64,000 nucleotides of DNA from Pelagicoccus enzymogenes (GTDB taxonomy: Bacteria; Verrucomicrobiota; Verrucomicrobiia; Opitutales; Opitutaceae). Below the pieces are notes generated by a model. It had not been told where the DNA came from. It searched no databases and was given only the letters and a program-made list of their open reading frames with translations. Positions 1 through 64,000 of the stretch are shown here, in pieces; the first letter of the stretch is position 1, and the number at the start of each line of letters is the position of its first letter. The translations under genes were made by a program, and so were the position numbers. The stretch lies in contig NZ_JACYFG010000051.1 of the NCBI RefSeq assembly GCF_014803405.1, positions 682,001-746,000 of the forward strand, in the 5' to 3' direction.

Positions 1-283
1 TCAAAGTCGCGTTGGCGATGTAGGTCATGCGGGCGCCCAGGGCCCAGGAGATGAGGTGGACGGAAAGCAGGGCGGCGGGTATCAGGCAGCGGCGAAACAT
101 GCGAAGCTGCACCCTTTCTCGATGGGTGTGCCAGCTTTTCAGGAAAATGGGAAGCAGCAGCAGGGAAGCGAACAGGAGCCGGTAGCTTCCTACCAAGGCA
201 GGCGGAAGGCTGCTGGACCGGATCAGGATGACCGAGGTCGAGCAGAAGAAAACGCCGGAAAGAAGGAGAAGGAAGCGCAGCAT
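1..283 (-). CDS. DMT-superfamily (EamA-type) transporter, N-terminal part
   Basis: An open frame starts at an ATG at 283 and runs off the left edge, giving 94 complete codons. The protein begins MLRFLLLLSGVFFCSTSV and continues with a positively charged loop and two further hydrophobic stretches. A helix ending in a short polar turn, then a PPALVGSYRLLFAS-like segment, is typical of the first EamA repeat of drug/metabolite transporters, which carry small metabolites across the inner membrane. The substrate cannot be told. The start follows a ~140-bp gap beyond the amt terminator, so the gene probably has its own promoter. The family call rests on the first third of the protein only. Confidence 0.7.
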   Translation of the reverse strand, partial: MLRFLLLLSGVFFCSTSVILIRSSSLPPALVGSYRLLFASLLLLPIFLKSWHTHRERVQLRMFRRCLIPAALLSVHLISWALGARMTYIANATL

Positions 284-422
284 GGAGGGCTAGTATCTCC
301 CATGATGCGCGGTTGCTGTCACGAAGAGAATTCGCTAGGTGGGGGTAGACGTTTCGGAGAGCAGGTGCCGGCAATCGCTTTTTGCGTTCGAGAATTCATC
401 GTAATTGCGAAAGAGGCAAAAA

Positions 423-453
423 GAGCCCCGCTCGCAAAAGCGAAGCGGGGCTC
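423..453 (-). terminator. Rho-independent terminator of amt
   Basis: A 10-bp perfect stem (GAGCCCCGCT paired with AGCGGGGCTC) encloses a short loop that can pair further. On the minus strand it is followed by TTTTT. It lies about 40 bp beyond the amt stop codon, which fits an intrinsic terminator for that gene. Confidence 0.85.
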
Positions 454-492
454 CCAAAAGGAGTTTGAGTCGAGGGCTGTCCTTTGGGCAAA

Positions 493-1827
493 CTATTCGC
501 CCTTAGCGAGGCCGTAGCCGTGTTCGCCGTGCAGCGATTGGTCGAGGCCAACAATCTCGCTTTGCTTATCGACCCGGAAGCCGACCGTCTTGGCCACAAG
601 CACGCAAATGATGTAGGTCGCAACTGCGGACAGGCCGATAGTGGCGCCCATACCCAGCATTTGGATACCAAATTGGTCCATTGCCGTCCAAACGCCCGAC
701 TCGGTTCCGGCGGCGGCGTCCGCAAGCCAGCTGGGGCGAAGGAGAAAAGCAAGCAGCACCACGCCGAGTCCGCTCCCCACGCCGTGGATACCGAAGCAGT
801 CGAGGGTGTCGTCGTAGCCGAGTTTATCCTTGGCTTTGAGGGCTAGGAAGCAGACGCAAGAGGAGGCAGCTCCCAGCAGGATTGCCCCCATGGGTTGTAC
901 CACGGCGGCTGCAGGAGTGATGACCACGAGGCCAGAAAGGATGCCGGAAACGAAGCCGAGTGAGGTGACCTTCTTGAATTTGATGGCTTCGATTAGCGTC
1001 CAAGCGAGGGCTCCGGAGGCTCCGGAAATCTGGGTCATGGTGAGGGCTCGAGCCGTGTCGAGGCCGGACTGCACGGTGGAGCCGGCGTTGAACCCGAACC
1101 AGCCTACCCAGAGGAATCCAGCGCCCATCATGGTCATGACAAGGTTGTTGGGATTGATGAGATCGCGCGGGTTTCCCTGTCGCTTACCTAGGAAGAGGGC
1201 GACTACCAAGGCGCTGGTGCCGGCGGAGACGTGAATGACGAGCCCGCCAGCGAGGTCGATAACGCCTGCTGCTCCCACGTTGAGCAGCCAGCCGTCGGCT
1301 GACCAGATCCAGTGGCAAAGCGGGCAGTAGACGAAAAGGAACCAGAGGGCGATGAAGCAAACGTATCCACGAAAGAATACGCGCTCTGCTAGGGCGCCGC
1401 TGATCAGGGCCGGTGTGATAATGGCAAACTTGCCTTGGAACATGGCGACGATGTACTCCGGAATGCCGTCCACGATACTGTTGTCGATACCCTTGAGCAT
1501 GAAGTAGTCGGGATTCCAGCCTATGAAACCGCCGAGCACGCTGTCGCCGAAGGTCAGGGCGTAGCCGCAGACGACCCAGAGCACGCCGATAACTGCCATG
1601 GCCACGAAGCTGTGCATCATGGTGCTGATGACGTTCTTGGTCCGCACCAAGCCGCCGTAAAACATGGCCAGGCCTGGGACCATGAAGAGGACAAGAGCGG
1701 TGGATATGAGCATCCACGCGGTCGTTCCGGTATCTACTGTTCCGTCTGCCGCGGCGTCCTGGCCAAGGCAGATTTGAGGGAGGGACAGTAGAGCGAGTAG
1801 AGGGAGGAGGGTTTTTATTCGCTTCAT
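493..1827 (-). CDS. amt: Ammonium transporter (Amt family)
   Basis: This 444-aa inner-membrane channel conducts ammonium/ammonia. A signal peptide (residues 1 to about 22, MKRIKTLLPLLALLSLPQ) precedes about eleven membrane helices, as in many Amt proteins. The pore twin histidines are visible at H199 (GLVIHVSAG) and H348 (FGIHGVGSG), and the C-terminal tail KQSEIVGLDQSLHGEHGYG matches the cytoplasmic tail that docks with PII proteins. The frame stays open upstream, but the ATG at 1827 is chosen because it gives the signal peptide. No glnK/PII gene is adjacent, unlike the usual amt-glnK pair, so any PII partner must lie elsewhere. The gene is probably monocistronic, ending in the terminator at 423-453. 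Confidence 0.95.
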   Translation of the reverse strand: MKRIKTLLPLLALLSLPQICLGQDAAADGTVDTGTTAWMLISTALVLFMVPGLAMFYGGLVRTKNVISTMMHSFVAMAVIGVLWVVCGYALTFGDSVLGGFIGWNPDYFMLKGIDNSIVDGIPEYIVAMFQGKFAIITPALISGALAERVFFRGYVCFIALWFLFVYCPLCHWIWSADGWLLNVGAAGVIDLAGGLVIHVSAGTSALVVALFLGKRQGNPRDLINPNNLVMTMMGAGFLWVGWFGFNAGSTVQSGLDTARALTMTQISGASGALAWTLIEAIKFKKVTSLGFVSGILSGLVVITPAAAVVQPMGAILLGAASSCVCFLALKAKDKLGYDDTLDCFGIHGVGSGLGVVLLAFLLRPSWLADAAAGTESGVWTAMDQFGIQMLGMGATIGLSAVATYIICVLVAKTVGFRVDKQSEIVGLDQSLHGEHGYGLAKGE

Positions 1828-2298
1828 CTGTGGGGCGGAATCATTCCGCAACGGATGAATGAAGCAAGGGGTTTTTAATGAACAGAATTCATAAGAATGT
1901 CTTCTGTTTCCGATTAGTTGAAGGAGCGCGTTTAGGGATCCCGACTCCCTAAGAATTCCATTGAAGTGAGGGGGCGCTTGACGGGAGCGCCCCGATCGTT
2001 GCACCAGCTAATCGGCAGTCGCTTGGGCGACCTTGATCTGGATGTGAATCCAACTCTTCCTTGCCTGCGCTCGTCCCGCGAGGCTCAACAGGCACAGTAG
2101 CAAAGCCAAGATTCGAAACGTCGGGAACGCGGTTAATGCCATAGCGAGTTAGATACTTGCTGATGGTGCAAAACCAGGTTGCGAGCAATCCGGAAGTTAT
2201 GGTTCCAGCGGTTAAGCCGAGGCGCTTATCCTGTCGAAATGCGGGAGGCCGAGCCGCGTGAGACTTGTAGGAGAGCTGCGGGCTTTCGTAAGAAAGCC
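1828..2298. other. Gap upstream of amt
   Basis: This 471-bp stretch holds the amt leader and promoter (not resolvable by eye) and one possible small secreted-peptide ORF (2008-2142, listed separately). An 8-bp GC-rich inverted repeat lies at 1971-1993 (GGGGCGCT paired with AGCGCCCC). The repeat has no adjoining T-run in either direction, so I do not call it a terminator. I recognise no other gene or RNA here. Confidence 0.5.
2008..2142 (-). CDS. Possible small secreted peptide (44 aa)
   Basis: An ATG at 2142 opens a 44-codon frame with an in-frame stop just upstream. The N-terminus is a plausible signal sequence (MALTAFPTFRILALLLCLL then SLAGRAQA), followed by a short mature part (RKSWIHIQIKVAQATAD). 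No good Shine-Dalgarno is visible and no family is recognised. It could equally be the remnant of a longer secreted protein. I list it because signal sequences of this quality are uncommon in random frames. Confidence 0.3.
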   Translation of the reverse strand: MALTAFPTFRILALLLCLLSLAGRAQARKSWIHIQIKVAQATAD

Positions 2299-2299
2299 C
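2280..2299. terminator. Hairpin at the end of the secreted-propeller operon
   Basis: GGGCTTTC and GAAAGCCC form a perfect 8-bp stem around a 4-nt loop, directly abutting the stop codon of the 2299-3783 gene. There is no T-run on the minus-strand side, but there is one (TATTTTTTC) on the plus side. It may act as a 3'-end stabiliser or weak terminator for the minus-strand operon. Confidence 0.4.
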
Positions 2300-3783
2300 T
2301 ATTTTTTCAGCTTGCGGATCGTGTAGCAAATCTGCCCTTGGCCCAGTGGGGTGCCGTCGGTGGCGGCGAGGGCGCTTGGCAGGTTGATTTCTGCGATGCG
2401 GTCCGCTTGCAGGTTCGGGATCTGCATGAACAGCGTCTTCCCGTCTACCTCGACTTTGGAAACGCCCAGTTCCTGCAAATCCATTTGCGGGCTGCCGTAG
2501 GCGTGGTGGGATTTGTACCAATAGCTCTTTACGTTGTAGTTACTTAACTTATACGCCTTTTTCGAGTCGATAGGCTTGGTAAACGTCAGACGGAAACCGT
2601 CCTTCTCGAGCTCGATGTTCTGGACTTCGAAGGGGAGCTCGTCGGTGTAGGTGACGCGTTTGAGGCCCTCGGCGAGGTTGCCCCAGCCGCGGTAGGTTTG
2701 GCCGACATAGAGGGTTTTGCCGTCGGGACTGAAAACGAGACGATTGGTGCCGCCGCCTATGCCGCCGTCGATGAACTTGACCACCGCTCCCTGCAGAACA
2801 CCGTCCACTTCCTCGATCATGCAGCGGAGGATGCGGTCGCCGGCGATGTCGCCCACAAAGGCTTGTCCGGTGAAGGGGCCGAAGGCGCCGTCGGTGGTAT
2901 CGAAGAGGGGCTCGCTGGGAGAATTGCACATGAAGCCTTGGGGGAACTCGATGACGGCTCGAGTGCGGTCCTTTTGATACTGCTCGAAGTCGTCGATGTA
3001 GTATTGTAGTGGGTCTTGTGATACGTTTTTGGTGAATTCCTTGTCCCAGACGAGGCTAGAGGGATGCCCGTAGAAATTGCCTTTTTCGATATGGTAGAGC
3101 GGGGAGGTGCCTCGCCAGTCGCCTTGGTTGTCTGTGGCGAGAAGGTGTCCTTGGGGATCGATGACAATGCCGTTTGGGGCGCGAAAACCGCCGGCGACGG
3201 GAGTGGAGTTTCCTGTGGAATCGACGTGCAAGATCCAACCTTTCCAGGGCACGGCCGCGTAGTTGCGTCCGGTGCGACCGTTCGGAGCGAAGGTTCCGCG
3301 GGTATGGGTGAATGTCGGGCCGTTGTGTGATGCGGTGCCGACTGCGACATACCATCCGCCTTGGCCGTCGGGGACAAGGGCGTTGGTTTCGTGGTAGTTG
3401 CCGCTCACGCCCCACGGGGAGGCTATGTTTTCGTAGTTGTCGGCAATGCCGTCGCCGTCGGTATCGGTGATGCGGGTGAGCTCCGGCATCTGGGAAACGA
3501 TGACTTCGCTTTTTGAGATGACTTGAATCCCGCAAGGGTTGTGCAGGCTGTCGGTAGAGAAGGATCTCCACGGAAAGGCGGTCGGGTCAGCGGATGGTTG
3601 GGCCATCAGGATGCCATGGCGCCGCAGGGCGACGACGAGTTCGCCGTCCGGCGTGAAGCCGAGGCCGCCGACTTCGGGCATGACGTAGTGCGGAACTTCG
3701 ATGGCTTCGATCTGGTAGCTACCGGCGAACAGCGGTGACGCCGTGATCGCGAACAGGCTTAGGGCGATAGTAAAGGGCTTCAT
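2299..3783 (-). CDS. Secreted beta-propeller protein, sugar-dehydrogenase-like
   Basis: This 494-aa protein has a clear signal peptide (MKPFTIALSLFAITASPLFA). The mature part shows propeller-type repeats seen in PQQ-type or L-sorbosone/glucose dehydrogenase-like proteins and verrucomicrobial membrane-bound dehydrogenases: GGLGFTPDGELVVALR, an Asp-rich DTDGDGIAD loop that looks calcium-binding, FRAPNGIVIDPQGHLLATDN, and FVGDIAGDRILR followed by LVFSPDGKTLYVGQ. The last ~100 residues resemble an Ig-like or C-terminal extension. It is the last gene of a three-gene operon, and its ATG overlaps the upstream cytochrome gene stop by 4 bp (ATGA). A periplasmic oxidoreductase passing electrons to that cytochrome is inferred. 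The substrate is unknown. Confidence 0.75.
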   Translation of the reverse strand: MKPFTIALSLFAITASPLFAGSYQIEAIEVPHYVMPEVGGLGFTPDGELVVALRRHGILMAQPSADPTAFPWRSFSTDSLHNPCGIQVISKSEVIVSQMPELTRITDTDGDGIADNYENIASPWGVSGNYHETNALVPDGQGGWYVAVGTASHNGPTFTHTRGTFAPNGRTGRNYAAVPWKGWILHVDSTGNSTPVAGGFRAPNGIVIDPQGHLLATDNQGDWRGTSPLYHIEKGNFYGHPSSLVWDKEFTKNVSQDPLQYYIDDFEQYQKDRTRAVIEFPQGFMCNSPSEPLFDTTDGAFGPFTGQAFVGDIAGDRILRCMIEEVDGVLQGAVVKFIDGGIGGGTNRLVFSPDGKTLYVGQTYRGWGNLAEGLKRVTYTDELPFEVQNIELEKDGFRLTFTKPIDSKKAYKLSNYNVKSYWYKSHHAYGSPQMDLQELGVSKVEVDGKTLFMQIPNLQADRIAEINLPSALAATDGTPLGQGQICYTIRKLKK

Positions 3784-4799
3784 CGGTTGTCGGAGCTTGG
3801 AGTGATGGTCAAGGTGAAGGCTTTCGCTTGGTCAGCGTCTAGATGGAGCGAGCCCTTGCTGGTTTTGCCGAGGTTGCTGCTGATCGTGAAATCCGATCCT
3901 GTAGGCAGCGGAACGGTTAGCGCTCCTTTGGCGTTTGTCCGGTAGGTGCATTTCGCTTCGCCGGCGGTGGCTCCCGGTTCGATGATCAAGGAAACCTTCA
4001 GCTCTCCGACGCTGTATTCAAATTGTGGTACGCCGTAAACTTTCTGGTAGCCATGGAATCGAGGCTTTCCCTCGAATGGTGCGGGACCGTTGGCGGCGAA
4101 GGCCAGGGTGCCGATGACCTCCGCTTGGTAGGCGAAGCGTTTGCGGCGTCCGCCTTCTCCCGCTCCCCAATAGTTGGTCATATCGAGGAAGGGACCGCTC
4201 CAGGTGTAAAGCAAGCGGCACTCGGTCGAATCGAAGCAGTAGGAAAGGGAGTCGCCGAAACTTACGGCGATGGCTCCGGGAATGCCCGGCACGGCAGGGT
4301 CGGTTTCTACCGGGTCAAAAGTGCCATCCCTAGGACTGTATTTGGGCGTCGCTTCTCCTTGGTCGTGGTTCGGAAAGATGTCGTCCGCCAAGGAAAGGGT
4401 GGGCATGAAGGTGCGCAGCAAAATGGGTTGGCCAAGCGATCCTTGGGGAAAGGGGGTGACGGTGGACTTACCTTCCTGGTTGGGACCGATCAGGTTTCTG
4501 CCCATGAGGGATTGCACGTGTTGGGCGACTGCTTGGATATCTTCTGGAGAGAGGATGCCCGACCACGCAGGCATGGCTTTGCTGGGAACTCCGTTTTCGA
4601 TAACGGCTTTGATTTCCGGCAAGGTACTGCCGTGAAGAATTTCCGCATCTGTCAAGTTAGGGCCGAGCAGGCCGGCTCCCTCGGCTCCGTGGCAGGAGGC
4701 GCAGTAGGTGGCGTAGACTTTGTCTCCATTTGCTGGAGACAAGGCGGTTATGCTGAGGCAGGCGCAGGTTAAGAGGAATTTGCTTAAGCTTCTATCCAT
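3780..4799 (-). CDS. Secreted monohaem cytochrome c with extra C-terminal domain
   Basis: This 339-aa protein starts at ATG 4799 (MDRSLSKFLLTCACLSITAL, a signal peptide). A class I cytochrome c domain follows at residues ~25-115, with the haem motif CASCH and a likely axial Met in SKAMPAWSG. The remaining ~200 residues form a separate domain containing CFDSTECRLLYTWSG and FLDMTNYWGAGEGG. I have seen that pattern in large planctomycete/verrucomicrobial cytochrome and glucose-dehydrogenase-like proteins, but I cannot assign its role. The gene overlaps both neighbours (16 bp with the TIM-barrel gene upstream, 4 bp with the propeller gene downstream), so the three are surely co-translated. An electron acceptor for periplasmic sugar oxidation is the likely job. 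Confidence 0.8.
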   Translation of the reverse strand: MDRSLSKFLLTCACLSITALSPANGDKVYATYCASCHGAEGAGLLGPNLTDAEILHGSTLPEIKAVIENGVPSKAMPAWSGILSPEDIQAVAQHVQSLMGRNLIGPNQEGKSTVTPFPQGSLGQPILLRTFMPTLSLADDIFPNHDQGEATPKYSPRDGTFDPVETDPAVPGIPGAIAVSFGDSLSYCFDSTECRLLYTWSGPFLDMTNYWGAGEGGRRKRFAYQAEVIGTLAFAANGPAPFEGKPRFHGYQKVYGVPQFEYSVGELKVSLIIEPGATAGEAKCTYRTNAKGALTVPLPTGSDFTISSNLGKTSKGSLHLDADQAKAFTLTITPSSDNR

Positions 4800-5659
4800 T
4801 GTTTTTTGATCTCTGCGAACGCTGCTTCGATTTCGGAAATTTCCCAGCGGCCTTCGATGCCGATGGCGCCCCGGTAATCGGCTTTTTTCAAAACGCCTAG
4901 GAAGGGGCGGAAGTCTTGTCCGCTGGTGCCGGGAACGCGGCGGCCTTCTAGTTCTGCGATTTCCACGTGATGGATGATGTCGGCGGCGGAAGCCAGTTGC
5001 TCCGGGGTGTCGCCTTCGGCGGCCATGTGGTAGAAGTCGGCTACGCCCCGAATGTTGGGATGGTTGGCTGCCCGGACGACTCTTTCGACTTCGGAGATGC
5101 GGTTGATGAAGTTGCACTCGCGAGACTGTAGTTGCTCTACGCTTACAGTGACGCCGCGAGCGGCGGCGAGGGGGCCGAGTCGTTTGAGGAGGGATACGAA
5201 TTGTTCGATGGCGGTGTCGTAGTCGAATCCTTCGGGGATGTTGCGCGAGCCGGAGCTGCCGAAAGTAATGTTGGACACCTTCGCCCGTTTCGCTCGGTCG
5301 AAGGCAATTTCGCAGTAGGCGACCACTTCGTCATGGTTGGCTTCGGGGCCGGTGCAGTGCAGGTGCTTCGCCCGGATGAAGCTGTTGCAGGTGTAGATCG
5401 GGATTGGGGATTTTGCGGCCTCGTCCAATTTTGCGGCGAACTCGGCTTCCGGGCCGAAGGGGTCGAGGAACCCGGCGACGCTGAGGCCCACGAACTGGCC
5501 GCCGGCAGCATGGATCTGCGGGGCGTTGCTCAGCGATGACTGGATACCGATGCGAGGGATTCGCAGCTCTCGTCCCGCGAGCTTTGAGGAAAGGGCAAAG
5601 GATCCTCCGATGAGGAGCATCGCCCGGTTAAAAGAACGGCGACTCAATGGTTTTGGCAT
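4784..5659 (-). CDS. Tat-exported sugar phosphate isomerase/epimerase-like TIM-barrel protein
   Basis: This 291-aa protein has a twin-arginine leader (SRRSFNRAMLLIGGSFALS, with RR near residue 7). The rest is a xylose-isomerase-like/AP-endonuclease-2 TIM barrel, with metal-ligand type residues in TVSVEQLQ, GVADFYHMAAEGD, IIHHVEIAE and GAIGIEGRW. Members of this superfamily are isomerases, epimerases or keto-sugar-processing lyases. Secreted copies are abundant in Verrucomicrobiota and often sit with Gfo/Idh/MocA enzymes or cytochromes. It leads the operon with cytochrome c and the propeller protein, so it may process an oxidised (keto) sugar in the periplasm. The exact substrate cannot be read from sequence. 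Confidence 0.75.
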   Translation of the reverse strand: MPKPLSRRSFNRAMLLIGGSFALSSKLAGRELRIPRIGIQSSLSNAPQIHAAGGQFVGLSVAGFLDPFGPEAEFAAKLDEAAKSPIPIYTCNSFIRAKHLHCTGPEANHDEVVAYCEIAFDRAKRAKVSNITFGSSGSRNIPEGFDYDTAIEQFVSLLKRLGPLAAARGVTVSVEQLQSRECNFINRISEVERVVRAANHPNIRGVADFYHMAAEGDTPEQLASAADIIHHVEIAELEGRRVPGTSGQDFRPFLGVLKKADYRGAIGIEGRWEISEIEAAFAEIKKQWIEA

Positions 5660-5923
5660 AAGGAAACGGGGTTGGTGTGGGGTGAGTGGGCCTGTTTGAC
5701 GATCTCTGTCTGGAGACTTCCAAGGCGATGCCGGGAAGGCTAATCCAGTTTCAATCGTTTAACCGTTGTCGGACCTCTGGGGGAGTGTGAGCGGGGTTGG
5801 CAGGCACCTTTTCTAGGGGTAAAGACTAGGTGGTTTTTAAAATCTTGGTCAATTACGCCGAGTTCGGAACGTAAGACAACCACTTATGTCTCTCGTTCGT
5901 AATACTTTTTATAAGGAGGGAAA

Positions 5924-6130
5924 ATGGATACGAACCGTAACTACGATAGACATCGTTGCGACGAACCCGTTCGGCTCCGGTACCCGCTCGAAGATTGGAT
6001 TGAGCAACTGCTTCACAAATACCCAGATGAGCTAGCTCCGATTCGTCCCGAACGGGCCCGGAAACGCTCCGAGCGGCTGCACAAAATGCAGCAGGGACTC
6101 AGGGAGCGAGCCAAGCGAAAGCTATTCTAG
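5924..6130 (+). CDS. Small basic hypothetical protein (68 aa)
   Basis: This small frame is preceded by one of the best ribosome-binding sites in the window (AAGGAGGG, 5 nt before the ATG). The product is rich in Arg/Lys and Glu, with ERARKRSERLHKMQQGLRER suggesting one amphipathic, possibly coiled helix, and it has no signal or membrane segment. I do not recognise a family. The strong RBS, the terminator-like hairpin immediately after the stop and the isolated position indicate a real monocistronic gene. It could bind nucleic acid or the ribosome, judging only from its charge. Confidence 0.65.
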   Translation: MDTNRNYDRHRCDEPVRLRYPLEDWIEQLLHKYPDELAPIRPERARKRSERLHKMQQGLRERAKRKLF

Positions 6131-6214
6131 CGGCCGCTGCACGACAAGGGGATGCATACAACGATTCGCGGCTTCTGCTGTTTTGATTGAAACGGCGGCG
6201 GCCGCTTTTTTTTT
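6129..6214 (+). terminator. Terminator-like inverted repeat after the 68-aa gene
   Basis: AGCGGCCGC at 6129-6137 pairs with GCGGCCGCT at 6198-6206, and the run ends in nine Ts (6206-6214). The ~60-nt loop is long, so the structure is less certain than a classical terminator, but stem plus T-run is in the right place. Confidence 0.5.
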
Positions 6215-6301
6215 ACGGTCGGAGCGGTGGAATCGAATTTCGTAAGATGGATATTGGCTCCTGCAGCGCGGACCGGGTGGAACCGGTCCCTCCATGGGAT
6301 T

Positions 6302-7192
6302 TTATCTGTCAGGCACAAGTTCCGAGAGCTTCACTTCGAACAGGTCCCTTTGTTCGTTGGTGATGATGAGGGTTTCTGCGTCGTCCCAACAAACCGCTTC
6401 GCATTGTTTGGCGAAGAAGGTTTTGTAGGAGGCTTTACCGGAGAAATAGTCGTCGCTCTCGGTGGGCTTCTCGAAAACCCAAAGGCTGGTATATGTAAGC
6501 ACCGCCAGCTTCGTGCCGTCGGGAGAAGCGTCGGCAGCAGTGGCTTGTCCGCGTAGGTTGAACGAGCTGACGAGGGTGAGGGGATTGCTCTTGAAGGGAG
6601 CTCGAGAGTCGAGGCGATAGAGTTTCGTTTCCGGCGTGCTCCGATTTTTGGATACGAGATAGTGCGTTCCGTTGGCGGAGAAGAGTGACTCGCAATCGAA
6701 GTCTCGTCGGTCGGGATGAGGGAACTCTTTTTGATCGGGGTAGTGGAAGTCGATGCGTTGGCGGGTGCGGGTTTTCCAAGCCGTGCGCGGATCCGGCTCC
6801 GGCACAATGTAAAGGGCGAGGTCTCGGCGGCCGTTGTCGTTGTTTCCGCAGGCGGCGATGATGAGGTTTCCGTGGCTATCGGTGGAGATGTCCTCCCAGT
6901 CGATATTGACGGCATCGGCGATGGGGATGCCTTCGTAGGGCTGGCTGTTTTGCTTGGCCCATTCAGTCTGGATCGGCTTTCCGTCCCGAGTGATGGCGAA
7001 GATGCGGGCGGAGTCGCCCGAGTCGTTGTGGGTCCAGTATACGTTTTCGAACTGGCGGCTCTTGACGAGTCCTGAGGATTCGTTGATGGCGGGCGGCTCT
7101 ATTTTGGCGTAGGGTTGGAGCGCGAGCTGGGCGTGGAGGGTGGTGCCTGTCAAAACGAGGAGTGCGAGGGCTCCATTTCTGAGCGGGATCAT
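6302..7192 (-). CDS. Secreted beta-propeller protein of unknown function
   Basis: This 296-aa protein starts at ATG 7192, giving the signal peptide MIPLRNGALALLVLTGTTLHA. The mature part has propeller-like features: NESSGLVKSRQFENVYWTHND, NIDWEDISTDSHGNLIIAACG, RRDFDCESLF and PDGTKLAVLTYTSLWVFE. It resembles esterase-like phytase or SdiA-regulated-type propellers of about this size, but I see no diagnostic catalytic residue. An in-frame upstream extension lacks a leader and is rejected as the start. Function is unknown; an extracytoplasmic location is likely. Confidence 0.65.
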   Translation of the reverse strand: MIPLRNGALALLVLTGTTLHAQLALQPYAKIEPPAINESSGLVKSRQFENVYWTHNDSGDSARIFAITRDGKPIQTEWAKQNSQPYEGIPIADAVNIDWEDISTDSHGNLIIAACGNNDNGRRDLALYIVPEPDPRTAWKTRTRQRIDFHYPDQKEFPHPDRRDFDCESLFSANGTHYLVSKNRSTPETKLYRLDSRAPFKSNPLTLVSSFNLRGQATAADASPDGTKLAVLTYTSLWVFEKPTESDDYFSGKASYKTFFAKQCEAVCWDDAETLIITNEQRDLFEVKLSELVPDR

Positions 7193-7323
7193 ATGTTGCG
7201 CAGAATGTTCTGGAGCACTTCTCCGATCAACCTTGTAAACTCGAGAGCGTGCCACTTTTTACGGTCTACAGACCATTTGAGCAGGAGTTGCTGTGCTCGT
7301 TCTCTCTGCGAGCGATTGGGGTA

Positions 7324-7383
7324 GGTAGGCCTGCCGCTCTGCGGGAGGCATGGTTTCAAAGCCCGCGGAGGGGCTGTTCCACC
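7324..7383. repeat. Paired palindromic repeat, GC-rich family B
   Basis: A ~60-bp element: GGTAGG, then CCGCTCTGCGGG, a ~14-nt spacer, and the inverted half GCCCGCGGAGGGGC ending in CCACC. It has the same layout and nearly the same half-sites as the element at 18621-18681, and a half-copy lies at 23133-23155. It sits between two minus-strand genes and can form a cruciform or hairpin in RNA. Confidence 0.6.
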
Positions 7384-7391
7384 TGTTTTTA

Positions 7392-7413
7392 TCGCGACCA
7401 AGGTCGCTGCTAC
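7392..7413 (-). repeat. REP-like palindrome, family A (variant)
   Basis: Its core on the minus strand, GCGACCTTGGTCGC, is an imperfect palindrome preceded by GTAGCA (the other copies have GTAGGA). It starts 4 nt after the stop codon of the ABC exporter (TAA at 7418-7420). Other copies are at 9272, 9987, 11110, 12069, 46489 and 46525. Confidence 0.75.
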
Positions 7414-7417
7414 ACTT

Positions 7418-9163
7418 TTAGCTGCTTTGCTGCTGGTCGTAGAGGGCCTTGTAGAGGGGGCTGCTCTGGTAGAGCTCCTCGTGGCTGCCGCTGGCGGTGA
7501 TTTCGCCCTCGTTGAAGACGAGGATCTTGTTGGCGTTTTTAATTGTGCTGAAGCGGTGGGCGATGATCAGTACTGACTTTCCGGATACAAGCTTGTCGAG
7601 GGCGATCTGGACTTGAGCTTCGGATTCGGAATCGAGGGCGGATGTCGCTTCGTCCAATATGAGAATCGGGGCATTGCGGAGGAAGGCGCGTGCGATGGCG
7701 ATGCGCTGCTTTTGGCCGCCGGAGAGGCGCGCTCCGCGTTCACCCACAAGGGTGTCGTAGCCGTCGGGGCAGTTTTGTGGATCGCTGATAAAGTCATGGG
7801 CAAAGGCTTGGCGGGCGGCTTCCTTGACTTCCTCGTCGGTGGCGTCTTGGCGGCCGAGGCGGATGTTTTCCAGTATGGTATCGTCGAAGAGAACGGGCTC
7901 TTGGGAGACGATGGCTATTTGCTCGCGCAGGTCGGAGAGGCGAAAGCGGCGCAGGTCGTGTCCGTCGAGGAAGATGCCCCCGGCGCTCACGTCGTAGAAG
8001 CGGGGAACGAGGTTGGCGAAGGTGGACTTTCCGGCGCCGGAAGGGCCGACCAGGGCACAGATATCGCCTTTTTGGATACGGGCGTTGGCCGCTTTAAGGG
8101 CGGGGGCGTCGCCGTAGGAGAAGGAAACGTCGTTGAATTCGATGTCGCCAGCAATCGAATCGAGCTCGATGGGGTCGGCGGGGTCGTCGATGTCGACGGG
8201 GGATTCGAGGATTTCGGCGATACGCTGATAGGAGGCGACGCCTTTGGAAAGTTCGGAGGCGAAGGTGCCCAGCTTTTTGACGGCGGTGTAAGTGAGGTAG
8301 AGGGCGAGGAAGATGGAGGTGAAGACGCCGGCGGGTACTCCGTTGTAGTAGCCGATGATGAAAGCGATGGAGAGTCCGATGGAGGAGCAGACTTCCACTA
8401 CGGGGCCGAGGCCGAACTGGTATTTGACGACCTTCATCTGGGAGACGAACAGGTCGGCCAGGCGGGAAACGAAGCGGCTGTTTTCGCGATCTTGCAGATT
8501 GAAGGCTCGAATTTCGCGGGCTGCGGTGAGGTTTTGGGCGAGGTTGTTGGTGAGGGATCCGAGTTCGGCCTGTTGCTGCCGCGCCTTGCGCTCGATCTTG
8601 TGAGTGAACTTGCGGATGGGAAAGATCACGATGGGCAGGGCGATGAGACAGAGGTAGATCTTGTAGACGCCCTCGTTGTTGGCCGCGACCCAGTAGAGGT
8701 ACCCGATGGCGCCGACGATAGTGGCCGGTTGGGTGATGACGTTGCGGGCGATGAAGGTAAGGGTGACTTGCAACACGGCGGTGTCGGCAGTGATGCGGGA
8801 GATGAGGTCGCCTGTCTTGGAGCTTTGGAAGTAGGCCAGCGGGAGGCGCTGGATGCGGTCGAAGACTTGGGCCCGCAGGTCGCGAATGGCGGCCAGTCCC
8901 GCGTAATTGAGCAGGTAGGCGCTGGCGAAGACGCAGAAGCCGAGGACGAGGAAGAGTATAGGGAAGCTGGAAGCGACTCCGATGACCTGGGAAGTGCTGA
9001 GGCTACGGTCGTCGGAAAAAATGAGAGTGAAAAGCCGCTCTACGCCGGTGGTCAATCCGCCGCCGGTCACGAGTCCTCCGACCGAGCCGAGAATCATGGC
9101 GAGGATGACGGACTTTTTGTGGTCAGCCAGGAGGCTGAGGAAGGTCTTTAGGTCTTTTATCAC
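7418..9163 (-). CDS. ABC exporter half-transporter (MsbA/lipid- or drug-export type)
   Basis: With a GTG start at 9163 the protein has 581 aa. A six-helix type I exporter membrane domain (about residues 15-320) is followed by the nucleotide-binding domain. Walker A is GPSGAGKS (373-380), the signature LSGGQ (480-484), Walker B ILILDE (500-505) and the switch His 536. Such proteins work as homodimers exporting lipid A, other lipids, drugs or peptides; the sequence alone does not say which. The frame extends to another GTG at 9208, but 9163 is preferred because translation then begins just before the first conserved residues (VIKDLKTFLSLL). The gap upstream (9164-9270) holds no recognised gene. 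Confidence 0.88.
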   Translation of the reverse strand: MIKDLKTFLSLLADHKKSVILAMILGSVGGLVTGGGLTTGVERLFTLIFSDDRSLSTSQVIGVASSFPILFLVLGFCVFASAYLLNYAGLAAIRDLRAQVFDRIQRLPLAYFQSSKTGDLISRITADTAVLQVTLTFIARNVITQPATIVGAIGYLYWVAANNEGVYKIYLCLIALPIVIFPIRKFTHKIERKARQQQAELGSLTNNLAQNLTAAREIRAFNLQDRENSRFVSRLADLFVSQMKVVKYQFGLGPVVEVCSSIGLSIAFIIGYYNGVPAGVFTSIFLALYLTYTAVKKLGTFASELSKGVASYQRIAEILESPVDIDDPADPIELDSIAGDIEFNDVSFSYGDAPALKAANARIQKGDICALVGPSGAGKSTFANLVPRFYDVSAGGIFLDGHDLRRFRLSDLREQIAIVSQEPVLFDDTILENIRLGRQDATDEEVKEAARQAFAHDFISDPQNCPDGYDTLVGERGARLSGGQKQRIAIARAFLRNAPILILDEATSALDSESEAQVQIALDKLVSGKSVLIIAHRFSTIKNANKILVFNEGEITASGSHEELYQSSPLYKALYDQQQSS

Positions 9164-9270
9164 AGGTGGTGGAAAGAAGATTGCTGAGAAAGAGGGAGGG
9201 TTAACCACATTTAGAGTGGTAGGGACAAGGAGAATGCGTAGCCGGGATGGGGCGCTCCCCTGTCGAACCC

Positions 9271-9392
9271 TTCGCGGCCAAGGTCGCTCCTACCTGCTCA
9301 GTTTTTTGCAGACTTCACGTCGAGGGCGTCGCGGAGGCCGTCGTCGAGGAAGTTCATGGCGAAGAGGGTGGCGGAGAAGAAGAGGGAGGGGG
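9271..9392 (-). repeat. 122-bp direct repeat, copy 1 (duplicated oppC tail plus REP)
   Basis: These bases match 9986-10107 at 120 of 122 positions by eye; the two differences lie in the GTTTTTTG/GTCTTTTG and GTCGTCGAGG/GTCGCCGAGG segments. The copy holds a family A REP (9272-9293) and the last codons of oppC. The two copies bracket the toxin-antitoxin genes, so the module looks as if it arrived with, or caused, a duplication of the oppC 3' end. Confidence 0.95.
9298..9392 (-). pseudogene. Truncated duplicate of the oppC 3' end
   Basis: Read on the minus strand this fragment gives SLFFSATLFAMNFLDDGLRD, then ALDVKSAKN and a stop. It is the same as the end of the intact OppC (10013-11080) except Gly-to-Asp in the MNFLGDG segment and Asp-to-Asn at the last residue. 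It has no start and no preceding oppC sequence, so it is a non-functional remnant left next to the toxin gene. Confidence 0.9.
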
Positions 9393-9402
9393 AGGATGGG
9401 AA

Positions 9403-9702
9403 TCAGATGTCGAGGGATGCGCTGGTGTCTTGGTGCTTGAGAATGCGAACGACCAGGACATGTTCCTCTTCTTCCCGGAAGTAGATGGAATGCGCTCCGC
9501 AGACGCTCCTGCGGTACCCTTTTCGGATGTAGTTTACAGTAGGGTACAGTCGGGGATTTTTTGAGATCAGGGCGAGTCGCTCTTTTATTTTATCTCGGTA
9601 GCGGTCGGATTGCTCTCTTTCAAAGCGTTCGTCCCCGTAGCGAGCGATTTGAAGGAGATCGTTTTGGGCGGCGTTGCTGAGACGAACGGGAGTTTTGCTC
9701 AT
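9403..9702 (-). CDS. parE: ParE-type toxin (RelE/ParE superfamily)
   Basis: This 99-aa protein fits the ParE fold. An N-terminal helix pair (LSNAAQNDLLQIARYGDERF) and a basic segment (RYRDKIKERLALISKNP) precede YRRSVCGAHSIYFREEEE and VLVVRILKHQDT, the YRxxxxGxHxIYF pattern of ParE toxins. ParE proteins poison DNA gyrase; that is family knowledge, and chromosomal copies can be diverged or inactive. Its ATG overlaps the stop of the antitoxin gene by 4 bp. The stop codon is 10 bp from the duplicated oppC tail. Confidence 0.88.
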   Translation of the reverse strand: MSKTPVRLSNAAQNDLLQIARYGDERFEREQSDRYRDKIKERLALISKNPRLYPTVNYIRKGYRRSVCGAHSIYFREEEEHVLVVRILKHQDTSASLDI

Positions 9703-9929
9703 CCTTTGCGAGCCTGAGCCCAGATCTCGTCGATGGAGAGTTCGCTAGTGCCGCTGGATTCGCCTTCGATCAAGGCGGTTCGGATGCGCTCGGTTTCTTC
9801 TTCGCGAAGGCGTTCCCTGCGAATGAGGTCGTTCACGACCTCGCTCTTGTTGGCGAACTCTTGATTGGCGACGCGGTTCCTTAGCCAATTTTCGTTGGGT
9901 TCGGTGAGGGTAATGCTTTGTCTCGGCAT
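9699..9929 (-). CDS. parD: ParD-type ribbon-helix-helix antitoxin
   Basis: This 76-aa antitoxin starts at ATG 9929 (MPRQSITLTEPNENWL). The N-terminal beta strand plus two helices (SITLTEPNENWLRNRVANQ, SEVVNDLIRRERLRE) form the ribbon-helix-helix DNA-binding unit of the ParD/CopG family, and the acidic C-terminal tail (SGTSELSIDEIWAQARKG) would wrap the toxin. A GTG 30 bp upstream is in frame, but using it would put the start inside the palindrome at 9945-9960, which is more likely the operator. It is encoded directly upstream of, and overlaps, the parE-like gene, the normal gene order for this type. Confidence 0.85.
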   Translation of the reverse strand: MPRQSITLTEPNENWLRNRVANQEFANKSEVVNDLIRRERLREEETERIRTALIEGESSGTSELSIDEIWAQARKG

Positions 9930-9944
9930 GGTCTTTAGTGTTCT

Positions 9945-9960
9945 GGTGCGAATTTGCACC
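9945..9960. promoter_or_regulatory. Likely ParD operator palindrome
   Basis: GGTGCGAATTTGCACC is a 16-bp near-perfect palindrome lying 15 bp upstream of the antitoxin ATG. ParD-type antitoxins autoregulate by binding such inverted repeats at their promoter. Assignment rests on position and symmetry only. Confidence 0.5.
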
Positions 9961-9985
9961 AGATGGTTTTGGACCGCAAGGCGAT

Positions 9986-10107
9986 TTCGCGGCCAAGGTC
10001 GCTCCTACCTGCTCAGTCTTTTGCAGACTTCACGTCGAGGGCGTCGCGGAGGCCGTCGCCGAGGAAGTTCATGGCGAAGAGGGTGGCGGAGAAGAAGAGG
10101 GAGGGGG
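9986..10107 (-). repeat. 122-bp direct repeat, copy 2 (native oppC end plus REP)
   Basis: This partner of 9271-9392 is part of the intact oppC (coding up to 10107, stop at 10013-10015) and includes a family A REP at 9987-10008. The unique cassette between the two copies is 593 bp (9393-9985) and contains only the toxin-antitoxin pair and its operator. Confidence 0.95.
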
Positions 10108-11080
10108 CGATCAGTTGCCAGGGAGCGGAGCGCATGGCTTGTTGCCCCTCTCGGATGAGGCTGCCCCAGCTGGCGGCATTGGCTTGGGTGCCGAGTCCGA
10201 GGAAGCTGAGCACGGACTCGAGCAGCATGACGGCGGGAATGAGCAAGGTCGCGTAGACGACGACTGGGCCGAGGAGGTTGGGCGCGATGTGCTTGCTGAT
10301 GATGGAGGCCGTCTTCACGCCGGTCGCTTTGGCTGCCATCACGAATTCCTGCTCTTTCAGGTGCATGACTTGTCCGCGCACGATGCGGGCCATGGTCAGC
10401 CACTCGACGGCTCCGATGGCGAGGAATACCAGCAGGATCTTGTGCTCGAAGTCCTCGAAGAGAACCATCAGCAGAATGACGAAGATGAGGAAGGGCAGGG
10501 CGTAGAGGATGTCGACGAAGCGCATCATCAGGGCGTCGAGCCGTCCCCCGAAATAGCCGGAGATGGAGCCGTAGGCGACGCCGATGAGTAGGGCGGTGGC
10601 GGTGGCGAGGAATCCGACGCCGAGGGAGATGCGCCCGCCGCTCATGATGCGGGCCAGCATGTCGCGGCCTTTGGCATCGGTGCCGAATACGTGGAAGCGG
10701 GTGAGAGGGGTGAAAAGCATGCCGTTGACCTCGAGAGGCTTTCCGGTCGCGAGGGCGGCCAGTTCTTTCTCGGGGTTGAGGGCGTAGACTTCTGCGAAGT
10801 CTTCGAGGGTGGTAACTTCGTCGGGGGTAGCTTTGCTGGGATCGAAGCGAACCTCGACCAGCTCGGCGGTGTGGAAGGGGAGCGTGCTTTCGAGGGCGAG
10901 GACTTGGGCTTCTGGATTGAAGCGATAAAGGACGGGGCCGAGGAAGCAGAAGAGGGTGATGAAAACGAAGAAGCCGAGACCGGCCATGGCGAGGCGGTTG
11001 TCCAAGAGGCGACGCAGGGCGTCGTTCCATAGGGAGCTAGGAGCCTCGGAGTGGTTTGGAAGGTTTGGCGAAAGGCGCAT
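10013..11080 (-). CDS. oppC: Oligopeptide/dipeptide ABC transporter permease OppC
   Basis: This 355-aa inner-membrane permease starts at ATG 11080 (MRLSPNLPNHSEAPSSLWND). The OppC_N-type first helix (AGLGFFVFITLFCFLGPVLY) is followed by an unusually long ~95-residue periplasmic loop. Then come FGTDAKGRDMLARIMSGGRI and the five-helix permease core with the EAA-type coupling loop (MAAKATGVKTASIISKHIAP), ending in FLGDGLRDALDVKSAKD. It should pair with OppB downstream of OppA to import peptides. The 3' end has been duplicated beside the toxin-antitoxin cassette, but this copy is complete. Confidence 0.9.
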   Translation of the reverse strand: MRLSPNLPNHSEAPSSLWNDALRRLLDNRLAMAGLGFFVFITLFCFLGPVLYRFNPEAQVLALESTLPFHTAELVEVRFDPSKATPDEVTTLEDFAEVYALNPEKELAALATGKPLEVNGMLFTPLTRFHVFGTDAKGRDMLARIMSGGRISLGVGFLATATALLIGVAYGSISGYFGGRLDALMMRFVDILYALPFLIFVILLMVLFEDFEHKILLVFLAIGAVEWLTMARIVRGQVMHLKEQEFVMAAKATGVKTASIISKHIAPNLLGPVVVYATLLIPAVMLLESVLSFLGLGTQANAASWGSLIREGQQAMRSAPWQLIAPSLFFSATLFAMNFLGDGLRDALDVKSAKD

Positions 11081-11109
11081 TTTGCTAGGTAGTGGATGCT
11101 GGGTGGGAA

Positions 11110-11131
11110 TCGCGACCAAGGTCGCTCCTAC
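11110..11131 (-). repeat. REP-like palindrome, family A
   Basis: This copy lies in the 47-bp oppB-oppC gap. The stop codon of oppB (TAG, 11128-11130) is formed by the GTAGGAGCG end of the repeat itself, so the repeat inserted at, or created, the gene end. Confidence 0.85.
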
Positions 11132-12045
11132 TTGTGGCGGAGCTTGGGGTTGAGCAGGACTTGGATGATGTCGACGCTGAGGTTGGCTAGCATGATGAGG
11201 GCGGCGTAGAAGAGCACGGTGGAGAGGATGAGGGACTGGTCCTTGTTGAAGGTGGCCTCCACGAAGTGGCGGCCAAGGCCGGGAACTTGGAAGATCGACT
11301 CCACGACGAACGAGCCGGTGACGAGGCCGGCGAGGGCGGGGCCGAGGAAGCTCACCACAGGCAAAATGCCTCCTCGTAGCGCGTGCACGACTACGGCTCG
11401 AAATTCGGAGGCACCTTTCGCCCGGGCGGTCCGTACGAAGTCGGAGCTTAGGATTTCCAGCATGCCGCCTCGCGTGAGGCGGGCGATATAGGCTGCGTAA
11501 AAGAGGCCGAGCGTGAGGGAGGGGAGAAGGCGATCGCCAGCAGTCGACCAGCCGGAAACGGAGGTCCATTGTAGCCAAATGCCGAATACGAGTGCGAGGA
11601 TAGGGCCGATGACGAAGGTCGGCAGGCAGATGCCCACCATTGCGAGCGACATGGGGGCGTAGTCGAGGGTTGTGTTCTGGCGGGCGGCGGCGATGACGCC
11701 TGCTGGAATGCCCAAGGTGAGGGCGATGAGCATGGCCCAAATTCCTAGTTCGAGGGATACGGGAAAGGATTCTGTGATGATGTCGGCTGCGGTGAGGCCG
11801 GGATGGGAGGAAAGTGGGGGGAAGTCGAAGCTGAGGTGGCGGACGAGAGTATTGTAGTATTGGACGGGCAGCGGGTCGTTGAAACCGTAGTACTCGTTTT
11901 GGGCTTCGATGATGTGCTCGGCTACTTTTCGTTCATCGGAGAAAGGAGAGCCTGGCGAAAAGCGGATCATGAAGAAGGTGATCGTATAGATCGCCAGGAG
12001 GACCGGTATCGCTTGGGCGAGGCGTTTGAGGATAAAAGCTAGCAC
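11128..12045 (-). CDS. oppB: Oligopeptide/dipeptide ABC transporter permease OppB
   Basis: With a GTG start at 12045 (read VLAFILKRLAQAIPVLLAIY) the protein has 305 aa, the usual OppB length. It shows the N-terminal helix, the PGSPF signature after helix 1, the conserved GIPAGVIAAARQNTTLDY segment and the EAA loop (RTARAKGASEFRAVVVHALR). A TTG 33 bp upstream is in frame but would add residues not usual for the family. The gene lies between oppA and oppC on the same strand; REP elements separate each pair. It should form the membrane channel with OppC. Confidence 0.9.
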   Translation of the reverse strand: MLAFILKRLAQAIPVLLAIYTITFFMIRFSPGSPFSDERKVAEHIIEAQNEYYGFNDPLPVQYYNTLVRHLSFDFPPLSSHPGLTAADIITESFPVSLELGIWAMLIALTLGIPAGVIAAARQNTTLDYAPMSLAMVGICLPTFVIGPILALVFGIWLQWTSVSGWSTAGDRLLPSLTLGLFYAAYIARLTRGGMLEILSSDFVRTARAKGASEFRAVVVHALRGGILPVVSFLGPALAGLVTGSFVVESIFQVPGLGRHFVEATFNKDQSLILSTVLFYAALIMLANLSVDIIQVLLNPKLRHK

Positions 12046-12068
12046 GGAGTTTTGGATTGAAAGTGTTT

Positions 12069-12090
12069 TCGCGAGCAAGGTCGCTCCTAC
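12069..12090 (-). repeat. REP-like palindrome, family A
   Basis: This copy sits between oppA and oppB. As in the oppB-oppC gap, the stop codon of the upstream gene (oppA TAG at 12087-12089) is part of the GTAGGAGCG end of the repeat. The core here is GAGCAAGG rather than GACCAAGG. Confidence 0.85.
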
Positions 12091-13760
12091 TTGACCTCTT
12101 GCAGGGATATATACTTGTAGTTTCGGTTGTCAGTGATCTTTGGATACCATCCTTTTACTGCTGGGTCGATGCGGTAGATCCGATTGTAGTGGTAGAGGGG
12201 GATAATCGGTTGGTCTTCCATCAAGATCGATTCAGCCTCGTGCAGCATGGCGAGACGTTTTTCGGCGCTCGGTTCGGTGATCGCTCCATTGATTAGCTCA
12301 TCGTAGCGCGCGTTGCTCCAACCGGTATTGTTGTTGCCGTCGCCGCTGCGAAACATGGCGAGGAAGGTGTCGGGGAAGACGTAGTCTCCGATCCAGCCGG
12401 AGCGGGAAATTTGGTAGTCGAGGTTGTGCTGGGTGTCGATGAAGGTCTTCCAAACTTGGTTCTCGAGGTCGGACTCTACCCCGAGGACGTTGAGCCACAT
12501 CTGCTGGATCGCCTCTGCTATTTGCTTATGTTGCTCGGAGGTGTTGAAGAGGATGGTGAGCTTGGGAAGGCCTTTTCCGTTGGGATAGCCCGCTGCGGCA
12601 AGGAGCTCCCGCGCTTTGTTGGGATTGAAGCCGTCGAGCTTTGGAGGGTAATAGCCTTGGATCCCGTCGGGCGTGATGGAGAGCGCTATGTTTTGGTCTC
12701 CCTTGGTAACGCGTTTTACGATGGCTTTGCGATTGATGGCGAGCGAGAGGGCTTGGCGGACCCGTTTGTCGGAAAGCGCGGGCTCGGTGGTGTTGAGCTT
12801 ATAAAAGTAAGTTGCGATCCAAGGTTCCATTCGCAAGTAGGGATCGTTTTCCTTGCGGTAGATGGGGATCATGTCGGGCGGTACCGTATTCTGGTAGTGG
12901 AGACGACCGGAGTTAAAAACTTGGTCCTCGGTGGCAACATCGTCGATAGGGAGGAAGTGTATCTCGTTGATGGATACTTTTTCGGCGTCCCAGTAGAAAG
13001 GGTTCTTCTCTACCTCGATGGTCTTGTTGATGACCCATTTCTTGAGTTGGTAGGGGCCGTTGCCGACGTAGTTTTCTCGGGTCCAATTGGAGTCGGGTTT
13101 TCCGATGCCGCCGTAGGCCTCGATGGTGGCGGAGTGGACGGGGGACCAAGTGGGGTGTTTGATGAGGTTGAGCAGGTGAGGAGTGGGGCCGGCGAGGGTG
13201 AGCTCAAGAGTATAGTCGTCGAGGGCTTTGACGCCCACTTGGGAGAAGTCTTTGAGATTGCCCTCGTTGTATTCGCGGGCGTTTTTGATGATGTGGAGCA
13301 GTTGGGCGTATTTGGCGCCGAGCTCCGGGGTGAGCATGCGGCGGTAGGAGTAGACGAAGTCTTGGGCGGTGACGGGGTCGCCATTGGACCAGCGAGCGTT
13401 TTTGCGGAGATGGAAGGTCCAGATGGTAGAGTCGATGTCTTCCCAAGATTCGGCGACGCCGGGCTCGGGAAGGTTGTCATCGGTGGGATGATAGGCGATG
13501 AGCCCTTCGACGAGAGCGGAGGTGATACGGGATCCGTTAAGCGATGTGTTGAGATGGGGATCAATGGATGGCGGTTCGCCAGAGTTTCCAAAAAGCAAAA
13601 TACCGTCGCGGGTGGCTTGGTCGCGGGCTAGTTGCCCTTGTTCCTTTTTGCCGCAGGAACTGAGGAGGGAGAGCGACAGGATTAAGGGGATTGCTAGTTT
13701 TATCACGGAAAACACGGAAAATATCAGAGTGCGCTGCTGGAAGTGTGCCTTGTTGGACAT
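12087..13760 (-). CDS. oppA: Oligopeptide-binding lipoprotein OppA (SBP_bac_5)
   Basis: This 557-aa substrate-binding protein has a lipoprotein signal (LILSLSLLSSCGKKEQG, Cys as lipid anchor near residue 36). Family hallmarks are GNSGEPPSIDPHL near the N-terminus, ESWEDIDSTIWTFHLRKNA, the RWSNGDPVTAQDFVYSYRR signature, YVGNGPYQLKKW, and FKLNTTEP-like and ALSLAINRKAIV segments. It captures peptides in the periplasm for OppBC. Notably no oppD/oppF ATPase gene follows or precedes; the ATPases must be encoded elsewhere. The gap upstream (13761-13835) shows nothing further. Confidence 0.92.
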   Translation of the reverse strand: MSNKAHFQQRTLIFSVFSVIKLAIPLILSLSLLSSCGKKEQGQLARDQATRDGILLFGNSGEPPSIDPHLNTSLNGSRITSALVEGLIAYHPTDDNLPEPGVAESWEDIDSTIWTFHLRKNARWSNGDPVTAQDFVYSYRRMLTPELGAKYAQLLHIIKNAREYNEGNLKDFSQVGVKALDDYTLELTLAGPTPHLLNLIKHPTWSPVHSATIEAYGGIGKPDSNWTRENYVGNGPYQLKKWVINKTIEVEKNPFYWDAEKVSINEIHFLPIDDVATEDQVFNSGRLHYQNTVPPDMIPIYRKENDPYLRMEPWIATYFYKLNTTEPALSDKRVRQALSLAINRKAIVKRVTKGDQNIALSITPDGIQGYYPPKLDGFNPNKARELLAAAGYPNGKGLPKLTILFNTSEQHKQIAEAIQQMWLNVLGVESDLENQVWKTFIDTQHNLDYQISRSGWIGDYVFPDTFLAMFRSGDGNNNTGWSNARYDELINGAITEPSAEKRLAMLHEAESILMEDQPIIPLYHYNRIYRIDPAVKGWYPKITDNRNYKYISLQEVK

Positions 13761-13835
13761 TAGGAAGTGTTTTTTGTTATCCGTGTCTGCTATTGCTTGG
13801 GTCTGAGTGAGGGGTGGCCGCCGTGTCAGCAGGCG

Positions 13836-14321
13836 CTATTTTTTGAAGATGAGGGCGGAGGCGTGGGCGGCGATGCCTTCGGCCCGGCCGAGCGATCCGA
13901 TCTTTTCGTTGGTGGTGGCTTTGATGCCTATCTGTTCGGGCTCGATGCCGGCGGATTGGGAAAGGGCGGCTTTCATCTCCGCGAGTCGCGGGTAGATCTT
14001 GGGCTTTTCGGCGATCATAGCGGTGTCGATATTGACGATTTCCCAACCTTTTTCACGCAGGGTGGCGGCGACTTCCTTGAGAAGTTCCTGAGAGTCGATG
14101 CCTTTGTACTTGGGGTCTGTATTGGGAAAGTAATGACCGATGTCGGGCAGGCCAGCGGCGCCGAGTAGGGCGTCGCAGATGGCGTGGGTGAGCACGTCGG
14201 CGTCGGAGTGGCCTTGCAAGCCGTAGGGCGTGTCGAAGGTAACGCCGCCGAGCACCATGGGGCGTCCGTCTTCGAAGGGATGGATATCGTAGCCTTGGCC
14301 GATGCGGATGGGAGGGATCAT
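13836..14321 (-). CDS. ispF: 2-C-methyl-D-erythritol 2,4-cyclodiphosphate synthase
   Basis: This 161-aa enzyme makes the cyclodiphosphate in the non-mevalonate isoprenoid pathway. The metal-binding GYDIHPFEDGRP segment (D and H ligands), LQGHSDADVLTHAICDALLG, FPNTDPKYKGIDS and the C-terminal KATTNEKIGSLGRAEGIAAH are all present and typical. Length matches the family. It is 14 bp downstream of ispD on the same strand. Confidence 0.97.
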   Translation of the reverse strand: MIPPIRIGQGYDIHPFEDGRPMVLGGVTFDTPYGLQGHSDADVLTHAICDALLGAAGLPDIGHYFPNTDPKYKGIDSQELLKEVAATLREKGWEIVNIDTAMIAEKPKIYPRLAEMKAALSQSAGIEPEQIGIKATTNEKIGSLGRAEGIAAHASALIFKK

Positions 14322-14335
14322 TGTGAAAGGATGAG

Positions 14336-15058
14336 CTAAGGAGAGTTTGGTGAAGCTGAAGCTTCGCGCAAAAGGTATTCGAGGTAGGGGAGGTCGGCAG
14401 GGGTGGTGAGCTTAGGGTTAGGGCGGGTGTTGTCGACGAAGGCGACGGGTTGGTCGATGTCTTCTATGGCGCTGAGATCGTCGGTGATTTGCGCTCCTGA
14501 GCGGATCACGCTTTGGTAGGCGTCCTTGATTATCGAATACTGGAAGCTCTGCGGGGTTTCCATGGCCCAGAGTTTAGCGCGGTCGACGGTGGTAGGAAGG
14601 AAGGCGCCATCGTAGGCGTCGGCGGACTTGATGGTGTCTGTGACCGGTCGCGCGAGGCAGGCTGCTCCGATTTGAGCGGCTTTCGCGATGGATTCGCGGA
14701 TGGCGGCGGGGGTCACGCAGGGGCGGGCGCAGTCGTGAATGAGCACGACCTCGGTGTCGCCAGGAGCTGCTTGCAGGCCAGCCCACACGGAGTCCTGGCG
14801 TTGAGCGCCGCCGTACGTGAACGTGACGGAAAAGGGGCCGTTGAGAAGAGCGGACGCCACCTTTTCCACTTCCGCTTGCTGGGTAGCGTCACGCACGACA
14901 ATGACGAGGTGCTGTAATTGGCCGCTGGATACGAAGGCGTCGATGGAGTGGGCGATCACGGGCTTGCCGGCTAAGTTGGCTAGGATCTTGTCTTCGACCT
15001 GGCCTTGCATGCGGTTGCCGGAGCCCCCGGCGAGGAGTATAGCGGTGGAGATGGGCAT
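14336..15058 (-). CDS. ispD: 2-C-methyl-D-erythritol 4-phosphate cytidylyltransferase
   Basis: This 240-aa enzyme shows the nucleotide-binding ILLAGGSGNRMQGQVEDK loop with Arg/Lys at the expected places. It also has GGAQRQDSVWAGLQA, VLIHDCARPCVTP, PVTDTIK and TPQSFQY, all diagnostic of IspD. It transfers CMP from CTP to methylerythritol phosphate. Tight spacing with ispF and the nearby ispE (opposite strand, 15832) put three pathway steps within 3 kb. Confidence 0.96.
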   Translation of the reverse strand: MPISTAILLAGGSGNRMQGQVEDKILANLAGKPVIAHSIDAFVSSGQLQHLVIVVRDATQQAEVEKVASALLNGPFSVTFTYGGAQRQDSVWAGLQAAPGDTEVVLIHDCARPCVTPAAIRESIAKAAQIGAACLARPVTDTIKSADAYDGAFLPTTVDRAKLWAMETPQSFQYSIIKDAYQSVIRSGAQITDDLSAIEDIDQPVAFVDNTRPNPKLTTPADLPYLEYLLREASASPNSP

Positions 15059-15092
15059 GGTCAGACGATGCGGCAGGGCGCGAGCGCCAGGC

Positions 15093-15809
15093 CTAAGCGT
15101 TGAGTTCGGCGTTGATGGCGGCGACGGCGGCGGCGGGGTCTTCGGCTCCGTAGATAGGGCGGCCTACGACGATGTAGTTGGAGCCGACTTCACGGGCCTG
15201 AGCGGGGGTCATGATGCGCTTTTGGTCGCCCGCTGCCGATCCGGCGGGGCGGACTCCGGGGGTGATGAGCTGGAAGTGGTCGCCGTGAGCCTCGCGGATG
15301 GTTTTGACTTCGTGGGTGGAGCAAACGAGGCCGGTCATGCCGGCGTCTTTGGCGAGCCCGGCGAGGTGGGTGACGCGTTCGACGGGGGATTGCCGGATGC
15401 CGAGCAAGTCGAGCGAGCTTTGGTCCATGGACGTGAGGACGGTGACGCCGAGGAGTTGGAGGCTTGGGTTCACGTTCTCTTGGGCGCGAACCGCCCACTG
15501 CATCATTTCCTTGCCGCCGCAGGTATGGATGGTGAGCATTTGGATGGGCAGCTTGCCGACGGACTCGATGGCCTTGGCGACGGTGTTGGGGATGTCGTGA
15601 AGCTTAAGGTCGAGGAAGACGTTGACGCCGAGGTCGGCGATTTGGCGGACGTAGTCGGGACCGTATTTGGTGAACATTTGCAAGCCGATCTTGGCCCATT
15701 TCAAGTCGGGTCCCGCTTTGGCGAGCAGGGCGAGGGCGTCTTCGCGTTCTTCGATGTCGAGGGCGAGAATGAGCTCGCAGGAATTTTTGCTTTGTAGCGT
15801 TTCGGTCAT
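15093..15809 (-). CDS. pyrF: Orotidine 5'-phosphate decarboxylase
   Basis: This 238-aa enzyme starts at ATG 15809 (MTETLQSKN). It has the N-terminal substrate Asp in ILALDIEEREDAL, the catalytic Lys-Asp block in VFLDLKLHDIPNTVAKA, and ITPGVRPAG and VVGRPIYGA at the phosphate-binding end. It catalyses the last step of UMP synthesis. It lies 34 bp upstream of ispD in the same direction and is divergent from ispE with only 22 bp between starts. Their promoters must therefore overlap each other's coding sequence or be extremely compact. Confidence 0.96.
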   Translation of the reverse strand: MTETLQSKNSCELILALDIEEREDALALLAKAGPDLKWAKIGLQMFTKYGPDYVRQIADLGVNVFLDLKLHDIPNTVAKAIESVGKLPIQMLTIHTCGGKEMMQWAVRAQENVNPSLQLLGVTVLTSMDQSSLDLLGIRQSPVERVTHLAGLAKDAGMTGLVCSTHEVKTIREAHGDHFQLITPGVRPAGSAAGDQKRIMTPAQAREVGSNYIVVGRPIYGAEDPAAAVAAINAELNA

Positions 15810-15831
15810 ACAGGTTTTTGTTTTGGCGACT

Positions 15832-16731
15832 ATGGGACAAATCGAGGTTTTCAGTCCAGCAAAGATCAACCTGTTTCTGTCGGTGCTAGGCCGGATGGAG
15901 ACGGGCTTTCACGAACTTGCCAGCTTGGTGGCGCCTGTCGATTTTGGGGACACCATCTGCATCGAGGCAGAGGCCGCGACGGAGGCATCGGTGCAGCTAA
16001 GCTGCAGCGACGAAAGTTTGCCGACGGATCGGAGCAACTTGGCGTTTGCAGCGGCGGAAGGCTTCTTGTTGCGCAGCGGTTTGAATTGGAAGGTGACGAT
16101 CGACTTGCAGAAGCGGATACCGCATGGAGCAGGCTTGGGTGGAGGTAGCAGCAACGCCTCTGCTGTGTTGCTTGGCTTGTCGGAGCTGGCGGAAGAGGCG
16201 GGGCAGCTGGGACTTTCCGGGGGCGAACGTTTGGAGTTGGCGGCGGAGTTGGGCTCGGACTGTCCTCTTTTTTTGCATGGGAAGCCGCTGGTGATGCGGG
16301 GACGAGGTGAATTGCTGTCGTCCATTTCCGAGGAGGCGCGGCAGCGGCTCGTCGGCCGGGAGCTGGTTTTGTTCAAGCCCAGCTTTTCGATTGGAACGGC
16401 TTGGGCGTATCGCTCCTTGTCGGGTTCAGGCGGCCGTTTCGATGCGCGGGAGTGGGCGGAGCGGCGCTTGTCGGCTTGGGAAGCCGGCGAAATTTCTCTT
16501 GAGGCCTTGTTGCACAACAGCTTCCAAACTCCGACCTTTCGCAAGTTCAGCGCTTTTCCCGCCATGTTCGAGAGGCTCGAGGCTCAAGGATTCGCTTGCC
16601 TCATGTCGGGGAGCGGGAGTTGCTGCTTCGCTCTGGCCGATTCGCCCGCTCAGGCGAAGACCCTCATTTCGCAAGTAAAGGAGCGCTGGGGAGAGCGCTG
16701 TTTTGCGGAGCGAGCGAAGGTCTTGGGCTGA
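15832..16731 (+). CDS. ispE: 4-diphosphocytidyl-2-C-methyl-D-erythritol kinase
   Basis: This 299-aa GHMP kinase starts at ATG 15832 (MGQIEVFSPAKINLFLSVLG). The PAKINLFL motif, the ATP-binding PHGAGLGGGSSNASAVL loop, GSDCPLFLHGKP and the C-terminal SGSGSCCFAL identify IspE. It phosphorylates the product of IspD. It runs opposite to pyrF-ispD-ispF from a 22-bp divergent gap, completing IspD-E-F in one neighbourhood. Confidence 0.95.
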   Translation: MGQIEVFSPAKINLFLSVLGRMETGFHELASLVAPVDFGDTICIEAEAATEASVQLSCSDESLPTDRSNLAFAAAEGFLLRSGLNWKVTIDLQKRIPHGAGLGGGSSNASAVLLGLSELAEEAGQLGLSGGERLELAAELGSDCPLFLHGKPLVMRGRGELLSSISEEARQRLVGRELVLFKPSFSIGTAWAYRSLSGSGGRFDAREWAERRLSAWEAGEISLEALLHNSFQTPTFRKFSAFPAMFERLEAQGFACLMSGSGSCCFALADSPAQAKTLISQVKERWGERCFAERAKVLG

Positions 16732-16835
16732 AGTTTCGTGCACAATGAAATATTTCCTCTTGAGGCGAAGGGGTTTACCGTTTGCTATGTCGCGTTCGTT
16801 CTCTAAGCCCCTCTGCACGAACGTCTCTTCTACGC

Positions 16836-18602
16836 ATGGAATCCAAGGACAGGTCTGAAAAAGTTTTCTCGGGAATCGCCGCATCGCCGGGGATCGCTCA
16901 TGGTCAGATCTACATTCTTGCGGAGAGGGAAATTGCGGTGCCGAAGTACGCGGTGGCTGCCGACAAGCTCAACGGCGAGCAGGAGCGCTTGGACAACGCC
17001 ATCGTGGAGACTCGCAAGCAGATCCAGAAAATCCAGGAAGAGATCAGCGATTCGATTGGCGAGGACGAGGCCCGGATTTTCGACGCCCATTTGCTGGTAT
17101 TGGAAGACCAAGCCTTGATCGATGAGTCGATTCGGGAGATGCGGAGCGCCGGGTGTAACGTAGAGAACGCGATTTGGAAGGTTGGCCAGCGCTACATCGA
17201 GGCCTTCGACCAAATCGACGACGAGTACCTGCGGGAGCGAGCCAGCGATATCCGCGACGTGATGCGGCGCCTCTTGAGCAATTTGACGGGGCAGCAGCTC
17301 CAGCACCTTGGCGAGATCGTCAAGAATCGCATTTTGGTGGCGAACGACGTGACGCCTTCCGACTCGGCTTCCATGGACCAGAACGGCTTGCTGGGCATTG
17401 TCACCGTGGCAGGGAGCAAGACCAGTCATGCAGTGATCGTTGCCCGCTCCTTGGGGATTCCAGCGGTCGTGGGACTGGGGGACATTTTTTCAAACATCCA
17501 CTCGGATTCGGTTGTCTTGGTCGACGGATACGACGGCAAGGTCGTGGTAAACCCGAGCGAAGGCACGCTTTTCAAGTACGGCAAGCTCAAGGACAAGAAG
17601 CTCTCGCTCGAGAAGCGCATGATCGAGTTTACCAAGGATGCTTCCCGCACGCGCGACGGCTCTCGGATCGACTTGATGGCAAATATCGAGCGGGCGGAGG
17701 AAGCGGCCAAGGCGGTATCTTTGGGAGCAGATGGAGTGGGCTTGTTCCGTTCCGAATATCTTTTCATGAACTCGAGCCGCTTGCCGACCGAGGAGGAGCA
17801 GTTCGAAGCCTACCAATCGGCTGTTCGCAACATGAATGGATTGCCGGTCACGATTCGCACTTTGGATCTAGGCGGCGACAAGGTCATGGATTCGTCGGAC
17901 ATGCCGATGTATCGCGAGTCGAACCCATTTCTTGGATACCGGGCGATCCGTTTTTGCCTCGACCACGAGAAAATGTTCCTGGATCAGCTCCGCGCCATTT
18001 TGCGTGCCAGCGCGTTTGGCAAGGTGCGCATCATGTATCCAATGATCAGTGGCGCATTGGAGCTCAGTCGAGCTAACCAAGTTCTGGAGGTTGCGAAGGA
18101 GCAGCTGCGCGAGAAAGGTACGGCTTTCGACGAGAATGTGGAAGCGGGCGCCATGATCGAGATCCCGAGCGCTGCGGTAGCGGCTGACACGCTGGTGGAA
18201 GGTTCGAAATTTTTCAGCGTCGGCACCAACGATTTGATTCAGTACTTGTTGGCGGTGGATCGACTCAACGATCGGGTCGCCCACCTCTACGAGCCGACAC
18301 ACCCAGCAGTCGTTCGCACTCTCAAGTCGATCGTGGACGCGGCGCGCGCGGGAGGTATTGGAGTCAGCATTTGCGGTGAGGTCGCGGGCGATCCCGTGAT
18401 GGTTCCCTTATTGGTCGGATTGGGCGTGGACAGCCTGAGCATGTCGCCAGCGTTGCTGCCCAACGTTAAGTTTGTGGTGCAGAACATGGACATGGCGGAA
18501 GCGAAAGCCATCGCCGACATGGCCTTGGAAACGACCGATGGCTCGGTCATACTTGAACGCTTGCTGGACTTCTACACCTCCAAGATGGATCAGCTCTACT
18601 AG
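16836..18602 (+). CDS. ptsI: Phosphoenolpyruvate-protein phosphotransferase (PTS enzyme I)
   Basis: This 588-aa protein starts at ATG 16836 (MESKDRSEKVFSGIAASPG). The phosphorylated histidine is H198 in GSKTSHAVIVARSLGIPAVV. The PEP-binding barrel follows with DGVGLFRSEYLF, TIRTLDLGGDK, SNPFLGYRAIR and the catalytic cysteine in GVSICGEVAGDP. It transfers phosphate from PEP to HPr. No HPr or EII gene is adjacent, so this may serve a regulatory PTS, as in many bacteria lacking sugar EII sets. An inverted repeat (TTCGTGCA at ~16735, TGCACGAA at ~16812) lies just upstream. Confidence 0.95.
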   Translation: MESKDRSEKVFSGIAASPGIAHGQIYILAEREIAVPKYAVAADKLNGEQERLDNAIVETRKQIQKIQEEISDSIGEDEARIFDAHLLVLEDQALIDESIREMRSAGCNVENAIWKVGQRYIEAFDQIDDEYLRERASDIRDVMRRLLSNLTGQQLQHLGEIVKNRILVANDVTPSDSASMDQNGLLGIVTVAGSKTSHAVIVARSLGIPAVVGLGDIFSNIHSDSVVLVDGYDGKVVVNPSEGTLFKYGKLKDKKLSLEKRMIEFTKDASRTRDGSRIDLMANIERAEEAAKAVSLGADGVGLFRSEYLFMNSSRLPTEEEQFEAYQSAVRNMNGLPVTIRTLDLGGDKVMDSSDMPMYRESNPFLGYRAIRFCLDHEKMFLDQLRAILRASAFGKVRIMYPMISGALELSRANQVLEVAKEQLREKGTAFDENVEAGAMIEIPSAAVAADTLVEGSKFFSVGTNDLIQYLLAVDRLNDRVAHLYEPTHPAVVRTLKSIVDAARAGGIGVSICGEVAGDPVMVPLLVGLGVDSLSMSPALLPNVKFVVQNMDMAEAKAIADMALETTDGSVILERLLDFYTSKMDQLY

Positions 18603-18620
18603 GTTCCAGGTTTTTCATGA

Positions 18621-18685
18621 GGTGGGTCAGCCGCTCCGCGGGTGACATTCCTTATTTCGCCCGCGGAGCGGCCGAACCACCTTTT
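18621..18685. terminator. Palindromic element (family B) serving as bidirectional terminator
   Basis: GGTGG...CCGCTCCGCGGG pairs with CCCGCGGAGCGGCC...CCACC around a ~16-nt loop and is followed by TTTT. It lies between the convergent ptsI and ArsR-methyltransferase genes, where a shared terminator is expected. It is also a full copy of the paired repeat seen at 7324-7383. Confidence 0.65.
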
Positions 18686-18710
18686 CACCGAAGCACCTTT
18701 TCAAAAAATA

Positions 18711-19649
18711 CTAATCTTTGGGGCGGACGCCGCTGGCTAGGAGAGTTTCGAATTGGGGTTCCACCTCTTCTTTGGCGACAGCAGTGACTTCCACGTTTTC
18801 GAAGCCTGCAGCCTTGAGCCAGTGGTGCAGCTTGTTCTCGGGAAAGCCGAGCCAACGGTCTGCGTAGAGCTCGTGCGCTTTTTCGAACGTGTGTTCCTTG
18901 AGGTCGAGAATGACGAGTCGCCCGCCTGGCTTCAGGAGACGGAAGGCTTCGGCGATCGCTTTTTCGGGACGCAGGGCGTGGTGCAAGGCTTGGCTGAGCA
19001 AGGCGAGGTGGACGGACTGGTCGGGCAAGGAGGTGTCCTCGATGTCGCCATGGATGTACTCGAGGTTGTCGAGCTTGTTACGCTTCGCGAGCTCGGAGCC
19101 GACCTCGACCATGCGGGGCGAACTGTCTACGCAGTAGACGTGCTCAGCATGGCGGGCAAGCAGTTGGGAGATGAGACCTTCGCCGGCGCCGAGGTCGACC
19201 ACGCGGATTTTGGGAACGAGGTAGAGGAGGAAGTGACCGATGCCTTCCCACGAGCGGCCGGGACAATAGTTTTTGCCGAGACGCCCGGCGATGAGGTTGA
19301 AGTACTCTTCGGCCTGACGGCGACGTTTCGCGATGACGTGGTCAAGGTTCGCCACGTCGTCTTGAGTTTCGGGCGAGTCGGCGGCAGCGGCCAAGGCTGC
19401 TTTCAGCAAGGCCGCTTCGGTGGCGGGAATGTCGGGAGAGAGGGAGTAGAAGGACTTTTTGCCTTCGCGGCGATCCGCAACCAACTCGGATTGGCGGAGG
19501 ACTGCCAGCTGGGATGAGATGCGAGACTGGGCCATGCCAAGCGCTTCCTGGAGCTCGGCAACGGAGAGTTCGTCGCGCGAGAGCAAGTTAAGGATTCGGA
19601 GGCGGGTCGGGTCGGCAAGGGTCTTGAGAGTATCCCAGGCAGGTTTCAT
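18711..19649 (-). CDS. ArsR-family regulator fused to a SAM-dependent methyltransferase domain
   Basis: The 312-aa protein starts at ATG 19649 (MKPAWDTLKTLADPTRLRIL). Residues ~1-95 form an ArsR winged helix (LSVAELQEALGMAQSRISSQ as recognition helix, then RREGKKSFYSLS). Residues ~130-312 form a class I methyltransferase (VVDLGAGEGLISQLLA for SAM, LALLSQALHHALRPEKAI, LKPGGRLVILDLKEH). Fusions of this kind include regulators of the SAM/SAH-methionine cycle in other phyla, where the methyltransferase fold senses SAM or SAH. I infer a similar sensor here but see no methionine-cycle gene next to it. The metal-binding cysteines of classical ArsR are absent. Confidence 0.88.
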   Translation of the reverse strand: MKPAWDTLKTLADPTRLRILNLLSRDELSVAELQEALGMAQSRISSQLAVLRQSELVADRREGKKSFYSLSPDIPATEAALLKAALAAAADSPETQDDVANLDHVIAKRRRQAEEYFNLIAGRLGKNYCPGRSWEGIGHFLLYLVPKIRVVDLGAGEGLISQLLARHAEHVYCVDSSPRMVEVGSELAKRNKLDNLEYIHGDIEDTSLPDQSVHLALLSQALHHALRPEKAIAEAFRLLKPGGRLVILDLKEHTFEKAHELYADRWLGFPENKLHHWLKAAGFENVEVTAVAKEEVEPQFETLLASGVRPKD

Positions 19650-19816
19650 TGGCAAAGGGTGAAGTGCGAATTGAAAAGTGTACCGAGCGGTCCGAATCGA
19701 TTTCGAACGACTGGTCACCAGATAACACGGATATATGATCCAATGTCTAGTTGTATCGACCGGGCGTTACAGGAGGCGAGGCGTTGGCAAACCTCGTCGG
19801 TGGCGGGCTTCGGCAG

Positions 19817-19850
19817 AAAAAAAACGCCGCTCCCGGAAGGAAGCGGCGTT
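19817..19850 (-). terminator. Rho-independent terminator of the greA-like gene
   Basis: AACGCCGCT pairs with AGCGGCGTT around a short loop, and on the minus strand a run of eight Ts follows. It is ~30 bp past the stop codon at 19879. Confidence 0.92.
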
Positions 19851-19878
19851 CGGAAAGGATTGAAAACTTGGATACGGG

Positions 19879-21729
19879 CTACTTCGCGTCGATGTAGCGA
19901 GTGATGTCCGTGATGGTGAGTTTGCTTTCGTTGGAGTCGACGGTGACGGTGATTTCGTCGCCGATACGCTTTCCGAGCATGCTCTTACCCAGTGGCGTGA
20001 GGTAGGAGATGATCATGTTGTCTGGATCGCCGTCCCATGCGCCGAGCAAGGTGTAGGTGACTTCGTTGCCGTCCGAGTCCTTGAGCGTAACGATATTTCC
20101 GATACCAACGGTTTCGGTCGTAGCCGAAGTGAAGTCGGTGATCTGGGCGCGCTTGATGTCGGCTTCGAGAAGGTTGCGGCGGGACATGAGAACCTGCTGG
20201 TCCTGCTTGGCCATCTTGTACTCGGAGTTTTCCTTGAGGTCGCCCAGCTCGCGAGCTTCCGCGATGGCTTGGGAGTTTTCCGGGATCTTCTTGGTGACGA
20301 TCTCGTCGAATTCCGCCACGGCCCGCTCGTAGCTTTCCTTGGAAACCATGAGGCCTTGGCTCTCTTGAGTTTCGTCGGACTCGAGCAGGGACTGGACGCC
20401 TGGGAAGAGCTTGATGAAGCGTGCGAGCAACGACTTCTTGGTGAGCTCCTCGAAGCCTTGGTTGAGCAGAAGGTTGTTCGCGAGGTCGCGAGCGGTTTCC
20501 GCGTCGGCTGTGGCGAGGAGGTCGGGGATGAGTTCCTTGTCGTCGCTGAGGATGTCGGCCAGCGGGATGCGGCGGGAAGTGGAGGATTGCAGCGCTTCGT
20601 AGTCGATCGCGAAGAAGATGGAGTTGAGCAAGCGCGGCTGGATCATGTCGTGCACGAGGTCCGAGTACTTCTTGGAGCCGCGGTTCTTAACGATCCAGAG
20701 GAGAACGGGCTCCTTGAGGTTTTGCTCGGTCTGCCAGCGGACGAAGGTTTCCTTGATCTCGTCGGCGAAGCCATTCTCAACGAGGAAGTTGACGCTGTCG
20801 GTGGTGAACTTGCCGGAACTGTTCTTGAGGAGGGAGAAACAGATTTCCTTCCAGTCGGCAGGGTGGGAAGCCTTGATCGCCTTGAGGGCGCGGCCTTGGG
20901 AATTGGTGGGCAGCTCGTCGATGAGCTGGTCGAGGCCGTCGATGTCGGAGAGGATTTGCACGACGGAAGGCTCGAAGGTTTCCACGTCGATTTCGAGGAG
21001 GCGAGCGATGTCGTTGCGGATCCAGGCGCCCTTGAGCTTTTCTGCGGAAGTGAGCTGGTTGGACTCGCGAACGGCGGTTGCGAGAGTGTGGAGGATGAGT
21101 CCGAGTTGGTCGCGGTGCTCTTCGAGCTTGTCGCCGACGGTGTCGAGCAGCGCTTCGGCGATCGCGACGCGACGCTTGGCGGACTGGGTGGAGTTGTAGT
21201 CCTCGATGAGCTCTTCCTCTAGAGTAACGGGCTCGTCGCGCAGGACGTACATGCCGGTTTTGCGGGCGGGAACGGAGATGCGAGGGTCCTTGGCGAGAAG
21301 CTTCTTGGTCGCCGTCCACCACTTCTTGTATTTAATAGGGCCGATGACGCGAGCGAGCACGCTTTCGATTTCCGCGGTGCTGGCGGCGTTGTTGGGGTAC
21401 TGCTTGAGGAGGTTGACGATGAGCTGGGCTGGCTCCTTGGCGATGAGCTCTTCGACGGCTGCGGGCTCGAGTTCCTTTTGCACGAGAACGTGGTCCGGGA
21501 GGAGGACTTGCATGGTGTTCACGCAGAAACCTGGGTCCATGCGGTGGCCTTCCTTACCTTCGAAATCGATGATCAGCTTATTTTCTGGCGCATCGTAGTC
21601 TTTTATCTGGCCGAATCCCCAGCTTTGGTGGATGCAGTAGTTGCCCGGCTGCATAGCCTCCAGTTTGGCCTTCGCTGCCTTCAGCTCCGGCTTTCTCGAA
21701 ATGATTTCCAATACGGCTTCTTCGTTCAT
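19879..21729 (-). CDS. greA: Transcript cleavage factor GreA with long N-terminal extension
   Basis: This 616-aa protein is about four times the length of E. coli GreA. The last ~156 residues (from M461) are a complete GreA: the coiled coil, the catalytic acidic tip GDLKENSEYKMAKQDQ near 496-511, and the globular end (ISYLTPLGKSMLGKRIGDE). The ~460-residue N-terminal part is helical and acidic, with GNYCIHQSWGFGQIKDYD near the start. Long GreA proteins of this kind are known from Chlamydiae and spirochaetes. GreA rescues backtracked RNA polymerase; what the extension does is unknown. It ends in a strong terminator and is probably monocistronic. Confidence 0.9.
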   Translation of the reverse strand: MNEEAVLEIISRKPELKAAKAKLEAMQPGNYCIHQSWGFGQIKDYDAPENKLIIDFEGKEGHRMDPGFCVNTMQVLLPDHVLVQKELEPAAVEELIAKEPAQLIVNLLKQYPNNAASTAEIESVLARVIGPIKYKKWWTATKKLLAKDPRISVPARKTGMYVLRDEPVTLEEELIEDYNSTQSAKRRVAIAEALLDTVGDKLEEHRDQLGLILHTLATAVRESNQLTSAEKLKGAWIRNDIARLLEIDVETFEPSVVQILSDIDGLDQLIDELPTNSQGRALKAIKASHPADWKEICFSLLKNSSGKFTTDSVNFLVENGFADEIKETFVRWQTEQNLKEPVLLWIVKNRGSKKYSDLVHDMIQPRLLNSIFFAIDYEALQSSTSRRIPLADILSDDKELIPDLLATADAETARDLANNLLLNQGFEELTKKSLLARFIKLFPGVQSLLESDETQESQGLMVSKESYERAVAEFDEIVTKKIPENSQAIAEARELGDLKENSEYKMAKQDQQVLMSRRNLLEADIKRAQITDFTSATTETVGIGNIVTLKDSDGNEVTYTLLGAWDGDPDNMIISYLTPLGKSMLGKRIGDEITVTVDSNESKLTITDITRYIDAK

Positions 21730-21799
21730 CGTCGTGTAAAGAGACTAAAGGATTAAGAGAGGAGCCTTTTTATGGAGTTGTCAATGAGACAGGCAGTTC

Positions 21800-23074
21800 A
21801 TGAATAGGGAGCTTCTTTTTATGAGCGATGATTCTTGGAGCGTAGCAGTGCAACTGGTGGCGAATTTTACGCGGCAACCCGCGCGGATGTCCCACCTGCT
21901 TGAGCAGATGCCGGCGGATTGGGACCCGGGGAAACGGCGAGCTTGCCAGTCGCTTCTCTTCGGGACGATTCGACATATCCGCTTGCTGGAGAAGGCTCTG
22001 GACGAATTCCTGCGTCGCCGGCCCAAGCCCTTGCTCAGGGCCAGCTTGCTGGTGGCAAGCCGGGAGTTGATGGAAGCTCCGGAGCGAAGCGCCAAGATCG
22101 TGCACCACGCCGTGGAGCGAATTGGCAAGCGCTGCGGCAAGGTGGAAAAGGGCTTGGGGAATGCCGTTTTACGTAAGGTTTCGGGCCGATTGCCGGAACT
22201 TTTGGAGTCGAATCTGGCCGACGCGAAGGACTTGGCCTGGCGTTACAGCCACCCGAAGTGGTTGGTGAAGCGCTGGCTCGAACAATTTGGCTGGGAGGAG
22301 ACGCTCGCTTTTCTCGAGTGGAACCAATCGGAGGCTGGCGTATTCGCTCGTTGGCAGGGTGAGCCGGAGGACTTGGCGGTCTTGGAACCTTGGCGGGAGG
22401 GGACTCCTTTCTTTAAGCTTCAGTCGGGCAGCTGGCAAAAGATCGCCTCCTATATAGAGAAGGGCCGTCTTTACGTGCAGAACCCGGCTGCCGGACTCGC
22501 TCCTCAGCTTTTGCTGGATTCGCTGAGCGGCGGACGGGTACTGGACCTCTGCGCGGCGCCCGGCGGCAAGGGCTTGTACATGGAATCGGTTGCGGGCGAA
22601 GGGATCCGGGAGATCGTTTCGGTGGACTTGGAAGGGCCACGCTTCGAACGGATGCGGGGGAACTTCGAGCGCTATGGGGCGAAGCGCTTGCGAGCTTTGG
22701 CGGCAGACGTTCTGAGCTTAAGCCCTGAGTCGTTGGGGAGTTTCGAGGGCGTGCTCTTGGATGCTCCTTGCAGCAATTCTGGGGTTTTGCAGCACAAGGT
22801 TGACGCGCGGTGGAGACAGTCTCCGGAAGGCTTGCGGGAGCTGTTGGATCTGCAGGCCCGCTTGTTGGAGGCGGCTTCTCGTTTCGTGAAGGAGGGAGGA
22901 ACCTTGGTTTACAGTACGTGCAGCGTAGACAGGGAGGAAAACGAGGGGATCGTGTCTGGCTTTTTGGATACGGAAAAAGGCAAGCCTTTCGCTCTTGTTG
23001 AGTCGAAGCTGAGCTTGCCTTGGCGGGATGGACGCGACGGAGCAGGAGTGTTCCTGCTCAGGCGAGTGGGCTAG
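21800..23074 (+). CDS. rsmB: 16S rRNA m5C methyltransferase, RsmB-like
   Basis: This 424-aa protein has an N-terminal NusB-like helical domain (~residues 8-140) followed by a Rossmann methyltransferase. The SAM loop is VLDLCAAPGGKG, motif IV is LDAPCSNSGVL (C324) and the catalytic cysteine C374 lies in YSTCSVDREENEG. This matches RsmB, which methylates C967 of 16S rRNA. An in-frame ATG at 21821 (MSDDSWSV) is an alternative start. The gene is divergent from the greA-like gene across a 70-bp gap. Confidence 0.85.
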   Translation: MNRELLFMSDDSWSVAVQLVANFTRQPARMSHLLEQMPADWDPGKRRACQSLLFGTIRHIRLLEKALDEFLRRRPKPLLRASLLVASRELMEAPERSAKIVHHAVERIGKRCGKVEKGLGNAVLRKVSGRLPELLESNLADAKDLAWRYSHPKWLVKRWLEQFGWEETLAFLEWNQSEAGVFARWQGEPEDLAVLEPWREGTPFFKLQSGSWQKIASYIEKGRLYVQNPAAGLAPQLLLDSLSGGRVLDLCAAPGGKGLYMESVAGEGIREIVSVDLEGPRFERMRGNFERYGAKRLRALAADVLSLSPESLGSFEGVLLDAPCSNSGVLQHKVDARWRQSPEGLRELLDLQARLLEAASRFVKEGGTLVYSTCSVDREENEGIVSGFLDTEKGKPFALVESKLSLPWRDGRDGAGVFLLRRVG

Positions 23075-23132
23075 GTATTACGGCTGAGCGCGGTCGACCG
23101 CTCGATAAATCGAAGGGGGTGGGGGAATGGAC

Positions 23133-23155
23133 GCTCGCGGAGCGACCGTCCCACC
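23133..23155. repeat. Half-element of the GC-rich repeat family B
   Basis: GCTCGCGGAGCGACCGTCCCACC matches the right half of the paired elements at 7324-7383 and 18621-18681 (CCGCGGAG...CCACC). It lies between the convergent rsmB and chemoreceptor genes. Confidence 0.5.
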
Positions 23156-23171
23156 TGCTGGGATTAAGTCC

Positions 23172-24770
23172 TTAGTTCCAGAGGTCGTCGAAGGGGGCGT
23201 TCCCTTTGCCGCTGGCCACGGGGGTCTGGGTTCGTTTAACGGAAAAGGAGTCGGGGCTTGTCTGGCTTTTGGAAGCTTTCGCGACCGTGTTCGCTTGTGG
23301 CGCGGCACTTGAACCTTGGGTGTCGCCGGACAAGTGCAGCAGTTCGTTGACGACTGTATCCAAGTTTCCTGACTGTTCTTGGAGGTGGCGGCAGGAGGAT
23401 ACGGTTTCGGTGGCGAAACGCTTATTCTCCTCGGTGCTGCTGGAGAGTTCGCTTATCGATGCGGTCATCTCCTGGATGGAGGCCGCTTGCTTGTCGGTTT
23501 CGTCTGCGATTTCGCGAATATGGGTGCTGACGGTTTTCATCATTCCGGAGACTTCGTCGAAGGACTCGCAGGTTTCTTTCACGATTTGGCTGCCGGCCTT
23601 TATGTTTTGGGCGGACTTCTCGATGAGCATGGAGCTGTTGTTGGCGGCGTCTGCGGAACGGATGGCGAGGTTGCGGACTTCGTCAGCCACGATGGCGAAG
23701 CCTGCTCCGGCCTCTCCAGCTCGAGCGGCTTCGACGGCGGCGTTGAGGGCGAGAAGGTTGGTTTGGAAGGCGATCTCGTTGATGGTCTGGATGATCTTCT
23801 GGGTTTCCGAACCGGATTCGGAGATTTGCTGCATGGACTTGTCGAGTTCGAGAATCGTGTCGCGTGTCCGCTCGAAGCGCCGGAAGCAATCGGTCGTAAT
23901 CTCGTCGGCGGCGCGGGAGTTGACGGCGGTGGTCTGCGTCATGTTCGCTTGGTTCATCATCGCCTCGGTGGTGGTGGAGAGCAGCATGGCTCCGTTCTCG
24001 CTGGATTGAGAGGACCTCTCGGCGGCGCCGACCAGTTCGTCGGCGGTGCTGGAGACGCGGTCCGCGCTGCCGGTCAGGGATTGCAGCAGGCGGGCGAGAA
24101 TGCTTTTCGTCTTGAGCGACGCGAAGCCGGAGAAGACGGCGATCACCAAGGCGAGGGCGACGTTGACGATACTGAAGAGGGAGATGTTGGAGGAGAGTTG
24201 CTCGAAGCTGTCTGTCGTGGTCTGTACCGAGTTGCGGTAGATCGCGGTGACGGCGGTTTCACCCCGCTTCACGGAAGCTCGCAGGTTTTCGTTGAGCTTG
24301 GGGATGTCCTTGTCCCAAAGTTCGACGGCCTCGAAGAACATGTCGTTCTTCAGCAGCTTGCGAATCTCTTGAGTCTTGTCCGCGTAGGCCTTGAAGGCGT
24401 TGCGGATTTCGTTGATGTGGGCGGCTACCGCAGGCGTGGAGGTTATCTTTTCCAGTTCGTTGATGGAGGCTTGGGCGTCCTTGGCGAGTTGGATGGCTTC
24501 GCTCTCCTTGGCCTTCTTTATCTCTTCGCTTTGCCCGAAAATGTAGCCGAGGTTGGCTATCTCGAACTTGAGGGAGGTCTGCTGGAGGTCGTTGAGCAGG
24601 TTTTGGCTGGGCACGCTCTCTCTTTGGAAGTCGTTGACGATTTCGCTGCCGGATCGCGTCGAGCGGAACATGTAGATCCCTTCGACGACGATTAGGGCTG
24701 CGAGAATTGCGAGGGCTCCGTTTATGAAGCGAAAGCAGTTCTTCAGGTTTAGGTTTTTCAGCGAAGTCAT
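23172..24770 (-). CDS. Methyl-accepting chemotaxis protein
   Basis: This 532-aa receptor has an N-terminal membrane helix (residues ~14-33), a ~165-residue helical periplasmic sensor with the look of a four-helix bundle, and a second membrane helix (~197-220). The cytoplasmic signalling coil has the conserved hairpin tip [20 protein letters not shown] followed by [15 protein letters not shown]. No classical HAMP is obvious. The C-terminus is an unstructured linker ending in APFDDLWN, comparable to the tail of the second receptor in this window (42122-44047). It is the last gene of a cluster with a PstS-like protein and a porin, suggesting that it senses the ligand those proteins handle. Confidence 0.93.
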
Positions 24771-24812
24771 CTGACAGCTATGGGATTGAGCGTGGGAGGT
24801 TGGGAAGGTCCG

Positions 24813-25226
24813 TTAGTTTACCTTTTTGACTCCGGACAAGTCGGCGGAGTCGCTTACGAGTCCGATTGCTCCCTTGTTGACCTTGACGAAGGCGACGAGG
24901 GCTGCGGGATCGGAAAATTGCTTCGGCATAGTGCCGCGACCGCTGAAGGCGAGCCGCTGCCAATGGCTCTTGAAGCGCGAGTCGTTCATCTTGGTGAATT
25001 GTTCGAGGGCCCCGTTCGCGTCGGCGTCGTCCTTGAGCACGGCGATCACGACTTCGCTGCCGCCTTCCCAGAACTTTCGTTTACCGATCAGATAGGCTGT
25101 GAGGGTTTCGCTGTCTACCGCGTCCGTATTGTCTGGGTTTACGACTACGGCGGGAGCTGCCTGTAGCGCGCTGAAGGATACGGATGCGATGCAGGCCAGT
25201 ACGAAGCTTTTGATGAGCGCTTTCAT
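24813..25226 (-). CDS. PstS-like periplasmic substrate-binding protein (short)
   Basis: This 137-aa protein starts at ATG 25226 with signal peptide MKALIKSFVLACIASVSFSALQ (cleavage after ALQA). The mature ~115 residues match the short PstS-like family: DAVDSETLTAYLIGKRKFW, GSEVVIAVLKDDADANGALE, SHWQRLAFSGRGTMPKQF and NKGAIGLVSDS. Full PstS proteins are over twice as long, so this is a single-lobe type. It probably binds phosphate or another oxyanion for signalling rather than for an ABC importer, since no pstCAB genes are near. It lies between the porin and chemoreceptor genes. Confidence 0.75.
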   Translation of the reverse strand: MKALIKSFVLACIASVSFSALQAAPAVVVNPDNTDAVDSETLTAYLIGKRKFWEGGSEVVIAVLKDDADANGALEQFTKMNDSRFKSHWQRLAFSGRGTMPKQFSDPAALVAFVKVNKGAIGLVSDSADLSGVKKVN

Positions 25227-25258
25227 TGTGTGTTTCGGTTTAAGTTTCGTACTGCTTC

Positions 25259-26461
25259 CTAGAAGGTGAAGGTGCTCTTTGTGGCGATAAGGTTCCACTT
25301 GCTGTCGAGCGGACCGGGGTTTTGTCCCAGCTGGTTGAAGAGGCGGTTGGTCCCGTCCATCATGTGGAATTCCGCTTTGAGGGTCCAAAAATCGGTTGCG
25401 TTGTAGCGAAGGGAAAATTGGGTGTCCTTCTGATAGTCTACGGGATTAGAGGTGCGTTTCTCGTTGTTTACGAATTTGGCGTAAGTTAGACCTGCCTCGA
25501 ACTTGTCGAGGAAGCGGCGTGAGGCGCTGAGGTACCAGGAGTAGCCCTTGCTTTGGCTTTGCCTCCATTCTTCCGGTACTCCGGCGACCGTATTGCGGTC
25601 GGTGCTCTTGATCTTGATGGTGTTGTATTCGGAAACGAAGGTCCAATCGCCCAGAAAGTACTCGGCGGAGAAGCGTGATTGATTAGCGTTGGCGATGGTT
25701 TCGATGCGTAGAGGCAAGGGACCGAATTGCGGGTGCGGAATGGTTCCGCTCACGTCAAAGGTGAACTCGTCGTAGTAGGTGTAGGAACTCCCTAAGCGAA
25801 GGCCGGAGAGGGGAGTGTACCACCAGAGCTGCACGCCGGAGTTTGTGTTGGCGGAGATGTCGTCAAGGTTGGCTCCTTGGATGCCGCCGCGAGCGATCTC
25901 GCCCAAGGCATAGGCTGCGACGCCGCTCTCCTTGGCTAGGTCGATTTCGCCGTGGTAGGCAGTGTATTCGAAGGAATGGTTGCCCGCTTGGAAGTTTCCG
26001 TAGATGGATGCTCCGTCCACGGAGGCGCTGAAATCGCGATAGCGCGCGTCGTACATGCCAGCCGGGAGCAGAATGGTCGTGCGGGCGACGTCGATGTCTT
26101 GGATGTCGGTGTATATGCCCTCAGATCGCTTGACCCGCCCTACTCGCAAACCAAAGGCTGGGTTCACGTTGTAGTCCACGAAAAGGTAGTCGACGAGGGG
26201 ATCGAAGTTGCCGTAGGGACCGACTTCGAAAGCGAAAACTTGTCCGCGAACGATAGTGCGGTCAACTGGCGACCAAGTCGCGTTCAGGCCGATTTCGGCA
26301 AAGTCCCAGGTACCCTTATCCGTGTCGGCGAGGTAGTTGTTGGCTGAGGTTTCCATGTAGCCGTTGCTGAGGAAACCGCCGAAAGTGACTTCGTTGGCGA
26401 AGGAAGCATGAGTCGCCGCGAGCAGGCCCGTGGCTAATGTGATAATCTGATTTTTGGTCAT
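25259..26461 (-). CDS. Outer-membrane porin-like beta-barrel
   Basis: This 400-aa protein has signal peptide MTKNQIITLATGLLAATHAS and alternating amphipathic strands with many aromatic girdle residues (for example GVQLWWYTPLSGLRLGSSYT, SRFSAEYFLGDWTFVSEYN). It ends in Phe (STFTF), the hallmark of outer-membrane barrels. GLRVGRVKRSEGIYTDIQD resembles phosphate-selective or general porin families. It is the first gene of the porin / PstS-like / chemoreceptor cluster and has an upstream region with hairpins. Confidence 0.8.
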   Translation of the reverse strand: MTKNQIITLATGLLAATHASFANEVTFGGFLSNGYMETSANNYLADTDKGTWDFAEIGLNATWSPVDRTIVRGQVFAFEVGPYGNFDPLVDYLFVDYNVNPAFGLRVGRVKRSEGIYTDIQDIDVARTTILLPAGMYDARYRDFSASVDGASIYGNFQAGNHSFEYTAYHGEIDLAKESGVAAYALGEIARGGIQGANLDDISANTNSGVQLWWYTPLSGLRLGSSYTYYDEFTFDVSGTIPHPQFGPLPLRIETIANANQSRFSAEYFLGDWTFVSEYNTIKIKSTDRNTVAGVPEEWRQSQSKGYSWYLSASRRFLDKFEAGLTYAKFVNNEKRTSNPVDYQKDTQFSLRYNATDFWTLKAEFHMMDGTNRLFNQLGQNPGPLDSKWNLIATKSTFTF

Positions 26462-26769
26462 GTCTGGTCCGAGTTTTTGCTTCGAGGATGCGCCCTGCAG
26501 TGGACTTGGTTTACCAAGTTGCGGTAGAGTCGCACATCAGCGCTGCTTATCGGACCGTTTGCGTAGGAGTGAGCGCATTTATTCATCCGCTCGTGGAGAA
26601 ATCACTCCTTTGAAACGTTTTTAATGAGGGCTGAGGAGAGCTCCTATCGAAGAAATTGGGGAGTTCTCCTCAGTGAACTACTTAGGCTTGTTTACGCTCG
26701 CAACAACCGCTTGGGCTGCGGGCTGGCAATCGCTTGCTGGAGCTTCCTGTGCCCTTGAGGGACGTGGAA
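26462..26769. other. Intergenic region upstream of the porin cluster
   Basis: This 308-bp region holds no credible gene. It contains two hairpin-forming segments. One, at ~26565-26610, has GGAGTGAGCG and a matching CGCTC...TCACTCC and looks like a decayed REP. The other is a 14-bp inverted repeat at 26631-26673. The porin promoter must lie here, but no -35/-10 pair stands out. Confidence 0.45.
26631..26673. repeat. 14-bp inverted repeat
   Basis: CTGAGGAGAGCTCC pairs with GGAGTTCTCCTCAG (one G-T wobble) around a 15-nt loop. There is no T-run on the minus strand. It could end the MFS transcript or form an upstream regulatory hairpin for the porin gene. Confidence 0.55.
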
Positions 26770-28089
26770 TTACGCTTCCGTTTTGACCGGCTGGGGCAAG
26801 CGTAGGCAAAGCGCGACGGCTAGGGCTACGATGCCGGCTCCGATCAGGTAGACCACGTCCGATCCGTACCACCAGAAGACCAGGCTCGCGGAAATAGGGC
26901 CGACGGCTCGTCCGAGGGAGCCGATGGAGCGAAAGACGCCAAGGGCGGCTCCTTGCTCTTCGGGCTTGGCGTAAAGCGATACGAGGGAAGTGAGGGTGGG
27001 GATGCTCAGGCCGGATCCGATTGCCATGAAGGTGAGGCCGAGATAGAGGGAGCCCTGCGTCTCTGCTTGGGAAAGGAGGGCTAGGCCGATGGCGACTAGG
27101 CTCAATCCGCCGAGGGCGGTTGGCTTTTCGCCGATTTTGGGGGCGAGGCGGCGTACGATGCCGCCTTGGACCACGATGAGGATGAAGCCGATGAAGACCA
27201 TCATGAGGGTGATGTCGACCGGCGTGTAGCCGAAGCGTTGCACTCCTAGGAAGGAGAGAGTGAACTCCATGCCGCTGAAGGCGAATATGTATACCAGGTA
27301 AGCGATGTTGGTACGGAGAACCGCTTGCGACTGCGGCTGGAAAACGCGCTTGAGCGGGTTACGTGACAGCTTGCTTTGGCCTCGCTTTTCGGGAGGGAGC
27401 GATTCGGCGAAGCGAGCTCGTATCCAAAGAATGTTTACAAGCGAGAGGCCGCAGGCGACCAAGGCAACGGTTGAGAAGGGATTGATGCCGACCGCGCCGA
27501 GGTCCGGATTCCAATCCAGTGGATTGAGCATGGCGCAGGTGCCGCCGATGGCGGGACCGACCACGAAGCCGAGACCGAAGGCGGCGCCCACCATGCCCAT
27601 GCCTTTGGAGCGGTTTTCCTTGGTGGTGACGTCGGCCACCGCTGCGGTGGCGACAGATAGATTGCCTGCCATGGCTCCTCCGATTAGGCGAGCGACGATG
27701 AGCAGGGCGAAGTTGCCCGCGAAGAGCCACACGAAGTAACTGAGGAAGGTTCCGGTGGTGGTGATGAGCAGGACCTTGCGGCGCCCTACGCGGTCGGAGA
27801 AGGCTCCCCAGATGGGAGCGAAGACGAATTGCAGAGCGGCGTAGAGGGAACCGAGCACGCCTCCGAAGAGGACTGGCGTGAAGCGTTCGGAACCGTCGGT
27901 TACGTGAGCGAGTTGCTCGAGAATCCAGGCAAGCAGTCCGTGTTGGCCGTCGAGCTCGAGATAGTAGTCGAGCATCGACGGGAAAAGGGGGAAGATCACG
28001 CTGAAGCCGACCAAATCGATGAAAATCGTCAGGAAAATGACTCCGAGCGAGAGGCTCTTGGCTGAAGGCTGTGGATTGGATGGGCTCAA
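26770..28089 (-). CDS. MFS efflux transporter, Tet/TCR-like
   Basis: This 439-aa protein has twelve predicted membrane helices. The loop between helices 2 and 3 (FVFAPIWGAFSDRVGRRKVL) carries the MFS A motif, and VVGPAIGG is the motif C typical of proton-driven exporters. The overall pattern is closest to tetracycline-type efflux pumps, though the true substrate is unknown. The start is probably the TTG at 28089, because an in-frame stop occurs 9 bp upstream and no ATG precedes the first helix. No tetR-like repressor is adjacent. Confidence 0.83.
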   Translation of the reverse strand: MSPSNPQPSAKSLSLGVIFLTIFIDLVGFSVIFPLFPSMLDYYLELDGQHGLLAWILEQLAHVTDGSERFTPVLFGGVLGSLYAALQFVFAPIWGAFSDRVGRRKVLLITTTGTFLSYFVWLFAGNFALLIVARLIGGAMAGNLSVATAAVADVTTKENRSKGMGMVGAAFGLGFVVGPAIGGTCAMLNPLDWNPDLGAVGINPFSTVALVACGLSLVNILWIRARFAESLPPEKRGQSKLSRNPLKRVFQPQSQAVLRTNIAYLVYIFAFSGMEFTLSFLGVQRFGYTPVDITLMMVFIGFILIVVQGGIVRRLAPKIGEKPTALGGLSLVAIGLALLSQAETQGSLYLGLTFMAIGSGLSIPTLTSLVSLYAKPEEQGAALGVFRSIGSLGRAVGPISASLVFWWYGSDVVYLIGAGIVALAVALCLRLPQPVKTEA

Positions 28090-28294
28090 GGGCGACGTTT
28101 ATTAGGGGGTGAGATTGGGCAGGCAAGCGCAAAGGCGGGGCGCTCCTCGGTGGCTTTTTCGACGGAAAGGTCGAATTGCCCTCGCGGCAAAAAAGCTGCA
28201 GCCAAAGCGAGGCCTACAGAGTATATCTTGCGGGGCTTGGACTATTCCGGCCAGCCGCCCTGTTCGTCTTGCTATTCAAAAACACTGCTACTCT

Positions 28295-29158
28295 ATGAAC
28301 CCTATCAGCTGCCTACTGAAACGCGCCGTTCTCCTCGGCGCCTCGATCGCTCTCGCCGCCAATGTCTCGGCGCAATTGAAAACGCCAGCTGCCAGCCCGC
28401 ATGCGGTGCTGGAGCAAACGGTCGGCCTGACCGAAGTCGCGGTCGACTACTCCCGACCCAGCGTGAAAGGACGGGAGATCTTCGGAGGCCTCGTACCCTA
28501 CGGTAAGGTTTGGAGGACCGGAGCCAACCAACCGAGCAAGATCAGCTTCAGCGACGACGTGGTTTTGGGCGGGGAAAAGGTTCCAGCCGGACAATATGCC
28601 TTCTACACCATTCCCGGAAAGACGGAGTGGACCGTTATCATTTACAAGAGCACCGATCTTTGGGGCTCCATGGGTTACGATCCGAAGAACGATTTGGTTC
28701 GCTTCACGGTCAAGCCCACCAAGTTGGCCCAGCCGGTGGAGTCCATGACGTTCTCGATCGATGGACTGCGCAACGACGGCGCCTTGCTGCAGCTCGATTG
28801 GGATCGCACGCGTATCGCTATCCCCATGGAAGTTCCGACCGCTGAAAAAGTGATGGCCCAGATCGAGGAGCTCCGCGGTACGCCTGCCTTCGAAAAGCCA
28901 AACGTGCTCTTCAGCGCCGGAACCTATTATCACGAGTCTGGCAAGGATCTTGAAACCGCACTCGAGTGGGTAAGCAAAGCCTGCGAGTTGAGCGATCGTC
29001 CCGCATACTGGATGTTCGCTCGCAAGGCCCGCATCGAAGTGGAGCTTGGCAAGACCGCTGCAGCGAAGGTTTCCGCTGAGAAAACGCTCGAGTTGGCGAC
29101 CGCCGGCGGAAACGCGGACTACCAGAAAATCGCCAGAGACATTCTCGCCAAGCTCTAG
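28295..29158 (+). CDS. Secreted DUF2911 protein
   Basis: This 287-aa protein starts at ATG 28295 (MNPISCLLKRAVLLGASIAL, signal peptide ending VSAQ). The mature N-terminal domain has the DUF2911 landmarks: VDYSRPSVKGREIFGGLVPY, VWRTGANQPSKISFSDDV and KVPAGQYAFYTIPG. A C-terminal helical stretch (about residues 190-287) looks like a degenerate TPR pair. The function of DUF2911 is not known to me; it is common in Bacteroidota and Verrucomicrobiota. The in-frame extension upstream lacks a leader and is rejected. A terminator follows at 29172. Confidence 0.85.
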   Translation: MNPISCLLKRAVLLGASIALAANVSAQLKTPAASPHAVLEQTVGLTEVAVDYSRPSVKGREIFGGLVPYGKVWRTGANQPSKISFSDDVVLGGEKVPAGQYAFYTIPGKTEWTVIIYKSTDLWGSMGYDPKNDLVRFTVKPTKLAQPVESMTFSIDGLRNDGALLQLDWDRTRIAIPMEVPTAEKVMAQIEELRGTPAFEKPNVLFSAGTYYHESGKDLETALEWVSKACELSDRPAYWMFARKARIEVELGKTAAAKVSAEKTLELATAGGNADYQKIARDILAKL

Positions 29159-29171
29159 GCCCAACGTTTCT

Positions 29172-29205
29172 AATCCGCCGCGCTCCTTGCGGCGGATTTC
29201 TCCTT
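29172..29205 (+). terminator. Terminator after the DUF2911 gene
   Basis: AATCCGCCGC and GCGGCGGATT form a perfect 10-bp stem with a 7-nt loop, followed by a pyrimidine run TCTCCTTT. It separates the DUF2911 gene from the PIG-L/bsh operon. Confidence 0.75.
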
Positions 29206-29236
29206 TCGCGTATCCCGATCCGCCAACGTCACTCTT

Positions 29237-31753
29237 ATGTCTCTTGAACTTTTTCGAAACGTGAGCTGCTGCCTGCTCTCGATCGCTTCGTCGGCCAGCT
29301 TGTTGCAAGCTCAAGCGATCGATGCTCCAGAACCACAGACGGGATCCGAGATCCTTTGGTCGCTCCAAAAGTTGGATACGCTCGGAAGGGCGCTTTACGT
29401 TGCCGCCCATCCGGACGACGAGAATACCAGCTTGATCTCCTACCTGTCGTTGGGGCGAAAGTACGATACGGCTTACCTCTCCCTCACGCGTGGCGACGGT
29501 GGACAAAACTTGATCGGCCCCGAGTTGCGTGACCAGTTGGGAGTGATCCGCACTCAGGAGTTGCTGGAAGCCCGCAAGGTCGATGGCGGTCAGCAGTTTT
29601 TTAGTCGAGCGAGGGATTTCGGCTTTTCCAAGCATCCGGATGAAACCTTCCGCATCTGGGATCGAGAAGGCGTCTTGGCGGATACAGTATGGGTGATTCG
29701 AAACTTTCAACCGGATGTCCTCATCACGCGCTTCAGTCCGGTTCCCGGCACCACGCATGGGCACCACACCGCATCGACTATTCTGGCCCTGGAAGCTTTT
29801 GAAGCGGCCGCGGACCCAGAGAGGTTCCCCGAGCAGCTAGACTTTGTGAATACATGGCAGGCGAAGCGAGTCGTTTGGAACACCAGCAGCTGGTTCTTCC
29901 GCAATAACAACGTAACCTTCGACGAGGAAAAGTACTCGCGCCTCGACGTGGGGGGATTCGAACCCTTGCTGGGGCGGTCCTACAACGAGATCGCTTCCGT
30001 GAGCCGCAGCATGCACCTGAGCCAAGGCTTTGGAACCAGTATCGATCGGGGATCGCGTATCGAGTACTTCGAGCACTTAGCGGGAGCCCCCGTGGAGGGG
30101 GATATATTCAGTGGCGTCGACACCACTTGGGATCGTGTTGAAGGTTCGGATACGGTACAACTGAAAGTCAAAGAGGTGATCGCCAGTTTCGACGTCACCA
30201 ATCCTGCGAAGTCGGTACCCGCTCTATTGGAACTGCGAGACGCGATCGGCTCGCTTCCGGAAACGAATTGGGCGTTGCGTAAGCGAGCGGAGTTGGATCG
30301 CATTGTTTTGTCTTGCATGGGGCTCGATTTGAGAGCCTTGAGCTCTGACCACTACGTTCAAAACGGGGATGTCATGCGCATCTCCATTGAACTCATCAAT
30401 CGTTCGCAAGTGGCCGCGCGACTAGCGGGAGTGGCGGTTCCTTTTGTCGATTTGGTCGAGCAGCCGAATCTGGAACTCCGCTTCAACGAGCGTATCAACC
30501 ACAACCTTACGGCTTCGATTTCCGAAGATACTCCGCTTCCGCAACCTTACTGGCTGGAAAAGGAAGGGAGCTTGGGGATGTTTGACGTGGAAGATCAGCT
30601 TCTGATTGGGAAAGCTGAAAACGATCCGGCGTTTTACGCAGAAGTGGCGATCGAAGTGATGGGGCGATCGATCCTAGTGGGGCTACCTATCGAGTACCGT
30701 GATGTGGATCCAGCCAAGGGGGAAACGATTCGCCCCGTGCGGAACCTGCCAGCTGCAGCGGTGGAGTTCGCGAATCCTGTCAGTCTCTTTCCGAACTATA
30801 TCAGTCGCCAGGTTGACGTTTCCGTATCGGCCTTGTTGGACGACGTTTCAGGGCAGCTCTCCCTCGAGCTTCCGCGAGGTTGGAAGGTTGAGCCCGAGTA
30901 CTACGAGGTTGAAACGATCCGCAGCGGCGGTTCGCGGAACTACTCTTTTACTGTGACCCCTCGTCCGGCGGCTGAGCAGGTGAGCATTGCTGCCCGCTTG
31001 TCGACGATGTCAGGCGAGTTCAAGCAGTCGGTCGCCCAGATCGAATACGAGCACATTCGAGAGCAAACCGTATTTGCCCGTGCGGAAACGCGGGCGGTAA
31101 GCTTGGAGGTTGCCCGATTGGGACAACGGGTCGGATACCTTCCCGGAGCAGGGGATGTGGTCCCTGCTAGCATCCGGGAAATTGGCTACGAGGTGGTCGA
31201 GCTTTCCGCTGAGAGCTTCGACCCGAACGTTCTGGCTTCGCTTGATACGGTGGTCGTTGGTATCCGAGCTTACAATACGATCGATAACATCGAAGCGATC
31301 ATGGAAGATCTGTTTCGCTTCACCGAAAAGGGCGGTACTGTCGTGGTGCAATACAATACCAACCGCGCTCTGAAGACTCACAAGTTCGCTCCCTATTCAT
31401 TAAACATCTCGCGGGATCGCGTCACCGACGAGACTGCTGACGTGCGCGTGATCGCTCCCGAGCACCCGGTCATGAACGTGCCGAACCAGATTTCGGCGGA
31501 AGACTTCGAACATTGGACCCAGGAAAGAGGGCTTTATTTTCCGAACTCTTGGGACAGGGCCTTTCAGCCTATCTTTTCGATCAATGATCCCGGAGAAACC
31601 CCCAGCGAAGGAAGCTTGCTTGTCGCCCCGTATGGCGAAGGGTATTTCGTTTACACGGGCATCTCTTGGTTTCGTCAATTGCCAGCTGGCGTTCCGGGCG
31701 CCTATCGAATTTTCGCGAACATACTATCCCTTGGACATGATCCAGAGAGCTGA
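29237..31753 (+). CDS. Large secreted PIG-L-type (GlcNAc deacetylase-like) protein
   Basis: This 838-aa protein starts at ATG 29237 with a signal peptide ending about SLLQAQA. Residues ~50-270 form a LmbE/PIG-L domain: the zinc motif AHPDDENTSLISY, LTRGDGGQNLIG, and THGHHTAS for the distal histidine. The rest (~300-838) is beta-rich, probably Ig-like or NPCBM-like, with a ThuA/GATase-like stretch (VVVGIRAYNTIDNI ... FTEKGGTVVVQYNT) near the end. PIG-L enzymes remove acetyl groups from GlcNAc conjugates or hydrolyse thiol conjugates. It begins an operon containing bshB and bshA, so it may act on sugar-thiol conjugates or acetylated glycosides outside the cytoplasm; that is inference. Confidence 0.82.
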   Translation: MSLELFRNVSCCLLSIASSASLLQAQAIDAPEPQTGSEILWSLQKLDTLGRALYVAAHPDDENTSLISYLSLGRKYDTAYLSLTRGDGGQNLIGPELRDQLGVIRTQELLEARKVDGGQQFFSRARDFGFSKHPDETFRIWDREGVLADTVWVIRNFQPDVLITRFSPVPGTTHGHHTASTILALEAFEAAADPERFPEQLDFVNTWQAKRVVWNTSSWFFRNNNVTFDEEKYSRLDVGGFEPLLGRSYNEIASVSRSMHLSQGFGTSIDRGSRIEYFEHLAGAPVEGDIFSGVDTTWDRVEGSDTVQLKVKEVIASFDVTNPAKSVPALLELRDAIGSLPETNWALRKRAELDRIVLSCMGLDLRALSSDHYVQNGDVMRISIELINRSQVAARLAGVAVPFVDLVEQPNLELRFNERINHNLTASISEDTPLPQPYWLEKEGSLGMFDVEDQLLIGKAENDPAFYAEVAIEVMGRSILVGLPIEYRDVDPAKGETIRPVRNLPAAAVEFANPVSLFPNYISRQVDVSVSALLDDVSGQLSLELPRGWKVEPEYYEVETIRSGGSRNYSFTVTPRPAAEQVSIAARLSTMSGEFKQSVAQIEYEHIREQTVFARAETRAVSLEVARLGQRVGYLPGAGDVVPASIREIGYEVVELSAESFDPNVLASLDTVVVGIRAYNTIDNIEAIMEDLFRFTEKGGTVVVQYNTNRALKTHKFAPYSLNISRDRVTDETADVRVIAPEHPVMNVPNQISAEDFEHWTQERGLYFPNSWDRAFQPIFSINDPGETPSEGSLLVAPYGEGYFVYTGISWFRQLPAGVPGAYRIFANILSLGHDPES

Positions 31754-31775
31754 GGCCGAAAGTTAAGTCATCGTA

Positions 31776-31913
31776 ATGGATACCAACAAAGAAGATCAGG
31801 GCGCTGAGAAAGTGCCCGTATTCGGTAGCTGGAGACGAACCTACTGGTTCGTAGCTCTCTTTTTCGTAGTGGAAGTGGTCGCTTTCTACGTGTTTACCCA
31901 GCATTACTCGTGA
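31776..31913 (+). CDS. 45-aa single-span membrane protein coupled to the symporter
   Basis: ATG at 31776, stop TGA at 31911-31913. The product is a polar N-terminus (MDTNKEDQGAEKVPVFGSWR) then one hydrophobic helix (YWFVALFFVVEVVAFYVF) and TQHYS. Its stop overlaps the GTG start of the symporter gene (GTGA), so translation is coupled. It begins 22 bp after the PIG-L gene. Small single-helix partners encoded just before sodium:solute symporters occur in other bacteria; I infer an accessory subunit. Too short for routine gene callers. Confidence 0.75.
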   Translation: MDTNKEDQGAEKVPVFGSWRRTYWFVALFFVVEVVAFYVFTQHYS

Positions 31914-33616
31914 GCGCTTTAGATTATATTGTACTGCTGAGTACGCTTTTGGGAATAGCCGCCTACGGCATGTGGCGCACGCGCACGAGTGGAGGCTTGC
32001 AAGGCTACCTCAAAGGGGACGACTCCATACGCTGGGGCACGATTGGGCTCTCTGTGATGGCGACGCAGGCCAGCGCCATTACTTTCCTCTCTACGCCTGG
32101 TAAGGCTTATGACGACGGCATGGGATTCGTGCAGAACTATTTTGGCATGCCATTCGCCATCATATTTATCTGTGTGTTTTTCATCCCGATCTACCGTAAA
32201 CTCAACGTGTATACGTCCTATGAATACCTAGGACAACGCTTTGATTCCAAAACGCGATACTTGGGAGCTTTCTTGTTTTTGATTCAGAGAGGCTTGGCTG
32301 CGGGGATAACGATATACGCTCCGGCGATTGTCATCTCGTCCCTGCTTGGCTGGAACCTCGACCTTACCATCGTGTTGGTGGGCGCCTTGGTAGTGGTCTA
32401 CACGGTTTCGGGTGGCACCAAAGCGGTCAGCATTACGCAGCGCTACCAGATGGGGATCATCTTGGTGGGCATGTTTGTCGCCTTCGCCATGATCATCGGG
32501 AACTTGCCGGACGACGTGTCCTTTAGCTCGGCGCTGTCGGTTGCGGGGGCAATGGACAAGCTGGAGGTGGTCAATTTCTCTTTCGACATCGAGGAACGGT
32601 ACACTTTTTGGTCGGGACTGTTTGGCGGCTTGTTTCTGTCGTTGTCCTACTTCGGCACGGACCAATCGCAGGTGCAACGTTACTTGGCCGGTACGTCCGT
32701 GAGCGCCAGCCGCTTCGGACTGTTGTTCAACGCGGTGGTCAAGATTCCCATGCAGTTCTTTATCCTGTTTGTGGGGGTTATGGTGTTTGTCTTTTACCTT
32801 TTTGAAGAACCGCCTGTATTCTTCAATCAAGCAACCTTAGATGCCGTATCGGAAACGGAATACGCGGACGGCCTCGCCGTCCTGCGAGATCGTTATGCGT
32901 CGGTGGTGGAGGAGCGAGCCGCTGCAGTTCGTCAATTGGCTGCCGATTTGCAGAACGGAGATGATGCAGCGGTCGCTGTGTCCAAGGAGCTCGCGGTTCG
33001 ACTGGAGTCCGAAGCTTTGGGAGTGCGAGAAGAGGTGAAGAGCTTGATTGGTCAAGCCGGCGAAGATTTCGAGGCGAAGGATTCGGACTATGTGTTTATC
33101 ACCTTCATCCTAAACTACCTGCCGGAAGGGTTGATTGGCTTGCTCGTTGCGGTGATTTTTGCGGCTGCCATGTCCTCCACGGCTTCGGAACTCAACGCCC
33201 TCGGCTCCACTACGATGGTCGATTTTTATTCCCGCTGGGCGAAGGGAGAGCAGTCCGATGCCCACTATGTAAGGGTATCGCGAATACTCACCGCAGCATG
33301 GGGTGGCCTAGCCATTTTCTTCGCTCTCTACGCGAACTTGGTGGAGAACTTGATTGAGGCAGTGAATATCCTCGGCTCGCTTTTTTACGGCGGTATCTTG
33401 GGAATGTTTTTGGTGGCCTTCTTTGTTAAATCGGTTCGCGGGAGCGCTGTTTTCTACGCGGCGATTGTGAGTCAGCTTGCTGTGCTCGTTATGTACAAGA
33501 CTTTGGGGATAGGCTATCTCTGGTATAATTTGATTGGTTGCGGGATGGTCATGATTTTGTCCTATGTCCTGCAAGTAACTATCTTCCGCAAACAAGAGAG
33601 AGGAAGCAAGGCATGA
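31910..33616 (+). CDS. Sodium:solute symporter (SSS family)
   Basis: This 568-aa protein with a GTG start has about 13 membrane helices. Family landmarks are IRWGTIGLSVMATQASAITF with the discontinuous first helix, YEYLGQRFDSKTRYLGAFLF, VYTVSGGTKAVSITQRYQMG, and SYFGTDQSQVQRYLAGTSVS, the SSS signature. Between helices in the C-terminal half an inserted ~85-residue charged, coiled-coil-like segment (residues ~305-390, including VVEERAAAVRQLAADLQ) is atypical. The solute is unknown; sugars, sialic acid or amino sugars are usual. It is co-translated with the small membrane protein before it and with the BshC-like gene after it (ATGA overlap). Confidence 0.9.
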   Translation: MSALDYIVLLSTLLGIAAYGMWRTRTSGGLQGYLKGDDSIRWGTIGLSVMATQASAITFLSTPGKAYDDGMGFVQNYFGMPFAIIFICVFFIPIYRKLNVYTSYEYLGQRFDSKTRYLGAFLFLIQRGLAAGITIYAPAIVISSLLGWNLDLTIVLVGALVVVYTVSGGTKAVSITQRYQMGIILVGMFVAFAMIIGNLPDDVSFSSALSVAGAMDKLEVVNFSFDIEERYTFWSGLFGGLFLSLSYFGTDQSQVQRYLAGTSVSASRFGLLFNAVVKIPMQFFILFVGVMVFVFYLFEEPPVFFNQATLDAVSETEYADGLAVLRDRYASVVEERAAAVRQLAADLQNGDDAAVAVSKELAVRLESEALGVREEVKSLIGQAGEDFEAKDSDYVFITFILNYLPEGLIGLLVAVIFAAAMSSTASELNALGSTTMVDFYSRWAKGEQSDAHYVRVSRILTAAWGGLAIFFALYANLVENLIEAVNILGSLFYGGILGMFLVAFFVKSVRGSAVFYAAIVSQLAVLVMYKTLGIGYLWYNLIGCGMVMILSYVLQVTIFRKQERGSKA

Positions 33617-34383
33617 GCAAGGCTCCCGTGATCGCGTTTGGCCAACAACCCTGCGGCTTTTTTCCGAAGCGGTTCCTCGTATCCAAAATCTGGACTGCGA
33701 AGCGCTTGCAGCAGGAGATTGGAGGAGAGGTGGTTTTCTTCTACCACGACTGCGACCATGATCCGCGGGAAACGCAAACGAAGTTGACCCATCTCAAGAC
33801 TGGGGATCTTCATTGCTTGAATTTCGCTTTCGAGAACAAGATCCAGAAAAAGTACTCGCCGCTTTTTGCTAAGCGAGTGGATCGTAATTGGCAGGCGAAT
33901 ACTGCTCGACAGCTCCCCCAGTTTGTGAGCGAGGAACTCACCGAGCTCTTTGACTCCATTCGAGAGGAGAACGTGGCAGACTTTTGTCTAGCTATGTATC
34001 GCGGCATGGGATTGCTGGAGGGGATTCGGGTAGAGCGTTCGGGGGCGCCGGAATTTCGTCGTAAGGCGATCGCGGTGGATGATTACTTCGTGGATACGGA
34101 GCTGGAGGGCGAAGTGGTCCGAGCTCGCTTGCACAACGGTGGTTTTGCGCTCCACCAGGGTGGGAGCTCCTATCTGCCGGTGGAAGCGGATCCAAGCGAC
34201 AAGGGAAGGATCACGCCGTCCCGCGACACGCGCCTGCGTTGGATGCAATCCGTTTTGGGATGTACGCACTATGTCGCAGGGGCTGGGGAGATAAAATACT
34301 TGAACAAGGACGACGCACCTGAGATCGAGTTTGTTGAACGTGACCCCATTGAACGCAGCGACGAAGCTTATGTCGGAGAGTAA
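33613..34383 (+). CDS. Compact BshC-like protein (candidate bacillithiol synthase)
   Basis: This 256-aa protein starts at ATG 33613, overlapping the symporter stop by 4 bp. By eye it shares, in order, the landmarks of BshC, the cysteine-adding bacillithiol synthase. These are VIAFGQQPCGFF (G10-Q12) against the VIGGQQAGLL loop of BshC, FFYHDCDHDPRET (residues 42-53) against the DHDFDE segment, SRDTRLRWMQ (203-211) against TRPIMQ, and THYVAGAGEIKYL (218-230) against FIAGPGEVAYW. BshC is normally ~540 aa; here the middle and the C-terminal coiled-coil part are missing. It is followed directly by bshB and bshA. I infer a minimal or alternative thiol-forming ligase; activity is unproven. Confidence 0.6.
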   Translation: MSKAPVIAFGQQPCGFFPKRFLVSKIWTAKRLQQEIGGEVVFFYHDCDHDPRETQTKLTHLKTGDLHCLNFAFENKIQKKYSPLFAKRVDRNWQANTARQLPQFVSEELTELFDSIREENVADFCLAMYRGMGLLEGIRVERSGAPEFRRKAIAVDDYFVDTELEGEVVRARLHNGGFALHQGGSSYLPVEADPSDKGRITPSRDTRLRWMQSVLGCTHYVAGAGEIKYLNKDDAPEIEFVERDPIERSDEAYVGE

Positions 34384-35086
34384 GGAACTTTCTATCCTAG
34401 TTGTAGGAGCCCACCCGGACGATATCGAGTTCGGCTGCGGCGCCATCCTGCTAAAGGAGGCGGAGAGCGGCGCTCGTATTCACTTTTTGGTGTGCTCTCT
34501 CGGTGAAGCGGGGAGTAATGGAACTCCTCAGGAACGGGAGGCGGAGAGTCGAGCGGCAGCAGCCCGCTGCGGAGCGACAATCGATTTCATCGAATGCGGT
34601 GGAGACGGGAATATGCAGGCGACGCCGGAAACAGCTCGCGGGATCGCCCGCAGGATTCGGGAGACGAAGGCAACGGTACTCTTAGCCCCAAGTTTAGTGG
34701 CGAACCAGCATCCGGACCATTCAGCCATCGGCAAAGCAGCCCAGGATGCCGCTCGCCTCGCTCGCTACGCAGGGATTGCGGAGCTGTCAGATGCGCCGCC
34801 TCATGCGATTGCCTCGCTTTACTTCTATGCTATCACTCCCGGCGCGGAGCCTCGCGAAGGCACTCCCTTCGTATTCGATGTTTCGCTGCAGGTCGACGCT
34901 TGGCGTGAGATGATGAACTGTCACCAGTCCCAAATGAAAACCCGTCGCTATCTGGATCTCCAGCTTTCGCGAGCGCGGACTTTGGGGCTGCAAACAGGGT
35001 GCGAGTACGCTCAAGCCCTCTGGCCCAACGATCCGGTTCTCGTGAACGGGTTGAATTCGGCGCCGCGTGGCATTCGTCTGTTCTAG
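34370..35086 (+). CDS. bshB: Bacillithiol pathway deacetylase BshB (PIG-L/LmbE family)
   Basis: This 238-aa cytoplasmic enzyme starts at ATG 34370, overlapping the BshC-like gene by 14 bp. The zinc motif is VVGAHPDDIEFGCGAILLK, followed by LVCSLGEAGSNGTPQERE and ANQHPDHSAIGKAAQDA with the third zinc ligand. The length and motif spacing match BshB1-type enzymes, which deacetylate GlcNAc-malate. Its stop is immediately followed by the bshA start, with no gap, so the pair makes GlcN-malate from UDP-GlcNAc and malate. Confidence 0.88.
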   Translation: MSESKELSILVVGAHPDDIEFGCGAILLKEAESGARIHFLVCSLGEAGSNGTPQEREAESRAAAARCGATIDFIECGGDGNMQATPETARGIARRIRETKATVLLAPSLVANQHPDHSAIGKAAQDAARLARYAGIAELSDAPPHAIASLYFYAITPGAEPREGTPFVFDVSLQVDAWREMMNCHQSQMKTRRYLDLQLSRARTLGLQTGCEYAQALWPNDPVLVNGLNSAPRGIRLF

Positions 35087-36223
35087 GTGGACTCCAACAA
35101 ACCCCTGAAAATCGGCATTGCCTGCTACCCTTTGGTGGGGGGAAGCGGAATTCTCGCTTCGGCTCTGGGGATGGAGCTCGCCGCTCGCGGGCACGAGGTC
35201 CACTTCTTCAGCTACGCTAAACCCGTACGCCTCGATACTTCCCTGCCGCGTATTCACTTCCATCCGGTTGCGGTGTCGAAGTACAAGCTGTTCGAATACG
35301 CCGACTACACCTTGCCGCTGGCGGTCAAATTGGCGGAGGTCGCTGACCAAGCCCATCTCGACATCATTCACGCTCATTACGCGGTGCCGCACGCCACGGC
35401 TGCCTACATCGCCAAGCGTATGGCGAAGCAGGACCGTTTGCGGATCGTGACGACCTTGCACGGAACGGATACCACTTTGCTTGGGCGGGATCCCAACTAC
35501 CGGAGAGCGATCGAGTACTCGCTGCAGCACTCGGATCGGGTAACGACGGTCTCGGATAGCTTGCGTCGAGACACGGAGGAAATCTTCGACGTGGGCAAGC
35601 CGGTGGAGGTGATCCACAATTTCTACACGCCCGGTCGGCCGACTTCCACACGGGAGACCATGCGCAAGGACTTAGGCCTGGGAGACTGCTTCACGCTCTT
35701 CCACGCTTCCAATTTAAGATCGGTGAAGCGTATCGACCTTTTGCTGCAGTCGGTGGCTCGCTGCAAACTTCGAGAGAACTTGAAGCTCGTCATCCTGGCC
35801 GGAAATTCCTTCGAAGCCTTCGAAGGTCAAGTGAAGGACTTGGGGTTGGAGGAGACGGTGATCGTGCGAGAAAACGGGTATCCGATCGAAGACTACATCG
35901 AAGCTTGTGACTTCGGGATCTACACGTCGGAGACGGAGAGCTTTTGCCTGAGTATCCTCGAAGGAATGTTTTTGGGCAAAGCCGCTTTGGCGTTTCGAGT
36001 CGGAGGCATTCCGGAAGTCATGGAAGAGAACCTTTCCGGTTTGTTGTGCGACTTTGGAGATTGCGACGCCATGGCGTCTGCTATCGACGCGTTGGCGGCA
36101 GGACCGGAGCGAGCCAGGGAAATGGGGGCCGAAGCGAAAAAACGGGCTCTGGGGCGCTTCACGGCGGACAGGATCGTGCCGCTGTACCTTGAGTGTTACC
36201 GTCAGGCCTTGGCGGACAGCTGA
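35087..36223 (+). CDS. bshA: N-acetyl-alpha-D-glucosaminyl L-malate synthase BshA
   Basis: This 378-aa GT4 glycosyltransferase (GTG start directly after the bshB stop) begins LKIGIACYPLVGGSGILASA, very close to the CYPSVGGSG signature of BshA. It continues with HEVHFFSYAKPVRLD, DIIHAHYAVPHATAAYIAK and TTLHGTDTTLLGRDPNYRR. The nucleotide-sugar site has the EX7E pattern (ETESFCLSILEGM) and VGGIPEVMEENLSG. BshA joins GlcNAc from UDP-GlcNAc to L-malate, the first step of bacillithiol synthesis. This is the most confidently identified gene of the operon. Confidence 0.93.
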   Translation: MDSNKPLKIGIACYPLVGGSGILASALGMELAARGHEVHFFSYAKPVRLDTSLPRIHFHPVAVSKYKLFEYADYTLPLAVKLAEVADQAHLDIIHAHYAVPHATAAYIAKRMAKQDRLRIVTTLHGTDTTLLGRDPNYRRAIEYSLQHSDRVTTVSDSLRRDTEEIFDVGKPVEVIHNFYTPGRPTSTRETMRKDLGLGDCFTLFHASNLRSVKRIDLLLQSVARCKLRENLKLVILAGNSFEAFEGQVKDLGLEETVIVRENGYPIEDYIEACDFGIYTSETESFCLSILEGMFLGKAALAFRVGGIPEVMEENLSGLLCDFGDCDAMASAIDALAAGPERAREMGAEAKKRALGRFTADRIVPLYLECYRQALADS

Positions 36224-36309
36224 GAGAGAAGGGGCTGCCCTCGGGCAAGGATGAATTAAGTTAAGCTCGGAACTCGCTTTCTGGCCGTGTATCCGTTCAC
36301 TGATTACCC

Positions 36310-36675
36310 ATGTCTTGGACGGATAAGGAAACGCCGGTCTCGGAGCTCAAGGAGCGGGTCGCGGCTTTTGCTAGGGAGCGCGATTGGGAGCAGTTCCATA
36401 CGCTAAAGAACCTCAGCGTCGCCTTGGCAGGGGAAGCGGCGGAGTTGATGGAGCCGTTCCAGTGGCTGGAGGGAGATCGCTGCAAAGCGCTCTTACAGGA
36501 TTCGGCTAAGCGAGAGGCGATTGAGGACGAGCTGGCCGACGTCGTCATCTACGCCCTGCAATTCGCGAACCGGGGAGGAATCGACCTCGCGTTGGCAATT
36601 GACCGGAAAATGGCTAAGAATGCACTCAAGTACCCCGTAGACTTGGCCAAGGGAAGCGCGGAGAAGCGGGGTTAG
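36310..36675 (+). CDS. MazG-like nucleotide pyrophosphohydrolase
   Basis: This 121-aa protein has the MazG/dCTPase helical pattern. An EHxxExxE-type metal site is seen as LAGEAAELMEPFQWLE and, further on, EAIEDELADVVIYALQFAN. The start FHTLKNLSVAL matches the RS21-C6/DCTPP1-like subgroup (about 115 aa), which hydrolyses abnormal dNTPs to monophosphates. It lies 86 bp after bshA and 11 bp before the FIST gene. Confidence 0.87.
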   Translation: MSWTDKETPVSELKERVAAFARERDWEQFHTLKNLSVALAGEAAELMEPFQWLEGDRCKALLQDSAKREAIEDELADVVIYALQFANRGGIDLALAIDRKMAKNALKYPVDLAKGSAEKRG

Positions 36676-36686
36676 TACTCTTCAGC

Positions 36687-37811
36687 ATGCCGATAAAAAG
36701 TAGCCACAGCCCGCAAGTCTCGGATCTCGCCGCCAGCATCGAAGCGGTCGCCTCGCAGCCGGAGGTGCGCTCCTTGCTGGTATTGGCTTGCGACGAAAAC
36801 GGCTACACCGCCGCCGCCTTGGATCCCATCCTGAAGGCTCAGGACTTGCCTTTGGCAGGGGGCATTTTCCCGCAGATCATCTTGGGGCCGACGCGCATGG
36901 AAAAGGGCCACATCGTTGTGGGCTTGAGGGAAACCTTGCAGGTCGAGACGATTGCAGGCTTGAGCGATCTGAGTGAGGATTTTGAAGCGCGATTGGAAGC
37001 GTTGGACGTAGACTTCTCCGATACGCGCACTGTGATGGTTTTCGTGGATGGCTTGTCCTCTCGTATCAACACCCTCGTGGAGGAGCTGTTTGCCGTCTTT
37101 GGATTGGAGGCGAACTACATCGGCGGTGGAGCGGGATCGCTCAGCTTGGAACAGCGTCCCTGCTTGTTCACCAACGGCGGACTGGTCAAGGACTGCGCGG
37201 TCTTGGCTTTCTCCAACTTGCAAACGGGCATCGGCGTTTCGCACGGCTGGCAGGAGCTGGAGGGCCCCTTCGAGGTGACGGAGTCGGACCGCAACACCTT
37301 GATTTCGCTCGATTGGCAGCCCGCCTTCGAGGTTTACCGCGAAACGGTGGAAGCTCACGCGGGCAACGTTTTCGCTTCCAAGGACTTTTTCAAGATCGCC
37401 AACTCCTACCCCTTTGGCATTAGCCGCCTGGCGGCGGAGAAGATCGTGCGCGACCCGATTTCGCTTGGGCCCAACAAGGAGATCGTTTGCATCGGCGAAG
37501 TTCCGCAGCAGGCGTTCGTCCATATTTTGAAGGGCGATCCCGCTTCCTTGATCGCGGCAGCCAAGGAGGCCTTGCGGCGCGGTCGCAGCGGTTACGAGGG
37601 AAGGACGGATCGCCGCATGGTGTTCCTGGTGGACTGCATATCCCGCTATCTCTTCCTAGGCGATGAATTTGATCGCGAGCTTGAGGCCTTGTCGATCGAC
37701 GAGGAGACGCCGCGCTTCGGAGTGCTCAGCTTGGGCGAGATCGCCAACAACCGGAAGGACTACCTCGAGTTCTACAACAAGACGGCGGTAGTCGCAGTGA
37801 TGGAATCCTGA
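36687..37811 (+). CDS. FIST sensory domain protein
   Basis: This 374-aa protein has a FIST N-terminal domain (TVMVFVDGLSSRINTLVEEL and YIGGGAGSLSLEQRP, then GGLVKDCAVLAF) and FIST_C (FPFGISRLAAEK-like SYPFGISRLAAEKIVRD, ending FGVLSLGEIANNRKDYLEFY). It has no signal or membrane segment, so it is cytoplasmic. FIST domains are thought to bind small ligands such as amino acids. Its stop overlaps the start of the histidine kinase gene (TGATG), so it most likely feeds that kinase with a ligand signal. Confidence 0.9.
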   Translation: MPIKSSHSPQVSDLAASIEAVASQPEVRSLLVLACDENGYTAAALDPILKAQDLPLAGGIFPQIILGPTRMEKGHIVVGLRETLQVETIAGLSDLSEDFEARLEALDVDFSDTRTVMVFVDGLSSRINTLVEELFAVFGLEANYIGGGAGSLSLEQRPCLFTNGGLVKDCAVLAFSNLQTGIGVSHGWQELEGPFEVTESDRNTLISLDWQPAFEVYRETVEAHAGNVFASKDFFKIANSYPFGISRLAAEKIVRDPISLGPNKEIVCIGEVPQQAFVHILKGDPASLIAAAKEALRRGRSGYEGRTDRRMVFLVDCISRYLFLGDEFDRELEALSIDEETPRFGVLSLGEIANNRKDYLEFYNKTAVVAVMES

Positions 37812-38995
37812 TGTTGCTGCGCGCGGAAGAACAACAGATCTACTACGAGATCTCCATGTCGATCGGGATCGGTTTCGATTACCGAAAGATGCTCAAGGAG
37901 TGTGTTGGCAAGTACTTGCGAAAGCTCAATCTCTCTGCGGGTTGCGTCTTGCGCAGGAAGGAACTGGGAAACGGCGTATTTATCCTCGAGCCCTTCTACA
38001 TGCTGCCCAAGAAGGTCGCGGCCAACCGGGCGATCCAAATCGTAAATTCCCGTCTGCAGCCGCAGTACGATCGCGAGAGCTTGGAGGCCTTGGAAGCGGA
38101 GCTTCCTTTTCCCCACAACTCGGTCGACGAGGAATTCGCGCACTTCTTCCGGCTACCCGATTTCGGGGTATTGGTCCTGGTCAAGAGCGGTGGCCCGCTG
38201 GACGAGCGGACCATCAACTCCCTGGCGGCCCTTAACGCGAAGTTGGCGAACGCCCTCAACGCCGGCTTGCAGAAGGAAGCCCTGGCGGAAAGCGAGCAGC
38301 GGCTCGCGGACGCCAACGAACGCCTGGCGGAGTTCGACGCGGACAAGCTCGCCTTCATCCAGTACATCTCGCACGAGTTGAACACGCCCCTCAATTGGAT
38401 CGGCAGCTTGAACATGATGGAAAGCCAGTCGCTGACTGCGGAGAACGCGCGTTACCTCGACTTCGCACGCAAGGGCTTCAGCCGCATTTCCCGCTTGGCC
38501 CAACTGGCCAGCTCCTACTTCGAAGAGGCGCGGCAGAAGCGGAAAGGCGAAACCCATTTGCTGGGCTTGCGCGATCTCGAGTCCGCCCTGCAGTCGACCA
38601 TGATGGGCAAGCTTGCCGCCAAGGAGCTGACCTTGGTCTTCGAAGGAGACTGGGAAGGAAACCTGGTGGTCGACAAGGAAGGCCTGATGTGGGTGTTGCA
38701 GGTACTCTTGGACAATGCGGTGCACTTTTCGCTCTGGGAGCAGACCATTCGAATTTCCTTGGAGCGAAGCGGAGCGAGCGTCGTGTTTCGCGTGACGGAC
38801 CAGGGCGTCGGGATCGAGTCGGAGGATCTGCGGGCGATTTTCAAGCCTTGCCAGATGCCGGAGCACAAGCGGAGCGAGGGTGGCTACGGGTTTAGCCTGC
38901 CGCGGGCAAATCTCATTTGCGAGGCGAACGCTTGGCGCCTTTCCGTGGTAAGCGAAGGGCAGGGGAAAGGGGCTTGTTTTTCCCTAAGCCTTTGA
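37811..38995 (+). CDS. Soluble sensor histidine kinase paired with FIST protein
   Basis: This 394-aa protein has no membrane helix. Residues ~1-150 look like a GAF-type sensor. A short coiled coil leads into HisKA with the phospho-acceptor H188 in FIQYISHELNTPLNWIG. The ATPase domain has the N box (LLDNAVHFSLW), G1 (VTDQGVGIESEDL) and a G2-like GGYGFSLPRANLI. No response regulator gene follows (glyA is next), so this is an orphan kinase that probably signals with the FIST protein it overlaps. Confidence 0.9.
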   Translation: MLLRAEEQQIYYEISMSIGIGFDYRKMLKECVGKYLRKLNLSAGCVLRRKELGNGVFILEPFYMLPKKVAANRAIQIVNSRLQPQYDRESLEALEAELPFPHNSVDEEFAHFFRLPDFGVLVLVKSGGPLDERTINSLAALNAKLANALNAGLQKEALAESEQRLADANERLAEFDADKLAFIQYISHELNTPLNWIGSLNMMESQSLTAENARYLDFARKGFSRISRLAQLASSYFEEARQKRKGETHLLGLRDLESALQSTMMGKLAAKELTLVFEGDWEGNLVVDKEGLMWVLQVLLDNAVHFSLWEQTIRISLERSGASVVFRVTDQGVGIESEDLRAIFKPCQMPEHKRSEGGYGFSLPRANLICEANAWRLSVVSEGQGKGACFSLSL

Positions 38996-39207
38996 AGGGC
39001 AAACGCTCGCGGACTTTGACCCAAACAGGTGCCGGATGGACGGGGATTTTGTCGCCGACTTCGCATTGACTTCCCTGCAGCCAGCGGCTTTTTTCCGAAT
39101 TGCGACTGGCGATGCAAAGGCGGGATTGACCGCTGGGAAGCGGTTCAGTTCTATCGCGCGCCTGGGTAGAACTTTTCAGAGAAAAACCGCTTCCAAATCA
39201 AATCATC

Positions 39208-40737
39208 ATGAGTGACACCACCGCCGCCACGCCACTGCAGGACTACTTGTCCTCCCGTTCCTCCGAGTCTATCTCGCCCGCTATGGTCAGCTACCTCGCT
39301 AGCCTGCAGCAGGTTGCAGAAGTGAATCCCGGGATCGCCCGCTCCATCGTCAAGGAGCTAGAGGACCAACGCAGCAACTTGAAGCTCATCGCTTCGGAAA
39401 ACTACACGTCCACCAATACTCAGGCTGCCATGGGCAACCTGCTGACGGACAAGTACGCCGAAGGTTTTGCGGGCGCTCGCTACTACGCCGGTTGCGACAA
39501 CATCGACGACATCGAGTCCGAAGCCTGCCGTCTCGCCTGCGAACTATTCAAGGCAGAGCATGCCTACGTGCAGCCGCACTCCGGGGCGGACGCCAACATG
39601 ATCGCCTTCTGGGCGATTCTCCAAGCCAAGGTTGGCGTTCCAACGCTCGAGGAACTCGGCGAGCCGAACCCTGCCAAGCTTTCCCGCGAGGATTGGAACA
39701 AGGTGCGTGCCGCCATGGGCAACCAGCGCTTGCTGGGGCTCGACTACTACTCGGGCGGCCACCTCACGCACGGTTACCGTTTCAACGTTTCCGCTCAGAC
39801 TTTCGATGCGTACAGCTACTCGGTCGATCCGGAAACCGGCTTGCTCGACTACGATGCCCTCGAAAAGCAAGCGGAAGAGGTGAAGCCGCTCATCCTGCTC
39901 GCCGGCTATTCCGCTTACCCGCGCAAGATGAACTTCCGCCGCATGCGGGAGATCGCAGATAAGGTGGGAGCCGTCTTGATGGTAGACATGGCGCACTTCG
40001 CCGGCTTGGTCGCGGGCGACGTGTTCGAAGGCGACTTCAACCCGATGCCCTTCGCGGACGTGGTTACCTCCACCACGCACAAGACCTTGCGCGGACCTCG
40101 TGGCGGTATCGTTCTCTGCAAGAAGGAGTTTGCTGAGTTCGTGGACAAGGGCTGCCCGCTCGTCATCGGCGGTCCGCTTCCGCACGTCATGGCGGCCAAG
40201 GCCATCGCCTTCCAGGAGGCGCTCAAGCCAGAGTTCAAGGCCTACGCGGCCAAGGTCGTGGAGAACACCAGCGCTCTTGCCCAAGCCATGATCGACGAAG
40301 GCCTCACCATCGCGACCGGCGGTTCGGACAATCACTTGCTCCTGATCAACGTGACCAGCTTCGGCCTCAACGGCCGTCAAGCGGAAGCCGCAGTGCGCGA
40401 AGCGGGCGTTACCCTCAATCGGAACTCGCTTCCTTTCGACCCGAACGGCCCGCACTACACCAGCGGCCTGCGCGTCGGCGCTCCCGCTGTCACCTCGCTC
40501 GGCATGGGCGTAGAGCAGATGAAGGAAATCGCATCCATCTTCAAGCTGATCCTCTCCAACACCAAGCCAGCTACCATCGCCAGCGGCAAGAACGCCGGCC
40601 AGCCCAGCAAGGTGAAGTACGAGTTGTCCGACGAAGTGATCGCGGAAGCCCGCGGTCGCGTGAAGGCTTTGCTCGACGAGTTCGTGCTCTACCCGGAGAT
40701 CGACCTCGACTTCCTCAAGGCCAGCTTCGGCGCCTAG
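39208..40737 (+). CDS. glyA: Serine hydroxymethyltransferase, long form
   Basis: This 509-aa PLP enzyme converts serine and tetrahydrofolate to glycine and methylene-THF. LIASENYTSTNTQAAMGN, DKYAEGFAGARYYAGCDN, VQPHSGADANM and the PLP lysine in STTHKTLRGPRGGIV are present. It is ~90 aa longer than most GlyA: an N-terminal extension (to ~40) and an insertion around residues 140-175 (EELGEPNPAKLSREDW). Chlamydial GlyA proteins have a similar long form. The 5' gap 38996-39207 shows a small hairpin at ~39129-39148 but no riboswitch I recognise. Confidence 0.96.
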   Translation: MSDTTAATPLQDYLSSRSSESISPAMVSYLASLQQVAEVNPGIARSIVKELEDQRSNLKLIASENYTSTNTQAAMGNLLTDKYAEGFAGARYYAGCDNIDDIESEACRLACELFKAEHAYVQPHSGADANMIAFWAILQAKVGVPTLEELGEPNPAKLSREDWNKVRAAMGNQRLLGLDYYSGGHLTHGYRFNVSAQTFDAYSYSVDPETGLLDYDALEKQAEEVKPLILLAGYSAYPRKMNFRRMREIADKVGAVLMVDMAHFAGLVAGDVFEGDFNPMPFADVVTSTTHKTLRGPRGGIVLCKKEFAEFVDKGCPLVIGGPLPHVMAAKAIAFQEALKPEFKAYAAKVVENTSALAQAMIDEGLTIATGGSDNHLLLINVTSFGLNGRQAEAAVREAGVTLNRNSLPFDPNGPHYTSGLRVGAPAVTSLGMGVEQMKEIASIFKLILSNTKPATIASGKNAGQPSKVKYELSDEVIAEARGRVKALLDEFVLYPEIDLDFLKASFGA

Positions 40738-40770
40738 TCGTCGTAGCGCTTCGAAAGCGAATCTTAAAAG

Positions 40771-40804
40771 AAAGGCGCGTCCCCAGAAGGGACGCGCCTT
40801 TTAC
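40771..40804. terminator. Bidirectional terminator between glyA and the thioredoxin-like gene
   Basis: AAAGGCGCGTCCC pairs with GGGACGCGCCTTT around CAGAA, giving A-run/T-run ends on both strands. It separates two convergent genes. Confidence 0.93.
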
Positions 40805-40836
40805 ATTCTTAATGTCGTTTGGGGAGGCTCGAAACC

Positions 40837-41244
40837 TCAGGCCTTTGTGAGGGCCTTTACCTTGTTGACGATTGCGGCGGCGTCCTCGTCCTTGGTGATG
40901 CGCCCGATTTCCTCGCCCGTCTCGCTGTCGAGCAGTATGACGAATCCGGTCTTCACGCCGGTTTGGGAGTAGAGGTCCCCGTAGCCGATTGCGGAGGCCA
41001 GCATGCCTGCTTGATGTTGGGTAACCCGGTTCGATACATCGAGCTTCACCAGCAAGAAAGGGCTCTTCTTCAGGTCTTCTGATGCCGCTTGCAATTGGGG
41101 GTCTAACATCTTGCAGGCGGAGCACCAGGATGCGTTGAAGTACAGTCCCACCACTTGAGGCTGAGTGACATCAAGCGGCTTCGATTGGGCGATGTTGGCG
41201 AGCAGAAAGAGCGAGCTAAGGAATACGATTGTTCTGGTTATCAT
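40837..41244 (-). CDS. Periplasmic thioredoxin-fold protein
   Basis: This 135-aa protein has signal peptide MITRTIVFLSSLFLLANIAQ. A thioredoxin fold follows with the redox pair in YFNASWCSACKML (WCxxC) and, toward the end, TGVKTGFVILLDSETGEE at the cis-Pro region (here VKTG rather than cis-Pro). It probably acts in disulfide reduction or redox protection in the periplasm. Its cis-Pro replacement is notable. The upstream gap 41245-41487 shows no gene. Confidence 0.82.
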   Translation of the reverse strand: MITRTIVFLSSLFLLANIAQSKPLDVTQPQVVGLYFNASWCSACKMLDPQLQAASEDLKKSPFLLVKLDVSNRVTQHQAGMLASAIGYGDLYSQTGVKTGFVILLDSETGEEIGRITKDEDAAAIVNKVKALTKA

Positions 41245-41487
41245 AGGTCAGTGAATGGTTTCCCATGAGAGCAACGGAGTGGCGTCTTTATTCCCCAGGA
41301 GACGCGTTCGGGTGAAATTGCGTTAAGCGATTGTTAATTAGCCAGCGAATCGGCGACAGGGTCTAGTTGTTTTCACTGATTTTGGGAGGTGAGTAGCAAA
41401 AGCGATTTAAGCTTCCATAGGCGGGACCGATCTCACTGTGTCCGCGCTCCATACTCAGCCGGCATTAAGTACATCCCGAACTCGATC

Positions 41488-42054
41488 ATGAAAGCCCAGT
41501 TTACACGCATCGCCGCCGTTGCCGTTGTCGGAATCTGTTCCGTCGCTGCCTCGTTTGCGGAGGTGTACACAAAGTCCGACGGCACTGCCTATGATGGCGA
41601 GGTATACAAAGTTCTAGATGGAGTCGTGTACCTGACGGTCGGGGACGAGAGGGTGAACGCGTCGCTCTCCGAGTTCGATGCAAGCTCGCAAGCCGCTATC
41701 GGGGCGTGGGCTGAGGAAAATCCGCATAAGGTGGATGTGTACACGAAGTGGGACGTTCAGCCATCAATCAAGTCCAGCTCGATGCCGAAACTGCCCGAGC
41801 AGTTTTTGGCCGAAGAATTTAAAGGCCTGGTTTCGGTCGACCTCGTGTTGAACGAAGCAGGCCAAGTCATACACGCATCAATCAAGAAGTCGACTCACCT
41901 AGGCCTAGAAGTTCCCTCCTTGGAAGCTGCCAAGACTTGGATCTTCGAACCTGCCAAGGTCGGAGGAAAGTCGGTTCGCTCAAAGCTTCGCATCCCATTC
42001 AAGTTTGTAAATACCCCGCCGCCCCCTCCGGTCGAGGAGGTTCCTGTAAGCTAG
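41488..42054 (+). CDS. Secreted protein with SHD1-like and TonB C-terminal domains
   Basis: This 188-aa protein starts at ATG 41488 with signal peptide MKAQFTRIAAVAVVGICSVA (ending SFA). Residues ~25-75 (VYTKSDGTAYDGEVYKVLDG, ASLSEFDASSQAAI) resemble the SHD1-type beta domain found in many planctomycete/verrucomicrobial exported proteins. Residues ~90-180 match the TonB C-terminal domain: VNEAGQV-like LVLNEAGQVIHASIKKST, AKTWIFEPAKVGGK, then RIPFKF. The proline-rich PPPPP tail is at the end rather than in a periplasmic spanning region, and there is no membrane anchor. It may be a free periplasmic TonB-like adaptor. Substrate unknown. Confidence 0.72.
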   Translation: MKAQFTRIAAVAVVGICSVAASFAEVYTKSDGTAYDGEVYKVLDGVVYLTVGDERVNASLSEFDASSQAAIGAWAEENPHKVDVYTKWDVQPSIKSSSMPKLPEQFLAEEFKGLVSVDLVLNEAGQVIHASIKKSTHLGLEVPSLEAAKTWIFEPAKVGGKSVRSKLRIPFKFVNTPPPPPVEEVPVS

Positions 42055-42121
42055 TATCCGTTAGGAGACTACACCTTATAAATCTCACAACCTAAGCAAC
42101 ACATCACATCCCACCTGTAAA

Positions 42122-44047
42122 ATGAGCTCAATGTCACTTGCCAAAAAAATTGGCTTCACCATCGCGATAGCTCTTACCTTCTTCGTTGTGCTCGCAGCCG
42201 TGTCTTACGTCGCGGTTTCGAAGCTCAACAGCTCTTTCGGAGACTTTTCCGAAAGCGTCGAAGAGGGCAATGCTGCCTCCGACAAAGTTAACGTCGCTCT
42301 GTCGATGCGCTCCAACATCGCCGAGTACCTAACGACGACCAATCCTGAACACGTCGAGCATCACCTCGAGATGTACAGCACCTTGTCGTCGGACCTCGAG
42401 AAGTTCACCCGAGAAGCGAACAACGACAAGGCCCGCAAGGCGCTCAAAGACGCGACGGCACTGATGGAAGGTTACAACAGCGCGTTCAGCAAAATCGTCG
42501 ACCTGAAGGGCAAGCAAAGCCAGCTTCTCGACGAGGTCGTGCGCCCAGGTGGCAGGGAGATCAAGGACATGCTCAAAGAGCTGCTGGCCGCTGACCAAGC
42601 CAAGGGCGACATCGCGGGTGCCTTCGCGACTTCTTCCGCATTGCAAAGCATGTTCGAAGCTGGGTCCGCAATCAACAGCGTGATCGTGAAGTACAACGAG
42701 GAAGACATCGCCGAGGCCAAGGCGAAGGTTGCAGAACTCTCCTCCAAGCTCGGTGTCCTCAAGGACGACTATCAGATGAACGTCGACTTCGACGAAAGCC
42801 TGAAGGACGAGCTCAAGGAACGCGTGCTCGCTCAAAGCATCGAAGTGGCCGCCGGCTTCTCCAAGGGTGTCGATGAATTGGCTGCGACCTTGAAGAGCAT
42901 CGTTGAGATCGATGCTGAAGAGCTTCGCCCAGTCGGTCCTCAGTTCGTCAAGAAGATGGAAGTCTTTCAGGATACGATCGCTGAACATCAGGCTGAATTG
43001 AAGGAGAACGCCGAAAGCCTGCAGGCCACTGTTAACTTTTCTGTCGCTCTCATCAGCCTGGTTGGTCTCTCCATCGGCGCAGTAGGCGGATGGTACGTCG
43101 TTCGCGGAATTACTCGCAGCATCGACGAGATCGTGGGTCGCCTCCAAGGCGCCGCGGCCGAGACCCTAGTGGCCTCCGAGCAAGTTTCCGCAAGCAGCGA
43201 AGCGCTTGCCCGCGACTCCTCTGAACAGGCTGCCTCCATCGAGGAAACCAGTTCCTCTCTCGAGGAGGTCAATGCCATGACCGAAAAGAACGCCCAGAAC
43301 GCCGAAAACGCGAAGAAGCTTGCCAGCGAAGCCCGTGTTGCTGCGGAGTCTGGCGCCGAGTCCATGAAGGACATGATCACGGCCATGGAGGACATCAAGG
43401 AATCTTCCGACAACATTGCCAACATCATCAAGACCATCGACGAAATCGCTTTCCAGACCAACATCCTCGCCCTAAACGCGGCGGTGGAAGCGGCCCGCGC
43501 TGGCGAGTCTGGAGCAGGTTTCGCAGTGGTGGCCGACGAAGTTCGCAGTCTGGCTCATCGCTCCGCGGAAGCGGCTTCGATCACAGCCCAGAAGATCGAG
43601 AACTCTGTACAGAAGTCCGAGCGTGGCGTTGAGATTAACCAGCGCGTAGCCGAGAATCTACAAACCATCGTGAGCCACACGCAAAAGATGGACGAGATCG
43701 TGGGACAAATTTCCGATGCTTCTGCCGAGCAGAACCGTGGCGTCGGCCTCATCCAGACCTCCATCAACAACATGGACAGCGTTACTCAGCGAAACGCAGC
43801 CGGAGCGGAAGAGACCGCATCCTCCAGCCGCGTATTGCTCGAGCAGTCGAACAGCATGCAGCGCACGATCCAGGACCTCGTTGCAGTGGTCAATGGTGGT
43901 TCCAGCAAGAAGTCCGCAGCCAAGACTCACAGCTCTTATTCAGCTCCCGTCGAAAACGCGTTCGACGCGGCTCCGTCTCGCTCTTCCGGCTCTCGCCAGA
44001 ACAGCGCGGTGAAGGACGATGCCTTCGCTGACATGTGGGACAACTAA
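42122..44047 (+). CDS. Methyl-accepting chemotaxis protein
   Basis: This 641-aa receptor has an N-terminal membrane helix (~10-34), a ~270-residue helical periplasmic ligand domain, a second membrane helix (~307-328) then a HAMP-like region. The signalling domain has the hairpin [20 protein letters not shown] and the following [19 protein letters not shown]. The Q/E-rich helices ([19 protein letters not shown]) carry likely methylation sites. The tail ends [10 protein letters not shown], similar to the other receptor of this window (APFDDLWN). A terminator follows at 44076. It lies 67 bp after the TonB-C protein gene. Confidence 0.94.
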
Positions 44048-44075
44048 CTGAAGCGAGCTCATAGAACACTTCTAG

Positions 44076-44106
44076 GACGCGCCCCTCTGTGGGGCGCGTC
44101 TTTTTT
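44076..44106 (+). terminator. Rho-independent terminator after the chemoreceptor
   Basis: GACGCGCCCC pairs with GGGGCGCGTC around TCTGT and is followed by TTTTTT. This is a strong, classical structure 30 bp after the stop. Confidence 0.95.
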
Positions 44107-44166
44107 GTGCCGGGCTGAAGATACACTCCTGAAATCCGAAGTATATAGGGGATCCACTTCTTGCTC

Positions 44167-45261
44167 ATGAAAAAGGACTTGCTGCTAATTTTCCTGTTTC
44201 TCTCATCCACCGTTTTCGCTGCGGATAGCTACGAGCAACTGGAAGTAGGGAGCGATATCTATCAAAGGGTGATTGTGCTCTCGTCCAACGCGTCATCCTT
44301 GTCTATCCGCCATTCGGGGGGCATCGCCCAAGTTCCTCTTTCAAAGCTGCCTCCGGAAATTCAATTGAAGTATGGATACGATGCTGCCCTTGCCGCGGAT
44401 CGTGACGCGGCTTTGGCGGCTCAGCGCCAAAAGCAGGCGCAAGCTCAGCTCGACCGGATTGCGAAAGCGAAAGCTGCTCAGGCGCGAGAGGCTCGTCGCC
44501 TTGCGAGCGCTCGTGGCGCTTCTGCGAGTGGAGCCTTCGCCCGATTTGGAACGCAACCCGCTTTGCAAACGGAGGTCGATCTTCGAGATCGGTTTCGTCG
44601 GCATGGGATTCGCATCCGAAGCCAGAGCGGGCCGAGCTGTTCGGTACATGCGATCATCGCTGCTTTGGAATACCAGTTTGCCGAAGGTCATGGCCGCGCC
44701 CTCAACCTGTCTGAAAGTTACTTGATAAACACGACCTCGAGATCTCTAGGGCGACCGGACGCTGTGGGATTCGACTCGGAAACGGGAAGGCGCAACGGAC
44801 TGGATTTGGGCTTCGCTTTGGAGCACGTTTTCCAAGCGATCCGTGGACATGGCCTAGCTCTCGAGCGATCACGGGAAGAGCGGCAATCCGATCAACCGTA
44901 TTCGATATTGGATACAGTGGACTTTAGTCCGTTTGTTGTTCCCGGAAGCGGTTCGCGCCAAGGGATCGAAAACATTGTGCATGTTCTTAACGGAAACATG
45001 CCAGTCGTAGTGGGCGTATCTTGGCCTGCTTACTCGCGTATCGCTCATACGAGCGTGCTCGGCAAGCAGCCCGTTGCGCCAAACGGTGGCCATGCCGTGA
45101 CGATAATTGGCTATCGTTGCGAGGATGGGAATATCGAAAACGCCAAGTTCATCTTTCGGAATTCCTGGGGCGATGATTGGGGCGCGGGCGGGTATGGATT
45201 TTTCACCTACGAGTACCTCATAAACAACCTCAACACTTGTTATGTAGTGGAGCTGAAGTAG
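44167..45261 (+). CDS. Secreted papain-like (C1A) cysteine protease with SHD1-like N-terminus
   Basis: This 364-aa protein (ATG 44167; a TTG six bases upstream is also possible) has signal peptide MKKDLLLIFLFLSSTVFA. An SHD1-like segment (residues ~20-70, ending VPLSKLPPEIQLKYG) and a long Ala/Arg/Gln-rich helix come before a papain fold. The catalytic Cys is in SQSGPSCSVHAIIAALEYQF, the His in GGHAVTIIGYRC and the Asn in FRNSWGDDWGAGGYGFF. The active-site region differs from the QGxCGSCWAF consensus: the first cysteine and the tryptophan are missing. It is probably an exported protease; the substrate is unknown. Confidence 0.83.
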   Translation: MKKDLLLIFLFLSSTVFAADSYEQLEVGSDIYQRVIVLSSNASSLSIRHSGGIAQVPLSKLPPEIQLKYGYDAALAADRDAALAAQRQKQAQAQLDRIAKAKAAQAREARRLASARGASASGAFARFGTQPALQTEVDLRDRFRRHGIRIRSQSGPSCSVHAIIAALEYQFAEGHGRALNLSESYLINTTSRSLGRPDAVGFDSETGRRNGLDLGFALEHVFQAIRGHGLALERSREERQSDQPYSILDTVDFSPFVVPGSGSRQGIENIVHVLNGNMPVVVGVSWPAYSRIAHTSVLGKQPVAPNGGHAVTIIGYRCEDGNIENAKFIFRNSWGDDWGAGGYGFFTYEYLINNLNTCYVVELK

Positions 45262-45362
45262 GTCTCGTAGCGCTGAGCTTTAGCCAGCGTCCGCAGCGTA
45301 TAGATCCTGTACCGTGGCCGACGACTAAAGTGAGGGTTGTCGCTGTGCTTCGGCGCTTCGGT

Positions 45363-46487
45363 TTACATCTGTTTCGCTGCTTGGGCGAAACTGTCGTCGT
45401 AGGGGGCGATGCAACGCTTCCAGTCGTAGCGGGCCATGGTGTCCGCGTAGGGTGACTTTTGTTTCCAGTGTCTCGATTGGATGAGGTTTGCCAGTTGCTT
45501 GATGGCTTGGGTTTGGTTTTCGTAGTAACTGTCTGGATACTCGTTTGGTGAAATGTGGTCCGGATAGGACAATCGTTTGGGCAGGATGGGATGGCAGCCG
45601 CAGTAGATGGCCTCCACCACGCTGCCGCCGAAGAAGTCTTGGCGGGAGGTGACGGGCAGGATGTCCGCCTTCCAAAGCCAAGTGGCGTAGTCTTCGAAGG
45701 TATCCGCTCTGCCATACGAGATGATGCGGCGGCCGAGCTTTTTGCGGGCGTGGGCGAAGTACTCCGGTTCTTCGTCGAAGCGGTCGCCGAGGAGCGCCAC
45801 TTCGAAATCGATGCCTTGGTCGGCGAGGGCGAAGAGGACTTGGCAAAAGCCTCGCGGGTTTTTGTCGTATTCCCAGCGGTGGTTCCAGAGGAGGAGGGGG
45901 ACTTTGTTGGGGACGCGCTTGCTCGGTTTGAAGGCGTCGAAGGCTTTTAGGTCCATGCCGAGAGGAAGGGCGAGACTCTTGGCGGCGATGCTTGCGATGG
46001 TGCTTTTGTTGCGGTGGTCGGGGTAGCGGTCCAGGAACTTGGGCAGCGCGTTTACGAAGGCGTCGCGATGGTATTGGGAATTGTAGTACACGTGATCCGC
46101 GGCAAGGGCGGTGGTGTAGTTGATGAAGGCATAGTGCAGGTCGCGGGACTTTTTTACGTCGGCGTCGCGAGGCGACCAGGGATAGCAGAGCTGGTTTTCG
46201 TGGAAATAGACGGCGGTGGGGGTGGAGGCGTAGCGGGTGCGGACGAGAGCAAGGAATACCGCGAAGTCGAGCATGTCGGTCGCGAGCAGGAGATCGTATT
46301 GAGTTTCTCGCGACAGAAGCTGGTTTGCCAAGGTGACGGCGGCTCCGTGCATGCGCCACTTCCAGCTGCGACCGGGCAGGGTGAACAGGTCGATCTGGTG
46401 GCGGGAGTGTTGTTGCAGCTCCTCCGCCCAGCGTTGGTGCGAGCCGGTAAAGAAAGGCTCGATGAGGGCGATTTTGAGGGGAGGCAT
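45363..46487 (-). CDS. DUF3524 glycosyltransferase, tRNA-queuosine mannosyltransferase-like
   Basis: This 374-aa protein is a GT4-fold enzyme with the DUF3524 N-terminal domain. It has IALIEPFFTGSHQRWAEEL, LFTLPGRSWKWRMHGAA and YFHENQLCYPWSPRD, then LLLWNHRWEYDKNPRGFCQV, FEVALLGDRFDEEP and FGGSVVEAIYCGCHPILPKR. These match, in order and spacing, the vertebrate GTDC1/QTMAN protein that mannosylates queuosine in tRNA-Asp, for example EPFYGGSH, HENQL and WPHRWEHDKDP. I infer a tRNA-Q mannosyltransferase or a related activity. It is transcribed after a BIME-like repeat and the FmdB-like gene. Confidence 0.82.
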   Translation of the reverse strand: MPPLKIALIEPFFTGSHQRWAEELQQHSRHQIDLFTLPGRSWKWRMHGAAVTLANQLLSRETQYDLLLATDMLDFAVFLALVRTRYASTPTAVYFHENQLCYPWSPRDADVKKSRDLHYAFINYTTALAADHVYYNSQYHRDAFVNALPKFLDRYPDHRNKSTIASIAAKSLALPLGMDLKAFDAFKPSKRVPNKVPLLLWNHRWEYDKNPRGFCQVLFALADQGIDFEVALLGDRFDEEPEYFAHARKKLGRRIISYGRADTFEDYATWLWKADILPVTSRQDFFGGSVVEAIYCGCHPILPKRLSYPDHISPNEYPDSYYENQTQAIKQLANLIQSRHWKQKSPYADTMARYDWKRCIAPYDDSFAQAAKQM

Positions 46488-46488
46488 G

Positions 46489-46546
46489 GTAGGAGCGAGC
46501 TTGCTCGCGATTGGAATTGAAAAATCGCGACCAAGGTCGCTCCTAC
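46489..46546. repeat. Two inverted family A REP elements (BIME-like)
   Basis: One copy (46489-46510) reads GTAGGAGCGAGCTTGC..., the second (46525-46546) is in the opposite direction and ends ...GCTCCTAC. Together with the 14-nt spacer they form a 58-bp element, like bacterial interspersed mosaic elements. It fills the gap between the FmdB-like gene and the DUF3524 gene; the FmdB-like stop (46547-46549) touches one edge. Confidence 0.9.
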
Positions 46547-46777
46547 CTAATTATGGCAGCCGCAGCCGCCACCGCCGCAGGAGTGTCCGCCGGAAGATGG
46601 AGTCGGGGCGTTGCCTCCTATGGAGAAGCCGTAACCGCCGACGATGACCCGCTTGATGGGCTTCCCGGTTTCGGGGTGCGCGGTGAGGGCGTCGTCCTTC
46701 ATGCTTTGCTGGATCTCGAAGCGCTCTGGCTTCTCGTCAGCAGACTGGGGAATGGTCTCGTAAACGTAGGTGGCCAT
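46547..46777 (-). CDS. FmdB-like small protein lacking the zinc ribbon
   Basis: The 76-aa product begins MATYVYETIPQSADEKPERF and continues FEIQQSMKDDALT, HPETGKPIKRVIVGGYGF, matching the FmdB family layout (TYxY...FEVxQSMxDxxL...CPxCGxxVxRxxxGG). The two CxxC pairs of the usual zinc ribbon are gone, replaced by polar residues. The Gly/Cys/His-rich tail (GGHSCGGGGCGCHN) remains, as in many FmdB proteins. Function of the family is unclear. It lies ~110 bp downstream of tyrS. Confidence 0.7.
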   Translation of the reverse strand: MATYVYETIPQSADEKPERFEIQQSMKDDALTAHPETGKPIKRVIVGGYGFSIGGNAPTPSSGGHSCGGGGCGCHN

Positions 46778-46844
46778 GGGGTGAAAGGATGAAGTATGAG
46801 GGTGGAAATATGAAGTTAGAAATCTTCTTCTGCTTCTTTATCTC

Positions 46845-46875
46845 CTTCTTCTCCTGAAAATTGAAGGAGAAGAAG
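46845..46875. repeat. 11-bp inverted repeat after tyrS
   Basis: CTTCTTCTCCT and AGGAGAAGAAG form a perfect 11-bp stem around a 9-nt loop between tyrS and the FmdB-like gene. The stem is GC-poor and no T-run follows, so it may be a weak terminator or an RNA-processing hairpin. Confidence 0.5.
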
Positions 46876-46887
46876 ATGAAGATTGCT

Positions 46888-48177
46888 CTACTCCACGATC
46901 AACGCGGCGTAGTTCTTTTTGCCGCGACGGAGCAGGATGTATTTGCCGTAGTGCACGTCGGCGGAGGTGAGCTGGTAGCCGAGGTCTTGCACGCGTTCGT
47001 TGTTCACGTTTACGCCGCCGCCTTGCAGGTCCTTCTTGGCCGTCTTGCGGGACTGGGAGAGCCCGGCGGTGACGAGGGCGTCGAGAATGGAGATGCCATC
47101 TTCGCTTTCCAACTCGGCTTTGGAGATGGTGGCGCTGGGGACCTCGCTGGCGACTTGGGCGAGGGCGTTCTCGGAAATGCCTTCGAGGCCGCCGCCGAAG
47201 AGAATCTTGGAGGCGTTGATGGCGTCGCTAGTGGCTTCCTCGCCGTGCACGAGCTTGGTCATCTCGAAGGCGAGGGCGCGGTGGGCTTCGCGGGCTCCGG
47301 GATTTTCGTTGTGGGCGGCTTCGAGGGCGTCGATTTCCTCGTGGCTGAGGAAGGTGAAGTACTTGAGGAACTTGATCACGTCGCGGTCGTCGACGTTGAT
47401 GAAGAATTGGTAGAAGCGGTAGACGCTGGTGCGGGCGGGATCGAGGTAGATGGCTCCGCCCACGCTCTTGCCGAACTTCGATCCGTCCGCGTTGGTGATG
47501 AGGGGGAAGGTCAGGCCGTAGACGGACTTGCCGGCTTTCTTGCGGGTGAGTTCGGTGCCGACGGTGATGTTGCCCCATTGGTCGGAGCCGCCGATCTGCA
47601 GCTCGCAGTTGTAGGCGTCATTGAGGTGGAAGAAGTCGTAGCCTTGGATCAGCATGTAGGAGAACTCGGTGTAGCTGATGCCGGCTTCGTTGTCGCCGCC
47701 GAGGCGGGACTTGACGCTCTCCTTGGCGATCATGGAATTGACGGTGAAGTACTTGCCAGTCTCCCGCAGGAACTCGATGAAGCCTATGGGGCCGAACCAG
47801 TCGGCGTTGTCGACGAGGCGAGCGGTGTTCGGGAGCTCTTCGGAGAAGTCGAGGATCTTGACGAGCTGCTGCTTTACGCAGGCCACGTTGTGGGCGAGCA
47901 GCTCCTTGGTGAGCAGCTGGCGCTCCGCCTTCTTTCCAGAGGGGTCGCCGATGCTGCCGGTGGCTCCGCCGGCGAGAATGATGGGGTTGTGGCCGTAGTT
48001 TTGGAAGCGTCGCAAGGCGATGAGCGGAACGAGGTTGCCCACGTGCAGGGAGTCGGCGGTCGGGTCGAAGCCTGCATATAGGGTGATGGGTCCTTCTTCG
48101 AGACGCTTGGTGAGCTCTTCGAGCGCCGTGCAGTCTGTGTAGAGTCCTCTCCACTGTAGATCTTCCAAAATGTTCAT
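46888..48177 (-). CDS. tyrS: Tyrosyl-tRNA synthetase
   Basis: This 429-aa class I synthetase starts at ATG 48177 (MNILEDLQWRGLYTD). Tyrosine recognition is in TLYAGFDPTADSLHVGNLVP with the HxGN version of HIGH. Also present are YTEFSYMLIQGYDF and LQIGGSDQWGNI, and the KMSKS loop as DGSKFGKSVGG. A C-terminal S4-like RNA-binding domain (KTAKKDLQGGGVNVNNERV) is present. This is the bacterial TyrRS 1 type. Confidence 0.97.
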   Translation of the reverse strand: MNILEDLQWRGLYTDCTALEELTKRLEEGPITLYAGFDPTADSLHVGNLVPLIALRRFQNYGHNPIILAGGATGSIGDPSGKKAERQLLTKELLAHNVACVKQQLVKILDFSEELPNTARLVDNADWFGPIGFIEFLRETGKYFTVNSMIAKESVKSRLGGDNEAGISYTEFSYMLIQGYDFFHLNDAYNCELQIGGSDQWGNITVGTELTRKKAGKSVYGLTFPLITNADGSKFGKSVGGAIYLDPARTSVYRFYQFFINVDDRDVIKFLKYFTFLSHEEIDALEAAHNENPGAREAHRALAFEMTKLVHGEEATSDAINASKILFGGGLEGISENALAQVASEVPSATISKAELESEDGISILDALVTAGLSQSRKTAKKDLQGGGVNVNNERVQDLGYQLTSADVHYGKYILLRRGKKNYAALIVE

Positions 48178-48317
48178 AAGGCGAACGGTTTTGGGGAGAA
48201 ATCGGGGAGGTGTCCAACGCGAAGTTTTGCGGGGTGCCGGAATTGCCGGGGGAGATGTCCGGAGACTCCGTGGACACTACCTTGACCTAGGAGGAGGGAG
48301 ACCCTTTTGTCCGAAAC

Positions 48318-48965
48318 ATGAAGATCGAATCAGCGGAGTTTTTGACCAGCGCTAAGAATTTGGAGGATTGCCCGCGTTCTTCTTTGCCGGAGGTCGCCTT
48401 TATCGGGCGCTCTAACGTGGGGAAGTCGTCTCTGGTCAACATGCTGACCAAGCAAAAAGGCTTGGCGAAGGTGTCCAAGAAGCCGGGTGCGACCAAGCTG
48501 CTGAACTTCTTCACCATGAACAAGTGGTGGAACTTGGTGGACCTTCCCGGTTACGGCTATGCTCAGGTTTCGAAGGGCAAGCAGTCTGACTTCAACATTG
48601 CCGTGAGCGAGTACCTGATGGGGCGTCCTCAGCTGAAGCTGATCTGCGCTCTGGTGGATGCCCGCTTTGAACCGACTGAGATCGACCTTGGATTCTTCAA
48701 TTGGCTGGAGGAATGCCCGGTGCCGCATGTAATGGTGTTCACGAAAACGGACGAAGTGCAGGAAGACGTTTGGAGGCGGAATATGGAGATTTATCGAGAG
48801 ACCTTGGATGCTCTAGGGCTTCGCTCCGTGGAGATGATTCCTTGTTCCTCTGTCGAACGCGCCGGGCGTGGCGTATTGCTGCAGTACATACAAGGGGCCT
48901 TGCCCAAGAAACCAAAAAAGGGATCTGGCACCGGAGTGCAGCTTAACTGGCTGAAGAAGGGGTAG
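48318..48965 (+). CDS. engB: Ribosome biogenesis GTPase EngB/YsxC
   Basis: This 215-aa TRAFAC GTPase has G1 FIGRSNVGKSSLVNML (from G30), the switch region KKPGATKLLNFF, G3 VDLPGYGYAQVSK, G4 FTKTDEVQ and a G5-like CSSVERAGR. It assists assembly of the 50S subunit. Divergent from tyrS across 140 bp. The next gene begins 5 bp after its stop and is probably co-transcribed. Confidence 0.95.
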   Translation: MKIESAEFLTSAKNLEDCPRSSLPEVAFIGRSNVGKSSLVNMLTKQKGLAKVSKKPGATKLLNFFTMNKWWNLVDLPGYGYAQVSKGKQSDFNIAVSEYLMGRPQLKLICALVDARFEPTEIDLGFFNWLEECPVPHVMVFTKTDEVQEDVWRRNMEIYRETLDALGLRSVEMIPCSSVERAGRGVLLQYIQGALPKKPKKGSGTGVQLNWLKKG

Positions 48966-48970
48966 TTCTC

Positions 48971-50437
48971 ATGAAGTCTTTGAAGATTGTTACTTTCCAT
49001 ATACTGTTTGTTGTTCTTTACTGTCCTCTTCTACTCTCTGGAAAAAACAGTTTTTCAGAAGTGTCCGATTTTTTGGATACGGATGGAACTTTTGTAGGAT
49101 ACGCAAGTTTCGAAGGGGACGGGGAGAAGCTAGCTGGAAAGTTGCAGGAACTGTATGCAGCTTTTTCCGAACACTTCCCGGCGCTTCGGGAGCAAGGTGC
49201 GAACTTCTCGGATCTCTTCGCTAGTCTTGGTCTGGATCGATTCCAAAGCGTGGCGGCCAGTTCTGTAGAACTCGAGAACCAGATCGTCAGAAACAAAACT
49301 GTATTGAGCTTTACAGATGAACCGGGCGGCATTTTCGAAATATTAGGAAAGCAACCCATTCGCTTTCGAGCTGCGGAGCTTGCTCCGGAAGATGCGACTT
49401 TAGCATACTCAATCCGGCTCGATGCTCAGGCAACCAAGGCGCTGCTGGACTCGCTTGTCGCATCGACGGGCTTAAGGGAGCTGAAGGAATCTTGGCAATC
49501 GCTTCTTAGTCGTCCTCTGCCGTACAGTGATATACAGACGATGGACGTGCTTTATGCGTTTTCTGGACAGATTGACATCGTCCAAAAACTCGAAAAACCG
49601 GATGGGCTAGACCCAGAGGTTAAGCTTTGGATTTCGATCGAGAATGCTGGGACTTTAGGGGCTCGTTACCTCGAGGACGTAAGTAAAGCTGGGGTCGTAA
49701 AAGAAGTTGAGACTGAGGACGGTCGCAGGATTTGGGACCTCTCAGCATTGTCGAACGGTGACACGGAAGCTTTTTATGCTTCCACAGAAGAGGCAACGGG
49801 GAATCTGATCCTATTTACGCACGATGGATGGGTCGTTCCTGGAGTGACGGACGGAGGTTTAGTGGGAACAGAAACGTTCCAAAGTTTCTATGCTGACCTA
49901 CCCCGAAAAGCTCTCCTTTTCAGCTATAACTCCAGTTCTACAATTGATTTAATGCTTGGAGAGGTCATCCATTCGCTTAAGCAGGAAGAATTCAATGAGG
50001 TGGCCGAGTCCATCATAGATTTCGGAGTGGGAGATTTCACCAAACCGGTCGCCTGGGTCGTGTATCGATCTGAAAACCGTATCCATTCGATTGAGCACGC
50101 GGGCTACTCTTACAAGCAACTCTCCGTCATTCCAGCTCTTGCCATTTCGGGGGCGGTTATTGTGCCAACGGTGGGGCAATTTCGAGCTGTTGCCCGACGC
50201 AGTGCGATCACGAGCAACTTGCGGCAAATCAACATGGCTGCTGCACTCATCGTTGTTGAATCGGAGGCTGAGTCGATTTCTTTCGCTCAAATTCGAGAGA
50301 GCGAGTTGGGGGAGGGAATCAATTCAGTTGCGGGGGAGTCTTACGACCACATTGTCATCACTCCAGAGACGAAGCACATATCTGTTACGCTCCCAAATGG
50401 GGAAGTGGTTTCGGTCGATCTATTTCCTATTTGGTAG
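48971..50437 (+). CDS. Secreted protein of unknown function with internal pilin-like segment
   Basis: This 488-aa protein has a signal peptide (MKSLKIVTFHILFVVLYCPL). I do not recognise residues ~30-375. Near the C-terminus (about 382-428) VIPALAISGAVIVPTVGQF followed by SAITSNLRQINMAAALI resembles the N-terminal helix and the SNLRQI block of verrucomicrobial pseudopilins, here placed internally instead of after a leader peptide. After it comes a short domain ending ISVTLPNGEVVSVDLFPIW. It follows engB by 5 bp and precedes the exonuclease by 10 bp. GC looks slightly lower than in its neighbours. Confidence 0.7.
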   Translation: MKSLKIVTFHILFVVLYCPLLLSGKNSFSEVSDFLDTDGTFVGYASFEGDGEKLAGKLQELYAAFSEHFPALREQGANFSDLFASLGLDRFQSVAASSVELENQIVRNKTVLSFTDEPGGIFEILGKQPIRFRAAELAPEDATLAYSIRLDAQATKALLDSLVASTGLRELKESWQSLLSRPLPYSDIQTMDVLYAFSGQIDIVQKLEKPDGLDPEVKLWISIENAGTLGARYLEDVSKAGVVKEVETEDGRRIWDLSALSNGDTEAFYASTEEATGNLILFTHDGWVVPGVTDGGLVGTETFQSFYADLPRKALLFSYNSSSTIDLMLGEVIHSLKQEEFNEVAESIIDFGVGDFTKPVAWVVYRSENRIHSIEHAGYSYKQLSVIPALAISGAVIVPTVGQFRAVARRSAITSNLRQINMAAALIVVESEAESISFAQIRESELGEGINSVAGESYDHIVITPETKHISVTLPNGEVVSVDLFPIW

Positions 50438-50447
50438 AAGTAGTTGT

Positions 50448-51062
50448 ATGAGTAGAGCGGATACAGTGGTGGTGCTTGATTTCGAGACGACGGGGCTTTC
50501 TCCGGGCATGGGAGATCGGGCTATCGAAATCGGGGCAGTGCGAATCGAAAACGGGGAGGTGACGGGACGCTTTCAGGAATTGATGAATCCGGGGCGTCGT
50601 ATCGATCCCTTTATCGAGGGTTATACGGGGATTACCAATGAGATGCTAGTGACCGCAGATCCTTGCGAGGTCGTGATGGAGCGTTTCTTCGATTTCATGG
50701 GAAGCAGCAATCTGGTGGCTCACAATGCCTCTTTCGACCAACGGTTTCTGGACGCGGAACTTGCTCGTATCTCGCAGCGTCGTTCCGGGGACTTTACTTG
50801 TTCGATGTTGCTGGCTCGGAGAATTTTTCAGGATGCGCCTAACCACCGGCTGAGCTGTCTCGTCGACTACGCGGGGATACCAACGGATGGGACGTTTCAC
50901 CGCGCTCTCTACGATTCGGAAATGACGGCGAAGATCTGGCTCCGCATGTTGGATACAATCGGTGACCGACATGGGATATTCGATGCTCCCTTCGCTCTCA
51001 TGCAAAAGCTCTGCAAGACCCCGAAGAAGTCGGTGCACACGTTTTTGGCCGCTTACTTGTAA
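50448..51062 (+). CDS. DnaQ-like 3'-5' exonuclease
   Basis: This 204-aa protein starts at ATG 50448 (MSRADTVVVLDFETTGLSPG) and belongs to the DEDDh family. Exo I is VVLDFETTGL, Exo II is NLVAHNASFDQRFLDAEL and Exo III has the His/Asp pair in TFHRALYDSEMTAKIW. It resembles stand-alone epsilon-type exonucleases rather than the polymerase III subunit. The 3' end overlaps the convergent metallo-hydrolase gene by 10 bp. Confidence 0.9.
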   Translation: MSRADTVVVLDFETTGLSPGMGDRAIEIGAVRIENGEVTGRFQELMNPGRRIDPFIEGYTGITNEMLVTADPCEVVMERFFDFMGSSNLVAHNASFDQRFLDAELARISQRRSGDFTCSMLLARRIFQDAPNHRLSCLVDYAGIPTDGTFHRALYDSEMTAKIWLRMLDTIGDRHGIFDAPFALMQKLCKTPKKSVHTFLAAYL

Positions 51063-51772
51063 GGAGCCGCGAAACCGGGGAAGGCGGGCTTGCTGGCGAG
51101 CTCGAGAAACCGAGCTTGCTGAACCTTAGGCGGAGCTTTGTCGCAATGGTTGCTAAGCATGCCTTCGACCTCGTGTTTTGCGATGAGTCGGAGGCTCCGC
51201 GGATAGCGCTCGGGACAGCTGTTGAGGAAAGAGGGTGGAAGAAAGGTCCGTTTGCTGCTTGTAGCGAACAAGTCGCCCGCAAAGAGCGTCTTGCGCTTCA
51301 GCCAATGAAAACAGCAGTGGCCTTCGGTGTGGCCTGGAGTATGTAGAACTTGGATGCCTCCACCGAAGGGAATCGATTTTTCGTGTGCGAGCGCGTGGGT
51401 TGGCTGGGGAGCCGTGAAGCCGAACAAGATGCGTCCACATTTTTGCAATAGACCGCAGGTACGCGAAATTCCGCGATAAGGGTAGCGTCCGGAGATGTGC
51501 GGAGCGTCAAGGGGATGGGCGTAGAGCTTTGCACCGCTCCTTTTTTGGATTTTTGCGAGGTTGTAAGTGTGGTCTAGGTGTCCATGCGTGAGCAGGATGG
51601 TTGTTATGTTTTCCCAACCGAGTCCTAGCTGAGACAAGCAATTCGAGATGTTTCGTATTCCTCTGAGAAAGCCTCCGTCGATGAGGCATACTTCATCGCC
51701 GTCAACCAGCAGGTAGGAACATACGAGGGCTTCCCGCAGTTGGAACAGGTCCGCTTGGAATTGTAGGATCAA
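51053..51772 (-). CDS. Metallo-beta-lactamase-fold hydrolase
   Basis: This 239-aa protein has the metal motif LLTHGHLDHTYNLA, the later histidine in LHTPGHTEGHCCF and the aspartate in LFAGDLFA. It is of the glyoxalase II-like or generic MBL-fold hydrolase type. The C-terminal half is Pro/Ser-rich with many basic residues. The substrate cannot be inferred. It shares its 3' end with the exonuclease gene. Confidence 0.88.
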   Translation of the reverse strand: MILQFQADLFQLREALVCSYLLVDGDEVCLIDGGFLRGIRNISNCLSQLGLGWENITTILLTHGHLDHTYNLAKIQKRSGAKLYAHPLDAPHISGRYPYRGISRTCGLLQKCGRILFGFTAPQPTHALAHEKSIPFGGGIQVLHTPGHTEGHCCFHWLKRKTLFAGDLFATSSKRTFLPPSFLNSCPERYPRSLRLIAKHEVEGMLSNHCDKAPPKVQQARFLELASKPAFPGFAAPYK

Positions 51773-51790
51773 GCTATCAAGAAACCGGCC

Positions 51791-52960
51791 CTACTTTTTG
51801 CCGATCCAGCCCTCGCGTTTGAAGTACCAAAGAAGACCGATGGTGGTGGTAATGCACAGTCCCCAGAAGACGGGGTAGGAATACTGCCAGCCGAGCTCCG
51901 GGATGTGTTCGAAGTTCATGCCGTAGATGCCGGCGAAGAAGGTGATCGGCATGAAGAGGCTAGCCATGATAGTGAGCGCTTTCATGACTTCGTTCATGCG
52001 ATTCGAAACGACCGATATGTAGAAATCTTGCAGGCTGTTACACATTTCGCGAGAGCTTTCGATGAGTTCGATGATCTGCAGAGAGTGGTCGTGTACGTCT
52101 CGCATGAATACGCGGACTTTCTTTTCCACGGGCGAGGTCTCGTCGAAAGTGAGCTTGCTGGTGAGTTCGCGCACGGGCCAGAAGGAACGCCGTAGGGCGT
52201 AGAGCTCGCGCTTGATGAGGTAGATGTGCTGCTGGATGCTAGGCTTAGGATCTTCCATTGCCTGTTCTTCAAGATCGTTAAGCACGTCGCCGTAGCGTTC
52301 GAGGATGGGGTAGATGTTGTCGACGATGGCGTCGATGAGGGCGTAGGCGAGGTACCAGAGCGGGTAGCGACGGAATCGCGCATCCGGATTTTGGAGACGT
52401 GTGCGAATGGGGTCCCAAACGTCGCCTGGAGTTTCCTGGAAAGTGATAAGGGTGTCGCCGATGACGATTATGCTTACTTGCTCGCTGGTGAGGGCCTCGT
52501 TTTTGAGGCGTACCATATCGACGATGATGAGGGTGTGCGTATCGTAGAGTTCTAGCTTGGGACGCTGTGGGGTGTGGAGAACGTCTTCGGCCGCGAGGGT
52601 GTGGAACTCATAGGTTTTGCGCAGTTCGTTGATGATGAACGGGTGCAGGCCTTCGATATTGATCCATCGGAAACCACCCCATTCGGGGCGAGGGTGGGCG
52701 ATGAGGTCGGTGACGTTGCGGAAGTCCGTTTTCTCGCAGCCGGATTTTCCGAAGTCGATACATTGGATGGGGATGGAGCCGTCTTCTGGCGGGACGTCCA
52801 CGCCTTTGGCGTGTTCGATGCCGGGGGAGGAGGCGATTTTGCGGGCGACTGTCGGTTTGGGCGGGCGAACGAAGTGGAGTGGCGCGGATACGAGTTTTCC
52901 GATCGATGAAACGGCGTCAGTTAAATGGGACTGCAGGGTATTCTTTTTTTTCTTGGCCAT
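51791..52960 (-). CDS. corA: CorA-type magnesium/cobalt transporter
   Basis: This 389-aa protein starts at ATG 52960 (MAKKKKNTLQSHLTD). A long cytoplasmic domain (~residues 1-325) of helices and strands is followed by two C-terminal helices with the selectivity motif YGMNFEHIPE (GMN). This is the pentameric CorA channel for divalent cations. The basic N-terminal leader is longer than in E. coli CorA. It is 18 bp upstream of the metallo-hydrolase gene. Confidence 0.93.
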   Translation of the reverse strand: MAKKKKNTLQSHLTDAVSSIGKLVSAPLHFVRPPKPTVARKIASSPGIEHAKGVDVPPEDGSIPIQCIDFGKSGCEKTDFRNVTDLIAHPRPEWGGFRWINIEGLHPFIINELRKTYEFHTLAAEDVLHTPQRPKLELYDTHTLIIVDMVRLKNEALTSEQVSIIVIGDTLITFQETPGDVWDPIRTRLQNPDARFRRYPLWYLAYALIDAIVDNIYPILERYGDVLNDLEEQAMEDPKPSIQQHIYLIKRELYALRRSFWPVRELTSKLTFDETSPVEKKVRVFMRDVHDHSLQIIELIESSREMCNSLQDFYISVVSNRMNEVMKALTIMASLFMPITFFAGIYGMNFEHIPELGWQYSYPVFWGLCITTTIGLLWYFKREGWIGKK

Positions 52961-53152
52961 TGTGCGTAGTGATGACGTTGCTCGTGTTTCAAAGCTACTC
53001 AATAATCGCTCGATAGCTAGTGATTTTTTTGGGCGTTGGCGTCTCCCGTTTCAACATAAAGGGCTCTTAGGTGAGCGTAGGGAACGGGAAGGGATTTGCT
53101 TGAAGCAGTTCGGATTGAGGGTGAGTTTAGCTAGCTACTGCCCCTGCACCTC

Positions 53153-54199
53153 ATGAGTATGGACCGAAAAACCTTTGTTGCCCAGTGCGCGGCCTTGGCG
53201 GCTGCTGGAATTGTTGGAAAATCTGGATACGCGAAAAGTATATCGCCGAAACGTTCCGAAAACCTGAGTCTCCCCGGAAAGGAGGAGGAGCTGTTTGATA
53301 TATCGCTTTCGCAGTGGTCCTATCACCGTGCCATTTTCGGTAAGTCGAGAGATAATTACGCCTGGTTTGTCAAAACGTTGGAAAGCGATCCGGATAGGGT
53401 TCTGCAAGGTTCCCTAGATCCTCGGGACATCGTTCGCAAGGCGAGCAGCCTTGGTGTTCATTTGGTGGACTTGGTGAACATCCTGTGGTTCGGCCATGGA
53501 AACGATGCTCCTTGGCTAGCTGAATTCAAGAAACGGGCTGCAGGCGAGGGCGTTAGATTCGGCGTTTTGATGTGCGATCAATTGCCGAACATCGGGGCGA
53601 GCGATCGACGGGTAAGGCAACGATCTATCGCCGAGCATATTCAATGGATGGATACGGCGGCTGAGCTGGAGTGTCGCTATCTGAGAGTGAATGCTTATGG
53701 TGATGGCTCCTATCTAGAGCTTTGCCGCAACGCTGCGGAAAGTTTGCACGCTCTGGGGGATGCGGCGAAAAGCAGGGGGCTCGAGGTGCTGGTAGAAAAC
53801 CATGGTCATCCTAGCAGCAACGGCGCCTGGCTGGCGATGTGTCTGGAGATGGCAGGGCATTCCAAGGTGGGAGCCTTTACGGATTTCGACAACTTCTTCA
53901 TGGGCGGTTGGGGTCACGTTCCTCAGCGCCGCTACGATACCTTGCAGGGCATGCTGGACCTGGCTCCGTTTACCCGAGCTGTGAGCGCCAAGTCTTACGA
54001 TTTCGATGCGGCTGGCAACGAGACGACGGTGGACTTCGAGATTTGTCTGAGAACCGCCCTAGACGGAGGCTTCCGCGGCTTGGCGAGCGCTGAATATGAA
54101 GGGGAGCATTTGACTGAAGACGAGGGGACGCGCTTGACGGTGGAATTGCTCCGTCGTTTGAGGGCGAAGCTGTTTCTGGACTATCGCACCAAAAATTGA
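53153..54199 (+). CDS. Secreted sugar phosphate isomerase/epimerase-like TIM-barrel protein
   Basis: This 348-aa protein has an N-terminal signal-like segment (MSMDRKTFVAQCAALAAAGI; a Tat leader without the twin Arg). The TIM barrel shows LFDISLSQWSYHRAIF, LGVHLVDLVNILWFGH, VLVENHGHPSSNGAW and GAFTDFDNFF. The Glu and Asp residues of those last two segments are likely metal ligands. It is the same superfamily as the protein at 4784-5659. It lies convergent with the GH105 fusion across a bidirectional terminator and may belong functionally to the same uronide locus. Confidence 0.72.
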   Translation: MSMDRKTFVAQCAALAAAGIVGKSGYAKSISPKRSENLSLPGKEEELFDISLSQWSYHRAIFGKSRDNYAWFVKTLESDPDRVLQGSLDPRDIVRKASSLGVHLVDLVNILWFGHGNDAPWLAEFKKRAAGEGVRFGVLMCDQLPNIGASDRRVRQRSIAEHIQWMDTAAELECRYLRVNAYGDGSYLELCRNAAESLHALGDAAKSRGLEVLVENHGHPSSNGAWLAMCLEMAGHSKVGAFTDFDNFFMGGWGHVPQRRYDTLQGMLDLAPFTRAVSAKSYDFDAAGNETTVDFEICLRTALDGGFRGLASAEYEGEHLTEDEGTRLTVELLRRLRAKLFLDYRTKN

Positions 54200-54202
54200 A
54201 TA

Positions 54203-54236
54203 CGAAAAAGGCTTGGCGATTCGCCAAGCCTTTTCG
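54203..54236. terminator. Bidirectional terminator
   Basis: AAAAGGCTTGGCGA pairs with TCGCCAAGCCTTTT with hardly any loop. A-run and T-run flank the stem on both sides, so it serves both convergent genes (the TIM-barrel gene and the GH105 fusion). Confidence 0.93.
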
Positions 54237-54243
54237 TCTGAAG

Positions 54244-57200
54244 CTAGAAGCCGATGCCGTAGATGTCGGTCTGGTAGTCTCGATAGGTGTAATAGTGGCC
54301 GCGCAGCCAGAGTACGTTCGTGCCACCGCTGTGTCCTCGAGGGACGAAGGGGCGCAGGTTGTCTTGGTCCGGGTCGAAGGTGAGTTGTTCCCACTTGGAT
54401 ACGGAGCCGGATGCATCGACGCGTCCGCGATACAGTTGGTAGCGTCCGGTGTCGTTGGGCATTCCGGTTTCAGGAATGACGTTGCTCGATATGTAGATCC
54501 TCTTCGTATCCTCGGGATCGATACTTATGCCACCAGCGTAGTGGCGTTCGCGATCGTAAAGATAGCTGCCGGCGTAGGCGATCTCATGTGTTGACCAGGT
54601 CTTTGAGCTAGGGTCCCAGTTGGCGGTCCAGTAGCGCAGGTCGCTGCCTTCCGATCCGTCGGGCGAGGTGATGAAGGCTGCGGTGAGCGTGCCGTCCTGG
54701 CCGTATTCGAGGTCATGGGTCCATCCGCGGCCGAAGGAATCGCCGCGATAGACGAGGGTTCCCTCCTTGGGGCGGATGGGATTGCCGGCTTGGATTGCAT
54801 CAAGAGTTCGAATGATCGTACCATCGGATTGGTGGAAGGTGCCGTCGCTATAGTAGATGTGGTAGACGTTGTTGGCGCTTTCTTCTCTGGGGTGTCCGTC
54901 CGTATAGAGAATGTCGATACGGTTCGTGCCGTCGTTCGAGTACTTGCAGTAGGGGCGGACGCGGGAGTCGCCGGAACGCAGGTATTCGAAGCCGCCTTGC
55001 CAGGTTTTTCCGCCGTCGTCGGTCCAGGCTACGTTGGGGTTGAAACCGATGGCCCGGTAGAAGTTGTAGATGCGATCGTTTTCGCCGCTGAGCTTGTTGA
55101 GGTTTGCGTAGGTGGAGCGGGCACCTGCTGGAAAGCTTTGCTCGGTGCTGTCCCAAGTGCCGTTGCGCTTTTTGGCGAGGGATTCGATGCGGTAGTTCCA
55201 GAAGTCTTCGATATGATGGGTCGAGTAAGCGGCGAGAAGGGTGTCGCCGTGCACGACGAAGGAGGGGTTGTCGTGGTCGTCCTTGTCTTTCCAGGAACTC
55301 AGGGCGGCGGGTTCGTTTTGCAGGAAGCGGCCGCCGCGGGGATTGATGGCGTAGGAGTGGGCCCGCACCGTGCCTTGGTCGTCGACGCCGCCGAGGTAGA
55401 GCCTGTCGCCGTGCAGGATTGCCCGTTCGTCGTTGTACCAGGTCCAGGCGGCGTTGGGCATGATGAGCTTGGCTTCGTGTTCGGGGCGGATGCGGGCAAG
55501 GGTGTCGGCGTCGACCTCCATCTTGTAGAGCTCGCTGGCGGCCAGCAAGAAGGCTCCGTGGGTGTAGTCGATGGAGTTGTCGGGGCGCACTTGACGCGGC
55601 ATGGAGTCGACGAGCTGGGCGAAGCCGAGCTTGCCGTGATTGTCCAATTTGCTGACGAGGCCTTGCCAGGCGCGGAGGGCGGCGGGCAAGTAGCTTTTTT
55701 CGTCGAGGAATCCGCGGTTGATTCCTCCCAGCAATCCATAGGCGAAGAAGGCGGTGCCGCTCGTTTCGGGAGTTTGCTCGAGGTCGGGGCGGTTGAGGTA
55801 GCTGCGCCACAGTCCGTCGGAGCCTTGGAGGGTGACGAGTTTTTGGGTCATCTCGCGGTAGAGTTGGAGATAGCGTGGCCGGTAGGGATCGTCGAGGGGC
55901 AGGTAGTCGAGCAGGCGAATCAAGCCGGCGTAGACCCAGCCGTTTCCGCGGGACCAGAACACTTTTTCGCTTTCGGGGACTGCGGCCCATTCTTCGGCCT
56001 GGCTAGTCCCGTCCGGAAAGAAACGGAGATCGCGATAGAATAGCTTGGCGTGCGGATCGTACAGGGCGTCGGTGGTATCCCAATACAAGTCGTGCATGAG
56101 CTCGAGGTAACGCGCGTCGCCGGTGGCGGCGTGCAAACGGGTGAGCACAGGCGGGGCCATGTAGAGGGCGTCGCACCACCACCAAAGGTTTCGCCCGGAC
56201 CATTCCCGCTCTTGCAGGCCGAGGTGCCTGAAGATTTCTCCGCCGAGGTCGTCGACGGTGACGGTCTGCTTGCCGAAGTATTTTTCGATCTTGCTTTGCA
56301 GGTCCGCGATGTAGCGAGGGTCCGGTTTCTCCAAATAGAGGTCGAGCATGGTTTGGCCCATGCAAATGGTGTCGGCGTGAAAAAGGTTTTCTTTGATCTT
56401 CCAATCAGAGAGCTCGCCCCATTCGTATGCTCTTTTTCGATACGACTTGTCACCGGTGGCCTCGTAGGCTGCGAAGACTCCGGTGTAGAAGGTGCCGACC
56501 TTCCAGTCCTTGGCAATGTCGTCGCCGAACTCCTGATGCTGAAACTCGATGACTTTGTCCATGGCCAGCTTGATGAAGCTGGGAGAGGCGAGGGCGAGTT
56601 GCTGCAGGGAGGCGGCGGGTTCAGGATGGCTTTTGACAGGGAAAGGCTTGTCCTTCGTGGTGGCGTTCGGGCCGTGGCGAAGGCTTTGCTTGAAGCGTTC
56701 GGGAAGGGCTGCGGCATAGGTCTTGAGGTAGTCGGTCCATTCTGCTGAGCTGGTGATTTCGCCAGCTTTTTCCCAAGCGAAACCGGTGTAGTATGTGATG
56801 CGGCCGTTGACGTCGGTTTCGGTGGTGATGAGGATGTGGCTGCGGTCTTTCTCCTCTTTTTGCAGGTGCAGTACTTTATTGTCGCTGCGGTAGGGGACGA
56901 TCACTCCCGTGCCGAGCCCGACCCCGTCGATGTTTTCCCAGGTGGCGACCCATAGGGATTGGGGATCGGAGTGAGTGGCAGCCTTGCCGTCGTGGGTGGC
57001 GCTGCCGATGGCGACTTTGGCTTTGGCAGGTTGTCCGTCGGTGAAGAGTTGGCTGTCGACGCGGATCAATTGGGATCCTCCCTCGACAGTGACGCGGCGC
57101 AGCTCGCGGACTTGTTGTGGGAGGCCGTCCCAGATGTATTCAAATTCCACTACGAATCGCTCAGGCGATTCGTCGATGATTTGGTAGCTGCGGTAGACGT

Positions 57201-57567
57201 TTGACTGGACGAGTTCGCCGTCGATGAAGAGGGCCAGCCCGCCAACTCCAAGGGAGGAGCCGACGTGGTAGGGGTCGTAGCCCTCGCCGTGGTCGGTGTG
57301 GTAGGACTTGCCGCTGGCGGCCTCGGCGTACCATTTGTCGATGATAGGCGATTCGACGCGCTTGAGCCAGGCGTCGAGGCCACTGTTCTCCCCGGACTGG
57401 AGCAAGGCGGGGCCGTAGACGCGAAAGGCGACTTTGTCGTTTTCGAAGGCGAAGTCGTCCTTGCGTTCTGGGACGAAGCGTCCTGAGGCAAAAGGCTCCG
57501 CCGGGAGCGACACGCTGAAGGCGGCCGTGGCAAGTGCGGCCGCGAGGATGCGGTAGGGGGCTAGCAT
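54244..57567 (-). CDS. DUF4861-GH105-BNR multidomain uronide-degrading enzyme
   Basis: The start at ATG 57567 gives a signal peptide (MLAPYRILAAALATAAFSVS) and 1107 aa; a longer frame reaches 57660. Residues ~25-310 match DUF4861-type beta-sandwich proteins. Residues ~330-685 match GH105, the unsaturated rhamnogalacturonyl/glucuronyl hydrolases, with the catalytic-type Asp in LWWWCDALYMAPP (~466) and WSRGNGWVYAG (~539-549). Residues ~704-1107 form a BNR-type propeller (DDHDNPSFVVHGDTLLAAYS, TDDGGKTWQGGF) similar to BNR_4 in ulvan-lyase/sialidase-like proteins. It probably cleaves an unsaturated uronic-acid end from a plant or algal polysaccharide. IclR and KduI genes next door fit. Confidence 0.85.
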   Translation of the reverse strand: MLAPYRILAAALATAAFSVSLPAEPFASGRFVPERKDDFAFENDKVAFRVYGPALLQSGENSGLDAWLKRVESPIIDKWYAEAASGKSYHTDHGEGYDPYHVGSSLGVGGLALFIDGELVQSNVYRSYQIIDESPERFVVEFEYIWDGLPQQVRELRRVTVEGGSQLIRVDSQLFTDGQPAKAKVAIGSATHDGKAATHSDPQSLWVATWENIDGVGLGTGVIVPYRSDNKVLHLQKEEKDRSHILITTETDVNGRITYYTGFAWEKAGEITSSAEWTDYLKTYAAALPERFKQSLRHGPNATTKDKPFPVKSHPEPAASLQQLALASPSFIKLAMDKVIEFQHQEFGDDIAKDWKVGTFYTGVFAAYEATGDKSYRKRAYEWGELSDWKIKENLFHADTICMGQTMLDLYLEKPDPRYIADLQSKIEKYFGKQTVTVDDLGGEIFRHLGLQEREWSGRNLWWWCDALYMAPPVLTRLHAATGDARYLELMHDLYWDTTDALYDPHAKLFYRDLRFFPDGTSQAEEWAAVPESEKVFWSRGNGWVYAGLIRLLDYLPLDDPYRPRYLQLYREMTQKLVTLQGSDGLWRSYLNRPDLEQTPETSGTAFFAYGLLGGINRGFLDEKSYLPAALRAWQGLVSKLDNHGKLGFAQLVDSMPRQVRPDNSIDYTHGAFLLAASELYKMEVDADTLARIRPEHEAKLIMPNAAWTWYNDERAILHGDRLYLGGVDDQGTVRAHSYAINPRGGRFLQNEPAALSSWKDKDDHDNPSFVVHGDTLLAAYSTHHIEDFWNYRIESLAKKRNGTWDSTEQSFPAGARSTYANLNKLSGENDRIYNFYRAIGFNPNVAWTDDGGKTWQGGFEYLRSGDSRVRPYCKYSNDGTNRIDILYTDGHPREESANNVYHIYYSDGTFHQSDGTIIRTLDAIQAGNPIRPKEGTLVYRGDSFGRGWTHDLEYGQDGTLTAAFITSPDGSEGSDLRYWTANWDPSSKTWSTHEIAYAGSYLYDRERHYAGGISIDPEDTKRIYISSNVIPETGMPNDTGRYQLYRGRVDASGSVSKWEQLTFDPDQDNLRPFVPRGHSGGTNVLWLRGHYYTYRDYQTDIYGIGF

Positions 57568-57690
57568 GGCGGAGAGCGCTAGATCGTTTTTGCAGCCTAG
57601 GCAACACTCTTGTCCACTGAGGGTCGCTCCGTTCAAATGTGAATCGTTTTTCCTGTTCATATTCCGAGCCTCGGTCCATGGCTGTTAGGG

Positions 57691-58449
57691 ATGCCTGAGT
57701 ACAACATCCCAAACTTAAAGAATGCTTGTCGCATCCTTCGTTTTCTCGGCGAGCTGGACGTGAGCAAAAGCGTGACGGAGCTGGCGGAAGCGCTGAAGTT
57801 GCCGCGCACTAGCGTATTGAGGATCGTGAAGACTTTGGAGTCGGAAGGGTTCTTGCAGGACAAGGGAACAGGCTTCCAACTCGGAGGCGCTTTGGCTGCG
57901 TTGGGGATGAAGGCTGCGGGGAACGTTGACTTGAGGGCGGCGGCTCGACCGATCTTGGAAGCGTTGACGCGGGCTAGCAACGAGACGTGCCACTTGGCGA
58001 TTTGGGACGAAGGCAGGGCTTTGATCGTGGAGGTGGCGGAGTGTCCGCATCCTTTGAGAGCCGCCTCCAGTCCCGGCACGCGAGCGTATGCGCACGCTTC
58101 CGCCACTGGCAAAGTGCTCTTGGCCAACAGGCATGCCAAGGAGCTCAGTTCGATCCTGCAGAAAGCGGATCGCGTCTCGCTGACCCCCAACACGATCACT
58201 AGCCTAGACGGGCTGAAGCGCGAGTTGGCTAAGGTGGTGAAGCTTGGGTACGCGATCGATGACGAGGAGTATCACGTGGGGGTACGTTGCGTGGCGGCTC
58301 CCGTGTTCGACAGCCGATCCGAGGTTTGCGCTGGTATCGGCATCACCGCTTCAAGCGCTCGCTTCACCAAAAAACGCACTCGGGAGTTTGCCCGCATGGT
58401 TCGCGAGTCAGCTGTTGAGCTGTCGCGCCTCCTAGGCGGGCACGATTAG
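57691..58449 (+). CDS. IclR-family transcriptional regulator
   Basis: This 252-aa protein has an N-terminal winged helix (CRILRFLGELDVSKSVTELA, LPRTSVLRIVKTLESEGFL) and the IclR effector domain (ILEALTRASNETCHLAIWD, GTRAYAHASATGKVLLA, YHVGVRCVAAPVFDS). It resembles the KdgR class that responds to 2-keto-3-deoxygluconate. It lies divergent from the GH105 fusion and directly upstream of kduI, so it likely controls both, perhaps from the 123-bp gap before it. Confidence 0.93.
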   Translation: MPEYNIPNLKNACRILRFLGELDVSKSVTELAEALKLPRTSVLRIVKTLESEGFLQDKGTGFQLGGALAALGMKAAGNVDLRAAARPILEALTRASNETCHLAIWDEGRALIVEVAECPHPLRAASSPGTRAYAHASATGKVLLANRHAKELSSILQKADRVSLTPNTITSLDGLKRELAKVVKLGYAIDDEEYHVGVRCVAAPVFDSRSEVCAGIGITASSARFTKKRTREFARMVRESAVELSRLLGGHD

Positions 58450-58517
58450 GGCGAAGTCGCGTTGGCCCTAGAATTGGCGGGTTGACTCGCATTGCCTTTG
58501 GGCTCATTTTGGATGCT

Positions 58518-59372
58518 ATGTTCAAATATGAATTTCCAGCAATCAGCTACCGCTTTTCTCCGAGCGTGGGCGAGTACCGCAGCTTTGGCACGCAGCAGCT
58601 TCGCGACAACTTCTTGATCGAGAAGCTTTTCGCAGACGGCGAGATCATCCTGCACGCCACGGACTTGGACCGCGCTATCGCGGGTGGCATCATCCCGACG
58701 GAAAGTCCCTTGAAGATCGGCTCGATCGACGCCTTGCGTTGCGACTACTTTTTCGAGCGTCGCGAGGGTGGCGTGATCAACATCGGCGGCGCGGGTACCA
58801 TCGAGGTGGACGGGACCAAGTATGAAGTGGCCAATCGCGAGTGTCTCTACATCGGTCGCGGTTCGAAGGAGGTTGTATTCACTTCTTCTGACAAAGCGAA
58901 TCCGGCAGCCTTTTATCTGCTGAGCTATCCGGCTCACAAGGAGTACCCAACGACGCATGCCAAGATCGAGGACGCGAACAAGTTGGAGCTCGGTTCCAAG
59001 GACACTTGCAACGAGCGCACGCTTTACCAGTACATCCACGAAAACGGCATCAAGAGCTGCCAGTTGGTGATGGGCTTCACGGAGCTCGCGGTTGGAAGCG
59101 TTTGGAACACGATGCCATCGCATACCCATTTCCGCCGCTCCGAGATCTATCTCTATTTCGACGTGTCGCCGGAAAATCAAGTCCTGCACTTGATGGGGCA
59201 GCCGGACGAAACGCGTCCATTGTGGATCAAGAATCGCCAAGCGGCCCTTTCGCCGAGCTGGTCGATCCACAGCGGCGCCGGAACGGCTTCCTACTCCTTC
59301 ATCTGGGGCATGGGCGGTGAGAACCAGCGTTTCGACGACATGGACGGTTTCCCGATCAGCGACTTGAAGTAA
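58518..59372 (+). CDS. kduI: 5-dehydro-4-deoxy-D-glucuronate isomerase
   Basis: This 284-aa cupin-fold enzyme starts at ATG 58518 (MFKYEFPAISYRF). Zinc ligands are visible in NTMPSHTHFRRSEIYLYF. Other family marks are VGEYRSFGTQQLRDNFLIEK and ENQRFDDMDGFP near the end. It isomerises 4-deoxy-5-ketouronate, the product of unsaturated-uronide hydrolysis such as that by GH105, to 2,5-diketo-3-deoxygluconate. It is 68 bp after the IclR gene and has its own terminator. Confidence 0.96.
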   Translation: MFKYEFPAISYRFSPSVGEYRSFGTQQLRDNFLIEKLFADGEIILHATDLDRAIAGGIIPTESPLKIGSIDALRCDYFFERREGGVINIGGAGTIEVDGTKYEVANRECLYIGRGSKEVVFTSSDKANPAAFYLLSYPAHKEYPTTHAKIEDANKLELGSKDTCNERTLYQYIHENGIKSCQLVMGFTELAVGSVWNTMPSHTHFRRSEIYLYFDVSPENQVLHLMGQPDETRPLWIKNRQAALSPSWSIHSGAGTASYSFIWGMGGENQRFDDMDGFPISDLK

Positions 59373-59397
59373 GGGCGCTCCAAGTAACAATTTAAAC

Positions 59398-59431
59398 AAA
59401 AAGGACGACCGGTGAAGGTTGTCCTTTTTTT
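59398..59431 (+). terminator. Rho-independent terminator of kduI
   Basis: AAAAAGGACGACC pairs with GGTTGTCCTTTTT around a short GGTGAA loop and is followed by a T-run. It lies 26 bp past the kduI stop. Confidence 0.92.
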
Positions 59432-59602
59432 GTGAATACGTACGGCTGCCGCTTGCGGCATGCCGCGATTCGTCTGAAGGGTGCTTCCCTTGCACTGCGG
59501 CGTGGCGACGAGCGCCAGCCCTACAAATTGCTTGGATTCGAGCCCTGTCGCGGGCTGAAGTGGGTGATGTCCCTGCGGTTGGTACCGCGCTACGGATACA
59601 GC

Positions 59603-61714
59603 TCAACCTTCCTTGATGAGGTAGGGGCCCCAGCCTTTTTCGAAGAACTCGCGGGTGACTTCGGGGGTGAGGTCCACGGGGAGCGAGCTAATGGGGAAGC
59701 GGTCGCCCACGCGCTTGACGACGAGTTTTTCCACTCGGTCTTTTTCCAGCTCTTCCTTGAAGCGGAAGCGGCTGAGATCCTCGTCCTTGGCCTCTGGGCA
59801 TCGGGTTCCCTTGTCGTCGCAGATGGCGCGGGCTCCGCGACTGCCGCCGCCGTTTTGGATGTAGTGGTCGAGGGCCGTGAGCACGGCTTCGGAAACCATG
59901 GCCATGTGGCGCCAACGAAAGGCGCTGCCAACTAGGGAAGGGGAGGAGACGCGGAGTCCGTCGGCTTCCACTTCCTCGCGTAGCTTGCGGGCTGCGGCGA
60001 GAGCAGCAGAAACTTCGGCTGCCGAGCAGATGATGCCGGCGTGGTCGCTCATGCGGGCTTGGATCTCGCTTTTGACCTCGTTGGTGGTCTTGCCGTTGGA
60101 GGGATCGAGGAAGCTGGCAGCGGTCTCGAGGGCTTTGCTGAGCGCAGTGGTGACGTTAGCGGTGTCGGCTTCCCTTGGTTGGCGCTGTAGGCGGGAGCGC
60201 TTGATGGCGACGGCGACGCGCTTGCCGAAGACTTGGCCGGAGTTGAGGGCGGCTCCGCCGGGGCGGGTGACGCCGTGGCTGCCGGCGGCTTCGCCGACCG
60301 AGTAGCAGCCTTCGAGGGAGGTCTTGCCCCAATCGTCGATGAGGATGCCGCCGTTCATGTGCTGGTTGTTCATGGCGAACTCCAGCGGCTCCTTGCAAAG
60401 GTCGGTGCCGTGCATGCGGTAGAGCTCGATGGCGAGCGGGTTCATGCGTTTGAGGCGGTCGATGGGAAGCTCGTAGAGGGCTTCGTTGTTTTCGAGATAG
60501 GCGCGTACGTCGGGATCGAGGTCGTCGAGGGAGAAGGTTTCGCCTTCGTTGACAGGATCCGGATTGCGGAGGAAGTCGAGGTAGACTTTGCGGCCCGCCT
60601 TTTGCTCGAGGAAGACGGCGAGGTCCAGGAGACTGGAGCCGTAGTCGAGCATACGGGTGGAGTGGAAGGGCCATTGGTAGCCTTTGCGGAAAGTGTTGGA
60701 AACCATCTCCCGGGTGGTGCGGTAGTAGCGGGCGAGGAAGTTGTGCTCCTTGCCGTCCTCGTCGACTGAATACACGCGGGGCATCACTTGCACGTAGGTG
60801 CCGGAGAGATTCCAGGGAAACGTGGTGCGTGGGGTGCCGATGCCGAATTGGCTTTCGGTAACATTGGTCAACTCGATGCCAGCTTCGAGGGCGATTCCCA
60901 GGCCGCCGTGGCAGTGATGTGGATACACGGAATCGCGGTAGAGCTCGCCCGGGCCGCCGGTGGCGATGACGAGGTCTTGGCAGGCGAGGAAAACGAAGCC
61001 GTAGGGATTGCGCTTTTCGGGGCGGTGGGTGGCGAGCACGCCGACAACGCGTTCGCCGGTTTCGGTCTTTTCCTTGACGATCTGGATACCGCTGCAGCTG
61101 GAGAGGATCCGCATGCCGAGGGTGTTGGCTTCGTCGAAGAGCACCTTCACCATGAGCTTGGAAGTGCGGGGTCCGCAGCTGGTGGCGCGGCCCGCTTCGT
61201 CGTGGTCGGTCTGGTAGCGAAGGATGGCTCCGCGGTCGTCGTGGGGGAGCGGGAGTCCCATGAATTGGAGTCCGCCGATGGCGTCGATGGATCCGACCGC
61301 TTCCACGTAGGCGGTGGAGAAGTTCATGCCGCCGCCGGCGCAGAGGCTTTGGGCGTACTTGAGGAAATTGTCGCCCTTGTAGTCGGTGCTGGCGGTGTAG
61401 AGGGTTTGCTTGTCCGAGCCGGAGCAAGCAGAAGTGCCGGCGAAGAGTCCGGTGCTGGCGACCAGCACGTCGATGCCGCGGCGCTTGGCTTCGACGGCAG
61501 CCCGCATGCCGGCGGCTCCGCTGCCGAGCACGAGCGTTTCGCAGCGGTAGACGGGGATGGTCTCGCCCGCGACCTGCAGGGTTTCCTCGCTGGGAGGCAC
61601 GTCCTTGACGCTCGGCATGTCGACGCGGGTGAGGCGGTCAAGGATGTCTTGGGGAATCGTTTCGAATCCGTCCTGTTTTGCGGATGCGGGGGGCTGGCTT
61701 TTGTCGGAACTCAT
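59603..61714 (-). CDS. Large FAD-dependent oxidoreductase, fumarate reductase/succinate dehydrogenase-like
   Basis: The ATG at 61714 gives 703 aa. The FAD Rossmann motif is LVLGSGAAGMRAAVEAKRRG (~64-83). Then come TSACSGSDKQTLYTASTDYK, CHGGLGIALEAGIELTNV and NNQHMNGGILIDDWGKTSLE, and GCYSVGEAAGSHGVTRPGGA is the FRD/SDH flavoprotein signature. The C-terminal ~130 residues are helical, with RWRHMAMVSEAVLTALDHYI. No SdhB or SdhC partner is near and no signal peptide is visible. It lies next to kduI, convergent, and may oxidise or reduce a uronide-derived acid. The substrate is unknown. Confidence 0.75.
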   Translation of the reverse strand: MSSDKSQPPASAKQDGFETIPQDILDRLTRVDMPSVKDVPPSEETLQVAGETIPVYRCETLVLGSGAAGMRAAVEAKRRGIDVLVASTGLFAGTSACSGSDKQTLYTASTDYKGDNFLKYAQSLCAGGGMNFSTAYVEAVGSIDAIGGLQFMGLPLPHDDRGAILRYQTDHDEAGRATSCGPRTSKLMVKVLFDEANTLGMRILSSCSGIQIVKEKTETGERVVGVLATHRPEKRNPYGFVFLACQDLVIATGGPGELYRDSVYPHHCHGGLGIALEAGIELTNVTESQFGIGTPRTTFPWNLSGTYVQVMPRVYSVDEDGKEHNFLARYYRTTREMVSNTFRKGYQWPFHSTRMLDYGSSLLDLAVFLEQKAGRKVYLDFLRNPDPVNEGETFSLDDLDPDVRAYLENNEALYELPIDRLKRMNPLAIELYRMHGTDLCKEPLEFAMNNQHMNGGILIDDWGKTSLEGCYSVGEAAGSHGVTRPGGAALNSGQVFGKRVAVAIKRSRLQRQPREADTANVTTALSKALETAASFLDPSNGKTTNEVKSEIQARMSDHAGIICSAAEVSAALAAARKLREEVEADGLRVSSPSLVGSAFRWRHMAMVSEAVLTALDHYIQNGGGSRGARAICDDKGTRCPEAKDEDLSRFRFKEELEKDRVEKLVVKRVGDRFPISSLPVDLTPEVTREFFEKGWGPYLIKEG

Positions 61715-62010
61715 AGCGTTGTGGCTCCGATGCTTGGTCGGTATTTCCAAAATTTCAATCTTTGAGAACCCCAAAAAGTGTTAAAAATTTTCTTAAAGGA
61801 CAAAAATAGAGACAAAAATAAAGTTTAAGGAATAAAAATGAGGGGTTTTGAGATGATTTGTAAAAATGCTTCAGCGATTGTGGTGGCGGGTTTGTAGGTC
61901 TTTTTTTTGGCGGATCCTTAGGGCACGGGTAGTGGAATAGAAGCGGCTCGATGGCGAGGCGTTCACTTTTGACTCGATGCAAGGGATGGATTTCGAGATT
62001 GAAGACAGCA
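61715..62010. other. AT-rich regulatory gap
   Basis: This 296-bp stretch contains the most AT-rich segment of the window (about 61770-61850). Two divergent genes start on either side (the flavoprotein and the sensor kinase), so both promoters should be here. A 19-codon frame (61838-61897) has an RBS-like AAGGA but its peptide is not recognisable. No RNA gene is seen. Confidence 0.5.
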
Positions 62011-64000
62011 ATGGTTTGGAAACGGCTTACGAAAGGGGCAGCGGTTTTGCCGATTTTGCTGATGACGGGGCAAGCTTGCTCTGAGACATTGCTGGAAAAA
62101 CGGGCGATCGATCCGAACTCTGTTCCCTTTTGGAATATCCCCGCGACTTTGGAGTCCCTGGATGAGGAGTCGCAGCGCTTGCGGCAGCGTCTGGAGGAGT
62201 TGCCCAGCTTGGAGGACAGCCTGCAAATCGACGCTTACGGCTACCACAGCAGCTACTTGCCGCGGGTAGACACTCTGCCGGACAAGCCCCGTTGGACGGT
62301 GACGATCGAGGTCCCGCACAAGGGAGGAGTGCAAGAGATCTATCTGGTTCCCGCAGCGGATCGGCGGGAGCCGAACATGCCGGGCTACGGTTTCCCGAAG
62401 CGGTTTCAGATCAAGGGGATCGACTTCGATGGGGTGGAGCGTTTGCTGGTGGACTACCGGGGCAAAGACTTTCCGGATCCAGGGAGGTTGCCGGTTCGTT
62501 TATTGCTGGAGACGCGTCGCTACGAGAGTATCGTTTTAGAGGTCTATCGCGGGCAGGTGGAGGTGAACAAGGAGTTTTTCGCTCTGGACGAAGTGGCTTT
62601 GCGGGCGAGCTTTTATCTGTGGCGTCTCAATAAAGTGAATACGTCGGGGAGCTTTGACGCGCCTCCCTTTTGGAGTTCGGATTACTTGATCGACCAGAAG
62701 ACGAGCATGGGCTTGCCGGTGCAGCCGCATCCGGACGGTCGACAATACGACCAGGATTTCGTGAAGCGCTTCGACGGGGTCGTTTCCGAGCCGATTGTCA
62801 TCGAGCTTGATTTGGGAGAGAACCGCAGGAACGGGGAATTGGTGCTTTATCCGGCCCAGCCTCCGGAAGGTGTATTTGTTCCTGGATACGGATTTCCGGG
62901 CACGATGACCTTTGATATTTTTCGGGACGTCGAAGGCTCGGAGGAACGGAAGCACTTGTTCGGTGGCTGGCCGGTGGATTTGCAGAATCCTGGCAACAAC
63001 ATAATCAGACTTCTGCTTGGCGGGCGGGAAGGGCGCTGGCTGCGGCTGACCTTCGAGGACTTTCCCGTTTATCAGGGAGCCTCGACCTTCGGCTTCGGGG
63101 AAATCGAACTCACCGAGGCGAGGGAATCGATGTCGAGAGGCGCGCGGGTCACTTCTCCGTCGTTGCCGGATTCGGATCAAGAAGCCTTGCAGCGGCTGAC
63201 CGACGGCCTTTCAGGAGGGCGCACGGTGATCCCGCTACTGCCTTGGTTGGACGAGCTTTCGGCGCGTCGGGACCTGCAGGGAGAGTTGGACGACATCGAG
63301 GGAGCGAAGCGATCGCTTTCGAGGAGATGGAGCGAGGGAATAGAGCTAAGCTTGTCCGTCGCTCTTTGGGGGGGGGCATCCGTGTTGCTGGTGGTGGTGG
63401 GAGTGGGAGCGCTTCTGCAGCGGCGGAAGTTTGCTGCGCTCCGGCGTACGATCGCCAAGGATTTGCACGACGAGGTGGGCAGCAACTTGGGAAGCGTCCG
63501 CTTGGTGGCGGAGCGTTTGCAGCAGGACACGAGTGGCCCCGATGCCCAGAGGGATTTGAGCGACTTGGTACTGATGGCGAGAGAGGCTTCGGCGTCCTTG
63601 ATGGACGTGGTTTGGATGACCGACAAGCGTTCGCTCAAGATGTCAGAGCTCGTTCCCAATCTCAAGAAGCGGGCGGAACGGGTGCTCAGCGGGGTCGAAC
63701 TGGAGGTGAAGATCGAGGTGGAGCCTCCGGACCTGGAGGTGCCGCTCGCGGTGAGGCGGCAGTTGATGTTGTTCTTCAAGGAAGCCGTGCACAATTGCGC
63801 CCGGCACTCGGGGGCGAAGAGGGTACGGCTGGAAATTGAGTTGAACGGGAGCTCCTTTCGCTTGGAGCTTTGCGACGATGGTTGTGGCTTCGACTCTGCT
63901 GCATTGCGGGACGGTTGGGGAATCGACAGCATGCGAGATCGGGTGGAGGAGTTGCATGGTACCTTTATTTTGAATACAAGCCCTGGCAAGGGCACCACGG
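62011..64000 (+). CDS. Membrane sensor histidine kinase (LiaS/NarL-partner type), 3' truncated by the window
   Basis: An open frame from ATG 62011 (MVWKRLTKGAAVLPILLMTG) runs to the right edge, 663 codons. After a signal-like start, a ~400-residue periplasmic part contains two similar beta-sandwich units, each with a PGYGFP motif (residues 124-129 and 291-296). A membrane helix (~447-469) leads to the HisKA_3 dimerisation domain with phospho-acceptor H486 in AKDLHDEVGSNLGSVRL. The ATPase domain has the N box KEAVHNCARHSGAKRVRLE and DDGCGFDS. The partner response regulator would lie past the edge. It may sense a polysaccharide, judging from the nearby uronide locus; that is inference. Confidence 0.9.
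   Translation, partial: MVWKRLTKGAAVLPILLMTGQACSETLLEKRAIDPNSVPFWNIPATLESLDEESQRLRQRLEELPSLEDSLQIDAYGYHSSYLPRVDTLPDKPRWTVTIEVPHKGGVQEIYLVPAADRREPNMPGYGFPKRFQIKGIDFDGVERLLVDYRGKDFPDPGRLPVRLLLETRRYESIVLEVYRGQVEVNKEFFALDEVALRASFYLWRLNKVNTSGSFDAPPFWSSDYLIDQKTSMGLPVQPHPDGRQYDQDFVKRFDGVVSEPIVIELDLGENRRNGELVLYPAQPPEGVFVPGYGFPGTMTFDIFRDVEGSEERKHLFGGWPVDLQNPGNNIIRLLLGGREGRWLRLTFEDFPVYQGASTFGFGEIELTEARESMSRGARVTSPSLPDSDQEALQRLTDGLSGGRTVIPLLPWLDELSARRDLQGELDDIEGAKRSLSRRWSEGIELSLSVALWGGASVLLVVVGVGALLQRRKFAALRRTIAKDLHDEVGSNLGSVRLVAERLQQDTSGPDAQRDLSDLVLMAREASASLMDVVWMTDKRSLKMSELVPNLKKRAERVLSGVELEVKIEVEPPDLEVPLAVRRQLMLFFKEAVHNCARHSGAKRVRLEIELNGSSFRLELCDDGCGFDSAALRDGWGIDSMRDRVEELHGTFILNTSPGKGTT

Follow-up and report, generated by a model that had tools for sequence, protein, structure and literature searches.

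The window, a stretch of 64,000 nucleotides from the 6.2-Mb genome of Pelagicoccus enzymogenes, contains a short gene with an ATG start and no internal stop that encodes a protein with the sequence landmarks of the bacillithiol synthase BshC (Table 1). The gene lies between a symporter gene and bshB–bshA, as the original prediction had placed it, and this arrangement is borne out by the coordinates and by the PF00474, PF02585 and TIGR03999 matches of the neighbours. The genes are tightly packed: the short gene shares 4 bases with the symporter gene on one side and 14 with bshB on the other, and bshA follows immediately 3' of bshB. The four motifs GQQ, HDCDHD, SRDTR and AGAGE occupy exactly the positions first assigned to them. 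Upstream, the cluster extends through genes for a microprotein, a large PIG-L protein and a DUF2911 protein.

Table 1. Features of the short gene and of the surrounding cluster in the window; locus counts refer to the best 80 of 241 loci.
Feature	Position	Strand	Remarks
DUF2911 protein, signal-peptide-like start	28295..29158	+	PF11138; upstream cluster member
838-aa PIG-L protein, signal-peptide-like start	29237..31753	+	Mca/MshB-like N-terminal, beta-rich and C-terminal domains; in 67/80 best loci
45-aa microprotein, one hydrophobic stretch	31776..31913	+	Overlaps symporter start
Na+/solute symporter (SSS)	31910..33616	+	PF00474 and TIGR00813 over cut-off; in 79/80 best loci
Short BshC-like protein gene, 256 aa	33613..34383	+	BshC Rossmann-like core, from ORF, model and relatives
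GQQ motif, residues 10–12	33640..33648	+	Aligned to G89-Q90-Q91 of B. velezensis BshC
HDCDHD motif, residues 45–50	33745..33762	+	D48-H49-D50 aligned to invariant BshC DHD
SRDTR motif, residues 203–207	34219..34233	+	R207 aligned to invariant BshC R334
AGAGE motif, residues 222–226	34276..34290	+	G223 and E226 aligned to BshC G350 and E353
bshB-like PIG-L deacetylase	34370..35086	+	PF02585; TIGR04001 122 bits, below cut-off 182.5; in 78/80 best loci
bshA, N-acetylglucosaminyl-malate synthase	35087..36223	+	TIGR03999 360 bits, above cut-off 273.7; in 74/80 best loci

A scan of genome contigs yielded 241 loci with relatives of the short protein, of which the best 80 were kept; all locus-based counts refer to these 80. 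The nearest relatives by the short protein are from Pelagicoccus, with 85% identity. The short form is a conserved family. A frameshifted or split bshC was rejected because the frame is open in all of the best 80 loci (253–282 residues) and PF10079 finds nothing elsewhere in the genome. A full-length bshC at another site, which the original prediction had named as evidence against itself, is likewise absent from the window's genome (no PF10079 match at E ≤ 10; assembly 95.9% complete). The product of the neighbouring bshA resembles the solved BshA structures PDB 2jjm and 3mbo (E about 3e-82). Many of the gaps in the cluster counts of Table 1 coincide with the ends of the available sequence, and a smaller number are real: where sequence is present, no bshA lies near the short gene in L006, L049 and L059, no symporter gene in L067, and no 838-aa PIG-L gene in L025, L051, L067 and L071. 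The cluster lacks bshB in L159 and in L029, in the latter despite the sequence being present.

An AlphaFold2 model of the short protein was built from an alignment of 44 sequences (43 of the 80 loci and the window), with a pLDDT of 95.1 and a pTM of 0.92. The top Foldseek match of the model is BshC from B. subtilis (4wbd; E = 1.1e-10, probability 1.00, TMq 0.67), which is the only PDB match at E ≤ 0.001. The superposition is loose, with an rmsd of 6.0 and 16% identity. The next matches begin with GluRS at E = 2.6e-3, and the mycothiol ligase MshC (8hfn) appears at rank 17 with E = 1.2e-2. In the predicted structure, the short protein thereby has the BshC fold of the catalytic core. A significant structural or profile match to BshC had been proposed as the check on the original prediction; the former is provided by 4wbd, and profile matches below threshold occur in addition in one related genus.

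Direct sequence similarity between the short form and BshC falls into the twilight zone. The window protein matches PF10079 with E = 0.24 and 11.2 bits, below the cut-off of 27 bits, and matches no NCBIfam family at E ≤ 10, neither TIGR03998 nor MshC. Among the 44 members scanned with PF10079, the window protein itself is the one match. Eight further short members were searched in the same way, and three of them, all from one genus and 57–59% identical to the window protein, match PF10079 as their sole Pfam family (E = 8e-6, 8.5e-5 and 1.1e-4), the best reaching 25.9 bits, just under the cut-off; the remaining five give no match. TIGR03998, with a cut-off of 265.8 bits, is matched at 20.5 and 20.4 bits (best E = 1.9e-4) by two of four short members scanned as their only NCBIfam family, both among the three that match PF10079, and the other two give none. 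By comparison, a full-length verrucomicrobial BshC used as a control (L112) scores 347 bits with TIGR03998 and 63.7 bits with PF24850, the coiled-coil family CC_BshC, which finds no match in the window protein, the 44 members or the 8 more. BLASTP against full-length BshC gives a best E of 1.6, and PDB sequence searches with the window protein and with a 44-row profile return no BshC. A home-built BshC HMM barely separates the 54 short members (best 8.8 bits) from 594 reversed or shuffled controls (best 4.1 bits), and hhalign on shallow alignments gives probabilities of 12 and 22 (E = 0.0024 and 0.00097).

In an alignment of 26 short members (25 loci and the window), G10, Q11, Q12, H45, D46, D48, H49, D50, R204, D205, R207, G223 and E226 are invariant, whereas the remaining motif positions vary. 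Fourteen residues are the same and near-invariant across the short and the full-length family (26 and 6 sequences, respectively), namely G10, Q11, Q12, K25, A29, D48, H49, D50, E53, R207, Q212, G223, E226 and Y229, as read off two individually weak hhalign alignments that take in the motif blocks of both termini in the same order. The order conserved in both families is GQQ, K, DHD-x2-E, R, Q and GxxE-x2-Y, with six BshC sequences aligned. Relative to B. velezensis BshC, the short protein is devoid of about 80 residues before GQQ, of about 40 between DHD and R/Q, and of the entire coiled-coil domain PF24850. The claim that about half of BshC is missing, including the coiled coil, is therefore upheld by the position of GQQ (10–12 versus 89–91 in B. 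velezensis) and by the lack of a PF24850 match. In addition, H45, C125, C217 and H219 are invariant residues peculiar to the short family. A zinc site formed by C14, H45, C217 and H219 was considered and set aside, as C14 is replaced by serine in 2 of the 26 rows. A chance match of the motifs was rejected in view of the structural match to 4wbd, the PF10079 matches of the relatives and the 14 shared residues.

The distribution of the short form was examined by searching BshA, the short form and PF10079 in the same draw of 387 Verrucomicrobiota genomes. BshA exceeds its cut-off in 28 genomes, the short form is found in 25 (at 1e-3) and PF10079 exceeds its cut-off in 3; no genome belongs to both the 25 and the 3, and the two sets jointly account for the 28 BshA genomes. 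Thus, among the 28 BshA genomes of the 387 searched, the short form replaces full-length BshC one for one. At E ≤ 0.01, PF10079 has nine matches in the 387 genomes, comprising three true BshC proteins, three short forms and three taken as chance (G406, G253 and G271; frames of 452–1234 residues, below the cut-off). The window's own family supplies 22 of the 25 short-form genomes, and this distribution has p = 2e-36 under independence, a value inflated by kinship. BshA and the short form also come and go together within genera: among the genomes listed, both genes versus neither are found in 4 versus 1 (g53), 1 versus 3 (g54) and 2 versus 1 (g59). A separate search matched 30 of 57 relatives; G052 is represented only by a 36-residue piece at a contig end.

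Beyond this draw, PF10079 at E ≤ 0.01 is found in none of ten further genomes behind short-form loci, which carry the labels Obscuribacterales, Melainabacteria, Cyanobacteria, Planctomycetota, Phycisphaerales and others. A phylogeny of 81 short proteins unites the four rows with the labels Melainabacteria, Obscuribacterales or Cyanobacteria in a single clade (100/95) amid Verrucomicrobiota rows, a placement that, with a midpoint root and submitters' labels, is consistent with transfer without proving it. A plasmid search for the short protein returned no match.

Bacillithiol is a glutathione-like protective molecule, and YpdA is the bacillithiol-disulfide reductase. YpdA exceeds its cut-off in 3 of 48 genomes, exactly the three with full-length BshC, and in none of the 25 short-form genomes or of the 10 further ones. 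Weaker YpdA-like matches of 78–151 bits occur in 7 of the 25, and among the 10 further genomes G429 carries a full-length YpdA relative (300.6 bits versus a cut-off of 339.9) and three others have weak matches. BrxA/B are found in the same 3 of 48 genomes and in none of the 25 or of the further 10. This absence says little, because control genomes with ordinary BshC lack BrxA/B as well: among 14 controls, BrxA/B occur only in B. subtilis, whereas PF10079 is found also in Thermus composti and Deinobacterium chartae. GshB is detected in none of the 25 short-form genomes at 1e-20, which makes it unlikely, as judged from this enzyme, that they synthesise glutathione through the common two-enzyme route. 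As for the lack of YpdA, either the short-form bacteria have other means of reducing the disulfide, or they make a different thiol or use it differently.

The upstream genes form a recurrent set. Among the best 80 loci, 71 extend at least 2.3 kb upstream, and 66 of these have a counterpart of the microprotein (W-x2/3-Y followed by a tail of 20–30 residues); of the 62 that extend more than 5.5 kb upstream, 57 have the DUF2911 gene. The N-terminal domain of the 838-aa PIG-L protein, aligned from 33 of 59 complete frames and the window, resembles MshB, Mca and diacetylchitobiose deacetylases. Relatives of this protein occur in 25 of 25 short-form genomes, 1 of 3 genomes with full-length BshC and 0 of 20 that lack BshA; G019 retains just a C-terminal remnant, and in G025, G026 and G316 the gene is either on a different contig or distant from the short gene. 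With the 838-aa protein as query, a plasmid search recovered 31 records, headed by alphaproteobacterial ones. Export of the protein is putative, resting on a signal-peptide-like start seen by eye, and the cluster proteins may cleave the thiol or conjugates of it beyond the cytosol and import a product. In G173, the genes for the DUF2911 protein, the PIG-L protein, the microprotein and the symporter form a group on a different contig from the full-length bshC of that genome, so the set seems to be part of bacillithiol metabolism in general and not of the short form alone. For the same reason, the PIG-L/symporter module was rejected as a mark of a new thiol.

Our analysis indicates that the short protein is probably a minimal BshC with a predicted function in the final step of a bacillithiol-type pathway. 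The original prediction had left two readings side by side, a minimal bacillithiol synthase or an enzyme that attaches something other than cysteine, and we favour the first for the function inferred here. It draws on a conserved open reading frame, the predicted BshC fold, the shared residues, the gene cluster and the either/or distribution with full-length BshC across the genomes searched. In the proposed pathway, BshA would produce GlcNAc-malate and BshB would strip off its acetyl group. Within the cleft of its class-I-synthetase-like Rossmann core, the short BshC would then couple the free amine of GlcN-malate to an amino acid, most probably cysteine. The catalytic site would comprise the shared residues GQQ, DHD-x2-E, R/Q and GxxE-x2-Y; GlcN-malate is suggested as the substrate by the presence of BshA and BshB, cysteine is the presumed amino acid, and the coiled coil would be dispensable. 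The protein is best described as a divergent variant of BshC and is kept out of TIGR03998 because it fails the curated tests, both the cut-offs and the coiled coil. The short-form bacteria probably make a bacillithiol-type protective thiol.

Several observations weigh against a minimal BshC. The PF10079 match of the window protein (E = 0.24) and the hhalign, BLASTP and HMM results are weak, and the superposition on 4wbd is loose. BshB stays under its equivalog cut-off, and bshB or bshA is absent nearby at some loci. Furthermore, YpdA is over its cut-off in none of the 25 and 10 short-form genomes, whereas the three genomes with full-length BshC have it. This last contrast, which BrxA/B repeat (0/25 and 0/10 versus 3/3), also suits a ligase of BshC fold with a changed product, in which another amino acid is attached or the product is modified, exported or used outside the cytosol. 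The additional signal-peptide-like, Mca/MshB-like PIG-L protein, the microprotein and the symporter of the cluster point the same way, as do the distance of the short family from BshC and its own invariant residues H45, C125, C217 and H219. We regard a changed product as unlikely: BshA passes its equivalog cut-off, BrxA/B are lacking also in controls with ordinary BshC, the module of PIG-L protein, microprotein and symporter accompanies full-length BshC in G173 and is not specific to a new thiol, and the YpdA-like proteins of G429 (300.6 bits) and of 7 of the 25 genomes leave room for another reductase. A more elaborate proposal joins a minimal BshC-fold ligase, the lack of YpdA recycling and an extracytoplasmic cycle into a new bacillithiol-like thiol of Opitutae and their relatives, in which the exported Mca-like PIG-L protein would cut the thiol or its S-conjugates and the microprotein–symporter pair would re-import a piece; taken jointly, these elements have a slim chance of being right.

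A non-catalytic relative of BshC, acting as a partner or regulator of BshA and BshB with an unrelated ligase for the last step, could accommodate the loss of the coiled coil and of the N-terminal region, and even for full-length BshC the accessible part of the 2015 review PMC4360819 knows of no demonstration of activity in vitro and describes the ligation mechanism as still unknown. Such a relative is highly improbable, as the short family keeps the motif residues that it shares with BshC near-invariant, PF10079 exceeds its cut-off in 0 of 25 short-form genomes, and BshC is replaced one to one in the BshA-bearing set of 28. An unrelated class-I (HUP) Rossmann protein with a BshC likeness at the level of fold would fit the weak sequence similarity and the matches of class-I synthetases to the model (E ≥ 2.6e-3), but is largely excluded by the E-value of BshC, which leads by some seven orders of magnitude, by PF10079 as the sole Pfam family in three members and TIGR03998 as the sole NCBIfam family in two of these three, by the same motif order as in BshC and by the linkage to bshA–bshB.

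The original prediction knew of no description of such a short form, and we found none in the accessible literature, a search that most subscription papers lie outside. The accessible part of the review PMC4360819 describes the coiled coil as required for BshC dimerisation and places ADP in a second pocket of the enzyme. In the accessible part of a 2025 survey (PMC12719100), BshC calls needed more than 80% coverage and more than 25% identity to the queries, thresholds that the short form would miss. Recognising the short form predicts a bacillithiol-type thiol in 25 of the 387 genomes, mostly of the window's own family, and likewise in some genomes labelled Obscuribacterales or Planctomycetota. 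Full-length BshC makes no more than 3 of the 387 recognisable, and most short-form bacteria had no predicted protective thiol. The short form moreover offers a natural catalytic core of BshC for the study of its mechanism.

Our comparison with known systems places the short form closest to BshC. Class I aminoacyl-tRNA synthetases such as GluRS have the HUP-class Rossmann core in common with it, with Foldseek E-values of 2.6e-3 and weaker; however, they carry HIGH after strand 1, where the short form has GQQPCGFF and hence lacks the signature, and the matched GluRS chains are about twice as large as the short form. MshC, the mycothiol cysteine ligase, has the same superfamily fold and catalyses an analogous reaction. 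Its structural match to the short form is far weaker than that of BshC (8hfn, E = 1.2e-2), no MshC NCBIfam match was obtained, and the short gene is linked to bshA and bshB. From BshC itself (TIGR03998; PF10079 and PF24850; 4wbd) the short form differs in length, with 256 residues versus 521–554 in four aligned full-length proteins, in the missing N-terminal segment of about 80 residues, coiled coil and roughly 40 residues between DHD and R/Q, and in scores under both curated cut-offs. By contrast, the predicted core fold and 14 residues in order are common to the two, the short gene is linked to bshA and bshB (bshB adjoins it in 78 of the best 80 of 241 loci), and the short form substitutes for BshC in genomes with BshA, occurring together with BshA in 25 of 25 short-form genomes.

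The 838-aa PIG-L protein, which carries an Mca/MshB-like N-terminal domain, was found in all 25 genomes with the short form of BshC, as a remnant in one of them, and in one of the three genomes with full-length BshC. It was found in 0 of 20 genomes that lack BshA. Because of this distribution, the uncharacterised family to which the protein belongs appears strongly linked to bacillithiol.

Two further genes recur at these loci. Among the best 80 of 241 loci with a relative of the short form, the DUF2911 gene is present in 57 of the 62 with more than 5.5 kb of upstream sequence, and at a further locus, L158, it likewise adjoins the PIG-L/symporter set. Counterparts of the microprotein ORF occur in 66 of the 71 loci among the same best 80 that have at least 2.3 kb upstream. 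The 45-aa product matched no Pfam family at E ≤ 0.01, and it may be a small symporter subunit.

Genes of the cluster in the window
Feature	Position	Strand	Remarks
DUF2911 protein	28295-29158	+	signal-peptide-like start; regular cluster member, upstream
PIG-L protein, 838 aa	29237-31753	+	
Microprotein ORF, 45 aa	31776-31913	+	one hydrophobic stretch; between PIG-L gene and symporter; conserved

Several clusters deviate from this arrangement. At locus L160 (genome G019), the PIG-L gene has shrunk to a C-terminal remnant (7397-7552), and open frames are present for the symporter, short bshC, bshB and bshA. At L159 (genome G302) and L029, no bshB lies between short bshC and bshA.

Frames of 756-775 aa in genomes G093, G102, G026 and G316 score 128-151 bits over their N-terminal 265 residues against YpdA, the bacillithiol-disulfide reductase, below the cut-off of 339.9 bits, and similar frames are carried by the full-length-BshC genomes. 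These frames are possible alternative thiol-disulfide reductases. In G100, G173 and G364 (loci L155, L156 and L157), the three verrucomicrobial genomes whose BshC is full-length, a methyltransferase gene lies directly 5' of bshC, and its product may be an NmbA-like N-methylase.
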